From Xylogone sp. PMI_703 (lineage: Eukaryota; Ascomycota; Leotiomycetes): 64,000 bases of DNA. Shown in pieces: positions 1-64,000 of the stretch (its first letter is position 1; every line of letters begins with the position of its first letter). The translations under genes were made by a program, and so were the position numbers. The notes beneath the pieces are model-generated. The model did no database searches, was not told the DNA's origin, and worked only from the letters and a program-made list of their open reading frames with translations. The stretch lies in the NCBI GenBank assembly GCA_021399445.1, contig JAJTUQ010000004.1, positions 1,054,001 through 1,118,000 on the forward strand. The letters are read 5' to 3'.

Positions 1-2000
1 GATTACTAATAACCTGTTGGTCCTCATCCTCATCTGAATCAATAACTATTGTATCGGGGATGGTATCTGCCGGCGCTGTAACCTGGGCCGGTGGTGTTGA
101 TGGAGGCTGCGCTGTAGCCGTCTTTGGCCTTTTATTGCGGAGCTCTTCGTAAAAGCTGCCAGAATCTTCTGGTGACTGAGCTCTTCTTTTGTTAGTCCTC
201 GATGGAGCCGAAATTTCTGTCATTTTGCCCTTTCCTTTATCCTTGGCTTTGGAAGCGGCCTGACGGTCTGTCTTTGACTCTGATCTAATGTTCTTGGTGA
301 TTCCTGTACCCCGAGCCCATGGTAAAGTGCGTTTCTTGGGCATAGGTGTGGGGCTAGGGGGCGTACTTTGTCGCCTAGGCGTATTTACTACCCTTGATGG
401 ACCACCACTTGAGCCTGCTACCGCGGCAGATGGGGGTGTGAGGGGTGCCCTGCCAGCTCCACGCTTCGATTTCTGAAGAGGCGTTCCGGAGACTGATGCC
501 GAAGATACACCTTTGCCCTTTCGATCCGACTTAGGCGGAGTGATAAAGTACGAAGCAATGCTACGCTGTTCATTGAAATTGGCTTTGCGAACAATCCACA
601 ACAAGGTTTCAAACTGTCCTTTAGTTTCATATAGCGGTGTCACGTCCACAGACGTGGCTTGACAAAGTGAAAACGTTGTCTTCACTATCTTTGGGTTCTT
701 CTTCACATCACACTCCAGCTTTAGATAATCGTGTTGGCTTTCCTCGCCTTCCTTCGTTGCAAGTAATGACCGAACAATTCGTACCGGTAGGACATATGTG
801 ACCCACTGCTTTATTGTCCATTGGAAATTCCTAACAAGGAACGAAAACAGCTTCTTTTCATTAAGAAAGGGATCCTTCGGTGCTGGAAGGCCCAAAAATA
901 CTTCAGAAGGAGACACAACTGGTTTGAGATAATTCTGGACGTGCTTCCATTCGGGAAACCCTAGCGGGATCTCATCCATCAGGCGGTTATCTCTTAGATA
1001 GAGAGCGAAATCTTTTGACGCCCACTGGCTGAGCCCTTCTGCAGACCCAGATGCTGCGCATAAGGACACACCTAAGCCCCTTCCAGCCGCCTGGAGAATA
1101 TCCTCTGGTAGAAGGTTGTTGATTTCTCTAAATTCACGGGGAGCGCCATTTAGGATTGCGTGAAGAATAAATCCTTCCCGGCCCATACTGGGATGCTGTC
1201 TCTCAATCTCCTCTAGGCTGTAAACTCGGAAGTGTTTGTAACTCTTTCGTATATCTTCTGCCCTTTCAGTAGAGGATGCAGCCCGAAAGTGAGACATGAT
1301 AAGCGTCTTGCAGCCAAAAGCTAGAGCATCACCATCATCGGACCAGACTGCATCAACAATTCCTTCCATTTCCATCTTTGCGCACTCAGCCTCGGCTTCG
1401 GCGGGAGCCTCGTGCCAGGGAATCCCGATATTTGTGAGGGTCTCTTGGAAGAGGAGAGACGGGGCATCGTGGCCAGGATATAGCTTTTTTCTCTCGCCCA
1501 CCAGCTTCGGATTATCGAAAACAAAATGGAGTTGGATGCCCAAATGCAATATACGCAAGGTATAAAACAGGATGTTGCGCTCGATTGGATTTACGTTCAC
1601 ATGTTTCCCAGCTCCTGCCGAGACATCTGGTTAGTATCACGGAGTCTCTATCCAGTCAAAGATACTCACGATCTCGGATCTCTTGCACAGTGGCAGCTGT
1701 CATGCTGCTATACCACCAGGAGCTGGCGTTGACAGCTAGCCTCGGCGAGCGGCCCGTCTTTTTGTGACAGTTGACCGCATAATCTACGATATCCACTAGC
1801 TCTCCCTTTAACAATTTGAACACACTGGAGGACAGATTAGCTGGCATAGCTCGAGACAATAAACACGTAATGCTAACCTTGTTGGACCCATCGAATGCTC
1901 TAGGTATTGGGGACCAAAGTGTGGGACCCAGGTGCACATGCGAAGGCGGAGAGCTCAACGGCAGCGCTGAAGCTTTGACTGCGGCCCGTCCCAACCCCAT
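1..2000 (-). CDS. Rad2/XPG-family (GEN1/Yen1-like) structure-specific nuclease, 3' end outside window
   Basis: Runs off the left edge on the minus strand. Proposed exons: 1878-2000, 1670-1805 and 1-1614; the 1615-1669 intron (55 bp, GTGAGT donor) is firm, the 1806-1877 intron is tentative (AAAG acceptor) and the start is uncertain. The XPG N-region shows RLAVNASSWWY and, after the firm intron, LQ-type beta strand ending FVFDNP. The XPG I-region reads EAPAEAEAECAKMEMEG, then SDDGDALAFG, so the acidic I-region residues are present. The residue aligned to the first catalytic Asp (VDAS in FEN1/GEN1) is Asn, about residue 67 in this model. The C-terminal third is basic and low-complexity, with nuclear-localisation-like KKR and KRR clusters, and ends at the window edge with IVIDSDEDED, a SUMO-interaction-like motif. 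Family members cut flap or Holliday-type junctions; activity here is doubtful because of the Asp-to-Asn change. Confidence 0.85.
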
Positions 2001-4069
2001 GCGGATGTGACAGCCGAACGGGAAAATAGGGTGGCTGGGGACAATCACGTGACTGACGGCTGAGCGGTGCATCTGGCGAATCACAGCAACTGTAATTGAA
2101 GAGTGTAGAAGGAAATAAGGCCTGAAGAAAGATTGAATCCCAGCGCATAGTTGATTAATAGCAATATATGTTTTGGCTTGCCGCTGTAAATTGACGCGCA
2201 CAGCTAGCTTTGATTCACTTGGACAAGGTTCGCGTATCTCGCATATGGCTATCCCTACTACGGTACTACTTGTATGAATCTATCACTGCTGTACCTGGCA
2301 CCGCTACATAAGCAAACAATATTACCCTATGACAGTCTCCGTAGCCGGCTAAAAAGAGTGTGCATTATGACTATTAGTTACTTATATCAGCTAATAACGT
2401 AGTTCCCAGCCCCGCTAGACAAAACCCGCAAGCCCAACACCACCATGATTTGTTAGATAATATTATAAAAAGTAGCTAACACTCTCGTTCAGCCGTCCAA
2501 TTGATACACTTTGATGAATAGGGTCTTTGGTTCTTGAAATAACTATCAGTGTATTATTAAGTATAAGAAATGCATATCGACGGGGCTAAATCTCAGAAAC
2601 ATTTCAGTTAAAAAGTACGGGGGTACAAAATAATTGAATACAGTGTCTTAGTTATATGACAATGTATCATTAAGTTCGATAGAGAGAATTTTGTTTGACA
2701 CCGCCTTGAGTGCTAAGACTGAACGGCTATACAAACATTCTTTGTACATATAGATTAGCACCCACTCCCACTGTTCTTAAGAATCATGTCATCAACTCCA
2801 ATACGTTGTGACAGTCAATGTCCGGTTAGCCGTACATCCGGCGATACAAGAACACCACTAACCTACGTAATCAGTTACGGATTTCTTGCTACGCCCTCGG
2901 GAGAATTCGGTATTCACTTAGAATTGGTCATATGCAGTATCTGAGATTTCATACAATGAGGGTCTGGAATTGGCACCTTAACACACTGAATTCCGAACCC
3001 TACACAGAGCCCAATATGTCACTATTTCTTCATATTTCGTGGAAATCAGACTTATGAATACTCATTAGCAGGCCCACAGAGCAGGCAGATTCGGAAGGTG
3101 ATTTATCTTGGCTAGACTATTGTGCCTAATCGTATGCTCGGAACTTGACCGCACGGAAAAAATTCCAGATTTGGCAGCTAATGCCCAATGCTTATTCACT
3201 AGATGCTTTTCTGTGAAACTTCAAGAATAACGGGCAGCGTGGCTTGCCAGGGCTTAGTTTAAGTGCGTGCTCTTACCTACCGTATGAAGAATAAGTTGCT
3301 CTACATCCTAGCCCCGGGTAGCTCGTCTAGGACATGATTTAGAATAAGAATTCCCACGATCCTACCCACCATCGCCCTTGAAGGATGAATTCGGCTAGTA
3401 ATAGTCTTGTTATTTTAGATTTTATGCTAATGCTAGTCAGAAATAAGCAGCTGGATATACCAAATGCCACCTTACTGGATACTGCAAGTCTTCTCGTCAG
3501 CACTACGAATGGGGGGTCCACTTTTCCGCTGTGGTGACGCGGGACCAACGCAAAGTATGACTTCAAGCGCTGCTGGGCTGATCCCGTAAGCCTGGTAGCA
3601 GGTAAACTTGCCCGGGCCATATCAGGCCTATTTGAACCACCTCCGGTCGTTTCATTTCCTCTTATCTAGTCTATCTTCCATAATTTAGGCACTAAATATC
3701 TTTGACAAGAAATTGTCACAAATATATGAACGCCAGATAAGCCAATCTTTAGCTGGCCATCATTGGTTGTTTTGACACGAGCCTCACTTAGGTCAAATGT
3801 TGTACCACTACAGTTGCTTTAGTAACAAAGGTTTATGGTTATGGTCACTACATTGAGGATACGTATCACACCCAGACTGTAACAGTGGGAAACTATAGTA
3901 ATTACTTTTTGTTTATACTCTCGTAGACATGCAGCTCTGTCGATTTATTTACGAGATGCTCACACAATATTCGAAAGCCGACGCCTTGGATAGATCACCC
4001 ATACCATGGTCATAGCTGGCTGTACCGTTCTACCAACCGCCGGATATAGTTGGCGATGCTACCACTATC
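2001..4069. other. Gene-free stretch between nuclease and RiPP precursor
   Basis: About 2.07 kb with many stops in all frames. The longest minus-strand frame (3339-3620) has no recognisable motif or splice partner. I saw no tRNA, large repeat or transposon signature. It contains the downstream flank of the precursor and the upstream region of the nuclease. Confidence 0.5.
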
Positions 4070-4491
4070 TTATTCTTTCTTCCATTCATAACTGGCAACA
4101 TTGTCAGTTCCCCGTGCTTTCTTCCATTGATAGCTGGCAACGCTGTCTGTATCGCGTTCTTTCTTCCATTCATAACTAGCAGCAGCATCGGTGTCGCGCT
4201 CCTTCTTCCACTGGTAGCTAGCAACGTTGTCTGTATCACGAGCCTTCTTCCATTGATAACTGGCAACATTGTCCGTATCTCGACCCTTCTTCCATTCATA
4301 ACTGGCAACGTTATCGGTATCCCGGGCTTTCTTCCATTGATAGCTGGCAGCATTATCCGAATCCCTCTTGTCCTGGATGTGATGGTAAGCAGTTGTAAAT
4401 GCCGAGTATTGAGGAGATACTATACGGGAGTTGGGGCAGCAGCAATTGATGCCGCAAATGCAATAACACTAAGAATAACTGATGCCTTCAT
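4070..4491 (-). CDS. Repeat-containing secreted RiPP precursor peptide (dikaritin-like)
   Basis: Two exons, 4426-4491 and 4070-4372, with a 53-bp intron (donor GTATAG, acceptor ATCCAG); the frame closes to 122 residues. Exon 1 encodes a clear signal peptide (MKASVILSVIAFAASIAAA, then PTP). Exon 2 starts DKR and holds seven consecutive 14-residue repeats of the form xR-D-T-D-N-V-A-S-Y-[Q/E]-W-K-K. Four copies carry YQW and three carry YEW; x is Ala, Gly or Glu. Each unit is bounded by Lys-Lys, with Lys-Arg before the first, the sites expected for Kex2-type cleavage in the Golgi. Precursors of ustiloxin, phomopsin and asperipin have this same layout: signal peptide, repeated core and dibasic linkers beside UstYa genes. 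It is divergent from two UstYa genes 571 bp away, which fits. The core sequence matches no RiPP I know; the final product and its activity are unknown. Confidence 0.88.
4073..4372 (-). repeat. Seven tandem 42-bp coding repeats of the RiPP precursor
   Basis: The repeats keep the reading frame exactly, and differences fall mostly at third codon positions or at the Gln/Glu, Asn/Ser/Ala and Ala/Gly/Glu positions. That pattern suggests selection on the peptide and not mere slippage. The first unit has Ser for Thr and Ala for Val. The last unit has Gly for the conserved Asp and ends in Glu-stop. Confidence 0.95.
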
Positions 4492-5062
4492 CTTTATTAA
4501 TCGATGGTGAAATTGGCTTGAATATATTCCTATCACACTATATCGATGAAGCTTGGGAGAGAAAATCCAAAAGTAACATCTCCAACTGTCTTTTTAAATA
4601 TATTCCCTTGATTCAGTATCTACTAACCCCGCTATTCAAAAACCAGAATTTGTCAACTGTCAGCAAAATAGTTTGAATTTTAGTAGATACACTTTGCAAT
4701 ATACAGAAGGTGGCTAGACTTCAGCTTCGATCACATTCTTCACTCTGTGCATCTACCAACCTTAGAATGCAAATGTGGAAGGTCGAGTAGTACAAAAAGC
4801 TGAAAATTAACATCGGAGGTCTTAGTTGCTACAAATGGAAGGTAACATTACTTGGCATTGTGGGTTGTAGGTGTGAACTGTAGATTAGGAAACAAGAGAA
4901 CTAATGCAGTAGTGCAAACCGTCACGTATGATGTAGTGCCTTTACTGGTCCATGTATTTTATGATTGTCTAATCTCTGATGAATGATCCTATTTCATTGT
5001 CCCTTGAAAATAGCATTCGAAGTATCATATCTTTGATCAAAGCTAATTGCAGTTGACATAGG
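4492..5062. promoter_or_regulatory. Divergent intergenic region shared by the RiPP precursor and UstYa gene 1
   Basis: 571 bp between two head-to-head start codons. It is AT-rich and has no ORF worth reporting. It probably holds both promoters and could co-regulate precursor and oxidase. No regulator-binding site can be named with confidence. Confidence 0.5.
4593..4602 (-). promoter_or_regulatory. Possible TATA box of the RiPP precursor
   Basis: On the minus strand the bases read TATATTTAAA, about 100 bp upstream of the precursor start codon. The placement is reasonable for a fungal TATA element, but AT-rich matches are common here. Confidence 0.3.
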
Positions 5063-5958
5063 ATGACAAAAGAGAATGAAGACGTTCTCCAGGAGGAATT
5101 GAGCCCATTTCTGGGCTCCCTGCCATATCCCAGAGAGAAGGTTCCAGTTCACCGGAGGCTATCAGCGCTTACATACTGCCTTATCACATTACTCGGCATC
5201 TCTGTCACCTGCAATGTCTTGACGTATTACTATATACACACCATATCTTATCTAGACAGCACTTGTGTACTGTATACACAGCAGAACCGTATGTTTTCAT
5301 CCATCTCACTTGCTTTCCAATTCCGATTTGCATTCCAACTCACCCCCCTTTCTTAGCTACCCCTATTGATATTCCAATTCATTACACCACTGTCAACTAT
5401 GATGGGACCTTCCTTGCAAACAGAACAACCGATTATCGTCTGCCAGCATCTCCCGCTGTAGATGAGGCATGGGAAGCTCTTGGTACCAAGTCCCAGCCTC
5501 TCCTCCTAAGTCCATCCCAAGCCAGTCGAGCTGGGATTAGCCACGACCACCTCAAAACTCCTTCCGGCGACTTCCCCGTCATATTCGAGTTTAACCACCA
5601 TTTACACTGTCTTAACTTGGTGCGCAAAGCAGCCTTTTTCAACTACGACTATTATTCCGCCCCTGACGCACCTGAGCGACACATAGGCGCAAATGAGGAG
5701 ACCGTCGTAAAACATGTAACTCACTGTATTGACATGCTACGGCAAGTAATCCAGTGCAAACCTGATTTAGGGGTGTTCGGGCAGTATTGGGTAAAAGATC
5801 CACAGCAGGGGATAGATGGGGCATTTGTGGATTTTAATACGGATCACAAGTGTATAGACTGGGAGCCGGTAAGGAAATGGGTGTATGATCATCAGAACCT
5901 GGATAATATCATAGTAGAGTTGAAAGAAGGCGACAAAATTCTGGATATTGCGCCATAG
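5063..5958 (+). CDS. UstYa-family (DUF3328) oxidase-like protein 1
   Basis: Exons 5063-5288 and 5357-5958 (68-bp intron, GTATGT donor, CTTAG acceptor), 275 residues. A single transmembrane segment at about residues 34-57 follows a short cytosolic N-terminus. The luminal part carries both family hallmarks: HHLHC (about 156-160) and HVTHC (about 195-199), plus a late DHKCIDW motif. UstYa proteins install oxidative crosslinks and cyclisation on RiPP core peptides in the secretory pathway (ustiloxin, asperipin). The paired HxxHC motifs are thought to bind the metal or catalytic centre. It lies head-to-head with the repeat precursor and 0.8 kb before a second UstYa gene on the same strand, so it probably acts on that precursor. 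Which residues it couples cannot be read from sequence. Confidence 0.92.
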
Positions 5959-6775
5959 TTACGATAGCTTGGGCACAATAGAAATTAAATCTACTCCTCA
6001 TTTAATGTGACACCCTTCCCTATCGACTAGTTTCCACATCGATGTGTGTGGATATCTGGGGGATTGAACACACTCGCAGGTCCTCATCGACTCTCGGCAT
6101 CTTGCGTAGCTGAGACAAGGGATAGCGTTCAGCTGGTAAGTTTTCAGTAGTTTGTTTAGGCCGAGTAAAGGCGTTTGCATAGTACACCACTTTAGCCAGG
6201 AAAGGAATGTATCCGGTATCGGGAGAAACCCATTGGTTCTAGCCTTGGTATTTCTTATTGAGCTTCCAACTAAAGCTAGAACTAACAACCAAGAATGCTA
6301 TTTACTATTCCTTATCTATCTATTCTTGTTCCACTTAAATCGACGGCCAGAATAGCACCTAGCCCATTTCCTATCTACTTCTACACTCTTCCCCTGGCAG
6401 GATAGCTGATGGGTGCAATCTGTGTATACGTCATGAGACCCAGAGTCGAGGGATAAACAATTTAGCAGATTTCTTGGCGATAATGCCGGTCTACTGTCGA
6501 ATGTATTCTCCGGCATTTGAAGTTTCCAAAATAGTCAATTCTATTATCAACTCCCTGAATAGGGATCGTGCACCGCGCTAGCGCTTATACAGATTAAGCA
6601 ACAGCTGCATGCCCAATACTGTCGAGAGCTGGTTACAGCCTGCTTGGTAAGAGTTTTACCATGTTTAGCATTGCTTAGTCTTCTCCCGTTTTACATTGTT
6701 ACCTCTGGCCTACGTTTTCCATGGCTGTTATACTTTGACTTTGCTAGGCACTTTGTCACGTATCCAGACTGCAGC
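5959..6775. other. Spacer between the two UstYa genes
   Basis: 817 bp without a supportable gene. A plus-strand frame from 6644 continues into the second UstYa gene, but the family-like N-terminus starts at 6776, so the extension is treated as leader. An imperfect inverted repeat (ggttctagcc ... aagctagaact) lies near 6235-6285. Confidence 0.5.
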
Positions 6776-7690
6776 ATGGCAAGGTCAAGTTCTAGCTCTG
6801 ATGAAAACCATAATCTGCTGAAATCTGAGATAGAGAATTTGTCTCAGCGGCAAAATGGAAGTAGGAAGTCTGGACTTACGTTGATGCACTTTCTCGTCGT
6901 AGCCCTGTTCAGCTCGGCGATTTCAATTGCAGCAAGTTTGATTGTATTACAAACTCTCCGGCCGAAGGCAGAACCAAGTAACCCTAAGGAGTTACTTCCT
7001 GGGTTCGATATTCCTCCTCGTAAGTTGGAGTGACATACTTTCTAGAACGGTTGTAGACTAAAAGTTCCAGTTGGATCTTTGGAGAAAGCGTTCATGCCTG
7101 AGCGAGTATTTGAAGATCCTCGCTCAGATAAAGGCTACGAGGCATGGATGAATCTCTTCCCAAGTAAGACCCCTGCATTCTTGTTTAGATGTTTCGAATT
7201 TCTAACATACACACGTATAGTGGGGAAGGGTTACATATCAGTAGATAAAATGATCAGTGAACATTCAGTACCCGATTTCGTCCAAAAACTGAGCACAGAT
7301 GGTTCCGGAAGATTTTGCATAGCAGCTTTCCACCAACTACATTGCCTGGTATAATACTGCATTGCATATTCCCATAATACTATCCATGTCACAGCTAATA
7401 ACGTCCGTTAGTATCTTCTTCAAGGAGACCTTTTTGAAGCCTTAGAAGGGAATATTACCAGCCCTCGATCGCACACGCTTCATTGTTTAGACTATCTCAG
7501 AGAAAGTATCCTCTGTGCAGCTGACTCTACTTTAGAGCCATTTAGATCTCCATTTGACAGCATGGCGCATCGGACAGGTATTGATGGTTATGGTACTCCA
7601 CATCAGTGTCGAGATTTTAACAAACTTCACGCTTTTGCTGAACGATATCGATATAACGATGAGAAGGACTTTGAGCGATTCGAAGGCTAA
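6776..7690 (+). CDS. UstYa-family (DUF3328) oxidase-like protein 2
   Basis: Four exons: 6776-7019, 7065-7163, 7221-7348 and 7412-7690; introns are 45, 57 and 63 bp, all GT-AG, and the frame closes to 249 residues. The N-terminus is Ser-rich and polar, followed by one transmembrane segment (about 35-58). After it come the family pattern MNLFPMGKGYISV, then FHQLHC (HxxHC at 152-156), SHTLHC (HxxHC at 178-182) and a final PHQCRDF motif. The start at 6776 gives the usual short cytosolic tail; an in-frame ATG at 6644 would add an odd hydrophobic extension. It differs strongly from the first UstYa protein, so it is not a recent duplicate. UstYa enzymes often work in pairs on one precursor, which this arrangement suggests. 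Confidence 0.9.
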
Positions 7691-8120
7691 GGCCTTCCCT
7701 CATGTCCATATAGTTTGAATTTAATTATGAATAGAAGTAATGACCCTGAATGGTATTATGTGCATAGTCTATGAAGGCTATCTCGGTGGCTGACGGAACA
7801 GAGAGGAGAATTTCAATATCAGCATATAGGAATAGTTATATTTCATTTATGGGGTGTAAGTATCTGGAGAAGATCGAGTAGAGAATGCTAAACTCCATCA
7901 TAGCCTGTGAAGGAGGTTTGTAGTACAGAGGAAGAGAAGGCTAGGTATGGACGAACACAAGCCTCTGTCATCTATGTTTGGTGATTGGGAGATCCGCCAG
8001 CACCTGGTTAAGAAGGTAGCCCTGAGCAGAAATCATACTTATAATATCATCACAGAAAGCTTATAAACAATGAGGTCATAGTTACGAGAAGTAAATCATT
8101 TCAATTCAAAATATTAGTTA
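7691..8120. other. Convergent 3' intergenic region
   Basis: 430 bp between the second UstYa gene and the convergent cyclotransferase-like gene. No ORF or repeat; presumably two 3' UTRs. Confidence 0.5.
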
Positions 8121-8873
8121 TCATCTAAATATCCTCGTACCCCTCCCAGACTTGAGGAGAGGCCGAACATAGCTATCAACGTACTCACGAGATATACCTT
8201 GCTCTATGGCATTTGCAGGCCCTACTTCCATCCTATGGATATACTCATCCCAAGGTGTTCCATCCTTAATATATCTTGGACTGATATAAACGAGCGCCAT
8301 GATTGATTCAGCTTTAGCCTCTGCTTCCACGACTTGTGTATCTGTTGGCTGCTCCACTTCTTGATAGCTACTTGCTTGTCCATCTGCAAGTGTATTCACT
8401 GTCATGCCATCTAACTTAGGTTCAGGCCGATCAACAGTTGACCGATGCGCATTTAGTTCTTTATCCAGCTGCTGTTGGGCTTTTTGCTCGCTAAAGTCTA
8501 GGATATCAACGACCGTTATGCCTCCTAAGCCTCGTTTTGCAGACCAAAATTCCACTTCCTGAAGGTGCTTCTCATAGGCCGTCGGAACCCCTTCGCTACG
8601 GTCCAAACTCCTCTCATCGCTGGGTGACAAACGGTAACAGAGACCATCGACAAAAGAGCCTGGGTCCTCTGATGGGACTACATTCGCATATCCACGCTCG
8701 TTAATCTGGAATCTATAATTATGAAGTCGCCCGCGGCCAACAAAGACACTTGAGGGACAGCGTGCAGCCATCTGGCCAAATGCGAGGTTACTGCCATATG
8801 CGAAGTAAATCGTTTCTGGCTGTGCCGATGAATGGGGACTTGGCGTCTCAGAGACCAAAGTTTGATGGTACAT
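8121..8873 (-). CDS. Gamma-glutamylcyclotransferase-like (AIG2/GGCT fold) protein
   Basis: Single exon, 250 residues from the first ATG at 8873. The GGCT signature YFAYGSNL lies near the N-terminus, followed by GLCYRLS and then LDRSEGV, whose Glu corresponds to the catalytic acid of GGCT enzymes. An insert rich in Gln, Glu and Thr (about residues 155-195) separates the core from the C-terminal ISPRYIKDGTPWDEYIHRM part. GGCT enzymes release 5-oxoproline from gamma-glutamyl peptides or amines in the cytosol; exact substrate specificity varies and cannot be assigned. It is convergent with the UstYa pair, so membership in the RiPP cluster is possible but not shown. Confidence 0.85.
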   Translation of the reverse strand: MYHQTLVSETPSPHSSAQPETIYFAYGSNLAFGQMAARCPSSVFVGRGRLHNYRFQINERGYANVVPSEDPGSFVDGLCYRLSPSDERSLDRSEGVPTAYEKHLQEVEFWSAKRGLGGITVVDILDFSEQKAQQQLDKELNAHRSTVDRPEPKLDGMTVNTLADGQASSYQEVEQPTDTQVVEAEAKAESIMALVYISPRYIKDGTPWDEYIHRMEVGPANAIEQGISREYVDSYVRPLLKSGRGTRIFR

Positions 8874-10783
8874 CTTTAATAGATCCGTAATCGCTAGTGG
8901 CAAGCTGAGACTTGAAGGCTAGGTGATGCATTTTTTTATTGCGGAAAGCCAGGCAGATTAGGCAACCACGAGCTATAGTACAAGATATGCAGCTCTGCGC
9001 CAGGCGCTTTTCTCAGTATACACCCAGAGACTACAGCATCGAATCATATGGAATCGTCGTTTTGCTGGTGAATGCCTCAGAAATTTTGCAGTGACGCGAT
9101 GGTGGACAATACGGTCACGAAAGCTCTTACAGGAATAACCACGGCGGTTAACCAAGCTAGCTATCTGCTAGTCCGACCAATCACTGATAATGGGCTTCTG
9201 GGCCATATAGCCCTAACAGCTGAATCATTCTATCATTAATTCACTACACCTAGACACTTATGTACGGAATGCTTAAATTTATCGATAATATGATTGATTG
9301 ATTGATTGATTGACTACTGGTTGTCACCGTTCTTTGCAAACAAACGAAAGCCGCTCAGCCAATAGAAGCTTAGATTTAGCCCTGTGTGCGGGAATGGTAA
9401 TTTGCATCAGTGGAATCACTAGATGAGAAGACAACCTACTCTATTATTAATATGGTCTATCTAAGGGAAATTTCAGGGCTCTTACATCAAATCTTTTTCA
9501 CGCTCAGCGATAAATTCTCTCCTCTAGGCGCTATGCCAACAGTATATCTCGATATAACTTGTGCTATTATTTCCAATAATATTCAAATTATTCAAATAGC
9601 TATTCGAGTAATCTAGATATTCTCCAAACGCTATATAAGACTTCTACCTCAATCTTTTCATGAATTTCATGATCGCTAAGTAATGATCCGTACGTAATAT
9701 ATTTCAGTCTTATTTTAATATACATTTCAGTACTGAAAATTTCTGATCCAACAAGGCTGCGACAAGATATTTGTAAACTATCAGTGTCTAGAAGCTCCGA
9801 GAAGCAATGCTCAGGAGTGGAAAAGTACCCTTTGCTTCCGAGATCACGATATGCTTGTAGTTGTTTGGTACGCAATCTAGAAAGGATAAACAAAGGCGTC
9901 AATAATGGAGATTGTGTCCACCATCTTAGCTACAGGCATTTCGTTCACTAGGTAAAAGTTATAACTATTACTGGGGAATGAACAGTTGTATCTAGAGGAT
10001 CAAAAGTTTCAAATATCCACTAGCAGCGCAGTCTTGGTGGTCAACCGTAGAGTGTTGGCATGTAATATTGGGAGAGTCGGCTACCGAGACCTATAAATGG
10101 CTCTTCGAAGCGCGCCTTGGGAACCTGAAGATATAGAGCTAAGGAATACTTTCAGTCATCAAGACAGCCCGTTACCTATCATTACTATACAAGTTTAACG
10201 GATGCACTTCGAAGGAGAGGCGGTACTTTTGCCCCTATCCGAGTATCGGGCAATGCCCACCGTAGCACAATACTTTATTTGCACCGGAACTGTAACTGGC
10301 AAAATCATATTAATAGTATTTCTACCAGCACCTACTTTCATGGAAGCAGTTCAGTTAAGGAGCGACCCCTTGAATTTCTTCTCGCATCTACCACCGCCTA
10401 GGTCTATGAGGCAAAATTTTACATAGGGGCAACAGCCATTGAAATCTTATTTTCCTAGCAAAGGGAAAGCATGGTAGTCTTTCTGTCCCAGTAGATAGCC
10501 TGAAGATGATGTGCTGGATTCAATGATCCCTATACATTTCGGTGGTAAAAAGCTTTTGATGCATTAAATCGATTACGGACAGGTGTCGAATAGGCGGCGA
10601 ATCACTCGCGAGTAGTCGTCGAAACCCAAATCTTTCTTTCAGACGTGCAACAAAATTCTTGGCCAGCCTCTATGAGGAAGCTGATTGGATAGAAGTATGC
10701 AGGTCTTATCACGTGCGAAAACCGAAGATTTCCTAGCGTCATTTTATTCATCAGCTAAATTATGCATCCCGAGTTCTATCCGA
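8874..10783. other. Gene-free stretch
   Basis: About 1.9 kb. Contains a (TGAT)n microsatellite near 9300 and otherwise only short frames without motifs or splice partners. Confidence 0.5.
9291..9313 (+). repeat. TGAT microsatellite
   Basis: Five full TGAT units plus TGA in a row, in intergenic DNA. Confidence 0.9.
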
Positions 10784-10925
10784 GGCTTGATAGTTCAGTG
10801 GTAGTAAGTTCACACAACACCATAACAAGCTTTCAGCGTTCCTAACAACAATTTCACAGGAATTCTTGCTTTGGGCTCTGTTCTCAAAATGTAAGAGGTC
10901 CCCGGTTCGATCCCGGGTTAAGCCC
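10784..10925 (+). tRNA. tRNA-Pro (anticodon UGG) with an anticodon-loop intron and a D-loop insertion
   Basis: All arms can be folded. The acceptor stem GGCTTGA pairs with TTAAGCC; the D-stem GTTC pairs with GAAT once bases 10804-10859 are removed; the anticodon stem CTTGC pairs with GTAAG; the T-stem CCCGG/CCGGG flanks TTCGATC. The anticodon TGG is at 10872-10874. A canonical 14-base intron (10876-10889) follows position 37; its CTCAA can pair with TTGGG around the anticodon. Removing both insertions leaves 72 nt, normal for tRNA-Pro. The A box (TAGTTCAGTGG) and B box (GGTTCGATCCC) are intact and a T6 terminator follows. The 56-bp D-loop insertion is unusual and is listed separately; if it is not removed the gene would be non-functional. 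Confidence 0.85.
10804..10859 (+). other. Spliceosomal-like intron sequence inserted in the tRNA-Pro D-loop
   Basis: Begins GTAAGT, has CTAAC at 10842-10846 with the presumed branch A 14 bases before the end, and finishes TTTCACAG. At 56 bp it has the length of the protein-gene introns in this window. It sits precisely between tRNA positions 21 and 22, so exact removal restores the D-stem. tRNA introns handled by the tRNA endonuclease normally lie after position 37. Confidence 0.75.
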
Positions 10926-10928
10926 CAC

Positions 10929-10934
10929 TTTTTT
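10929..10934 (+). terminator. RNA polymerase III terminator of tRNA-Pro
   Basis: Six consecutive T residues three bases after the discriminator base. Confidence 0.85.
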
Positions 10935-13900
10935 CGATTTTTGTCTTTTATTCTTTTTAGTTCTACCAGCTATTGATGAGTAAGTAGATCAGTACTTGTG
11001 TACAAGATAGTCTGGGCAGGAAAGGAATAGAGCTACCCTTTTTGTTTCTGCACCGCTTAATCTTGACACCCCCCAACAGCAGCACATTTGCAATGGGATC
11101 ACTTTCGAGAACCTTTCAGCTGCATCTCTCCTTGTTGCTTCAAATGACTGTAGACTACCTAGCCATCATGAAGCAGGAGTAGAATGTGAGAACCCATGAA
11201 AAGGGGCATTAGCCAATCTACAACATATATTTTCCCAAACTGCACCATGTATCGGAGAAATGCGACCTCCCATTTTTTCCATGGATTTTCCATTTCTAGG
11301 AAACGGCAACGGCAGTACAGGAGTGCATTCCTGTTTGAGAAATATCGCCTACGCGGATTGTTAAGAGTTGCTGATTGATGATCCATGGCCACACGGCACG
11401 GCATACCCGTCTCGCCTCGGACAGGTTGCGAGCTGTCATAACTAGCCCGGCCGTTTACCTAACACCAAGTTGGATTATGTACTCAATACAGCTCGGCCCA
11501 AATTCGCAATCCTTTGATAGGATTTACTGAAAAGGGACCGGAAAAGGAATGCCGTGGTCCGGGTGGCCAACCTTCTCATCCCACTAATGAGAGCTCCTTG
11601 TAGTTCACGCCTTTTGATATGCTCGATATGTTCTAGAGCGCCTGTGAGAACCAGACTGGATAACTTCCCCGGGACGTAGCTTGTTTCATGTACCAGAGTG
11701 CTGGCCTAGAGTCTGGTTAGATAATCGCAGCAGGACATTTAATTGTCCTGTGAGCATGCCGATCACTGCATTGATTGAATACTACAGCAGATGAAGCTTC
11801 ATGCCGTGTGGGGGTTTGATAAGGATATTACTGATATGATATGATTACTTTATCAAAGTTCTTTGCCTTGCGATTTGAGACGCTGGGCCTCGGGAAAAGC
11901 CATTCTGCCCTTAATCCTGTAGAACTTGATAGAGATGCTTTGCTTTTGCAAGTGATTCAATGGACGCCACAGATATGCGCTACGAACTACCATAATGAAA
12001 ACGAGCTCAGGTACCATACACGTATTGTACTGGTTAGTATCGACGCAGGTACATGACGCAGCAACCGTGGCGATGGCGGCATATATCGAGGGTTATCGAA
12101 ATACCCGCTGGTTGGACAATTGCTTTGATGTCTGTTCTCTGCTGCCGTAACATCGTTCCCTTCGGTCGGTATCGGGACCGAATAACACATTCCGAACCCT
12201 GAAATGTCCTCGTTTGGCCAGCTTTCTTACTTCTTACGGACTACAGTACGGTTCCGCTCGAAGAGGTGCTCTCCACCAGGCCCACAGTTCTAGGAACAGG
12301 ACCCAGTTGCAAACTACTCCGCAAGAATGGGGTTGAGAGAAAGATGAGGGTGGAGTGATGGAGCGAATGAGATGGGATAGACAATCAGGGGCAGAGCTTA
12401 CTTGTTAAGCGAAGGCGTCACGGAGGGATCACGACTTCTTCTTCTCCTCAGAGACCATGAGAAGGCAAGTACGAAGTACGTCCAATGGTTCGCTGGGCGG
12501 AAGCAATCGAGATGGGGTTGTTTCGATGTTCCAGACCAGAGGAAGGTGGCATTCTGGGCCCAGACGTGATCTGGATAGACTGACAGCTCCGTTTACGACG
12601 GTAAATGATGATCTGCGGGCAATGCTACCGTACTCGGTTTACCTTCTAACAGTGCTTCTTCTCAGGGCTCTAGAAGAGCCAAGCAGCTAAGGAGCGCTCC
12701 CCCAGACGGCTCCACCCGCGTGTCGACGCCCGAGGTGCCACGGTGCCACCGTCGCGAGTATTGGACTCCAGGCGCACAATAGCCTGCGCCATGCTGGGAG
12801 AGGTAGGGAGATGTGAGCCCTAGATAGGCCTGTCAGCGGAGAAGCACAGCGCCACGGTTTCATCACCGCTGAGAAGACTCTGGGAAATATCCACTTTCCA
12901 CCGTGAGCTTTGCTGAATGAAGTATGGCTGGGTTGGTAGTGACTGCGACGTCGGATCAGTATTGACAGCGCCGGAAAGAGGTGCGAAGAGGCCTCTGAAG
13001 ATGCCTTCATTCTCAAGCAATAATTAAGGATAGAAATGTTGTGATATGAGAAGATTATCATGGTACTGGGTCTTGCGCTCTTACTGCACCGTTCTTCATA
13101 CATATGGCTTGTGCTCTACAGTTATTACTGTACACTGTAAAGCAAACAAGAGCAGAGAATCATTAATCCGACCGGCGTATACCCGCATTCCCCCTGCTAA
13201 GCCATCGTAATCACTTAATTGCGCCCGTCATGCGCCCAGCTACGCCGCATGGCGTTGACTCAGGAATCGACTCCAACAGGTATGCTGCTCGGCTGGTTGT
13301 AGAAGAGGAACTTGGTACTTCGGTCCCCCTAACCTCATCCGACCATAGCCAAGTACCGGCATTCACGCGCCGTTTTCTGTCAATGGCATGACAGCAATTA
13401 AAAAACGGTTGAACAGTCGGCAGTTCGTTCAAGCCAAGATTTGATTCGACACGGGGATCGAAAATAAGCCTAAACTCAGCCTTCACCGTTCCATCTGCTC
13501 TCGCGTAAAAATTGTATGATTACCGGTGTCAGCCAATCTCCATCAGTAGTACTCGCCATTATTTACTGGGAAAAGACATCAGTCTATCTTCTTAAGGTGC
13601 ACATCGATCGAACATGGACTATTAATTGCTACGCAATTGCTACCGTGGCGGTAAATAGCTAATCGATACATCGACATAACAACTGGTCGATGCTGTTGAT
13701 GTTCGATCACTGCTACGGTACCGTACACGTCCTGCAAGGGGCGGCAAGAGTTCATCCCACGGTTTCACTCCCCCGGCCCACTAGATGTCTCCTACTGCAC
13801 TTTCGTACAAGCTTTTCTCATTCCCATCGGGGTCCTTCCTTCCAGTATAAGGAAACGATCTTCACCACCGTCGCAACCAGGAATCAATTTTCACATCCTT

Positions 13901-14353
13901 GATGTCCTGACCTTCGTATGAGGACAAACTCCGTACTCGGCAACGGCTAAGAAGTGCAACTCCAAACTTAGCTCTCCTTGTAAGGGACCTCTTATTCATC
14001 ATGGGCTTCTGCGAAAGGGGCTATACCGTAGTACATATGCATCTGAGGCGAACCTGCAGGCGTGTGGCCGTGTCTTGCTTTGTGTCGTGAGCCATAATAT
14101 CTCAGCCACGATCCTCAAATTCAATCTCAGCTGCTTGACCATCACCTACACATGTCCGACCTCGACGTAGGTAGTTACATTCGTCGTCAGCCCACCTGAG
14201 TCTCTCCTTTGACGGTTCTCTTTTGCCCGGTACATTATATAATACTCGTATATCTTTTCGTTCTCGCTATCTCTTTATCTCCACTTTCCCCCCTCTCGTT
14301 GACCGAGGTGGAATCGCCGTGCTGTTCTTGTTCGCAGCAATAACGTCGCCATC
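10935..14353. other. Long gene-free stretch
   Basis: About 3.4 kb, the largest empty interval here. Several short frames exist on both strands (for example 12457-12690 plus and 12687-13103 minus) but none shows a domain, signal peptide or consistent splicing. The last 150 bp contain a TATA element and a CT-rich tract of the next gene. Confidence 0.5.
14236..14305 (+). promoter_or_regulatory. Core promoter of the rhodopsin-domain gene
   Basis: TATATAA at 14236-14242 is followed by a pyrimidine-rich tract to about 14305, ending roughly 50 bp before the start codon. CT-rich tracts of this kind commonly mark transcription starts of well-expressed fungal genes. Confidence 0.5.
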
Positions 14354-15574
14354 ATGGCCGAAGTAGGGATTATGCCGCCTCCGGCGGGAGTCACGCCTGA
14401 TTTTCACAGCTGGACGTATGTCCAACACTCTGTTATTGGCGTTTTCGTATCGACCTTTGTGATCGCGACAATAGCCTTGGTGCTTCGACTTTATACGGCC
14501 ATCATTCTTGTGCGAAAGGTGGATTGGGATATCCGTAGGTGGCCCCGCGTTGAAGATATACTGAGATACTCAGATATCACACCCATCTTTCTCTGATATT
14601 GAACTATCGTCCATGCTAACACTTCAGTAGCATTCATTATCCTCGCCTGGGGAACGTCCCTAACATTCTTCATTGCCATGGTCATAGCCATGCCTTCCGG
14701 CTTTGGCAGGCACTTATGGGACGTCACGCCAACACAATTGGTAGGATACTTCAATCTGCTCTTAGTCCTGGCCCTCACCTACATCTGGCCGCCAACCCTG
14801 ACAAAGCTGGCCATGTTGGCGCTCTATGTCCGCATCAACCCTTCCAAGCTCTTCCAGGCTGGAGTCTGGCTCACAGCAATCGGCATCATCGCGTATACCG
14901 TTGTCTTCACGGCTTTATTCTCGGGGCCCTGCAATCCACAGTCTACCGGTAGCGGTGCTTGTCTCAATAATATTGCCATCGCTCAGGCTATTCTGAATAT
15001 TGTGTCTGATGCGGCAATAATTGTTCTCCCTATTCCTACAATCCACAGTTTGAAGATGCCCTTGAAGCAGAGGTTGGCCATTGGTATCTTGATGGGTCTG
15101 GGATCTGCGTAAGTCAAGTCTCTTTAATAACGTATGAATCTATTAATGAGTTGCTAACCTGTATCTCTCAGCGTCGTCATCGCATCCATCGCGCGACTCG
15201 CATACGTGAAGGCCATGGTTACGAACCCCGATGTCACCTGGACCCAAGCATCCGCCGCCATCCTCTCTTCTCTCGAACTCAATCTCGGCATCATTTGCAA
15301 CAGTGTATCGCGCATGAAGCCCTTCGTTCGGAAGCACTTCCCCAGCTGGGCCAGTGGGTTCAACAGCTCCGGCGCGCCAGACTACTCCAGGAGCAAGAGA
15401 AACAATGGTAGCTATCCACTGGGGAGCGTTGAGCGAGGAGAGCGATTTGGTGGAGTGCAGCGCAAGGACACCGCTAATATCCATGTTACGGCCGAATATC
15501 AAGTAGATTACGAAGGGAAGTCCGTGAGGAATGCAACTGGCAGCACGGAGAGTATTCTTAGGCCCGATGTATGA
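14354..15574 (+). CDS. Fungal rhodopsin-domain integral membrane protein (PTH11-related type)
   Basis: Exons 14354-14534, 14628-15108 and 15172-15574; 354 residues. Seven hydrophobic segments are seen, the first at VIGVFVSTFVIATIALVLRL, followed by a Trp-Asp turn, four mid-protein helices, and a conserved extracellular Cys pair around SGPCNPQSTGSGAC. A polar tail of about 80 residues follows the last helix. This is the layout of the Fung_rhodopsin family (PF20684), plasma-membrane proteins of mostly unknown ligand related to the PTH11 surface receptors. Intron 1 ends in a NAGNAG acceptor (CAGTAG), so two products differing by one residue are possible; I used the first AG. It is convergent with the kinase-like gene, 203 bp away. 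Confidence 0.88.
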
Positions 15575-15777
15575 TCATGCGAATCACTGGAACGCCGGAA
15601 AAATAAAAGTGTAGATTAGTTATAGCGTGCACTAATTATTTACTACTACTCAAAACATGTCACTGCTTTTTTTTTACCTGGCGTTTTGTTAGAGTAAGGA
15701 GGTATCGGATAAATACATGATATACAATGCGTATGTATCAGATTATTGAATCTATGACTATCATACAATATAAACTT

Positions 15778-16917
15778 TTACTCCTTGACATACTCCGGCA
15801 AAGACTCCAGTAACTCAAACGTCTGGTGATCCAAAACCGCAGCACTATGTCTCTCCGTCATGATAAACACGTTCTCATCAGGCTGCATTCCCGGCGCAGT
15901 CAAAGCCCAAGCCAATCCATGCAACACATGTTTCCTATAATCATGCCAAATCTCATCCTTCGTAAACTTCGGTCCTCCAGCCTTGTGCAAAGCCTCAAGA
16001 TAGTGCTCCACCAACTCATTCTCATGCTTCCTCCTCTCTTCGGTCTCTAGAGAGCCCGCGATGAAATACGCCACATCCTGCAGTCCCACACCCGCATATG
16101 GAGCCTGCCAGTCGATAAACCCAGGCGTGCCATCCGGTCTGATGAATGTATTCCCAATATGTGCATCGCCGTGAACAACACTTCTGAATTTAGAATTCTC
16201 CGTCGCCCACATGGTCTTGAACGCTCTCTCCATGCGCTCCCGGTTCGCGAGCGTCTTGGGCAGAGGAGGTGGTGCGCTCTTGTTAAACCGCAGGTCCCAC
16301 GCCGGCGGACTCACCAGTGAGGAAATCATGCCCTGTAGAGGGTTGCCTCCCATCAGTTTATCTGCCGCCAACCAGGGAAATGCTTCATCTGTGGCTCCCC
16401 AAGTTTTTCCGTGCAGTGCAGCGAGTTGCTCCACGCCCTTGCGGACTCGGTCTGCTGTCCATGCTTGCAAGGGTTGACCGAAGTCACACCCCTCTGCTGC
16501 CAAGTTGGCCATCACGACGAGACCTTGACCATTGACGGTGTCGGTACCGCAGTACCATACCTTGGGCAGGTTCATGGAAACAATGGGAGCAATGTAGTAG
16601 TAGAGCTCCGCCTCACGGCGGTAAGTCCACATCAGAGAAGGGTGGAGAGCTATTAGCTGCTGGTTGAAGCCGCCCTTGATGCATATCTGGGCTGGGGCGA
16701 CATCTGGAGTGATGCTTGCATCCTCGTAGGTGAGATCAAGCAGGATCTTGCTTGCTGTGGAATGTATTTCTTTAACGATCGTAGCGGTTTTGACTTTGTG
16801 GCCTAGCACCTTGGAGAGCCATTCTGCAGTGATTTCTTGTGGTGTGGCGGGGAGAGCTTCGTTGGAGCCGAGGACGCCTTTGGCTCCTGGGGGGCCGGGA
16901 TGTGGTGCAGATGCCAT
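15778..16917 (-). CDS. Aminoglycoside-phosphotransferase/CHK-kinase-like protein
   Basis: Single exon, 379 residues, starting at MASAPHPG (16917). The kinase-like fold is shown by the catalytic loop VVHGDAHIGN and the metal-binding FIDWQ, in the order and spacing of the APH family (PF01636). It includes the ICIKGG beta strand (ATP-binding Lys) and an REAELYYY helix (partner Glu). Such proteins phosphorylate small molecules such as choline, ecdysteroid-like alcohols or sugars; fungal members are mostly uncharacterised, so no substrate is proposed. The Gly-rich N-terminus looks like a flexible leader. Codon use resembles its neighbours. Confidence 0.9.
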   Translation of the reverse strand: MASAPHPGPPGAKGVLGSNEALPATPQEITAEWLSKVLGHKVKTATIVKEIHSTASKILLDLTYEDASITPDVAPAQICIKGGFNQQLIALHPSLMWTYRREAELYYYIAPIVSMNLPKVWYCGTDTVNGQGLVVMANLAAEGCDFGQPLQAWTADRVRKGVEQLAALHGKTWGATDEAFPWLAADKLMGGNPLQGMISSLVSPPAWDLRFNKSAPPPLPKTLANRERMERAFKTMWATENSKFRSVVHGDAHIGNTFIRPDGTPGFIDWQAPYAGVGLQDVAYFIAGSLETEERRKHENELVEHYLEALHKAGGPKFTKDEIWHDYRKHVLHGLAWALTAPGMQPDENVFIMTERHSAAVLDHQTFELLESLPEYVKE

Positions 16918-18188
16918 TACGTTGTTCTTTTTTAAACTTGTGAAATCCAATGTCTAGTATAAAAACAAAGGGCTCATCTATTCAATGACAGAATGGAAGG
17001 CAAAAAGCTCAATCATATATGTACAGCGAGCTACCGGGACAAGCGGTGAGGGGCATGTGTTAGCTATCTGTATCGCGAAAGTATTCACGATACAGTGACT
17101 ACGGTAATGGCCCCCGTGATTGTACGAGGACCGCGTAGAGAGCACCGTTATGTGCTGTTCCCCCTGGTTTCACTAATTTTGCGAAGCTAAATTGCGCCCA
17201 GGAACAAATCCAGCCCTGGCAACGGCTTTTCCCCTACCGCAGAATGCTACTCTGGCCATCGGCTAAGCCTAATGAGATGCCAACTGCAGGATGACACCTC
17301 GGAGGTTCTCCATGGAGTTTATCTGCCGATTTGCTGCCTATCATGTGTAGAGGATGAGTAGCGAATGAAACAATTCATTGTAGTTCCCTAGAAGAGGATA
17401 CAATACAGTACAATGTTGAGGTGGAAAAGACCGAGAGAGACAAAGGGGACCTTTGGAGGAACCCTTGCAAAAGAAATGTGTAAGTACCGGACATTCAGTA
17501 TCGGCGTTGTTTAGTCAAGAGTTTGGTGCAGAAATTCAAAACGCACCAGCATGGGTGATAGACAGGGGCGCCGAACTGAGTCACTGCACCTGCATCTTGC
17601 AAGCTGTGCTGACTTTGACGTGTCTTGGCCGGCGTTTTTATGCATATTTACGGAGTATATGTGGGTGCTTAGCACATCAGGGCACAATTAAGCATGTCTT
17701 ACTAATATGCATAATAAACAGTTATTGCATCTGTTCCGACGTACAATTCTGAACATTTTTCTACTACTACTTTATGATATAGAGAGGTATGTGCTCGTTG
17801 GTAAGACTTAACCTTGAGCACCCGTGCCTTTGATTTTTCCATCGTGGCCCTGCGATCATGTCACTAATTCAGCAGTGGATTCAAATTTCCCCCAACAGAA
17901 GCTTCGGTTATCCACCCTAAAGCTTCATCATATTGTCCAGGGCGATAAGATGTAAGACCGATCCCAAAAAGTTAAGACAAAGTTTGCTTGTGTTTCAATC
18001 CCAAGACTTCTTCTTGCCCAGCTAAAGCTTTTATCAAATTACCGAATGCTACAGTCAACTTTGTTAAATCTACACCAAAACTGACCTTTCACACCCCGCA
18101 ACGCAAGACAATTGGAATTCAAAAAGATTTGGATTGTTCTCATCAAATCACTGCTATTTAACAACCTTCGTAATTGCTGCATATACTA
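16918..18188. other. Gene-free stretch
   Basis: About 1.27 kb holding the kinase-like gene's promoter and the 3' flank of the transcription factor. Only short frames without motifs. Confidence 0.5.
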
Positions 18189-20586
18189 TCAACTGTTTTG
18201 CTCCAAGCTCTGTTTCCGCAATTCAACCTCACGCCAAAACATTCCACCAATGACCTCAGACATCCGTTTATTCCATAATAAACCTATCAGTCGACCCTCT
18301 ACTTCCTTCCAGTGATTCAATTCCATTGCAGCCATAACTCTGGCCACGCGTGCTGCAAACCAAACGTTTTCAGCATCGCCCAATGAAATAACTGAGCCCA
18401 TGCAGAGTGCCCACAATTGAATACCCAACGAAGCATTATCTACATTGTTGATGATGAAAAACTTCTCCCCGATGTATTGATCCATCAGTTTCAATTTAAG
18501 GCTTCTTAGAACAGCAAATGTAGGCAAAAAGTGGCGCAGAGCATAGTTAATGTAAATTAGGCCTGCAATACTGAATACTTGCATCATACTTTTATCTTGC
18601 AGCTTCACAGGCCGTGACTCATGCTGCTTCAAGAAGTGGAGCAAACGACGTTCTATAGAAGTACGCATCTGGCTAAAGTTCATCATTTCCATCGTTGTGG
18701 GAGCGTAACCCCTACTGAAATAGTTCACAATAAGTGTAATTCTGCGTAGATCGTGAAATATGGATACCAGTTCGCCGGAAAAACTGATAGGTAGTGCCCT
18801 TTTACAGCTATCTAAGCTCGTAGGGTAGGATAATTCGTCGGAAATTGAGTCTACATTTAGGATGATAGGATTTGTTGTCACGACGCATTTCGTTGGTGTA
18901 AAACGAGGCGTAGAATCAGTTATCGTTGATGAAAGAGAATCCTGCCTGTGCTTCGTTAGATTCCAGCAGCATTAGGTAATCAATCTCAGAGATTATATAC
19001 CAAGAAATAAGCATATGTAGGACGCTTTGCATTCCCAATACTCTTAAACCTCCTTTAGAGGTGACTATCCTCTCCACAGCATTCATATGAAGAGCTAAGT
19101 CGGTTACGTTTCCATTTATATTCTGTTAGATCTACCCCGTCAGTATAAGCTAAAAGACAAACATTGTTAGAGCTAATACGGTGATTATTACCTCGTAGGC
19201 CGCTAAGCACGTCACGGCTGCAATAGTCGCGTCGTTTACTTCATGAACTGTAGTAGAATTCAAACTTGCATTGATAAGTCTGATTGTCTCACCTCGATGT
19301 AAGAGTGTTACTGGGTTGTTTTTGTTCCCGTGCAAGAAGTCATCATGTGCAGATGCAAGAAAGAGCGTAGCGTGGAAAAGAACGAGATTCCTGATGGCCT
19401 CCCCAACAAATATTATCCTAAGAGGATTTTGAGTCTGACCAGTGCCGACTGGTAACAGCGCTGGTGCTAGGACAGTTGTAACTTTGCCTTCCACATCAGC
19501 CATGTCTAGCTAAGCTACTACAGAACGTATGTAGGATATAACAGACGGGGAATTAATCTCAAAAACAACACAAGTAACAAAAATGATGATATTATCTGAC
19601 GATACCAAAGTCTCTGCACTTACAGTGATAGAAGAGCTGATCAGCTTGAACGAAATTAGGGCCAACATATGTTTTGAAAGGGTCCCCGGCACCAGTTCCA
19701 GGTAAGAACATTAGACTTTGAGAATAGCCTGGATTATTCTGGATCATCTATAGTCAGCTTGAGGGTACCAGTTTTGCTATGATGACTCACCTCAAGAGGG
19801 TAGCGGCGAGGAGAATCGCCGGCTCTACTCGCGTTTAATATATCAGGGGGTCCACAGATATACTCCTTTGCGCTTTGCGAAGATGAAGCTCCTATTAACA
19901 TGATTTCCCGGCATCAGCGACTCTATAATCGAGATTTGAGTTCTTTGAATGCACCATATAGTTAATAATAGCATACCAGTTTTTGAAGCAGCTTCGGGTT
20001 CATTTTCGTCATGTGCATAGTTTCGACTTTGATCACGTTGAAGATTATTACGGATCATGCCTGACTTTTTGCCTTTAGCTTGGCTAAACTTCGTTATGTC
20101 TACCAACTTCCATTGTCTCAGAGGCATATGTTTAGCAGGTACTTTCGGCGTCATGTAATCCACGATTGTGCTACGGCTCCCTTCATCAGAGCCTATATCA
20201 GGTTCTCCCTGAAGAGCATTCACTGTAAAGTATTATGTCAGTGACCGCATCATTATTTGCGCCCGGATTAGTGATGCTTAATAGATACCTGAAGTTTCTC
20301 CATTTGACTTTGTGATTGAGAACTCTCTATGAGCGTCATTGGTGTCGGGTCTCGAACAGACACCACTCGCGATCAAGGCCTGTCGATGTCCTCAGATCAA
20401 GTCAGCTCTCGAATAACTGCATAACTTAGCTTCTCTTAACTCACGATATGCTCGCTGTGCCAATCTATTTTGAATTTTTCGTCGAGCTAATGGAGAAGAG
20501 AGGCCTGACCAGTTATCCCGACTTGTATCAAGAGTACTGTTGTTAAACGAAGAAAACCCCGAAGTCGTATCCTCAGAGTCGTCCAT
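18189..20586 (-). CDS. Transcription factor: bZIP-like basic region plus Fungal_trans_2 domain
   Basis: Eight exons: 20445-20586, 20289-20390, 19977-20222, 19791-19891, 19624-19747, 19192-19505, 19001-19122 and 18189-18945; introns 43-118 bp; 635 residues. The N-terminus has RRKIQNRLAQRAYR, matching the AP-1-type basic region (N-x7-R), but no clear leucine heptads follow. From about residue 200 the sequence fits the fungal-specific regulator domain PF11951: DPF-x-YVGPNF, NPL-x-FVGEAIRNLVLFHATL, LLHRGETIRLIN, AAYENINGN, and GGLRVLGMQSVLHMLISW with DSTPRF. That domain normally follows a Zn2Cys6 cluster, which is absent. The first intron uses a GAG acceptor and is the least certain junction. It is probably a nuclear regulator; targets are unknown. 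Confidence 0.82.
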
Positions 20587-21686
20587 GTCGGAACGGAAAA
20601 TATCTTTTACCTCTAAATTAAATTATGTATCCGAAAAGCTTATATCATCCATTTTCTGTTACTCCGATCAAGGTTGCTGAATGATATCCCCCATAAAAAT
20701 ATATGCCCACCAGTGAAACTGTACCTGATATAGAGCGGGGAGATTAGCAGGCCGATGGAGGTCTCTGGGACTGAAGAGCCGCACTAGCGACTATGAAAGG
20801 ATAGATAACGCGGAGAGGTAGTCAATGGATGGAATACAGAAATTTCCATAATATTCTACAGGGTGGCATAGGATTGGGAACTACGCCAGCGGCAAGATGA
20901 GACGCTGACAAAGTTGCGGTGGCGCACAGTCTCGATTCCGTAGCCCCGATTCGGGTATTGGTCAAGACTTTCGATCACGTTAGGGCTTATGGCTGGGTCC
21001 CGGGTGGGACAGCGTTCCCAAGCCCCATAAATTGAGTCTGCAAGATGCTCATACGGGAGAATATCATACTAGATACAACTGCAGATCACTAGGAGGCAAT
21101 GGCCTTAGATATTATTATGCTGGCAATGGTATCATCTAAAGAGCGACGAGAAAGTGAATTACGACAGCTAATTTGAAGCAGCGGAACTGAAGATCCTAAA
21201 TATATGGAAACCACAAACTAGCGCCAAAAGTTTAGTTGAGTATTAAAATGCAATGTAACGACTGGCCCCAAGCTGAAGACTGCAGCGATCCCGGAACAGT
21301 TAATCTATCTAGAGAAATTATTAGAAGGGGTCGAACACAATTGGCTAGTGTCCTAGATTGCCATGGTACAATTAACAATACGAACAGGGGTTCAAAAAGC
21401 TTTCAACAATGTAACATTCGAGGATCTTTAATTACAATCATAGCACATGCACTTATAGAGGCCATACATATTGCTTGTTTCATTTTCAGCATAGACAAAG
21501 TGAGATTATTGCCCCATAAGTCGCAAGTGTATCACCCCAGATAGAAAACTATATAGCAACACAATTGCTATTACAAATATCCAAAAACCTTCACTCCCAT
21601 ATTGAGTAAAAGACAGCTAAACAGAATATCAGGGCGCGAGCATGTTTGAGTGTGTAAGATGTAGTTCAACGAAGATTATCGTATTA
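20587..21686. other. Gene-free stretch
   Basis: About 1.1 kb upstream of the transcription factor. A plus-strand frame at 21236-21544 has no motif. No repeat seen. Confidence 0.5.
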
Positions 21687-22631
21687 TCACTTAACCTCTC
21701 TCGACCCTGTCATAAAGCCTATTGATGCCTTGACCACTTCCATAATAGTCTGTATTTCTTCATCATTCCGTGGGGCATAAAGGAGAATATATTCCTTGGG
21801 AATTGTCCATCCGAAGATATATTTCACGGCACGAACCCCGTCTAAGGGATGGCGTTGGCCCCATCCTGAGCGGATAACTTTCTTACCTACCAAAATTCGT
21901 TAATGTTGGGTATACCGATGGCTTTATTCAGACTTACAGTCTTGTGGTGCAAGGACAACATGCACGGAATGATCACCAGTGGCATGAATGTGGGAGATCT
22001 CTCGAAGCATTTCTTCTGCGATTGGTGTAGCTTTGATATGATCAGCTAGGAATATGCTTTCGGTATGACCTTCGTGCAATGACGGCTTAAATTGGACAAG
22101 AGAAGGATTTGCTGAGACAACAGCGGCGAAGGAATCAGCTAATTTCTATTACAACATGGTATCGGTTGTGAGTAAACATTCATTTACTTAGCAGTTTTTG
22201 CTTCTTTGTGAGGATTTCCTTACCTGATGTACTGTATCCGATGACAATTGATTGAGTTGCCGTTGTGGAAGCGGATGGGGGCCTAAATGAGGTCGAGGTC
22301 CGACTCTAGCTTTCGACGGCCAGTTGTCATGTAACCATGTACGCTTATCAGGTTTTTTGTCGTACATTCGGATGTCAAAAACATCAGTACCCATCGGTCG
22401 CAAAATAATTGTTGAAACAAACCAACCGTAAAGGTTATATGGGAGTCCACCAGGTCCATAACTCAGGTACATCCGATAATCATACCATGCCGCACGAAAT
22501 AACCATAGAAAGGCAATCCCACCACCTATAAAAGCACTCATTCCGAGGGTTCGATTACCATCTCCATGACGGATCAGGTCCAGCCACTGAGAGGGAGGCA
22601 ATGAGGATAACTTTCCGACCACAGAAGACAT
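21687..22631 (-). CDS. Luciferase-domain (PF17648) membrane-anchored protein
   Basis: Exons 22224-22631, 21938-22145 and 21687-21886; introns 78 and 51 bp; 271 residues from the ATG at 22631. One N-terminal hydrophobic segment (about 31-50, TLGMSAFIGGGIAFLWLFRA) probably anchors it. The C-terminal half has the family pattern ESIFLADHIKA, GDHSVHVVLAPQDC, VIRSGWGQRHPL and PKEYILLYAPRNDEE, as in the fungal luciferase domain; that name is historical and light production is not implied. Function in fungi is unknown. Many homologues follow this same anchor-plus-domain design. Confidence 0.78.
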
Positions 22632-24263
22632 CGTCAAATACCTGGATGACCTTGTGCGAATATAAACTCTGAAGTTAGAAATATACCCGTATTCTGTTCA
22701 GTTCAGCAGACATGCAGATATACCTATGGAGTAATCTGACAATCGAAGTGCGTGAGAGACTAGATGTAGCGTGAAACTTGAGAACAATATTGTATTATCT
22801 CTCGACGTTCGTCGTTAAACTCTTCAATACCATTCAAAATACAGCCCCTGATAAATGCCATATGTATAATAGATCAGCTTCAATATTGCTCGATTTCCGT
22901 CATTCTGATTACTTGCAGTTGCATAAGCCTGCTTTGCCTATCTGATCCTTGTGGCACCCTTTCGGCTCTGAGCAATAACCAGAAGCGTTTCTTCCATCTT
23001 TTTAGATACATGGTTAACTACTTGCTACGGTTTGATACTTTTGTGCAGAGTGCAATTTACAGTACTACCTATCCGTGCTCAGTTGCTCCATGTGGCAGTT
23101 TTCCATAGTATTCACGAACTGAGCACAAAGAGGAGAGTGTGGTATATTGCGCCCCGCAACTTTGCAGAACATATGATCCACCGCTCGCAGGTGGCTTCCT
23201 AAACAAGCTAGCGATACGGTTTGTCCGCAATGATGCGCAGTTCTGGGTTCCTGATTCCGTCATGTACTCATATAGCTCTATCGGCATGTAAGTAAGCTTG
23301 AAGGCATCTCGAGGTCATTGTAGCCGACCGGGCCCAAGAACTAGGGAGGTGGCGCGTGCGCCCTGTCCTGAACGGCTGATAAGACCAATGCGAATTCCTC
23401 ATTAGGCCTCGTAATGCCACAACATTTGTCTGGCCGGGTGAGCAGTGTAGACATCGTAGTTCCAATAAAATTTTCCGTCACGTAGCCTTTTAACATGTAA
23501 TACACTTTGGGGTTTTGTTTCGAGCCCGGATGATATATCCTAGACCAGATCAAAAATATATTCAACTACATAACCCTTTACGTATACTTGGGACTACCTG
23601 TCAGTATGTCACTACACAGGTACCCAAGCTATCCCCTTAAGCTATGGCCGACTAATGCAGACTGCTTATTGCCATAAGTGGAATAGTTCGGTTGATGGAA
23701 ATCTGGTTATGCTTATTGTAGCCGAACACCTTTAGCATGATTATTAATGCTAGCTTACAAACTGCCTTTGCTGGCGTATCAGCATGCGGGTCTCTGGGGA
23801 AATTCGATAGGACAGCAGAGAGATGTTCCACCCGAAACTCAGTACAAAGTAGATGACTTTCACATCTCTCTCCACTTCTGCTGCGGTCTGGATCGATCAT
23901 TAACACTCATCAGTCCTGTCTAATTTGTAATAGAACCATGTAGATTCCTGCATATATGTAACTAGCCTGAAAGATATCACCTGATAACGAGAGCAGATAG
24001 TGCGGCGGGAACAAATGACAATCAGTACCCATGGACCAAGATCCTAAATGACGTATTGCAAGAATTAACCATCTGTTCGTGAAAAAGCTACGTCATTAAT
24101 AATATAATATACACGTAAACAGAGGACTCTCTATGAAGACAAAGTCAGATATATCGGATACAAATCTTTACAACCAGCTTGCATGTTTAAACCCGTTAAC
24201 GCTCTTCTGCGACCAACTATCACACATTCTATATCACCCACGTCACTTGCATCATTATTAAGA
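22632..24263. other. Gene-free stretch, possible decayed coding remnant
   Basis: About 1.6 kb. On the minus strand at 23.07-23.57 kb three overlapping frames read rather protein-like (for example YDVYTAHPARQMLWHYEA) but are broken by stops and frame changes, and I cannot assign them to a family. Confidence 0.4.
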
Positions 24264-25412
24264 ATGAAGGAGTACATTATTTACGGAAGACCAAACTTCA
24301 CGGGGAAGTTAATCGAGTCCAACATCCCGTAAGTCCTCCGGCCTCTAGTCTTCAGCACTGGAACGACCATGTAGCTGAATAGCTTCACGGCAGCAAACCT
24401 GGGCCTGATGAGGTTTTGATAAAAGTTGTTGCAGCTGGACTGAATCCCAAAGATTGGAAGGTAGGCACTCTCATAGTATACACAGTCGTTATAGAGCCCC
24501 AGTTTACGTCCTCTACAGGTGAGCAAAGGCCGAGATGAGTCTCAAGCACTCAACGCTGGAGATGATGTTGCCGGCATTGTAGAGGCGGTGGGCAGCAATG
24601 TCTTCGAATATCGACCCGGGGATCGTGTTGCAGCATTCCATAAGATGTCTGAACCGCACGGCACCTATGCAGAATTTTCGGTTGCACCAGCATCCACTAC
24701 ATTCTATCTCCCGCCGACAATATCCTTCGAGGCAGGTGCCGGTCTTCCATTATCCTTCATGACAGCTGCACTTGCTCTCTATCAATACCTTCGCGTTCCT
24801 TTGCCCACCACACCGGGTCAAAAGGATATCCCCATTCTCATTTATGGAGGCGCTAGTGCAGTTGGTGCCTACGCGCTTCAGCTGGCCAAACTTAGCAAAC
24901 TAAATCCCATTATTACTGTAGCTGGGTCAGGAATCGATTTCGTCAAATCTCTTAATGCGGCTACGCACATTATTGATTACCGGAAGGGAAATGTAGCCGA
25001 AGAGATCATTGCAGCAGCAAATGGCAAGAAGTTGGTACTTGCCTTTGATGCGATCTCTAATCACGGCAGCTATGAACATATCACGAAGGTGTTACTAGCA
25101 TCTGGCGGCGGCCATATAAACATGGTCGACCCTCCTGAAGATCCTTCTTGGAAATTCCCTGAGGCGGTAAAATTCACTAGAACATATGTTAGTTCCGCAT
25201 ACGGAGTCAAGCATCGCTTTATCGATGATGAACAGGCGGCAGCTGATGGAGAGTTTGCATATATGTTCTATCGGCTCTTGAGCCACATGCTTGCGGAAGG
25301 AACGTTCAAACCGCATCCGTTTGAAGTTTTGCCGGGGATGGAAAATATCATTGAAGGCGTCAAGTCACTATATGATGGGAAAGTAAGCGCCAAGAAGCTC
25401 ATCGTTAGGTGA
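24264..25412 (+). CDS. Medium-chain dehydrogenase/reductase, zinc-less quinone-oxidoreductase type
   Basis: Exons 24264-24328, 24394-24460 and 24519-25412 (introns 65 and 58 bp), 341 residues. The GroES-like N-terminal domain shows IPKPGPDEVLIKVVAAGLNPKDWK in two exons, then GDDVAGIVEAVG and YRPGDRVAAF. The Rossmann NAD(P)-binding motif is YGGASAVGAYALQLAK. The structural-zinc cysteines and the catalytic Cys of zinc alcohol dehydrogenases are missing, as in quinone oxidoreductases and trans-acting enoyl reductases. It most likely reduces a quinone or alpha,beta-unsaturated carbonyl with NADPH in the cytosol. Its nearest same-strand neighbour is far away, so no pathway can be inferred. Confidence 0.92.
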
Positions 25413-26515
25413 TTAAACCATCGAATTATTGCTTTAGAATGCGGATCGGCTAAATGTTCTTATAGGATTGCCAACGAGGCAAATAAATGAGCCTACATGA
25501 TCACTCTAGACGTAGCTTTTTAAGACAGTACATATATTATTTTCGGTAAAGTACAAGTCAATGTCAATGTTACTCTGATTTGATCTATACCTGTTACTGA
25601 AAGTGGGCTTGAGCCCCTGAATTTTATAAGTTAACATGCCATTCTACAAGCTCTTATACATGTGTTCTAGCTCGTTGGCTAAATGTCTGGCCGATAGCCC
25701 AATATGACTCAAATAATGATGTGAAATTTGAATAAATGACTTCAACGCTTCACATTTGAGTATTCAGCTTCGATTTAAAGATGTCCATTAAGTATAGTAG
25801 TTATAAGCCATATTGTACTGTAGTTATAAGTTGTACGGTATAGTGACTATAAGCTATACTGTAGGGGGTTATAGGCTGTGCGGTACAGCCAATTTCTGTG
25901 AAATCTCACGGATCTGCGACGAGTGAATACATTAGAGGGCTTGCCGTGCCTTATTACTTGAGCGTGGTCGCATGGTCCATGAATACAGGGATCGGTTGTT
26001 GCATGCCGATTTAGTTGGGGCCTACTTCTATTCCTGATGTTCAATTCTGCACATATGACTGCTACTGCTTCTAATATAGAGGGGAACGATCTATCTAGCT
26101 GAGAACAGACTGTCATGATATTTAATACACCCAGGTTGGCTGTGCTCTTAAGAATGCTGGAGAATCAAATAATCTCATTTCAACGGTTCTATATGAAGGC
26201 TGAATATGTTGGCCGTACTTAACTTTGATCATCGTGTGACTCCTGATTATTTCGTTGTAATATGCTCTGTGTACATACACTATCCTACGTCTATCATGGG
26301 CCTAATATCAAGTTACTAATCCAGGGATAGATTCAAAATATAAAGCCTTCATGTTTGCGAATTGGCCATATAACCAACAAAGATTATGCATGATAACCCA
26401 CGACAAGGTGTTTCAGCATGCACACAAATTAATGGATAAAAGTATCTCAACAATGATTTACGCATGATGCAGCCCTTACAGGTCAAGCAAGATCAACAAT
26501 GTACTGGGTATATCC
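25413..26515. other. Gene-free stretch with a short tandem repeat
   Basis: About 1.1 kb between convergent genes; holds the imperfect repeats at 25797-25886 and no supportable gene. Confidence 0.5.
25797..25886 (+). repeat. Imperfect tandem repeat of about 23 bp
   Basis: About four diverged copies of a unit like gtagttataagccatattg follow one another. The second copy reads gtagttataagttgtacggt; later copies are shortened or changed. Intergenic. Confidence 0.7.
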
Positions 26516-29500
26516 TCATATGGATTCTCTAACGCCAAGGTCTAGGAATTCATCTTTAATATAACACAAAGCCTCCCGAGTCCACAGGGTGGCTTCATGT
26601 TCTAATCCGAGAAACTCTTCTTGTCCCGCTAATGCCTTTGTTGTCCATTCCAAAGCATTATTATACTGTCGAAGTTGTCGAAAAACAATACCTACCCAAT
26701 ACATTGATGATAAGGTTTGTCTATGGATTGATCCTAAGAGTTTTTCTCGTCCAGTTAAAGCTTTCATATGACACTCTAAAGCTTTGTCATATTGTCCAAG
26801 TTGCTTGAAATTGCACCCCATATCATAAAGCGATACTAAAGTATCCTCATGGTTTAATCCTAATAATTTTTCTTGTCTAGATAAATCTTTTTGGCTGTAT
26901 TCTAAAGCTTCATCGTACTGTTTGAGGCGATAAAATGTATGGCCCATCCAATAATATGATAGTAGAGTATCCTTATGGTCTATTCCTAATACTCTTTCTT
27001 CCCCAATCAAAGCTTTTGTGTGATATTCCAAAGCTTTACCGTATAGTTCGAGGCTGTAAAATGTACGGCCCATCCGATAATATGATCGTAGAGTATCCTT
27101 ATGGTCTAGTCCTAACACTTTTTCCTGTCCAGTCAAAGCTTTTGTGTGATATTCTAAAGCTTTATCGTATTGCTCAAGGTTGTAAAAAGTGCAACTTGTC
27201 CAATGAAAAGAGAGCAAAGTATCTTCATGGTCTGGCCCTAGTAGCCTTTCGCGACCAGAGAGAGCATCCCTGAACGACTTCAGCGCTAGCTCGTATTGAT
27301 GAAGCCGCGAGTAGCTTATTCCAATTAAATGAAGTATAAGAAACCTGTTTCGCCCTTCCTTCTTCTTAGTCTTTTGAAGAGCCGCCAAGTAAATCGCAAG
27401 AGCCTGATCATGTTTGCCGAGATTTTCATAGAAGTTATCAATAACAAGGAGTACATATATCGGAATAATCGCCGCCCTTTGTGCTATTATGCGAAATAGA
27501 AGTTTCAAAGGATCAGTAAGTCGTTCTGCCTTGTTGAGATAGAAAACTAATTTGAGCAGTAGATCGACTTGAAGCCGCAGTGGCAGTGATGCCTCTTTCT
27601 GAAGCATTTCTGCCATCGTCAAGAAGTCCGGTACTGGCTCATTAATGCTCTGAGAAACACGGAACTTTTCGACTTGCACATTGATTGGTGAATCTATATC
27701 TTTTAAAATCTCCAGATAGCATTGTAACTGTTCAGTAAGGAAATCGTCTTGTCCATATTCAAGTCTTCGTTCTTCAAGGCAGTCAACTAAATGGGCTAGT
27801 ATGGTGAGTAAAGAAAAATTTCTTGAGTGTGGATTTTTATCTAACCAAGACCAAAATTTCTCGAGCTCTTCAAGATGAGAATGTAGGGATTCGTCTTCAA
27901 CCATATACATGAGCAAGGATTCAACCCAAGGTAACAACCTGTTCGAGTCCAGGAACTTGTCAATCTTCTCGGTGAGAGGTGCACATGATAGACTAGAGTG
28001 GTATATATGAAAGATCATAGATGTGGATGAGTAGGACAAAAACGGGTGGGACGTAGCAGGCTCAGTAAGAGACTTCCAATCGTGTAAAGGGGAGCCGTAT
28101 TCCCTAATACTGTTGTATTCTATGCAGGCAGCTCCAACCCACTGATGCGCATCTTGGGTGACGACCCTAAACATTGATGCTTTGCCACATTTTGACCATT
28201 GATCTTTAGGTCTTACTAGGAATTCCTCGAGCGAAAAGTGAACTAGTCGTACATGATCGTCTGCAATAGTAATAAAATCACCACAGATCTCCAGGATTCT
28301 ATGGCCAAGCGACAGGATGAGATGGTCATCAAATGAACCCTTCTTATTTTTGGAATTGACCATTGCATCTGCAGCAAGTAAATGTTGCAACTCGCCCAAA
28401 CCCAAAGGATGTCGTGAGACTATTGCAACCTGTAGAACCTTTTTTGCAAACTCTAGTTCCGCTTTATTTACCTTGCGTACAAGCCTTAAGAGTAGAGCTT
28501 TATAAGCTTCCTGGAGGCCGTTTGGCATATCGCGTAATTGCTTCCTCGCATTATTCTTTGTAAGTGACCTCCTGAGGCTCCCTAGCATGAGATGAACCCA
28601 TAGAAAACTCCCATCTGACTGCCGTCGAAGCGACTCGCGCACAGTATCTTGTATTTCTGGGAGACTAAGTATGTTGGAGCTGGCTATTTTTGTATCAATT
28701 ATCCGATCGATATCTTTTCCCGTCAAGTCTGGCGTCAATCTGAACTTATGATGGATAATATCGACCGCTTCAAATGCATGTGATCGCCCTAGCAAGATGA
28801 ATCGAAAATTGCTGTGAGCGCGGAGGAAGTTTGAGATCTCTGAGAGCAGTGTTGTGGCTGCCTTGCTGTCCTCGTCTTTCTCTTCATCCATGCTTTCGTC
28901 AATGCCATCGATGATACAGTGGACTAGTTCTTTGACGAGTACAGCCATTTCGTCAAAGGCTGCCCACAAATCAGATCTAACCGGCTGGCCGTTCGGCATT
29001 AATTTATGAATTATGTTAATGGCTGCAGCATTGGAGATACTTCCTAGTAATTGCCATATTAATGAACGGATCATTTTGTCCAGATAATGCAGGCTGCTGT
29101 CCATGGCCGAAAATGCAAAGAATAGGACACGTATGTTTTGATTCCACATATGATCAGCCATAGAGGAGGCCAGAACGCTTTTGCCACATCCATGAGATCC
29201 GTGAATACAGATAATTTGGTCAGCCGCTTTCAAGGCTGGCTGATGGAACCATTTAAAAAAGACTGTGTCACTGTTGGTCCAGATCCAGTCACAGGTTTGT
29301 GGCAACTTCTTCTGGAACTGCCTCTGTTGGGTTGCTCGACTGTTGGGTGGCTTCAGCCATGATTCGCACCTCAGCCTTAGATCTTCTTGCTGCTTAATTC
29401 GAATTTCTGCAAATATTAGCACGTAAGTACATATGCTCACAGCCTTGATTACCTTTTGTATTTTCATCTATTCGCGAGACTATGTAAAGAGTCAATTCTG

Positions 29501-30521
29501 TTTATAAATACAATGCTCAGATGATCCTACCAGTGTCTACAATTTGAGCAGCAATCGGACTTAAGCTTTCCACCTCGTACGCCTCTAAGAGTAAAACTAG
29601 TTCTTTTGCATACGCAGATGCAGATGCAATTGCTCGGTTCCGCCAATAATCGTTCTTGTGAGAGTCGGCGTAGTCACTGATTCCTCGGATAACCAGACAC
29701 GGGAAGTTATTCATCAGTCCCGCGGCTTCCATCTCCAAACACAGGATGGCATTATTGTAGCGTTTATCTATTTCGTCTCTTTCAATACCATTCTTGATAA
29801 CCATGTTCCCAGACGCTATAACGCCATAATGAATCTTCGGCTTATTGGGGGTTTTGCGAGATTTCCGCTTAACATGCTATTTCGTATCACAGGAACTGCA
29901 CGTTTCAGCCTCAGGAATGTGGTCATAGTCCGCTTTGAAAAGATGATCAGGGGCTTCCTTCTCATCTGGATACATATATTCATCTCCTAACTCATCGATA
30001 ATGGACAACATGTTGTTCTTTGGGTTCTTGGGTCTGTCGTGCAATGCTTTTAGAAGGTTGACCGCACTGAGCAGCTTCGGTGGCGGGGCGCAAAACCAGT
30101 CTTTCCTTTCAATATGGCCATGACCTTTGAGTTTGCCATAGTCATATTGCACAACCCCAGTATAGGTTTTATAAGGGTGGCTGACCACAACATCTCCAAG
30201 GCGAACATCCTTCTTTTTATCTGGGACACCTCCACCGATGCCAACCAGGAGAGCAAATCTAATATTTTTGAATGTGCGGCGCATGTTCTCCGCCACAATA
30301 GCAGCTGGGCCAGTGCCCATTTGCCCTCCTGATAGGCAAGCCATAACAATGTTGTGCTCTCCTATCCTGCCCAGATGATACGTATTGGTATCATCTCGGG
30401 GAATCGCCTGTGGTCTTCCGTGCTCCTCATCCAGCATAGCCATGGCCACCGAGAGCTCTTCACCTAGGGCGGATATCCAACCAATAGTGTATTGGTCGTT
30501 CGAATAGGGGGATCGCTCCAT
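26516..30521 (-). pseudogene. PNP-NACHT-TPR NLR-like protein with an in-frame TAG
   Basis: Exons 29531-30521, 29453-29479 (27 bp) and 26516-29406; introns 51 and 46 bp; 1303 codons in frame. Domain order: purine-nucleoside-phosphorylase-like effector (YTIGWISALGEELSVAMAML, VGIGGGVP, then CLEMEAAGLMNNFPCLVIRG and DYADSHKN), NACHT NTPase (P-loop IHGSHGCGKSVLAS; Walker B-like CIIDGIDE), helical spacer, and six C-terminal tetratricopeptide units of 42 residues. This is a classic fungal NLR used in self/non-self recognition. An in-frame TAG follows CSSCDTK in the phosphorylase part (29874-29876), although translation resumes at once in the same frame with conserved sequence (KIHYGVIASGN). No intron of plausible size removes it. 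It may be a recent pseudogene, a sequencing error, or read through; all else looks intact. Confidence 0.85.
26577..27319 (-). repeat. Six tandem 126-bp TPR-coding units
   Basis: Each unit encodes 42 residues of the pattern YDKALEYHTKAL, then a G-x-E-x-x-L-G-x-x-H-x-x-TL loop. Adjacent units 2-4 are most alike at DNA level (for example repeated agtatccttatggtct blocks), suggesting recent unit duplication or exchange. Confidence 0.85.
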
Positions 30522-31666
30522 GTTTAGTAGCGCAATTTAGCAAACTAGCATATTGGTGATAGGGCCGAGTGGGTGGAGTGGGAGCGCGCGATTTTTTGGA
30601 GGAAAATGAAATATGGGCAATAACTGGTATGATAGGCGCAATAAATTTGTCAACATTAAAGAGAGGATATGATGTGATTTTGAGATTATATGCGTATTGT
30701 ATGAAGAGATTGAAATGTGGTTGAGCTGATCTGGTATTGTAAATGGCGGTTTGGAAGGGCTGTGAAAATAGCAGGAAGATAGAATGAGGCACTGACGGTG
30801 GCTGAGTTCTTGCAAGTGTATCAAGCATTGAAAGATGCTCAATAATGATTCGCTACCAGAAAGTCTACATAACTAACGAAATGCGCAAGTATCACCGCAG
30901 CTCCTCTGGGAGATGGTTTATTATCGCCACACTTAAACCTGCTGAGGCTCCCAAAATTATCGTATAATAAAGCTGGACGGATGCTTCCTTTACAAGAAGC
31001 CACCAGGAAGCTATCGGCATTCAAACAGCGCCTATGGATCGTAAGTTTTCCAATAATAATGCCTTCGAATGGTGAAACAAGACATATGCAGCAATGTTCA
31101 CAAGCAAACGTGTAACCAATGAATCCCTGCTTCGCGGCTCAGCCTCATCAGCTAATGATTCCGATGCACATCAGTTGATGTAAGAGGATACAGCCTGACA
31201 CAGTAGAAAGTTTTCAACTCTGGCTAGATAACCTTGGCATATGACATCTTTCTGTGAGTCATTTGTTGAGTACGATGAAATATGGGTCTCGCGATGTATT
31301 ATTTGCGCACTACCCTAACACCGTACCAGATGCAGGAACAGCGGAGATGAGGCTGTCACACCGTTGGCAAAATGTATAGGGACAGCAAATATAGTACGGC
31401 AGAACGCGAAGAATTTCAGCCAATGACGATGGTGACCAATGGTAAAAACCATATGTCTCTGCATAAGTCCCCACTCAAGCAAGGCTGTACAAATTCAATG
31501 AAGGGGAACGCAGATTCTTGATGCAGTCTTGCCACGCCAATTCCTGAGCTGAACGTAAGCCATTCCAAACGGACGATAAGGGTGAAGCAATAATGAGAGA
31601 AGGTACAATGTTTCAAAAATGAGTTCCTCCTATTGGAGTTGGGCTAAGTATTATATCAAGAGGACA
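30522..31666. other. Gene-free stretch upstream of the NLR
   Basis: About 1.15 kb. Two overlapping minus-strand frames (30460-30842) are low-complexity and end in the NLR start region; they look like the 5' leader and not genes. Confidence 0.5.
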
Positions 31667-33990
31667 CTACTGAGGACCGGTGACTAATGGCTCGTAAAAA
31701 GCCGCATACTTCGCATCTGCCTCGTTTACCAGTTCCACACTCCTTAAATATCCTTCAAATTTGCCACCCCCTATCGTCTGTAGTGGTGCTTCAATACCCA
31801 TAGGGTTGTTCCAGACATAAGCGCTTGAGACTGTTCCTATCTTTGAGGTGAATTCGTACACTTTCTCCCTCTTTCCTGCTTCTGTCACCGAGAAGTAGGT
31901 GGCGTTGCTCAAGCCGATGACTTTGACAGAGCTCCAAACGTGAAGAGGAAGAGTGTAGTTCAGGACGTAGGCATTTCCACCGGTTACGAATGCTACATTT
32001 GATATGGATCCATTTCCTACAAGGAGGGATGTGTCGGGAGAACTAAAGAGGGGCCCCGGCGTTGATGAAAGTGGCTGAATGTCGAAAGAGAGTGTGTAGT
32101 TCCGGCCCTTGCTAGTCAACGGAGTGCTAACTACCACTCCAGGCTCAAGCTTCAACCCATTCTTCGATATGGAAGGCCGACCGGAGATGGTTCCATCATA
32201 CTTATTCCCGGATTTATCAGATACTTTTGCCCCTCGTAATGTACGGATAGCCCGTGTGAAATCATAAGAAAGAATAGTTGATGTTCTAGATGGAATGCTT
32301 AAATCAAGATTCTGATCGGGAATAGCGGCGTGCAAAGTAGGGAAGATATCATAGTACTCTGACATTAAGAGATCTCCACCCCATTGCTTGTCGCCTAGTG
32401 CAGGAAGACCGTCACGGAAGCAGTAATATGCTTCGTAAACACTCGAGGCATTGGGGCCAAAATCATTCCAAAGCGCGGGCATGTGTCCAAGGACATTTGG
32501 ATTATCTCTTGCCGGATTGTTACTTGAGTTCTTTGTATCAAATATGTTCGGTGCATATGGCCCTCCGTCTGGTGCGCCATGGAAGACTCGAGTGATATTG
32601 AGCTGCTGAGGATATGAGCCTGACCATTTGTTGACCATGTAGAAAGCATCATCAGAGTTCAACACTTGGTATCCGTTCTGGATATATTGATGGTATGGAT
32701 TATCTTCAAAGAATTCCCAGTGCTGGATTGAGACATTCGTGTTGACATTTGTTTCGTTCGGGAAAGCGTTGGGAGTGAATGTACCCCATATCCGAACTTT
32801 TTTAGAGTACTTCTCACCTATGTACGAATGCATTGTATTCACAAAGCGGTTGTATTCAGGGACTGCAGAGCTGCTGTATTCATCGGCGCCTAGATGGACT
32901 GTTTTGGAGTGGAACCATGGAATAGTAGCATCCCAAATCATCTGCATGGTGGGAATAGTCTCTGGATGGGAGATGTTAAGCAAGCTAGTGTCTCCTGTAG
33001 GCTCCAAAGCCAACTCGGGCTTCCATTGAGTTATCACTAAAGCGTGTCCGGGAGCCTCGATCTCTGGGATAATAGTCACGCCTCTGCTTGCGCACTGTTG
33101 CTGAATGTTTTCAATGTCAGCTCGAGTGTATGATTCATTTAGTCTCTTGTTAAGACCAGCGAGCTCTGGGTTTCCTGTATTCAACCTGAAGGCGGAGTAG
33201 AGCTCCATTTTACGTTCAGCAGACAAATTCACATTTACATTGAGATTATCACTCAAGTGAACGTGGAAGGTGTTTTGCTTGAAATATGAAAGGTATGAAC
33301 ACATTTCCACAAGAAATTCTGGAGGATAATAATGTCTTCCGCAGTCCAGCTGTTTAGTAGTATTAGCATAATGTATAGCTCCCTTGTGGGATACCTTACA
33401 AAAGCTCCGCGAATGCTCCAGCCGGGTGCATCCTTCGCAGTTCCAAGACTCAATTCTAGGTTCTTGTTCAAGACACCCTGTTGCAGAATAGATCTGGTAC
33501 CCCACCACGCACCTAGAGGACTCGCGCCAGTAATTGTTATACCATTTCTCGTAACTTGGATCTCATATCCCTCGGAGGTAGGTCTTCCTGCAGCATCGCG
33601 AAAGTTGTTTGGATTCCCCAGAGTAACGAAGACCGATCCTGGCGCAGCCGACCTACCCGTGATTACAGGGACTCTAAGATTGAAGGTGGATTGTAAATCC
33701 TGAGAAAACGTCTGGGAAAATTGTAGCAAAGTTGGAGGAATTAAAGTCTCCCCATCATTGTCGACGTGATTCTGGTATTTCTGATCCACGATGATGGAAT
33801 GCACACCTCGTAAGGAGAAGGAACCTCCGCCGTGAGCTTCGGTAAACGGAACAGTCGGAATGCCGAGCCATCTCGCCGCTGTCCTTGTGTTAGCAATTGC
33901 TGCTCCATTGATCATCAAAGGTTTCACCTTACAGCACTGAAGAGGCAGGCGCAGCAAAACGCACAAGAAGGTAGTGATTAGGAGCCTCAT
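31667..33990 (-). CDS. Secreted glycoside hydrolase family 20 beta-N-acetylhexosaminidase with C-terminal lectin-like domain
   Basis: Exons 33400-33990 and 31667-33349 (50-bp intron), 757 residues. An N-terminal signal peptide (MRLLITTFLCVLLRLPLQ) is followed by the GH20 N-terminal domain (residues about 30-185), then the TIM barrel starting GAFLDCGRHYYPPEFL. The catalytic Asp-Glu pair is in HLGADEYSS (about residues 353-354); LSDN and EIEAPGHAL are further family motifs. The last 200 residues (from ILSYDFTRAIRTLRGAKV) look like a concanavalin/LamG-type jelly-roll, seen in the larger GH20 exo-enzymes. Numerous N-x-S/T sites fit secretion. Expected role: release of terminal GlcNAc/GalNAc or disaccharides from chitin fragments or glycans outside the cell. 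Confidence 0.93.
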
Positions 33991-35047
33991 GGCTGTGATA
34001 GCGGCGAAACCTTAAAGTTTACCCCAAATGACGGGGGTCCGGCTCCAGCATTTATGCGAACTTTTGAGGAGCAAAAACTACGCTTTTGATAAGATAAAGC
34101 TGGCATCGTACATAGAAAGCACAGCAACGTTGCTAGTGTCGATCTTTAGAGATAAAGAGAAGCAGAATTGAACTTATGAAGTACAGAGAAAGTAACGTTG
34201 CCGGGCGGGGCCGTAGATATAATGAGACTAAAAAGCAAAAGTGGGAAGTATTAAGCCGGTGTTGAGGTTAATGATTAGCATTCATCATCGGTTAGAGGTC
34301 CTGATAGGAGCGGTCAGCATAGGCGGAAAAAATATTGCTCGGGGTCAATTCTTGCGAGAGCTCATGCATCTGGATAGCTTAATTGACATTATGACGTCCT
34401 GTGTATCGCCAACAATGGGGTGAGAGCTAGGTTGCGGCCGAGGATATCCAGTTCGGCAGAGCATTAGAGGAGTGATCTGCAATCGTATATATTGTATTTA
34501 GAAAAGCACTAGATGCGCAGACCAGCTATTAGCTAGTATTACTAGACTGTGATTAGACTATCTCTAGTACTGTTCAATGATAAGGGCCGAAGCAGAGCAG
34601 TGTAATAATTTACAAAAATTTTTGTAAGCTAACACCACTCCAGAGATCGGCGCAACCATGTAGGTAGGTGTTTAACAAACTATTTGTGTTTATGTCTCAG
34701 GCTGGACCAAGTTGCTTAGAAGTCTGCGATTACTTCACTGTATCATTTTCACATCAAAGTCTTCAACACACATCGATTTTCAGATGACCACAACTTCAAA
34801 TTTTAAGCTTATACATTCAGGAAATTGATATAATTATAAGCTACCTCGTAAATTCCTCAAAATCAAATTCACAAACCTATTCTTTAAAATAAGCCTTAAA
34901 GTCAGGTTACAAATATTCGTACTGGAATTATAGAACTTTGTATTTACTAGGACTTTTTAAGTTCGCAAGTAGAATAATGAAGTTACAACCAAATTATCAG
35001 ACAACACAACCAAATGGAACTGATTTACCTCAATGGGAGATTTCCTA
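33991..35047. other. Gene-free stretch
   Basis: About 1.06 kb containing the hexosaminidase promoter and the 3' flank of the P450 gene. AT-rich from 34.6 kb on; no gene seen. Confidence 0.5.
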
Positions 35048-36785
35048 TCATTCCTTTACATCTGCATGGAAGGTCCTCGGCCTCAAGTAGACATTTACAG
35101 GGCCCTTCTCCCACAAAGTGTAGATCTTGCTCTTTTCAGCCCAGACTTTGCTATCCTCCGATAACTGTATGTCGTACTTCCAAAGCAACCTAGCTAGAAT
35201 TAAACGCATCTCTGCATATGCGAGGCTTTTGAAAACGTAGAAGTCAGCCAAAGGATCATTGAGAATTTTCTAATTGAGAGATTATTCAAAGTAATCAGAA
35301 CTCCGACTTACTTTTTCCCAATACAATTCCGCGGTCCTGAAGAAAATGGCTCAATTATCTCCATCCTATCCTTAGCAAAGCGTTGATCGCCAAGCCAGCG
35401 CTCAGGAATAAAGTCGTTTGGTTGTGTTAAGTACTGCGAGCTACGATATATAGCTGCTGGCCAAAACTCGATTTTTGTCTGTGAAAGCGTTTAGAGATAT
35501 ACTTGGTACAGAAGGTATCGCAGAGATTTTATGTAACTTACATTGGCAGGAACAAATCGGCCGAGAATAGTGTCGCCGCCCTCAGCGATCCTTCTTGGTT
35601 GAGTGATGGGTGCAGGAGGGTACATTCGCAGCGTCTCATCAAGTACAGCGAGCATGTACGGGAGTTTTTGGACAGAAATCAAAGTTATATCTTCTTCGCT
35701 GGGGAACATGGTACGAACCTCCTCAGTGACCAGACTCAGCGCACGTGGGTTCGAACCCAAGAAGTATGTTGCGGCCGACAGTGCTGTGGCTGTGGTCTCA
35801 GAGCCCGCAATAATGAGAACCGATGCGTTTGCAGCGATCTCATCAAAGCTTAGTCCTTCGTCTGACCCTCTCTTTGGTTGGGTCATGGAATGAATGAAAT
35901 CTGGGCGGTCTGTGACGGTTGCTAGGCGCTTGCGAACTTTACCTTCAGACAGTTGTGTGTGTTCAGCCCACTTAGTTGCGATCTCTTTGGGGACAAATCG
36001 TTTTAAAATCGAAGTAAGACCAGGCAGACGTTCTGCCATGATAAAAAATGCCCGGTTCTTAATACTAGTGTAGATGAGAGACACCCAAGGGTGGTAAGTC
36101 GACGTCTCGAGGCATCCGAAGGGTTCACCAAAGGCCAAGTCGCCGATAATATCAAAGGTTGTGTAGTTATACCATTTGACCATATCTAATGCTTTGGTTC
36201 CTCCCGCAGATTCGGTGGTGAGCCTCTCAAAGAGCATATCGACGTACTTCTTGATCATGGGTTCCTGATTAAGCATTGCTTGATTGGAAAACCCATGAGC
36301 TAATATTCGACGGTGTCGTGTATGTGTTTCGCGGTCAGCTCCAAGAACATTGTTGAGATGGACACGGACGTGCACAGGGTCCTTGCCGTGCTCGGGCATG
36401 CCCGCCTTACGATGGCCACGAATCTGTTTTGAGGCATCTGGGTGATTATAGGAAATGAAGTCCGGTGCTACCCTCACGACAGGTCCATAGGTATCGTGCA
36501 GCTCTAGGATTTTCTTGGGGGCGTGGCCAGAAATATAGTTGAGTGTATAGGGAATCCTGGTGGCACCCCAGAGTTTTGGTCCAGGATATGATCGAAGGGG
36601 GTGGAAGAGGGTGTTATATATAGGGATCCATAGGAGGCATGCAACTGTCTAAGAAATATCAGCGTGAGTAGACAGATTTAAGGAAGAGAAGGTGCTGAAC
36701 TTACGATTCCAACCACCAGGATTGCCAACGTTGGGACAATGTGGATTAGGGAAATATCCTTGTCAGGATCGAAGAGAACTCCCAT
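35048..36785 (-). CDS. Cytochrome P450 monooxygenase
   Basis: Exons 36705-36785, 35542-36648, 35312-35478 and 35048-35225; introns 56, 63 and 86 bp; 510 residues. Starts with a membrane anchor (ISLIHIVPTLAILVVGI), then the Pro-rich hinge YPGPKLWG. Motifs: C-helix HRRIL, I-helix AGSETTATALS, ExxR ETLR, PERF-like FIPERW, and the heme loop FSSGPRNCIGKN with the ligand Cys at about 448. The last intron splits the heme motif and ends in an AAAAG acceptor; this is the only choice I found that restores the motif. It resembles CYP65-type fungal P450s of secondary metabolism, bound to the ER. No other biosynthetic core gene lies within several kb, so the substrate is unknown. Confidence 0.93.
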
Positions 36786-39521
36786 GCTGAACGTCAAGAT
36801 ATTTCAAGTAATGCGGATTCTGTATGGCTTTATTGTGTGACCAACGGACACTTGCTCAGAAGAATGGAGAGATAGAATTAAAACCCATAGATATTGACAT
36901 TTATATATGCTTTACTCCTATCCTCCAGGTTACATCAGATACATTTGCGGAATCATTTCTAATTTGGGAAGTCCTTTCTCGGAATGCATACAAAGCAATA
37001 ATACGGAATCGACTTCGAAGCGTGTAAATGCAAAGGTGGAGATGTTTGTCCAACCATGGATTGCCGATCTTATTCAGTTGTCCTACCTATATTGTGCATT
37101 TTCACAGTGCATTGCACAAAGCTGATCATAACTTAATCATAAATAGCATTATGAACAGGAAATTCGAACGCATAAACCAACATCAAGCTTGTCAAGCCCT
37201 GTTCTTCAGATCTGTAAACTTGGCGACTTCTCGGCAAGAGTATCGATTGGTTGGGGAATGTCGTTCATGCGTTTTGATAAAGATCTCACCAGCCTTTTCT
37301 GTTGAAAGCATAAATGCATAAATGCACGACATTCACCAGTTATGCTGCAGACGCTATTAGCGGATCTAAAGTTCCCGCTGCCTGCGTCCGGACTACCGTT
37401 GATTTGCATGGGAAAAAGAGGAGAAACCCGGCGGAAACGCGCATAGGAGAATATAGTAGGCAGGGGGCTCGGCCCGTCAATCGCCACTGATCCAACGTTT
37501 ATTAAGGTTCTGATGGAGTAGTTGCTCCCACTCCCTTGCAACCTTCCAGAGGCTGTGAACAAATAATAACTATGGATTCGGCAATCTGACTTGCAAGTGC
37601 CGGAGGGAACTATAACCGGCAATACTAGTAGCATATCTGAACTCACGTGGAAGTCGTGCTATATAGGAATTACTCGCCATTTCAAACGTAAGAAGGGGAG
37701 GTGTGGGCCCGGGAAGGCCAAGGAAAATATCCAGAATATCCAGAACATCCAGCATCCCCCGCTCAAGGTCTCAGATTCCACAGCATAGCCATCCAAGTCA
37801 CTTGAGCTATTATTGCAGATGCACTGGAACGGCTATCCGGCACCAGAGAACTTGGAATATCTCTGAGTTTCTTTGAATGAATACAGGGCATATTTATTCC
37901 AAATACTCATTCACCTTACCGACTATCGCGAGTATTGCGGGACGCTCGTATATATCCGGTCTGACAGCACTCCTACCAACTGCTCAATAAGAGTTCATAA
38001 TGGAATTCAGAGCCATCGAGCGGATATGATCTCGGCACCATCTTACTGATGACGATAGCAAACTTTTCGCGTACCTCCAGTCATGCCAGGATTCTAAATT
38101 CATCTTGTTCCGTCAGCAATGTTCCGACGGAGGCCGCGTGGCCAGCAGCGTCTTATGCAACAGTGGGTAGTGCAGTGAAACAACGGAGCCCATAGATTTA
38201 ATTACCTCACGTTTATATTTGGCATAAGTTACCCATACTCATACTTATCATTGCCAACCCTCCCATTATCTAGAAGCAGTAATTGAATCTGCCAAGAGAG
38301 GGAAAGTGGGATAAGCGGCACATAACCGGCCAGTGGTCAGACCTTAAATTGCACTTGGCTCAAGCCACCCCGCTGAATGTGGGGTTGGCCGGCGGTAAAT
38401 CGATATCCGAACGGCACAGCCTTGAGCCGAGCGGCTTCACACGTGTATCTGCCAATCAATACGAAAATACATAACTAACCAGCCTTTTTAATAGTACTAA
38501 TGATGAGAGGTTAGACAATAAATGAAGTGGATGTCTTAGTCCGCTTTGGCACTGTGCTAATCTACTCAACATGTCACTCTTCTGTACAACAACGTAGTTC
38601 CCAAGTGCAGTCATATAGCCATTACTTTGTGGGCCTTTATAACTTGCTATTATATATGATCGAGTTATTGCTAAATAAAAAGCACCAAGGGGGATATGCT
38701 CTTCATCTCCTCTGGATGGACTCCATCATTATAAAACATTCTGCAATCACCATGCATGCCGCCAGAGCCACCGATACAGCGAATGAATGCATTACAGCAT
38801 AATTGTATGATTCTTTGACACCAATCAAGTCTTGGCTGGGAATAGACTCCAGGCTCGTGGCGCCTAGTTCAACAATGGTGGCTGCATCTAACTGCGGTAC
38901 GGTCTGGTCTATTGTAAAATTTCCTTTTATTTTGAAAATTTGAAAATTTTCTACTTACAGCCCCGAGAAACCGCTTGTAACCACTCTCCTAAGTCTCCTA
39001 GCTACTATGGGTCACGTACAAAGATGTTGGTTCTAACTTATGACAAGGAGGAAGGATGTTAGATAAAACTAATAGGAGGATGGTGGATTGTTATTTAGGT
39101 TGAGCACGAGGTTCAGCTAAACTAGAGATAGTACCTGTTTATTTTGACAATGAATATGAAACTCCGCAGAGTCGAAAAAGCTGTGAAGTGATGATATGAA
39201 GCATGGATGATGACTTCACTCATTGACTATAAGATAGCAGCGTGTTACGTCTCCTAGAATAGTGTTATTTTCATCTAGTCTGTCAACTATTGAAGTGTAT
39301 ATAATTGATCCGCAGTGCTCGCAAAGTCGTACCCTGGGATGTACTCAAGATACTGAAGGTTATACTGAACAAAATGCAACATCGACAGGAATTTTGAACC
39401 TGTTCTTTTAGACAACCTTGGTTTAGGTATGTTGCATTAATACATAAGGGCTTCATAGTGCTGAGGAGAAACAGAAGCAACCTTGCCTCTACAGATGCAC
39501 TTGAAAGGACATGTGGAGGGC
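36786..39521. other. Long gene-free stretch
   Basis: About 2.7 kb. Scattered short frames only, none with motif or splice support. A 9-bp tandem repeat lies at 37727-37754. Confidence 0.5.
37727..37754 (+). repeat. Short tandem 9-bp repeat
   Basis: Three to four copies of a unit like atatccaga, the last changed to acatccagc. Intergenic. Confidence 0.7.
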
Positions 39522-41534
39522 TTAAACAAGCACCACTCTTCTCCGACGTCCTTCTGTGGGAAATCGAGCATCTAAGCCTACAGCATTGCGAGCCTCTAAT
39601 TCGGCATATATTTCTTCAAAATCTTCGTCCTCATCAAGCCAGTTCTCATAATCCAGATCTTGGCTGAAATGCCCAAGCCGCTTAAAAGATCCATCCGAAA
39701 GGCGACTTACCAGCAGTCCGTGCCACTGAGGATAATCATTGGGTCCCATCCCATTATGTGCAGCACAGCCAAGTAGCAAGCACCACATCTTACTAAGATC
39801 TTCATCTGTAGCGGACGTGCCGTCGGAATCGATGCATGTATCATCCAGCCATGAGGGATCAGCGTATCTTGCGTGGACTAAGAAAGCCTCTACGGTGAGA
39901 CGACCAGCAGTAACCCGGCCAAGCGGGTTTTCTGGATGTGCGGGCGTAACTTGACAGGATATAATCTTCACACCTCTTGGTGTCTCTGAGCGATTGAATG
40001 AGGCGACATTCCACACTGGTCCATAAACAGATGCCCAAGACCAGCTGGGGGCTTCAAGGCTAGACCACGTATAGTCCGTTAGACCAGCTCGAATTGCCCC
40101 CTTATCTAATCTCCACCCTAGTTGGCCTTCCATATTATGCTCCCACAAACCACCGTAATACCTGCTGTTCCACATTGGTGCTGCTATTGCTGCAATTCCA
40201 GCGAGCGCTGGGAGACGATCATCTGGGTCGGTGAGACTTCGAAGAGTGTAAGTCTTGACAAGTTGATCCCATAACATCTCTTGAAAAACACCCTCTCTGA
40301 GCTCTTTGGCAACCACAGCTAAGTCCTCGCTTGGGTGTGATCCAATTTGGATACCATCAAAGGCCAAACGATCGAAAAGTGCGTTGCACTGCCAGATCAC
40401 TCCTCCTTCGGTATAAATCAAGGCTCGACGTGCAAGGCTGATTTCCTGGCAGGCCCATCCACGTTGGTTCAGCGGCTCGTCCTCAGAACGCTCCGTGGGA
40501 ACTGGAATGATACCTAGATACCCCTCACAAGTTGCGGAACATCGTGCAGGCAACATGATTGGTCTGGAGAAATAATCCCCTATATCCGCGAGAAAACCGT
40601 CGTGTACGGTTTTGGCCCTTGAAGCAGCTATTACTACGGTCGCTCGATTGTATATATTTGCCATCTGAGAAATCTCCCGAGCAACATCATCTTCATCACC
40701 TTGCATTATGCATAGTGCGTCAATCCATAGATATCGAATCCTGAGCTGCATACAAACATGAACAGCATCTTGCAATGTCTGAGGCAGGGTTTCAGTTGCA
40801 ATACCTCTCTTCTTCGATGAAATATTGGCTCGGGTAGTCTTAACTTCCTGGTCACCACCCCAGCAATAGCTAAGTGCTGCATACGTGCCAGTCTCTCCCT
40901 TCTCTGTCTCGTAGAGACACATCATCTCGATATCGATCACTCGTGAGGGTAATAACCCAATCTTGCTACGAGAACAAGACTCGTGCTGCGTAATGCACTC
41001 GGTAAACGCTTGCTCTATTCTCCTTAAGGCGTCCTCGTTTGTGACAGAGATACGCACAGGCCGGCTTGGTATCAATTCGGATATTGGGCTATCTGTTACG
41101 GCATTCGTGGTGAATAAACGATCTCTAGGCTTATAGGATTTTAGCTTACCAGGAGTTGTAAAATAATAGAAACTACGCAGGTTACGTAGTGATTGGTCAT
41201 CCTCGTCATCAACTGTCCCCCACTCGATCTCACTTCGCAGGCCGCTGGCATGAGGTGGACAGATCTCGAAGAATGAACGATTGTTCATATTGAGACCTTG
41301 CCAGTATCTCTCAGATAATGACGGATCCGGGTTATCGTTATGGGGTTGCCATCGCCCGTGATACAGATCTGAGCACAGAGCGCATCCAAGTTGTGCATGC
41401 CCTTTTAGCTCTGATATTGTGTAATGCTCAATGCGATGCAATGCCTCTGGATTCTTTTCAATCAGGCTGCGCAAATTGTTCGGGTCTAAAAATATTCCAG
41501 CGCAACGAGTACAAAGCATTGATGGCCCTTGCAT
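39522..41534 (-). CDS. HET-domain (heterokaryon incompatibility) protein 1
   Basis: Single exon, 670 residues. The N-terminus has a paired-Cys segment (LCTRCAGIF and GCALCSDLY). The HET domain lies at about residues 215-370 with its usual blocks: YAALSYCWGG, LPQTLQDAVHVCMQL, YLWIDALCIMQGDEDD, and IYNRATVVIAAS. A second conserved block follows (NQRGWACQEISLARRALIY). HET domains are cell-death effectors in fungal allorecognition, cytosolic, often with fast-evolving C-termini; the C-terminal half here (GYTWSSLEAPSWSWASVYG type) is the standard HET extension. It is intact with no frameshift. Confidence 0.93.
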   Translation of the reverse strand: MQGPSMLCTRCAGIFLDPNNLRSLIEKNPEALHRIEHYTISELKGHAQLGCALCSDLYHGRWQPHNDNPDPSLSERYWQGLNMNNRSFFEICPPHASGLRSEIEWGTVDDEDDQSLRNLRSFYYFTTPGKLKSYKPRDRLFTTNAVTDSPISELIPSRPVRISVTNEDALRRIEQAFTECITQHESCSRSKIGLLPSRVIDIEMMCLYETEKGETGTYAALSYCWGGDQEVKTTRANISSKKRGIATETLPQTLQDAVHVCMQLRIRYLWIDALCIMQGDEDDVAREISQMANIYNRATVVIAASRAKTVHDGFLADIGDYFSRPIMLPARCSATCEGYLGIIPVPTERSEDEPLNQRGWACQEISLARRALIYTEGGVIWQCNALFDRLAFDGIQIGSHPSEDLAVVAKELREGVFQEMLWDQLVKTYTLRSLTDPDDRLPALAGIAAIAAPMWNSRYYGGLWEHNMEGQLGWRLDKGAIRAGLTDYTWSSLEAPSWSWASVYGPVWNVASFNRSETPRGVKIISCQVTPAHPENPLGRVTAGRLTVEAFLVHARYADPSWLDDTCIDSDGTSATDEDLSKMWCLLLGCAAHNGMGPNDYPQWHGLLVSRLSDGSFKRLGHFSQDLDYENWLDEDEDFEEIYAELEARNAVGLDARFPTEGRRRRVVLV

Positions 41535-42232
41535 ATCTAGGCGATCAGCAAGAGCAATTCTACTACTATTTTCTTCGATTCTGTGAAGGAAAGTGACAGG
41601 CTATATCGAAGACGTGGGCGTGTATCTTCTTTGGCGAGGATAAAATTAGATGTGTTTCGGCGTTCGGTGAAGTTGGGGATGATTCTGGCTAACCCCGGAA
41701 GAATGGTAGGGGTGAGGACTGGCTTCCAATTTTAGCTAACATTGAAGAACCAGATGGGTCATCCGCTACCCGTAGCCTGACCAACTGTAGTACAAGCGGA
41801 ATACTCGAGATCAACTTAGGCTGTTATACAAAAGGCAGTAAGGAAGTATTATTACTATTGTCGTGCCTATAGCTTTATCTCTTTGTAACTTCAATCTACT
41901 TCCTGGGGTGGGCTGTAAGCAATTCAGAATGCTCCGAAGTTTGATAGATCTACTAGTAAGCTTCATTTTATATATGTCTAATCTCAATTAGGGCAGGATC
42001 TTTTGTTTTGCTCTTCACTGGCATTTGTAACTGACTGTCATTTAAATCGTTTATTAAACCCTATTAAACAAACCAGAATTCATTTTTATTTCTCAATCTG
42101 ATGATATACAAAAGAATAAGTGGTTCAAAGGTATCAAGAACTTATCAAGTGCTTGAAGGTTTTTCCCAAGTTCCCCTATGTTTATATTAGTTTGGTACTC
42201 TTCTACGTTTACCGATTAGGTTATTGAAATAC
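41535..42232. other. Gene-free stretch
   Basis: About 700 bp, promoter side of the HET gene. No ORF or repeat of note. Confidence 0.5.
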
Positions 42233-43472
42233 TTACACACCATGCTGTTCCATCAGAAGACCGCTCTCACCAACTTCCTTATCAAAGCCATTGCGCTTTT
42301 CAAACTCTTCAAACTCTTTAGTACCTCGTCGTAAATATATACTATCAACCGAATTCTCATCTAGACCTTTCGCCTTCGCCGCTGCAATCATGCGTTGGAG
42401 CTCTCCTTCCGCTTTGGCTCGTTTAAACCCAGCATTGCGAGGGTACCAAAACTTGCGTTCTCGAGTTGGCTTGAACTCAGGTATAGAATCGCGACCGAGG
42501 TTACGCAAGATCACTTGCTCTAAAAGACTCTTCACAGTTATGTTGAGTCAGTTAACATGCACTATTGCCTAGTTTTAGAACAAGACTTACATAGTTCCCG
42601 TCTGATCTGTTCAAGTTGTATGGACTATGGAGTGAAACATGAGGATTACTGATCACTCGAGCATAATGCAAGTAATTAGGGCTGTGAACATGAGGCAAAA
42701 GGCCATGGAGCAAGAACACGTCTCCTTTCTTTGCAATGACCGTGGTAAACTCTTTGCAATCCTTGACGTGGCTGCAGAGGCCACTTCCAACCGGAGGATC
42801 TAAACCCTCTGGATGCGCATATAAGTACTCCACGATACCTTGGGAAAAGGTTAGAATATCTGCAGAACGTTCTAATCTACTACTTGTTGGGAAAGAGAAG
42901 GATTTACCTTTAATACCATCTTCACATAGCCAAGTTCCACCTCCCCTCGCAGGGATATCAGTAAATACATGAATGACCGTTATAGCGTTGCCCGACGAGT
43001 CAAGAAACATACGATACCAGTCGTCATCAATGTGCCACTCCTTTTTGTTTTCAGGCTTATACTCATATTCTTGTTTGGTTTTTTCTTCGGTGCCAAAATT
43101 CACGATGAAAGCATCGCCATAGTATCGCTCTCGAACAGGGTCAATCCTGTCTTCACCCCCGCAAATCTCGACGATTTTGTTCCATGCCTCGGGTGCAAAG
43201 TCTTCCGCTGGAACTTCACGGTGTCTGGGTAGGTGTAGATATTCTGTGTGCCAGGTAGATTTATCGTGCTCATCGTAATCGACCCTAGCCCACAGATCTT
43301 TCATCCACTTGTCAATATACTCCTCTTTAATCGCTCCTGGTACATGGAGCCATCCTTTCGTTAGAAAGTGTTCGACATCTGCCGGCGTTAAGTACTTGTA
43401 GTTTTGATTTAGTTTATTTCCGGATGCTGCTGTCGAAGCCGTGGGCGGTGCCTCAGTAATAGTTGCTGACAT
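42233..43472 (-). CDS. Phytanoyl-CoA dioxygenase-like Fe(II)/2-oxoglutarate oxygenase
   Basis: Exons 42908-43472, 42591-42838 and 42233-42529; introns 69 and 61 bp; 369 residues. Start at MSATITEAPP (43472) has a good context (CACCATG). Motifs of the PhyH fold: TPADVEHFLTKGWLHVPGAI at the N-terminus; HxD iron ligands in EWHIDDDWYR; a distal LLHGLLPHVHSPN block that supplies the third His, followed by an Arg-containing strand (ARVISNPHVSL). A charged C-terminal extension (RERKFWYPRNAGFKR onward) is separate from the catalytic core. It likely hydroxylates a small substrate using 2-oxoglutarate and oxygen. The unspliced first intron stays open in frame (69 bp), so retention is possible. Confidence 0.85.
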
Positions 43473-44502
43473 GGTGGAAGCAATACTGCAGAGAAGATAA
43501 TAGGGGGTATGGTGGGGTAACTTGATTTTGAGAATTGTATGCATCGCAGGGTGTCGTTCAGCTTTATTATAGTATTGTTGGTGCCAGATCCCGTGTTTAT
43601 TGCCTCCCACTCTCGGTCGCTATTTGATTTCTTCCATCAATTACATTTCCACGGAAAATCCCCTTAAACACAAATAATCGTTGGCCTCTAATATGCGGCA
43701 ATCAAGTGTACACATAAATAGTGAAGAGTGCTCCATCTCCAATTTACTTTCGTGGGGACGAGTTTTTGACAGAGCTAATATCATGCTTATATCTAACGAG
43801 CAGTAGCTAACTAAAAGTAATAGCTAACTGATTCCTACTCATAGAGGAGTGGTATACGGATCATCTTGAGTATAGAGGAAATGTTACTTCTTGGGTTTAA
43901 GGTTGTAAGATGACTTTGTGAATCTTTCTTGATTCTCGGAATATGGAATTGAAGAATGTAACCAGTTAACCTCTATGGCAACAATTATATGCGAGGGTAT
44001 CTGATCTAGATTCTCACGCCTTCATGCGATTTCAAAAGATCAAATTGACGTAACTAAGATAATGTATGCTTATGGAGCTGATTCTCTTGTGACTGCTCTC
44101 GAAACTGGGCTTACAGCTGACGTAGGAGTCTATTTTCCTGTGTTAGAGAGACTATGAGCGGTGGACACATCCAAGTTATCAGCAAGATGATGGCTGAAGT
44201 ACCGTTGAAGAAGAGACCGCGACTTGCTTAATTATTATGTTGTTGGGACTACACATATAACTGCGGTTAACATAGACTTAACGCTCAATATCACTGCTCC
44301 CTATAAGCTCGTCTATGTGGTTTAGATAAAGCAGAAACACAGTATTTTAGTTGATGTCGGTGTACGGGTGTACACGTAACCTTACCTCCCATTGGTCAGC
44401 ATGCTCATCTTATCGCTTCAGAATTTACAAGCACAACAAGATATGAATGCGAGAAAAGGACAAATATGTGAAAGCATCAACTTTACGGTATAGAACGTCA
44501 GA
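43473..44502. other. Gene-free stretch (divergent promoters)
   Basis: About 1.03 kb between head-to-head start codons of the dioxygenase and the secreted protein. No gene or repeat seen. Confidence 0.5.
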
Positions 44503-46571
44503 ATGAGGGTCCATATTGACAGAATCGCTATACAGCTCATCTTCCTCTCAATAATATCCAGGGTAACATTGGCCTCCACCCAGCAGCAACCGCTCCTCAG
44601 CCCCGACCTTGAAGTGATACAGCTGAGAGATGGATGGAACTTCAATTTCTCATCACCAGCTCCTCATTACTTTGCCTCAGCCTATGGCCTCTTGCAACAA
44701 TGGTCCAATACGTTCTTCCCTAACGGCCATAGCATTGCTCCTTGCGAGATACCGGCGTTCACAAAGTTGTATCATGGACGCACAGATGGTGAGGTACCGC
44801 CAAGTCCGGAGTGGTTTGCTTTCGACATGTAAATTCCCCGACTAATCTCAGAACGCATTTCATGGATTATGATCTAACTGTTGCTTTTAGAGGAATGAGC
44901 TATGGCATCACCGGTGGTACGAGGAACTCCCACATGCTCATTTATCAAACCACACGTGCAGTAAACTGCATTTACTTTGACGGCGAATCTGCTACTTTAA
45001 TGGGCACAGGACAACTTGATACGCAGATGCTTCATATTTATGGCAATATCTCTGGGCCTGAACGCCCAGGAGGTGGATTCAGAGGCCTTCAGGATGAATA
45101 CGCGCGTGCGACTGGGTTATGTGACTGGGTTAAGGAGAAAAAGCTTGGAGGAAGTGGGTGGGGGGTGGAAGGTATCGTGAGGATGAATGCTGGGTTCGAG
45201 ATGATTTGGTGTAACTTTTCAAGTGTGAGCATTCGGCTTGTGAGCCATCTCAACATCACTGCTCCGCTATTACCTCCCGGTAAAGATAACGAAGACACGG
45301 AGAATGACGAGCTAATTGAAGAAATGTCGGAAGATGAATCTTTGCCTACTAGCTATTATCCCCTTCCTCCTTCACCAACCAAGACGGATCGTGCAACGGA
45401 TCCCTCTAGTCCTCCACGTCCTCCGAATTGGCGTCGGGATTGGGGTCGCGAACCATTTTCCCGCACGCTGACTTCAAATTGGTTCATGGCTGGTGCGTCA
45501 CATTACGGTTCTTCCGGCTATGGAGCTGGAATGGGTGAAGCGAGGGTTAAGATTTTAGGATGCGGGTTCATGAGCTATTATGCTCCAAAATTCATGAGTT
45601 CAGCAATTTCGAGGACGGTAGAAGAGCAGAAAATTCTCAACCTTACTAAAGATGGATTGTGGATTGGGCCAGGAACTAATGGAACAAGAGCTGATGGACT
45701 TACTGCATTAACAAGAAGACGAAGAGCGCATACACTTACGAATACCTCAGTTGAAGATGCGGCCATTATGAGAGAAGATTCGGACCGGGTTCTCCTTGAT
45801 CTCTTTTCTAATTCTGCATCTTGCAGCGGTATGGACTGGACTATTCTCACAAATGAAATCGTTCAAACATACGCCGCGGATCTTGCAAGCTTCCTTGAAA
45901 AGTTGCGAACCTTCGAGACCATAACCCAAACGAATGTGTCTGAATTGCACAATTGGGTAACGGAAGTTCGAGATCGAACCCATTCCTTCTTGCTCCCCTT
46001 TCTCCAGTACCCCGGCAAATTATCCGAGGAAAGTTGGATACCAAACTCCACCCTCTACAAGGATGTATATTCACGATGCCGATTCCACTACACACGGCTC
46101 TTGGACCCTAACGAAGGTATCTTTCTCGGTCCAGAAGAATTAACCTTGAAATGGGCTACCGAAGAAGTTATGTCAGGTATATGTACCGTGCTCGTTAATG
46201 TTGGATTATCTATGGAGAGGGTTTGGATCGCCCACTTCAATGTTCCATCCAATGCAGCAGCATCACATACTGTGCCAGAAGAATTAGAGAATGAAGTAAG
46301 TCGCTGGACTAAAGGCACGGAGGAACTCATGGCCTGGCTGGGATGGGCTGGGGAGTGGATCTCATGTGAACGAAAATGCGCATTGGATGAGAAATGCTTC
46401 ATTCCTATGTGGCCGTTGATTCGGATGGGGTTCGGTCGTGGGCCTCGACCACCGCCAGGAGAGAAGAGGCCACAACATGGTGGATACAATCGTGGTGGGA
46501 GACCTGGATGGCGATTAGATGAGACCGATCTTTGGCAACCGAAGTGCGTTAAGTACGACCATCTTTTTTGA
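44503..46571 (+). CDS. Uncharacterised conserved secreted protein
   Basis: Exons 44503-44828 and 44891-46571 (62-bp intron), 668 residues. A signal peptide (hydrophobic core IQLIFLSIISRVTLA) is followed by a body with several features I associate with a fungal family of unknown function: GITGGTRNSHMLIYQT, IYFDGESATLMGTG, QLDTQMLHIYGN, DEYARATGLCDWV, and GIVRMNAGFEMIWCNFSS. A Pro/Ser/Glu-rich insert (about 245-300) is probably a flexible linker. Around ten Cys and many N-x-S/T sites fit an extracellular or luminal protein. The C-terminus is Gly/Arg/Pro-rich. No catalytic motif is recognised. The 3' end is 171 bp from the convergent HET gene. Confidence 0.85.
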
Positions 46572-46742
46572 ATAGCTTTATCAGCATTATCTTGGTGGAC
46601 AATTTCTTTTTACAGTATTACCCTACCTCACACAAACATATTTACATGGTACGCACAAATGGAAGAGAATATCGTTATTGTCGCGGTTAAGCTGCTTTCA
46701 ACGTACCAGGTCTTGCTGTGTAGCTTGCTCAGCAACTGGTAG

Positions 46743-49152
46743 CTATTCAACCACGATTTTGTATTGCTTGATGGGCGGCAGGTCTAGCTTCTTCCCTGTC
46801 TTGTCTGTAGCGTGTCGAGGAATCTCTATTGGCTCCTTCTGCCATTCTTCAGCTGCATCAAACCCTACGCATACCTGCCAGAAACATTTTGCATCACTCT
46901 CATCAACTGTGAACGTCCCGAGGCGACGAAACCGTGGCGTTTTTTCAACGCACTGTTCAAGAACGAGACCTTTTATGGCGCGTTTTGGCACCGCTGTGAA
47001 CGCCGCTGGAGTAGTCCAATCTGTAGATTCTAAGACAGGAACGAGCCAGCGTTTGCGTGCTGTACGAAAGTCTGAGGCAATATCATAATGGAACTTAAGA
47101 TGACAAGCATACTCCTCGGACCCTTGGACCAGAGATACAAGCACAGATGAAAGTGTACTTCCATAGTAGATATTATAAGCCTTGCTTTCCCCTTGGTCCA
47201 TTCTGTATGAAGTGCTGCTCAACTGAAGAGGCCAGTCTTCGCCAGGCAAAGGGGTGTCCACTACGGTAGTGTTCATGTTATCAGGATCAAAATCGGGGTC
47301 ATCGACTAATACCATTCTATTAGCAGCAAATTCGTACTTGCACTCTTTCCACTGTTCTATCTCCGAGAAAGTGGCATAAAAACAAGGCACGATGCAACAC
47401 AAAATTTCGAGGACTTCACGGGTGGAGACTTGGGAATCACTAAGTGTCCCAAGCGTTGCCTTGTTCAATATTTTGCAGTAATAACTATCCCTTGGGCTCT
47501 TTGAATGAACTTGATCTTTGATGGATAACTCATTTTTAAAGATGTCGAGTGATTCCCATTGCGGTAAGGGGTCCACCTCTCCCACAACTGCTGCCCAAGA
47601 CCAAGACGGGGCAACCTGCTCTTTTGGTCGACAAGTGGTATTGTGATTGAGAACGTGCCATGTAAGCTGGCTCTCCATATCACGACTAAAGAGGCCTGCA
47701 GCGTACTGGCAGTCGAATATTTCCTTTATCTTCATTGCCACACCGTAGATAGCCACGAGCTTATCTGAATCGCGGGTCAACTTCGTCGACGAATAATTCC
47801 GTACAATTGGTCTCCATACATCGTGAATCCCAAGTCCGGTATATCCAGCTTCTAGTCCCTGCCGGAAGAGATCCTTTAGAGGCGACCTCATTTTCACTTC
47901 CTTGATCAGATCACCTGTGCCGTATGGGAACCGTTCGCACGCAGTGAGATCATTACATTCCCAGGCCAACTGATCCTGATCAAAGTGTAGCACGCGTGGT
48001 GACAGGAGGCGTTCTTGTACAACCCATGCTCGCTGGTTTAGGGGCATCTTCTTGAATCTGTTCCACCACAGGTTGATATCTGTGAGATAGGCGCGATTCG
48101 TCTCATCATCGTCCGCAGGATTCTCCCATAGAACAGGGATGGGTCGTATTATGGCTGGGTCTCGGTTCCGGAAGCATCCACCTCGTGAGTCAAATGAGCT
48201 TGTTGCAGCAATGTTACAAAATGAGTTGCCATAAACATGTTGCATAACTATTGATTCTCGCGCCCAATCATCCTTATCGTCCTGTATGATACATAGACAG
48301 TCGATCCAGATATACTGTACCATCAGCTGCCGTGCAATTTCTACTGCGTCCTGGAACGTCTGCCCCAGTGAATCAAGATCAATCCCCTCTTTATGGGTTT
48401 TAATGTTTTGGGTCGTGAGTTTAACAGGGACATGTAGCCCCCAACAGTGACTCAGCGTAACGTATACGGAGTCATCGATAATTTCGTGTTTCTCCCGTAA
48501 ATGGATTGTCCTGGAGAACCCGGATACATCTAAAAGCCGGGTTGGCTTGTACGCTCCGTTGACATGCGCTTGACGACAAGACTTATGATTCATCCAACAT
48601 TCCCAGATCCATTTACGAGCAAGTCGTAAGCTAGACGGAGAGGCTGTACTCATCTCCGTTGTATTTTGACTGATCAAGTGAGAAATATCTTCGCAGCGTC
48701 AGTAGGTATCACCGTGTGCTTTCCAATCTTACAATACCTTTTGCTGAATAGACTGCGAACTGAAGCGGCGTATTAGATCCGGGCTGAGGGAACGGCATAT
48801 GAAAATCAGGAATCACAGTCAACCAGATATAGATTTTCCCATTAAATACTCGCAGCCAATCCTCAGTTAGACTGCTTGCACTAGTTAGAAACATCCTACA
48901 CGCCTGGCAGCCATTCCTTGCGCCTTCCTCAAATTCAGTGACATCTCGGTTGTCTCCAACTCCAGGGTTAAATTGAACCGCTTCGATAAGCGCAGCACAG
49001 TGCTTGCAAAGCTTCCCTGGGATGAATGGTAGATTTGAAGTGGCGCTATCCGCCGAGTCCCGACCCTGTAAAGAAGATTCATATTTGTTGAGAATTGCGC
49101 GAGTCGATGCCGTGAGAACTGGAAAGTCCAAGTCTTTTTCGACCGGATCCAT
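46743..49152 (-). CDS. HET-domain protein 2
   Basis: Exons 48738-49152 and 46743-48688 (49-bp intron), 786 residues. The N-terminal exon carries a Cys-rich segment (LCKHCAALIEA, GCQACRMFL). The HET domain follows: YVTLSHCWG, LGQTFQDAVEIARQL, YIWIDCLCIIQDDKDDWARE, VYGNSFCNIAATSS, then NQRAWVVQERLLSPRVLHF. The C-terminal part (APSWSWAAVVGEV onward) is the usual extension. The order of blocks equals that of the HET gene 7.3 kb away, but sequences differ widely, so they are not recent duplicates. Expected role: cell-death effector or partner in vegetative incompatibility. Confidence 0.93.
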
Positions 49153-49613
49153 TATGACAATACGGCCTTTCGACCGAGAATCACCGGCAAGCAGGTGTCG
49201 ATGAAAGTCTATTAGGACTTAGTTACGCTGCCCACTGCGCGATAGTAGGATCTTATTATCGCAAGTCTCGCTCTTGTGTGGGGTTGCTCCTTTTCAGCTG
49301 ACATTAAGACCGCCACATGAAGAACATTACATCCACAGCGGTCATATTTGTACATCGACGCCGCTCTTCAGGGATATAATAGCTCCAGCAGTAGGCCCAG
49401 TCTCCCGGGGGCAGTTACGCAGGGCCGCGAAGCGCTCGTCATACTCATAGTCAAAATATGCAAGCTACCTAACAAGTCCATCGAGGTGGCTACACTGAAA
49501 TATTATTGATGGTGCTCACAATTGCCGTGTTGAATCTATGCTGTGCACATCTCACGTCTCGATGAATCAGTTTGGCCTAATTAGTGAGATTCTATAGTAG
49601 ATCTTAGATATCT
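49153..49613. other. Gene-free stretch
   Basis: 461 bp upstream of the HET gene and downstream of the aldo-keto reductase; nothing recognised. Confidence 0.5.
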
Positions 49614-50621
49614 TTATTCATAGTTGAAGTTATCTAGACCAGCTTCGTGCTTAACCATTTCCCAAATCTCTTCAATCTGGTTCGCCACTTTATCTGGAAG
49701 AGGCCCCCTTCTGATTCCCTGAATAGTCTCACGGATCTGCTCCAATTTGGATGCCCCGATAATCAGTGCATCACCATTCTCCCCCTTCAGGTGACTATGA
49801 TGGGCCACCCATCGGTACGCCAGCTCAGCTTTGGGAATCCCGCTCTCAACACTGATAGCATCCCACGCAGTCAACGCCTCGAAGTATGATTTTTTGTGGT
49901 ACAGGGCTGTGTACACCTTGCCCATCAACGTACTCCCATCGAAGCGCGCAGCGGTCTTCTCTTCTACTTCGGCACGACTCTTGGTCAAGACGCCACCAGC
50001 TAAAGGTGAGTACGCGTAGAAGGCAATGCCATGCTTTCGCAAAATTGGGAAAAGTGACTCTTCCGGGAGGCGGGAGACGGGTGAGTAGCTTCCCTGATAA
50101 ACGGTCGGTGCAATGAAGCCTTTTTCTTTGGCGACGCGGACCATATTCTCCACCTCTTCAGGCAAGAAATTCGATAGACCAAAGCGTTTGAATTTTCCTT
50201 GCTTATGCAATTCGTCGATAGCACTAAGGGTTTCTTCGTATGGTGTCGTACGGTCTGGAGCATGCAGATAATATATATCGACCTGGAGATATGTGTTAAG
50301 TTTCCAAATACAATGATCTCTCAGGGAAATTCAACCCTTTACCTGGCTGGTCTTAATAAGTCCCAAACTGGTCTCTATGGATTTTTGAATCTCCTCTCTG
50401 TTGGCAGATTTACCATCCCAGACGCCCGAAAACTTAGTGCTGATGATAAACTCTTTCGCAGCTTCGCGATAACCCAACTTCTCCTCACTGGGGCCGTAAG
50501 CGCGAGCACTGTCAAGGTCCTTGACGCCTTCCTCTTTCAGAATTTCTAGGACTTTGGCATTGGTTTCGTCATTGTTCCAAATCCTCCCTCCACAACCGAA
50601 AACGATTTTTACGGGAGTCAT
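49614..50621 (-). CDS. Aldo-keto reductase (AKR7/aflatoxin-aldehyde-reductase-like)
   Basis: Exons 50343-50621 and 49614-50282 (60-bp intron), 315 residues. The (beta/alpha)8 fold begins KIVFGCGGRIW. The catalytic tetrad is visible: Asp and Tyr in KDLDSARAYGPSEEKLG, Lys in ISTKFSG, and His in VDIYYLHAPDR. Further family motifs are FGLSNFLPEEVE and AYSPLAGGVLTK, and the NADPH-binding region ALIIGASKLEQIRETI. AKR7 enzymes reduce aldehydes, including mycotoxin dialdehydes and succinic semialdehyde, with NADPH in the cytosol. Physiological substrate here unknown. Confidence 0.94.
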
Positions 50622-51944
50622 AATTCAAGAAGAAAATTCAGCGAAGGGCTCGGAGTTGATTCTCAGATTATGGATTTATGGCCGGTAGAATATCTCGTTG
50701 AAATATACTGCTAAAAGTAACGGAACAGCTGAAGCCCAACTGGGACACGCACGAGGCTGTATATATATACATATATATACCCATATGTAGTCCCTGGTTC
50801 TCACGTGTTATTCTCTATAAGGGGTATGGCGGATGGTTGCCGGAGCGGAGCGGAGTATCTATCATAGTAAAACTCTCATCCCCGCCAGTGTTAGGATTGA
50901 TTTGATTTGACGCGATTATTAATACGATTATAATTTACTGCAAAATTTCGTCATTTCGTATTGTTACCCCTCTCCCCAATGACCGCATCCCATATTATGA
51001 GTATTCAGTGAGATCTGAAGACTTTATTCCCTTATTTGAGTAATATTTTTATGTGGGATTATCCACAGTACAAGGGAATAAGCAACCAGTCACTGAATGA
51101 GCTTGTTTACACTGCTGGGGGGATGCAGTGGGGGGAGGCGGGGGACAAATGTATAAATCTTTTACAATAACAAATTTTGAATTAACAGTTTAATTTTATA
51201 CATTAATTAACATTTATTTATGCTGAAATATTTTAAACATTCAACGCCTTACGCGCAGAGATGGAAGGAGGAGCTCATGGAGCGCCTGATTGGTTGAGTC
51301 ATCTCTCACTTCGCCGAAATCGTTGTACCTCATATAGCAAGACAAACTACAACCTTATTGTCAATTTCTATCTCAAGGCTGCATAGGAAGCTTATGCTCA
51401 TTGCGAGATGGCGCCCAGTAAAATAAATCGGTACCAAAAATTAGCACGCTTCCCTGATGCCTTGATTCGACGGAAGGATCGGACGGACGTCCGTCTACTA
51501 TTGGAAGAAATCTTTTTGCTGCTGTTGTTTGGTCATAATTGGCCTGGTCAATATATCGATCAACTATATATGAGAAAGGCATTTTTATCTCGGCATTAAC
51601 AAAACCCCAAATATCATAGATAAGAGTGTCCACTAATCAATCAACTGAGCCATGATTGGAATTTGGATAACTTGTACTTTTGCGTTGACTAACGCACGAA
51701 TGATTCCCATATCAGTATATCAAGAGATAATTATCTCGTTGCGAAGGAGTCATGAATGTAAAATTTCTCTACATGAATATTCCACCGAGTCAATTCTCGC
51801 ATTTCATTCTTGCGGTATATTCGGTTGCTTGGACCAAATCCAAACCAATATAGATTAGGGGAATACAAATGAAACGCTGCCATTGAGTCATTTCTATCGT
51901 CACAAGAACCCGATATCCATCCGAGTCTTCTCTCAATTCATTCT
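50622..51944. other. Gene-free AT-rich stretch
   Basis: About 1.3 kb; very AT-rich at 51.15-51.25 kb. Short frames at 51373-51633 (minus) and 51408-51599 (plus) have no motif. A TA-rich simple repeat lies near 50758. Confidence 0.5.
50758..50780 (+). repeat. TA-rich simple repeat
   Basis: Two blocks of alternating AT separated by AC, about 140 bp upstream of the aldo-keto reductase start. Confidence 0.8.
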
Positions 51945-53070
51945 TTACGGGAGTTCTGTTCTGTTTGGATAGCTTCCATCTCCACCGGTATATCTTGGAT
52001 TGGTATCCAACTCTTCGGCCTCTGGTCTTGAAATGTATTGTGTTTGGACATTTACAGCCTGCCTAGGACTGCTTTCACCAAACGGTTTTGGAATATTCTC
52101 CTTCTCTTGACCATCGAGCTCCTGTTTTCCGCCTGTTGGGAGTGAGTTATCTGGTTTCAGTGCTGCAGCAGCCGCCTTGGACCTGTTTCTCCGCATATAG
52201 AACCAGATTGCGCCGATGACTAGGGCGAGCCCGACTACACCTCCGACCACGCCGCCTGCAATAGCACCAGCATGCGATTTGGAACTCGATGATTTGCCCG
52301 TAGTACCTGTGTCATAGGATAATGGCGCAGATGAGGCTGATGAGTGTGGTCCTGCTGCTCCGGAAGTGCTGCTTGTGCTTGGTGCAGATACTGGTCTTCC
52401 CGGGGGGCTACTGGTAGGCGGACTCGATTGAGGGGAGGATGAGCTGGAGGATGTAGCTATGGGCAGTTAGATGTGTATCTGGTGCTTCAGTAATTAGAGA
52501 TAAATACTTGTTTTTGGAGTCTGCGAAGACGTTGGAGGTTGTGAAGATGTCTGTGATGTGGTCGATGTGGTCGAGGTAGTCTGCGAGGCTGAAACAGTGC
52601 GAGGATAACCCGCATCAGTGCAATAGTTCTCATATACTGAAATGGCATTACTGATCTAATGAAGCGTTAGGTATCTTTGAGATGGTTTAGCCTAGGAAAG
52701 ACCATGTTCACCTGCGCGGTTCCTCTACAAATGCTCTCGACACAAGACGTCAGAAATTTGGTCGCACTTTGATCAAGGCCGGGAGTGCAGTAGCACGCAT
52801 CATATATGGTCCTGGATATCCATCAGCTCAACAGTATCCAAAGCGCCTCTACTGCTGTACGAACGAAGTGCAACCCAGGAATGCCACAAGGTAATCCGCA
52901 ACATCGAATGAGTTGTAATATACACAGCTTTGAACACAGGCGGGTTGAATGGCAAAGTTAGGCGCATCAGAGATGCTGACGGTTGCCAAATTAACACCTT
53001 GACCACCTTGACCGAGAGCTACGGCTGCGAGCGATAGCACAGCCATTGAAATGTGCTTGTAGTTGCGCAT
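51945..53070 (-). CDS. Single-pass surface protein with Cys-rich ectodomain and Ser/Thr stalk
   Basis: Exons 52865-53070, 52712-52811, 52508-52655 and 51945-52456; introns 53, 56 and 51 bp; 321 residues. A signal peptide (ISMAVLSLAAVALG) is followed by a domain with about eight Cys: CVQSCVYYN, LGCTS, DACYCTPG, LTSCVESIC and NYCTDAGYP. The spacing recalls CFEM domains but is not a full match. A Ser/Thr/Pro stalk of about 110 residues precedes a transmembrane helix (AGAIAGGVVGGVVGLALVIG) with a basic stop-transfer MRRNR and a polar tail. This design fits a wall-associated sensor or adhesin. The first intron uses an unusual GTTCGT donor and is the least certain junction. Confidence 0.82.
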
Positions 53071-54166
53071 GCTGGCTTTGGCTAGTAATGTAGCTACGTC
53101 TTCTCCAAAGCTTATTAGTATTGCCCCAGAATCCTCCAGAAATTTCACGATTGGCGGCGATGTCTCAGCCTTTTAAGTGACTGTCGCCAATTTAAGATGT
53201 ACATATCTAGTGGACTTCAACGGCCATGTTACGTCCCGTCATGTAAAGCCTGGTCGGCCACTTCCCCTATCCCTCCCCCTTAACTGTGTCCAAGTGACTC
53301 TGTTGTATCATAGCAACGCCTCAAAAGTAATATTAGGCATCAATAAACCTATGGTTGAGCTCTTTATTTCAGGACTGCATGCACATGGCTTCTTCAAGAA
53401 TATCGCATCCATTGGCGGACTTGACTTTTTCTCAGGGTCCTAAATATTGGATATTTCGTGATGAGTGAAAATGGAAACGGAGGCGCCGCCACATCACCGT
53501 GGCTTCACCAATGGCAAGCTCCAGAATACGGCCACATCGCATAAGGTGGTTCTCACGTATCAGCGTGTCTGATAAGATCCCTTTTGTGCAAATGCGATGT
53601 AACCCAGGGCCAAATCCCTACCTTTATTCATGTTGATATCGTCCCATCCCCGCACAACGTTCCGAGCGCTCCAGACCCTCAATGCGGTCCTTCCAGCCAA
53701 GTAGAGGCTCATTTAAGCCCTGGCGTACTGCAGCACACTCGACAAAGTGACGGAGTATTGTAAATAGCATATAGTTTAACTACGAACTGCGAATAGCAAT
53801 CTAATAGGTGCCGGAATTTACAACCACTAGAAGCGCTTACTTAATCTCAAAACAATACTATGTCGGGCTTTCTAAGTGGCCTCTGTCTTTATTTTCTGCG
53901 AACTGCATTTCTGTATATGATATACAGAAGTTGATAAACCCTCGTACATACAGCTTCAACACGGTTTTCCATTCCTATGTAGACTAAGAGAGAGTTAATA
54001 TCCAGATAGTGTAACAAAAATAATTATACATTACAAGTATATCTGCAACTGACTGAGACCAAACACAACATAAATTTGCTTCCTCTTATCGGTACCCTGG
54101 AAGTTTTCTGGGCACTCTGACCAATTAACTCAAATTCTGTCGGCTGTATTCCACGAAGCCAGCTAC
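53071..54166. other. Gene-free stretch
   Basis: About 1.1 kb. No gene, tRNA or repeat recognised. Confidence 0.5.
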
Positions 54167-55477
54167 TTATATCCTTTCATCTCTTCCATAAAAGTCAGAG
54201 TTACCACCGTGTGCATACTCGACCCAACCCTGACGATAAAATGATGCTTCATATCCTGATATTCCTCCGGGCATGAAATTTCTCTCTCCAATGAAGTCGA
54301 TCTCAGGACCAACCCCATGAAAGATTCCCTGAACGTCTCCATCTCCCGAAATGGTTACTTGACCAGTCCCTGCTGAGGCACTGCCCATACCACTGTCTCT
54401 CCCACGCCATTTAAATTCGTTTGGAATGCCGGGTTTAAGTCCATTCGGGCTCACGTTTAGTAAGAGATATCCATCCATTATGCCAACATCAAATTGGCCC
54501 CAGACCTTTCCTTCTTGCTGATCAACATGAAAACGAATAATCAAATCTTTGGACATATCTGGCCATTCTCCTTCAACCGCTTTGCTGGTAATATTAAATA
54601 TTCCGGTAGCAGATTGTCGAAAATACATTTGATCTTCCTTTGTCCATGGTTGAGCAGCAACTGGCTGTGAGGAAGAAGTAGTCAATTTGCTGTTGTCTTT
54701 TGTTGACTCTTTTGTTGACTCTTTCGTATTAAGACTGGATGATCGTGGCAACTCTTCATCGCAAAATATGTCGTATTCGTTCCACTCATCAATCACATCT
54801 TGGATAGACACTGATACAATGCACGGTCCAAAAGGCCTCTTTCCATGGAATTCGCATGGAACGCCAATACCTCGCATTGCTTCAAACCGTCCCCATATCT
54901 CGCCATCGCCAAATCGAATCTTACCAACGGTCTCCGTGGAATAATGTATGATGTCTGGCATTTGGCTATTTATTCCACGCCACTCGAGTGAATACTCACG
55001 TGATTCGGATGCAGATTCCAAAGCCTCGAATGTACTGTCTTCTGATTCCGACTGGTCATCATCCGGATGCTCATGACAATAATCGTCCTCAGCTTTGAAG
55101 TGGTCCTGACCCGGGCCAGGGTCTACGAGGAAGACGCCTTTAAAGTATCCCATCTCCAAAGTACCCCAAAGGCGATCGTGGTCCCAGATCAGCCGGATGC
55201 GAGAGGCGTAGCCTTTATCAGGTAGGTGGTTTTGCTTCACTCTATACGTAGCCTGGATCTGCCGCATACGAGCTCGATAGAGCTCATTATTGTGAAACAC
55301 CATGCTGTTAAGATGCTCATTTTCGGCTCTGCTTTTCGTGGCCGCTTCGTAAATCGATATATCGGGCTTGCTTGCCTGGTCCTTGTCCGCTCTCTCCCCC
55401 GAATTTTTACCAGCATTGCTATCGCCTCTCGGTCGTTTATTAGGCGACATTGTACTTGTATCCTTTCTCTTTGGCAT
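54167..55477 (-). CDS. Uncharacterised protein with nuclear-localisation-like N-terminus
   Basis: Single exon; 436 residues from MPKRKDTSTM (55477), or 445 from an in-frame ATG at 55504. The N-terminus is basic (PKRK, NKRPRGD), suggesting nuclear import. The body holds two related beta-rich segments, each with a W-G-x-F/L-E/D pattern: LWGTLEMGYFKGVFLVDPG with IWGRFEAMRG, and VWGQFDVGIMDGYLLLNVS with VQGIFHGVG. This suggests an internal duplication of a beta-sheet domain. An acidic patch (about 160-185) and a tandem KESTKESTKD stretch (12-bp DNA repeat, near 54.70-54.73 kb) link the halves. I do not recognise the family and propose no function. Confidence 0.8.
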   Translation of the reverse strand: MPKRKDTSTMSPNKRPRGDSNAGKNSGERADKDQASKPDISIYEAATKSRAENEHLNSMVFHNNELYRARMRQIQATYRVKQNHLPDKGYASRIRLIWDHDRLWGTLEMGYFKGVFLVDPGPGQDHFKAEDDYCHEHPDDDQSESEDSTFEALESASESREYSLEWRGINSQMPDIIHYSTETVGKIRFGDGEIWGRFEAMRGIGVPCEFHGKRPFGPCIVSVSIQDVIDEWNEYDIFCDEELPRSSSLNTKESTKESTKDNSKLTTSSSQPVAAQPWTKEDQMYFRQSATGIFNITSKAVEGEWPDMSKDLIIRFHVDQQEGKVWGQFDVGIMDGYLLLNVSPNGLKPGIPNEFKWRGRDSGMGSASAGTGQVTISGDGDVQGIFHGVGPEIDFIGERNFMPGGISGYEASFYRQGWVEYAHGGNSDFYGRDERI

Positions 55478-55504
55478 TGTGAACACAATCTCTGACACAA
55501 GCAT

Positions 55505-56543
55505 GAGTCCCGCTGGCAAGTCAGGATTCCTCAATTGAAGAGGCGATGTGCAGAGTGTTAGAGTCTCTGACCTCGCCAAATCGGATCCGCAAAAGCTTTT
55601 GATCCGCAGAGACTGTTATCAATCACATGTGACTTGGCTTCAAAGATTTGCTGTCATCAAGGGAGTTTAGAATATCTAAACTATCATAATGCTAGAGGAT
55701 AAGGGCACAATTTCCTTAGGAAAATGTAACTATATCATGATGAAGATAACGGTTTGTTACTTTGTAGTATTTTAATAATATTAGCCCACTTGGCGGCGCT
55801 CTATTAATATTCTATGCTAACTTCAGAATAACCTTTCTATAAAACAAATTGGTTCATCCCTACAGGAGTATATTATCTCCTGTCTAGTTAATAATTATTC
55901 TAGCAATAATTATTCAAAGAGAAAACCCCCCCAAAAAAGCAAAAAGAAAGAGAAAAAGCATACAACAGAGGGGATTCGCTGGTCGTCACCGACCCAACTA
56001 CTAGACCTCCGATTTGAGGCTTATGTATGGCAGAGCGGACGGGATGCCCAGTTTTCCTCAATCTATGGTCGTATGTGACGGTCATTGGGTTAAAATAGTT
56101 TATATATAGTCCATAGTAGTATCGAGTTACAATTGACTGTTGCTGGTGAACATCATGCAGAAGAGGGTCAAGTACGGTCTAGGTTTATTATGAAATGAGT
56201 CAGTTACCACTAATAGTTGTTATAGCGAGTATTTAGGCTTTGTATAATTAATAGATGAACCAAGGTTACGTGGATAGCGTGCGGAAGACAGGGTGATGTC
56301 AAGGTCATTTTGATTTCTATATTGACCAGCTAGCCTAGGTTAACATTTCGACCAGACATCGATAACATTATCCCAACATACACTTCCGCTTATTCCATTC
56401 ATCATCATAGCACTAATAACTGCGATACTAGCTCTTTTTATAAATACTTTCAATAGTCGCTGCTTGTCGGCAACTTTACCGGCGAGTTCAACGCTGCGCT
56501 CAATTTCTTAAAGAATACTTCATAGCTCTCTAGATTGCCTAAA
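55505..56543. other. Gene-free stretch
   Basis: About 1.04 kb between divergent genes, AT-rich with an A-rich tract at 55918-55960. No gene seen. Confidence 0.5.
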
Positions 56544-57953
56544 ATGGAACCTCAGTTGAATCGGATTGCCCCCGAGCTAATTTATAAAATTGTTAAGCCT
56601 CTGCCATTGGAGTCATCGGCGGCACTTTCACTTACATGCCGATACTTGTACTACCTACTTAAAAGAGAATACCTAGAACCACTGTGGAATTCTGATCATG
56701 AGTTTCGGAATCAATCTTACCGCCTATGTCGCCGAGCAAATTATTCCCTTGCATTGTTGCTTGAGAGAGACTTACCAAATCATATTGCATGTTTCCATTG
56801 CAAACGTTATCATTATATCTCAAAGGAAACAGCATCGCAATATATTCCCACATCACGACTGTACCGAAACTTTAACGTTGAAACATGTGTGTATACGTAT
56901 CTTTTGAGACCGAAAATCGACTCATATTTTTCTTATTATTTTTCTCCAATGTTGTTTTTTATGACAATGAAAATGTATCGACAAGGGCGAGATCCTGGAG
57001 TGTTGCTTCAAATGTTCTCGTCAAAAGAACTTCAATTGTTCTCTTCTTCGACCATCGAGTGGAATCATGTCTCAGCTCGAATACACGAAGGTCGATTTCT
57101 TCTACGTTATCACACCTTAGCTACACCAGCTGCGAAAACGGCAAAGAAGTCTCAAATTTTCTGGCGAAGGAAAATATGTCCTCATATGGAAATATCAGTA
57201 CAGCGAGATGAGTATTATGTTTGGCATGCAAGAGAACAATGCAGACATACTAGGAAACGGCCTAATCCAGCTGAGAAAGCCGAAAATGATGCATTTTGGA
57301 AGTGTCAGTTTTGTTTAACCGAAGTGCAATTTGGTTACAATAACTCGCATGATAGACGTAAAGGCATATCCGCGGTTTGTACAGTATGGAAAGACCTCGG
57401 AGAAGGTAGGTCATACTTTGATCTTGAATGGCAGAGCCATCTGGATCTTACGACGAATGGTGATCCGTATACTCAACTCATCAAGGGATGGACGCTCATA
57501 GAAGAAGGTAGGATTTATTTGGACCTCCAACTGCTGGGTCATGTGGATCACACGATAGATGGTGAGCCGAACACTCAACACAGAGAACCTATCGAATTTG
57601 AGCTCGGATCGATTCGATCTTCATTTGAACAAGGGCGCGTGTTCAAACATGACTCACTTATAAGCTCTGCAGAAGCTTGCGACATGATGAAGGTCAGGAA
57701 TGCCTTGCGTTCACGCAGTAGATTTGTGATTAGACCTGCACTTTCCAAGTTTTTCAATCGCGAAGAAATCGTGACCAGCCCAAAAAGTAGATATGAGGTG
57801 AAACGCATTCTTTCTAACTATTTTGGTGGAAATCAAGAAAAGAGACCTATTACGAAAAGGAAAGATGTATATATCGGGTGCAATGAACCATCACGGCTGT
57901 ACCATCTCGAAAGCAAGTATTACGATAGCTACTGGTTAGGACTTTTCCATTAG
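56544..57953 (+). CDS. F-box protein with Cys/His motifs and internal duplication
   Basis: Single exon, 469 residues from the ATG at 56544. The N-terminus (LNRIAPELIYKIVKPLPLESSAALSLTCRYLYYLL) fits an F-box, here starting IAPEL in place of LP-x-E. F-box proteins bind Skp1 in SCF ubiquitin ligases. The middle has Cys/His pairs (ACFHCKRYH, CPHM, CRHTRK, CQFC) that could bind zinc. Around 57394-57597 two neighbouring 34-residue segments are related (GEGRSYFDLEWQSHLDL and EEGRIYLDLQLLGHVDH, each ending in a G-D/E-P-x-TQ block), indicating a local duplication. This kind of F-box protein is abundant and variable in ascomycetes; the target is unknown. Confidence 0.85.
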   Translation: MEPQLNRIAPELIYKIVKPLPLESSAALSLTCRYLYYLLKREYLEPLWNSDHEFRNQSYRLCRRANYSLALLLERDLPNHIACFHCKRYHYISKETASQYIPTSRLYRNFNVETCVYTYLLRPKIDSYFSYYFSPMLFFMTMKMYRQGRDPGVLLQMFSSKELQLFSSSTIEWNHVSARIHEGRFLLRYHTLATPAAKTAKKSQIFWRRKICPHMEISVQRDEYYVWHAREQCRHTRKRPNPAEKAENDAFWKCQFCLTEVQFGYNNSHDRRKGISAVCTVWKDLGEGRSYFDLEWQSHLDLTTNGDPYTQLIKGWTLIEEGRIYLDLQLLGHVDHTIDGEPNTQHREPIEFELGSIRSSFEQGRVFKHDSLISSAEACDMMKVRNALRSRSRFVIRPALSKFFNREEIVTSPKSRYEVKRILSNYFGGNQEKRPITKRKDVYIGCNEPSRLYHLESKYYDSYWLGLFH

Positions 57954-59044
57954 GTCTGGACCCTACTAAAAAAAACCCGCCTTGGTAGCGTACAATAACC
58001 ATGCTATATACTCCTCAGGCTAATGGTGCGCGGATTTGTGTGGTGGCGTTTGAACAAGACAGGTAGGTCCGGGGTTGATTCTCGTGTAAAGTGGCCGCAA
58101 ACGTTGGAAAGGGCAGACATACGTCAAAGACCCTTTTGCTTGAGGTCCAGTCATTCATTGTAAGGCAGTTTCCGCTATTAAGCCATGAAAGTAAAGCTAA
58201 AAATGATAATAATCTATCTATTATCAGTGTTAGTATCTACAGGGAAAGCTATTCAAGTATATCAAGTTCGCCTACGTTTTAGTATACGAAACAAAGTAAA
58301 GTCCTGAAGAAAGTCGTCCTAGAGTTGGAATATAACTCCTCTCAATTTGGGCTCATTCCTAGCGGCATTGTTATAGCTGCTCAGCGAATAACGCTTTGGA
58401 GTTGAATTATCGTTGGAAGTTTCTGCTTCCTTCCGATTCGGGTATACACTACGTCTGAGGAATGCTACTGGTTGGAGGTAAATCGAAGCAGGGTTATTTA
58501 GGCCTTTATGCAAGCTTAAGTCCGTCTCTGTGCTTAATTCCTGGCGATCCGTATCACCGATGCGCCACCTGTGACATCTTACACAGAAACTGTAGCGAGG
58601 GTAAATTATCGCCGAACAAATCTGTCGCCGGTGCTAATTATCACCAGAGACTCGTTCATCAGTTCGCCTCATCCTAAAACTTCAAGTAAGCATCATCGAC
58701 TCTTACAAGATCCGCTTAATAATCTGTGGTGCATAGGAACTCACAAGACAGATAATTATTCATCTGAGGCGTAATAGGATTTCACGCACTGTTCACGTTT
58801 GGGAATAGCGTACACGGTGCATTTTCTTTCACAGGGCATCTATTGACATCATGGCTTCTACGGATTTGGGATACAGCTTTAAAAAAATGAATATAAAGGT
58901 AGGCTCTACTCTTAATCAAGTCATATCTTATTGTATCAGTCTAAACATCCAAAACGATCACGGCAAGCTCTCTTTGCAAATTAAGGAAAGAGCATTACGC
59001 ATCCATTTATATTTTTCTTAACCTTTAAGAATATCTCTTAAGAA
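57954..59044. other. Gene-free stretch
   Basis: About 1.09 kb, promoter side of the reductase. Short frames only; none with a motif. Confidence 0.5.
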
Positions 59045-60073
59045 ATGGCGTCAACCTCGCAAACTATTCTCGTTACAGGAGCAAGTAGCTTCATTGCAGC
59101 CCATGTCCTTGAAGTCTTCTTCGATGCAGGATATAAGATTCGCGGTGTTGTACGTTCGCAGTCATCCGCAGATAAAGTTCTTAAATCCCATAGCAAATGC
59201 GCAGATAAGCTCAGCTTCGCTATTGTTGAAGATATGACCAAGCCCGGGGCATTTGATGAGGCAGTTAGAGGTGTAGAGGGGGTCATTCACCTCCAATCCC
59301 CATTCAAACTTGAAGTCGAAGACAATGAGAAAGACCTCTTGATACCCGCCATTCAAGGGACCACTGGAATCCTAGAGTCAATCCAAAGGCATAACGCCTC
59401 AGTAAAACGAGTGGTTATTACGTCGTCATTTGCATCTAATCTGGATCTTTCCAAGGGTACGTGGCCTGAGCACACATACACCGAGAAAGATTGGAATCCA
59501 GCAACCTATGATGAAGCCAAAATTGCGAATGCAGCTTTCGCTTACTGTGCCAGTAAGTCTCTCGCCGAAAAAGCTGCTTGGAAATATGTAGCAGACAAAA
59601 ACCCCAACTTCACGCTCTCGGTCATCTGTCCTCCTGTAGTTTTCGGACCAAACCATCACTACGTTGATGACTTGACACGGTTGAATGAGTCATCTACAAT
59701 GTTCTATAACCTGATGAAGGGGTCAACAAAGGAGGTCCCACCAACGGGCTTCTGGGCGGTTGTGGATGTCAGGGATGTAGCGCTGGCACACAAGCTGGCT
59801 TATGAGAAAGCTGAGGCAGCAGGCCAACGATATCTTACCACTAGTGGGAGCTTCTCCTTTGACCAAGTCTGCAATATTCTAAACGAGGAGCTTCCGGAAT
59901 TGAGGTCTAGGGTGCCTCAAGCAGACCCAAACTACCAGCTGCCTCCAGTCTACAAGGTCGATAACAGCAAATCAAGGAGCGAACTAGGAATTAGTTACAG
60001 GCCTCTGAGGGAGATAGTGGTTGATACTGCTCGTAACATTTTGGAACTTGAGAAAAAGTTGCAGCAAGCATAA
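59045..60073 (+). CDS. NAD(P)-dependent epimerase/dihydroflavonol-reductase-like enzyme (extended SDR)
   Basis: Single exon, 342 residues. Rossmann motif ILVTGASSFIAAHVLEVFF (TGxxxxIA form), HLQSPF loop, catalytic Ser in VVITSSFAS, and YxxxK in YCASKSLAEK. A conserved ICPPVVFGP block and VVDVRDVALAHKLAYE confirm the extended SDR class near ketoreductases, dihydroflavonol 4-reductases and methylglyoxal reductases. It most likely reduces a ketone or aldehyde with NADPH in the cytosol. The adjacent convergent Zn2Cys6 regulator (184 bp from its 3' end) may or may not control it. Confidence 0.94.
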   Translation: MASTSQTILVTGASSFIAAHVLEVFFDAGYKIRGVVRSQSSADKVLKSHSKCADKLSFAIVEDMTKPGAFDEAVRGVEGVIHLQSPFKLEVEDNEKDLLIPAIQGTTGILESIQRHNASVKRVVITSSFASNLDLSKGTWPEHTYTEKDWNPATYDEAKIANAAFAYCASKSLAEKAAWKYVADKNPNFTLSVICPPVVFGPNHHYVDDLTRLNESSTMFYNLMKGSTKEVPPTGFWAVVDVRDVALAHKLAYEKAEAAGQRYLTTSGSFSFDQVCNILNEELPELRSRVPQADPNYQLPPVYKVDNSKSRSELGISYRPLREIVVDTARNILELEKKLQQA

Positions 60074-60257
60074 GGGGTTATGTTTTTGTATAATAGCCTC
60101 TGTTGGATGTAATCGCAATCAATATTGCAACTAGGACTCTATTAGAATAGGTGTACAAGTTAAGATTTTCCATATTAATACACTAAAATTGTCTCTCAAA
60201 TGATTGTGATGGTTTCTCAAGTCTGCTGAAGCACTGAAGTACATAAAATGATAAATA

Positions 60258-62093
60258 TTATGCTATTTCCAATGGTTTACTCGGCATGTCAGTGAAATAT
60301 CTTCTTTTTGTTATCCAACTGGTAGTCCATAGGACATGATCAGGTATAGGAATTCCAGTGTCTGGATCATTGGTTCGTTGGTCAAGTGATATGTCTCTCG
60401 TCACTGCTGAATCCTCCCAAACTGCACGTTTTCGTAAGACCCGAGATAACGCAATAGCTTGCTTTATTCCTGTTGTATTTCCAATGAATTCCAACCTTTT
60501 AATTGACCACTCGCGCATAGATCCCGCCGACATCTCTATACGAGCAGCAGCATAGAGTGGCCACATAGCGAACATTCCGCCGACAGCTAGAGGGGGTGAT
60601 ATATTGCTATTGTGAAAGCCTAGATGGAAAGGAATAGAGGCAACGATGTCCAAACTATTTTGGTGCATTTCCATAAGAGATTGGTAGTACTGGCTTGGAA
60701 ACATTGTAAACGGTGTGCTCGAGCTGCTTGCATATTGCTTAACAAGAACAAGAACTATCTCATGGGTCATGAGTTTGGCAACTCGATAGCAGTTCCAGAG
60801 CCGTGCGCTCCACAAGTCTCGGTAAACATGATAGTGCATCTCGTAGACTTCTTCAGAGCGGCCCTCAAGGATGATGGTCGCATAGTCATTCATAGATAGC
60901 AAGTGAGTAGACCACGTCGTAAGATCCTTGTCGATGTCTAAGCAAGCTGCAATAAGACCAAGGGAGTCTAGTTGCGTCGAAGTCTGTATAAAGGCACGGA
61001 TTTCACAGAGCCTTGAGATTATATTTCCTAGCTGGACTGCCTGGATTTGGTCATTCGTTTGTAGTTTTACTGTGAACTGAGCGCATTGCTGGATAAACTC
61101 GGGCAACGCTTCACTTGTCTGAAGACAACCAATTATCTAAGAGAGATTAGGTGCAATTCAATTAAGGTGCAGACTCTTGGGACAGACGATTTGACTGCGC
61201 AGGTGAAGGAATAATTGCACTCCAAGTTCGGATTGTAGTTGCCTCCTGCCTCGCAGCTTCACTAACGCTGATGCTCCACATATGTGATCATACCAGGCCC
61301 GCATCGATTGCTGACTATCGCAGGTAATCTCCTACAACGCAGATGTCAATACATATTAAATTGTATGAAGTTGGAGTAGATGTGAGATTGGACAAACAGA
61401 AGAACTTACTTCATAGAGGCTAAGGAGTATGATAACCGCTAAAGTTTCATCCATTACAACCTTCGTGGGATCTTTTAAGGCAGTTCTAATCTCTGATAAG
61501 GTAGTGTTATACCTTTTCACTGCAGATACCCTTAGTTCTTGGGACGAGTGTATATATGCGAGACCTGCTCTGCCAACAGATGTCAAAGCAGCTGTAAGAG
61601 TTTTATCATTAGTACGTGTCAGCAGTTCTGAAATGTAGGAAAGGAATCCTGGGTTGCCATTCCCAGCTAACACGTAGTTTTTGAAAAAGAATGAAGTAGC
61701 CAGATCATCCACATCTGGCGTCACAGGACGTTGCAAGATGTACACATCTTGAGCTAAATTACGGTGATCAGGTTTTCCAACATCAGGTGAGCCGCCATTT
61801 GAGCCTGCCCCGCCTTGTCTATTACTGCCATTTGTCTTTAGTTTTCCTTGGGCACGAGCTTTCTGTTTCCGTATGACAACTTTGCTTTGGTCGAGGAACA
61901 TTAAATCAAGACAGTTTCGATAACCAGTACATTTCTCCTTTGCCCGTATACATTGGGTACACGCAGGAGATTTAAAGTCACACTACGAAATGATAATAAG
62001 CCTCCATTAACTCATCTCTCTAATCTAACAAACCTTGATCTTTCTATTCCTACATGGCTCACATGCTTGGGAAGGCTTGCCTCTGTATACCAT
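60258..62093 (-). CDS. Zn2Cys6 transcription factor with fungal-specific domain
   Basis: Exons 62034-62093, 61410-61982, 61188-61331 and 60258-61136; introns 51, 78 and 51 bp; 551 residues. The binuclear zinc cluster is CEPCRNRKIK (exon 1) joined to CDFKSPACTQCIRAKEKC (exon 2), all six Cys present. A basic linker (RKQKARAQGK) and a Gly/Asn-rich stretch follow. The rest is the Fungal_trans_2-type helical regulator domain with AVIILLSLYE, a WYDHICGASALVKLRG block and LHLRSQI. The third intron starts GTCTGT, a weak donor. The start at 62093 (MVYRGKPSQAC) gives the usual short leader. It probably binds CGG-type half-sites in the nucleus; targets unknown. Confidence 0.92.
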
Positions 62094-62567
62094 TTGGTAG
62101 TGGAATATAATAATCGAACAAAGTCGCAAGGTCAATCAAACGTAGCTAATCGGTGAAGATAAGAAAGAAGAAACCGTTGGAGTTCTTGGGAGCCAAGTAG
62201 TCGAAGTCGATCTTATTGAAAGCTGAGGCGGCACAGGTGCTTACTTATGCAGCGTGGCGGAGCCTATATGCCCCACATATCCGCCCCGTAAAGCCACCAA
62301 GAGTCCTTGCAGGTCATTTGAGGGAAGATTATAGGGGCTCGTCCTTGCTGAAAGAACGTGATGCAAGGTAGGAATAAAGAACATATTTAGACCCCATGTA
62401 GCCTTAATATATTGCGGCTGAGTCATCTTAATTTGGTACGCATCACTACACTATCTCACATTCAGCACAAGTCCTCTAGACCCTTCTATAGTTGCCTACT
62501 TATCAGCCTAGGAATACACTATTCTATCTACAACCTAACCTAATATTCATTTCGACCATCTCCCATG
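62094..62567. other. Gene-free stretch
   Basis: 474 bp between the Zn2Cys6 gene start and the DUF7702 gene end. Nothing recognised. Confidence 0.5.
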
Positions 62568-63443
62568 TCATTCCTTATCCCTAGTTTCCCGAGCAGCGCG
62601 GACTATACCTCCGAAGATTATTTTTCTAAATAATGATACTGCGTGTCTCGAGGTAGATTGAAAGCCGTTTGTTTGAGATCCTCCGGTTAGACGCTGCCTG
62701 TTTAACACTGGTACCATAGAAAGCCCAACTACAATATAGATTATTACCACTACCACTTCTTCAAGTACGGCCATACATAACCAGTCTGTCACAGATCCAG
62801 AGACAAAGTTAAAATCCTGGTCAGTGGTTAGGGTGGCCAGAATAGTATATACTAGTCGAACGGATAGAAATGGCAGTGCAAGGAAAACAGCTAGCAATAA
62901 TCTTTTATAGCCGGAACTGGCATTGCGAATGTATCGTGTGGTCAAAAGAGCGAGGATGATATCGGCTACAAGACCAGCTATCAGGAGGGCGGTTCCAACC
63001 TTGCTGACTGTTCCCACAGAAAATACTCCGTTTTTGTGAAGGGATGACCCAGAATGGATACCACCAATAATTCCAAGTACGAGACCTGTTATAATATCTA
63101 GTTGAATAATTCGAAAAGTTGTCCGATGAATATGGCCGAAATTGTTCTTGCCAATATTCTCGTTGAGTCGATCAAGTAGACCTAGTGAACCGGCAAGAAG
63201 GGGAGCGAGACCGATAGAATTCATGATAGCCGCAATCGTGTATAGCTTGGATTCTGTTGGGTTGCTTATCGTCTTAATCTGGACCACAGAACCAGCTATA
63301 CGAATGCCAGAAAAGAACACGATATCGATGAAACCGGCAGTGTGGAACGGATGCATTGCTGTGAGATAAATGCCGATCAGTATAGCTGGGCCATAGAACG
63401 CGAGTTCCGCGACAGCGATACTATCGCGGTAACTGAGCCCCAT
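62568..63443 (-). CDS. DUF7702-type seven-helix membrane protein
   Basis: Single exon, 291 residues from the ATG at 63443 (MGLSYRDSIAVAELAFYGP), which is the usual N-terminal pattern of this fungal family; the in-frame extension upstream lacks an ATG. Seven hydrophobic helices are visible, with conserved polar turns FFSGIRIAGSVVQI, LAPLLAGSLGLLDRLNE and LPFLSVRLVYTIL. The C-terminal tail is basic and polar. Members are fungal-specific, plasma-membrane or endomembrane proteins of unknown function, sometimes compared with RTA1-like or GPCR-like proteins. Confidence 0.88.
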   Translation of the reverse strand: MGLSYRDSIAVAELAFYGPAILIGIYLTAMHPFHTAGFIDIVFFSGIRIAGSVVQIKTISNPTESKLYTIAAIMNSIGLAPLLAGSLGLLDRLNENIGKNNFGHIHRTTFRIIQLDIITGLVLGIIGGIHSGSSLHKNGVFSVGTVSKVGTALLIAGLVADIILALLTTRYIRNASSGYKRLLLAVFLALPFLSVRLVYTILATLTTDQDFNFVSGSVTDWLCMAVLEEVVVVIIYIVVGLSMVPVLNRQRLTGGSQTNGFQSTSRHAVSLFRKIIFGGIVRAARETRDKE

Positions 63444-64000
63444 ATTCGCGAATGAATGGTAGTCAAGCTGACTGAAAGGATACCCAAAGGCTGACAATGT
63501 TAGAGAGTGAATCGAAATTCGACAAATGGAATTGAAACCTTATACAGGTTGTTCGAGAATGGTTAGGACATATAAAAGAAGAGGAACAAGAGAGGCACAG
63601 AAGAGAGGATTGTGTGAAGACTATAAAGGCATGTATTTATGTGCCAAACGGAGCATTTAGTTCCTGGGGGATATATCATACAATACAAGATCTCAATTAG
63701 ATTAAATCTTTCATGTAAAGGTCCCAGATTCCCGGCAGCTTCGACGGAGGAGCGTACTTTACTTGGAACAGGGTGGGTAAGACAAACCACCAATGAGGTG
63801 GCGAAGCCGTTTTGCATACTGAGTTTGGCTTAGCCTTCCAACCATCTAGGAATAGCGCCGAGCCACCTTGCACAGAAGTTGGAAGTATGAGTGAGCTAGC
63901 TAGGACATCAAGTATACCGGATGAAGAAATATATAATGTAGCTCAGGCTTACGTATCATTTTGGTAGGTACAACTACTTCTCGGATGACCATATGTACCT
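63444..64000. other. Upstream region at the right edge
   Basis: 557 bp with the promoter of the DUF7702 gene and no further gene recognised. Confidence 0.5.

What the first reader, a model, noticed from the sequence alone, without database searches (positions are those of the whole stretch)
4070..7690. Compact RiPP cluster: seven-repeat secreted precursor divergent from two UstYa genes
Seen: a two-exon gene with signal peptide and seven in-frame 14-residue repeats bounded by Lys-Lys (Lys-Arg before the first), head-to-head with two genes carrying paired HxxHC motifs and one transmembrane helix. Known: dikaritin RiPPs (ustiloxin, phomopsin, asperipin) are made from Kex2-cut repeat precursors by UstYa (DUF3328) enzymes. 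Inferred: this is a minimal new cluster producing a Tyr- and Trp-containing modified peptide. The core is unlike any product I know, and no P450, tyrosinase or methyltransferase lies beside it, so two UstYa proteins might suffice.
Basis: partly seen in the sequence, partly recalled or inferred. Interest (0 to 1): 0.92.

Follow-up and report, generated by a model that had tools for sequence, protein, structure and literature searches.

The report
Fungal repeat-peptide cluster with two UstYa
A fungus of the genus Xylogone carries a small three-gene cluster that very probably makes short, chemically modified peptides cut from a repeated precursor protein; it is a new member of a known kind, and a related enzyme pair occurs in Trichoderma.

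Summary
At 4491-4070 (-) lies a two-exon gene (53-bp intron, 122 aa) with a hydrophobic N-terminus, a Lys-Arg site and seven 14-residue repeats. Third codon positions differ about four times more often than first or second positions between repeats, so the frame is under protein-level selection. Head-to-head with it is one UstYa gene, followed in tandem by a second; both match Pfam UstYa and carry two HxxHC motifs. The host is Xylogone sp. PMI_703. Both enzymes are annotated there; the precursor was not found in the protein collection. This is the published "Kex2-processed repeat protein plus DUF3328" architecture (dikaritin-like), of which 1,758 precursors were counted in 2020: a new member, not a new kind. 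Few genes and no tyrosinase are not new either (asperipin-2a has one UstYa homologue). New are the core (invariant ASYxWKK; no printed match found) and the kinship: both enzymes form a clade with Trichoderma, where the pair also seems linked. Whether Trichoderma has the same precursor could not be tested.

The parts
4426..4491 (-). Precursor gene, exon 1: hydrophobic signal-peptide-like N-terminus MKASVILSVIAFAASIAAAPTP
   Evidence: 11-residue hydropathy up to 2.55; no signal-peptide program was available
4373..4425 (-). 53-bp intron of the precursor gene (GTATAG...ATCCAG), phase 0; holds the early stop codon
   Evidence: sequence only, no transcript
4070..4372 (-). Precursor gene, exon 2: Asp-Lys-Arg, then seven 14-residue repeats D[ST]D[NAS][VA]ASY[QE]W-KK-[AGE]R (last one starts GTD and ends KKE-stop)
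5063..5288 (+). UstYa gene 1 (Y1), exon 1, with the membrane helix (residues 35-53 most hydrophobic)
   Evidence: protein 100% identical over 275 aa to NCBI F5884DRAFT_675126 (P0001)
5357..5958 (+). UstYa gene 1, exon 2, with HHLHC (residues 156-160) and HVTHC (195-199)
6776..7019 (+). UstYa gene 2 (Y2), exon 1, with the membrane helix
7071..7163 (+). UstYa gene 2, exon 2 (start as in annotated protein P0121)
7221..7348 (+). UstYa gene 2, exon 3, with HQLHC (residues 150-154 of P0121)
7412..7690 (+). UstYa gene 2, exon 4, with HTLHC (residues 176-180 of P0121)
4492..5062 (.). 571-bp shared upstream region between precursor and UstYa gene 1 (possible divergent promoter; inferred)
   Evidence: sequence only

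Best explanation
A dikaritin-like RiPP cluster of three genes. The precursor enters the secretory pathway, Kex2 cuts it at Lys-Arg and Lys-Lys (perhaps also after the Arg of K-K-x-R), releasing seven near-identical peptides of about 10-12 residues ending in A-S-Y-[Q/E]-W once the lysines are trimmed. Two membrane-anchored UstYa oxidases then oxidise the released or still-linked peptide, most likely at the invariant Tyr and/or Trp, to make a side-chain cross-link or a similar oxidation, and the product is secreted. Shown: gene structures at sequence level, repeats, dibasic sites, both UstYa domains with intact double HxxHC motifs, a Kex2 candidate gene elsewhere in the genome, relatives of both enzymes on the same contigs in Trichoderma. 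Inferred: splicing, signal peptide, Kex2 cutting, that these two enzymes act on this precursor, which residues are modified, and secretion of the product.
For: Repeat gene under protein-level selection. Pfam UstYa 3e-43 and 6.4e-25. Alignment of UstYa 1 with 70 of its 165 database hits: both HxxHC motifs in 71 of 71 rows; UstYa 2 with 57 of its 101 hits: first motif in 57 of 58 rows, second in 58 of 58. The only ORF of the 64-kb window with three or more similar dibasic-bounded pieces is the one beside the UstYa genes. The genome gave one match to the proprotein-convertase P domain, directly beside subtilase matches (C19:7268746-7269979), fitting one Kex2 gene. Literature: DUF3328 genes are enriched next to such precursors, with the maximum at the next gene (PMC7329392 section 7); UstYa proteins are described as dicopper oxidases that make a Tyr-ether cross-link in asperipin-2a (passage in PMC12186524). 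Tyr and Trp are invariant in 7 of 7 repeats.
Against: No transcript, peptide or product is known. The precursor was not found in the 5.8-billion-protein set (436 candidates, none at E up to 10), so no orthologue shows the repeats conserved. Lys-Lys is usually a weaker Kex2 site than Lys-Arg (recalled). No transporter, peptidase or regulator was recognised beside it in 29 scanned proteins or ORFs of the window; a sub-threshold transcription-factor match lies 10.5 kb away (18189-18971). Of 32 separate places around UstYa matches in this genome (50 overlapping stretches, match plus 1.5 kb either side), 30 showed no repeat precursor, so a UstYa gene alone does not imply one. The AlphaFold models are only moderate (pLDDT 74.9 and 72.5); the UstYa 1 model matched no solved fold, the UstYa 2 model was not searched.
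Confidence: 0.78

Rival explanations
1. The repeat gene encodes a secreted linear peptide (a signal or surface-active peptide), processed by Kex2 but not modified; the UstYa pair acts on something else.
For: 78% of 7,878 repeat precursors had no DUF3328 gene nearby (from the 22%); 30 of 32 places around UstYa matches here show no such precursor within 1.5 kb, so UstYa proteins have other jobs.
Against: Divergent arrangement with 571 bp between the two start codons; DUF3328 genes peak at the position next to precursors in the 2020 survey and Tyr-containing repeats are commoner there; Tyr and Trp are invariant while some neighbouring sites vary. That survey also found Trp no commoner beside DUF3328 genes (20.5% against 24.5%), so Trp is no argument for modification.
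Confidence: 0.14
2. The cluster is larger than three genes: the neighbouring gamma-glutamyl-cyclotransferase-like gene (8121-8918, -) or unlinked enzymes take part, as in the larger ustiloxin cluster.
For: The AIG2/GGACT-like ORF (4.8e-9) lies 430 bp beyond the second UstYa gene; unlinked tyrosinase matches exist in the genome.
Against: I saw no GGACT gene named as a dikaritin enzyme in the passages I read; nothing links it functionally to the three genes; synteny in Trichoderma could not be tested.
Confidence: 0.2
3. The cluster is decaying or silent.
For: The precursor is absent from the protein set searched; one repeat has Gly for the usual first Asp.
Against: All frames are open after splicing, both enzymes keep every HxxHC residue, and the repeats differ mainly at third positions.
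Confidence: 0.08

Closest known systems
Asperipin-2a cluster (aprA, aprY, aprR, aprT) of Aspergillus flavus
   Same: Repeat precursor with a UstYa-family oxidase and no tyrosinase or P450 among its four genes; very small cluster (PMC6514808, passages).
   Different: One UstYa gene rather than two; has a reductase and a transporter; 8-residue repeats with core FYYTGY.
Ustiloxin B and phomopsin clusters (dikaritins)
   Same: Signal peptide, 13-14 residue repeats with dibasic sites, two and five DUF3328 genes, Tyr in the core.
   Different: Those need a tyrosinase, the ustiloxin pathway has several tailoring genes, and the core is Y-x-I-x; here ASYxW and no tyrosinase match within about 2.95 Mb on the contig.
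Kex2-processed repeat proteins accompanied by DUF3328 genes (Umemura 2020; Le Marquer 2019)
   Same: This locus fits the two published criteria for such precursors (signal peptide, repeats with Kex2 sites) and has DUF3328 neighbours.
   Different: Its repeat matches none of the motifs described in the text that I read (di-His types G-3 and G-8, W with P in P-3, Y-x-I-x in G-10); figures and supplementary lists were not readable, so membership in one of the 838 types is open.
Second repeat-precursor/UstYa locus of the same genome (L039, C19:6142914-6146396)
   Same: Signal-like N-terminus with AAAPTP, dibasic-bounded repeats, divergent from a UstYa gene.
   Different: Repeat is NNPKFDYPG[NS]P[DN]EA.., unrelated in sequence; only one UstYa gene seen within the 3.5-kb stretch, and the ORF runs off its end.

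Membership tests
Dikaritin-like / ust-RiPS (broad definition: repeat precursor plus DUF3328 enzyme) | Signal peptide on the precursor | tested here: inconclusive
   Strongly hydrophobic N-terminus after one Lys; no signal-peptide predictor available
Dikaritin-like / ust-RiPS (broad definition: repeat precursor plus DUF3328 enzyme) | Highly repeated core sequences separated by Kex2-type dibasic sites | tested here: met
   Seven 14-residue repeats, KR before the first and KK after each
Dikaritin-like / ust-RiPS (broad definition: repeat precursor plus DUF3328 enzyme) | DUF3328/UstYa gene close by | tested here: met
   Two, 3e-43 and 6.4e-25, starting 571 bp and about 2.3 kb from the precursor start
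Dikaritin-like / ust-RiPS (broad definition: repeat precursor plus DUF3328 enzyme) | Two HxxHC motifs in the UstYa protein (proposed marker, PMC12048977, passages) | tested here: met
   Both proteins
Dikaritin-like / ust-RiPS (broad definition: repeat precursor plus DUF3328 enzyme) | Oxidatively modified, usually cyclised product | not testable with these tools
   Needs mass spectrometry
Dikaritin in the narrow original sense (ustiloxin/phomopsin-like) | Tyrosinase gene in the cluster | tested here: not met
   13 tyrosinase matches in the genome, none in the window; nearest on the same contig at C20:4015808, about 2.95 Mb away
Dikaritin in the narrow original sense (ustiloxin/phomopsin-like) | S41 peptidase gene in the cluster | tested here: not met
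   Five matches in the genome, none on contig C20
Dikaritin in the narrow original sense (ustiloxin/phomopsin-like) | Y-x-I-x core | tested here: not met
   Repeat holds ASY[QE]W in 7 of 7 copies

The most novel reading that the evidence does not exclude
A two-enzyme fungal RiPP system in which a pair of divergent UstYa copper oxidases (28% identical over 115 aligned columns) is sufficient to make a Tyr-Trp (or other Trp) cross-linked peptide, a linkage that I did not see reported for this enzyme family in the passages I read; the enzyme pair was passed between Hypocreales such as Trichoderma and Xylogone, genera that both include parasites of cultivated Ganoderma, and its product serves contests between fungi.
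Probability: 0.12. Interest if true: 0.7.

Novelty: new member of a known kind. Interest (0 to 1): 0.42.

Why it matters
A 2022 review counted only five reported dikaritins although 22% of repeat precursors sit beside UstYa genes (passages). This cluster is small enough (about 3.6 kb) to test which of two UstYa enzymes does what, without tyrosinase or tailoring genes. Because relatives of both enzymes lie on the same contigs in several Trichoderma species, it points to a peptide pathway there that I did not find described, and to a precursor that gene callers may have missed, as seems to have happened in Xylogone.

Tried and rejected
Looked for precursor homologues in the large protein set: 436 candidates, none at E up to 10. 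Looked for the UstYa 1 family in viral and prokaryotic contigs in the hope of stray fungal DNA: none. Looked for a solved structure by sequence and, for UstYa 1 only, by fold: none convincing. Considered the Trichoderma RiPPs of PMC7099791: the one described in the passages I read (109 aa, T. reesei cluster 55) is different, with KK found only once; its other five candidates I did not see. Considered type G-3 of PMC7329392 (which lists Trichoderma and Scytalidium): its repeats have di-histidine, so rejected. Considered a pseudogene or chance ORF: rejected by the codon-position pattern and the shuffles. First exon-2 start of UstYa gene 2 (7065) rejected for 7071. Horizontal transfer: both trees place Xylogone in a supported clade with Hypocreales, but the inner order for UstYa 1 is unresolved and the tool flags the Xylogone branch of UstYa 2 as long, so transfer and loss elsewhere are not separated. 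A bacterial-type promoter scan of the shared upstream region found no more than its shuffles and says nothing about a fungus. Pfam scans covered 29 translated proteins or ORFs of the window, not every exon; NCBIfam gave nothing for three.

Papers: passages only for PMC9233826, PMC6339444, PMC6514808, PMC12048977, PMC10620716, PMC12541464, PMC10512285, PMC10459490, PMC10416523, PMC12186524; outline and passages of PMC7099791; passages, section 6 part 1 of 2, sections 7 and 9 of PMC7329392. Two UstYa enzymology papers (PMC12143957, PMC12145154) were not held.
Full report
What is there. The minus-strand gene at 4491-4070 starts with a hydrophobic N-terminus, is interrupted by a 53-bp GT-AG intron (4425-4373) and then encodes Asp-Lys-Arg followed by seven repeats of exactly 14 residues. 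Tandem Repeats Finder finds the array as a 42-bp period, 6.9 copies. In the repeat, Asp at position 3, Ala-Ser-Tyr (6-8), Trp (10) and Lys-Lys (11-12) are the same in all seven copies; the linker is K-K-[AGE]-R in all six linkers, while positions 4, 5 and 9 vary between Asn/Ala/Ser, Val/Ala and Gln/Glu. Between the seven copies, codon positions 1 and 2 differ in about 10% of comparisons and position 3 in 39%, which is what a translated, constrained repeat shows. Twenty shuffled versions of the window gave no ORF with three such pieces. Against this, the intron rests on sequence alone: 25 donor/acceptor pairs in all keep the repeat frame, and one other frame of the array is also open.

The enzymes. 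UstYa 1 (5063-5288, 5357-5958) equals the annotated protein of Xylogone sp. PMI_703 at 100% over 275 residues (P0001). UstYa 2 (6776-7019, 7071-7163, 7221-7348, 7412-7690) is annotated as P0121, 247 aa. They are distant from each other (28% over 115 columns). Both have the Pfam UstYa domain and both HxxHC motifs; these are kept in 71 of 71 aligned rows for UstYa 1 (itself plus 70 of its 165 hits) and, for UstYa 2 (itself plus 57 of its 101 hits), in 57 of 58 rows for the first motif and 58 of 58 for the second. The AlphaFold models (pLDDT 74.9 and 72.5) have one long N-terminal helix and place each HxxHC inside a helix. No solved structure resembles the UstYa 1 model; the UstYa 2 model was not searched.

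Surroundings. To the left is an XPG-type nuclease (1-1630, -), to the right a gamma-glutamyl-cyclotransferase-like ORF (8121-8918, -). In the 5.7 kb after it I recognised no gene, though only one ORF there was scanned; then comes a fungal-rhodopsin-type receptor (14603-15574, +). The genome gave 108 UstYa matches, which I merged into 59 loci. I scanned the 50 overlapping stretches that the tools had fetched around UstYa matches (L001-L020, L025-L054; 32 separate places, 120.6 kb): two places hold a repeat precursor by my criterion, this one and L039. Tyrosinase matches (13) and S41 peptidase matches (5) lie elsewhere. One proprotein-convertase P domain lies beside subtilase matches on C19, a good Kex2 candidate. 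A search of the genome with the precursor gave its own two exons and two weak matches at one place on C22 (E 0.126 and 0.266, about 30% identity), which I did not follow.

Kinship. For UstYa 1 the eleven next hits (P0002-P0012: seven Trichoderma, one Mariannaea, three unnamed metagenome proteins) have 62-75% identity over 72-100% of the query; the next one has 42%. For UstYa 2 the eleven next hits are all Trichoderma: ten with 57-63% over 95-100% of the query and one partial. Four Trichoderma are named in both lists, and in all four the two proteins have the same longest-contig length: T. asperelloides (consecutive tags 005107 and 005108), T. sp. SZMC 28014 (380029 and 380027), T. ceciliae and T. 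chlorosporum. Other Trichoderma appear in one list only, which clustering at 90% identity may explain. No Mariannaea protein is among the UstYa 2 hits. In trees of 35 and 34 chosen rows Xylogone falls in a clade with these at 100/100 (UstYa 1) and 100/99 (UstYa 2); for UstYa 2 it is the sister of the Trichoderma set (92/96), with a branch that the tool flags as long; for UstYa 1 the inner order is unresolved, also in a smaller tree of 15 rows. Xylogone is a leotiomycete, Mariannaea belongs to Hypocreales, as does Trichoderma (recalled). Transfer between the two lines is possible but not shown. Xylogone ganodermophthora and Trichoderma are both named as pathogens of cultivated Ganoderma (PMC10620716, passage); the life style of strain PMI_703 itself is unknown to me.

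How it most likely works. Secretion, Kex2 cutting at the dibasic sites, trimming of the C-terminal lysines, and oxidation by two copper-dependent UstYa proteins at Tyr and/or Trp. The last steps are inferred from the family: UstYa proteins are reported as dicopper enzymes that make a Tyr-ether link in asperipin-2a (PMC12186524, passage), and UstYa homologues can also desaturate, hydroxylate or chlorinate, so the exact modification is open. Because the first repeat begins right after Lys-Arg with Asp, and each later repeat follows K-K-x-R, the mature peptide may start there.

Known or new. The architecture is the published one: 22% of 7,878 Kex2-processed repeat proteins have a DUF3328 gene nearby, on average 1.7 of them, with the maximum at the next gene (PMC7329392). 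Asperipin-2a is made by four genes with one UstYa homologue (PMC6514808). So neither the small size nor the lack of tyrosinase is new. The core was not found in a text search for six repeat words in 5.39 million papers (five papers listed, by title none about such a peptide), but supplementary tables were out of reach. Searches for UstYa with Trichoderma, DUF3328 with Trichoderma and RiPP, and related terms listed, by titles and abstract starts, no description of this cluster. I therefore call it a new member of a known kind, with moderate interest coming from the related enzyme pair in Trichoderma.

Noticed in passing
L039 (G000:C19:6142914-6146396), ORF from 3129 (+), running off the end: A second repeat precursor (signal-like N-terminus, repeats NNPKFDYPG[NS]P[DN]EA.. 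bounded by Lys-Arg or Arg-Arg) divergent from another UstYa gene in the same genome.
   Followed up: partly
G000: C1:8096533-8102896, C19:6466760-6469273, C5:318328-319981: Tyrosinase matches lie within about 2 kb of UstYa matches, suggesting ustiloxin/phomopsin-like clusters elsewhere in this genome.
   Followed up: no
P0134, P0138, P0150, P0153 among relatives of UstYa 2: A sister group of UstYa 2 (41-54% identity for these four) occurs in Cladobotryum mycophilum, Escovopsis weberi and two Trichoderma species, fungi living on other fungi (recalled), together with Oidiodendron and Xylariales. P0150 aligns with Tyr instead of the first His of motif 1.
   Followed up: no
window 26516-29467 (-): A 983-residue NACHT/NPHP3-type ATPase with tetratricopeptide repeats, partly encoded by a 126-bp tandem array; with HET-domain genes at 39522-41600 and 46743-48698 it suggests fungal self/non-self recognition genes nearby.
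   Followed up: no
G000:C22:2805218-2805508 (L023, L024): Two weak, overlapping matches to the precursor on opposite strands (E 0.126 and 0.266); they may be chance.
   Followed up: no
window 9292-9312: A short GATT simple repeat in an AT-rich stretch (sequence; GC 0.388).
   Followed up: no
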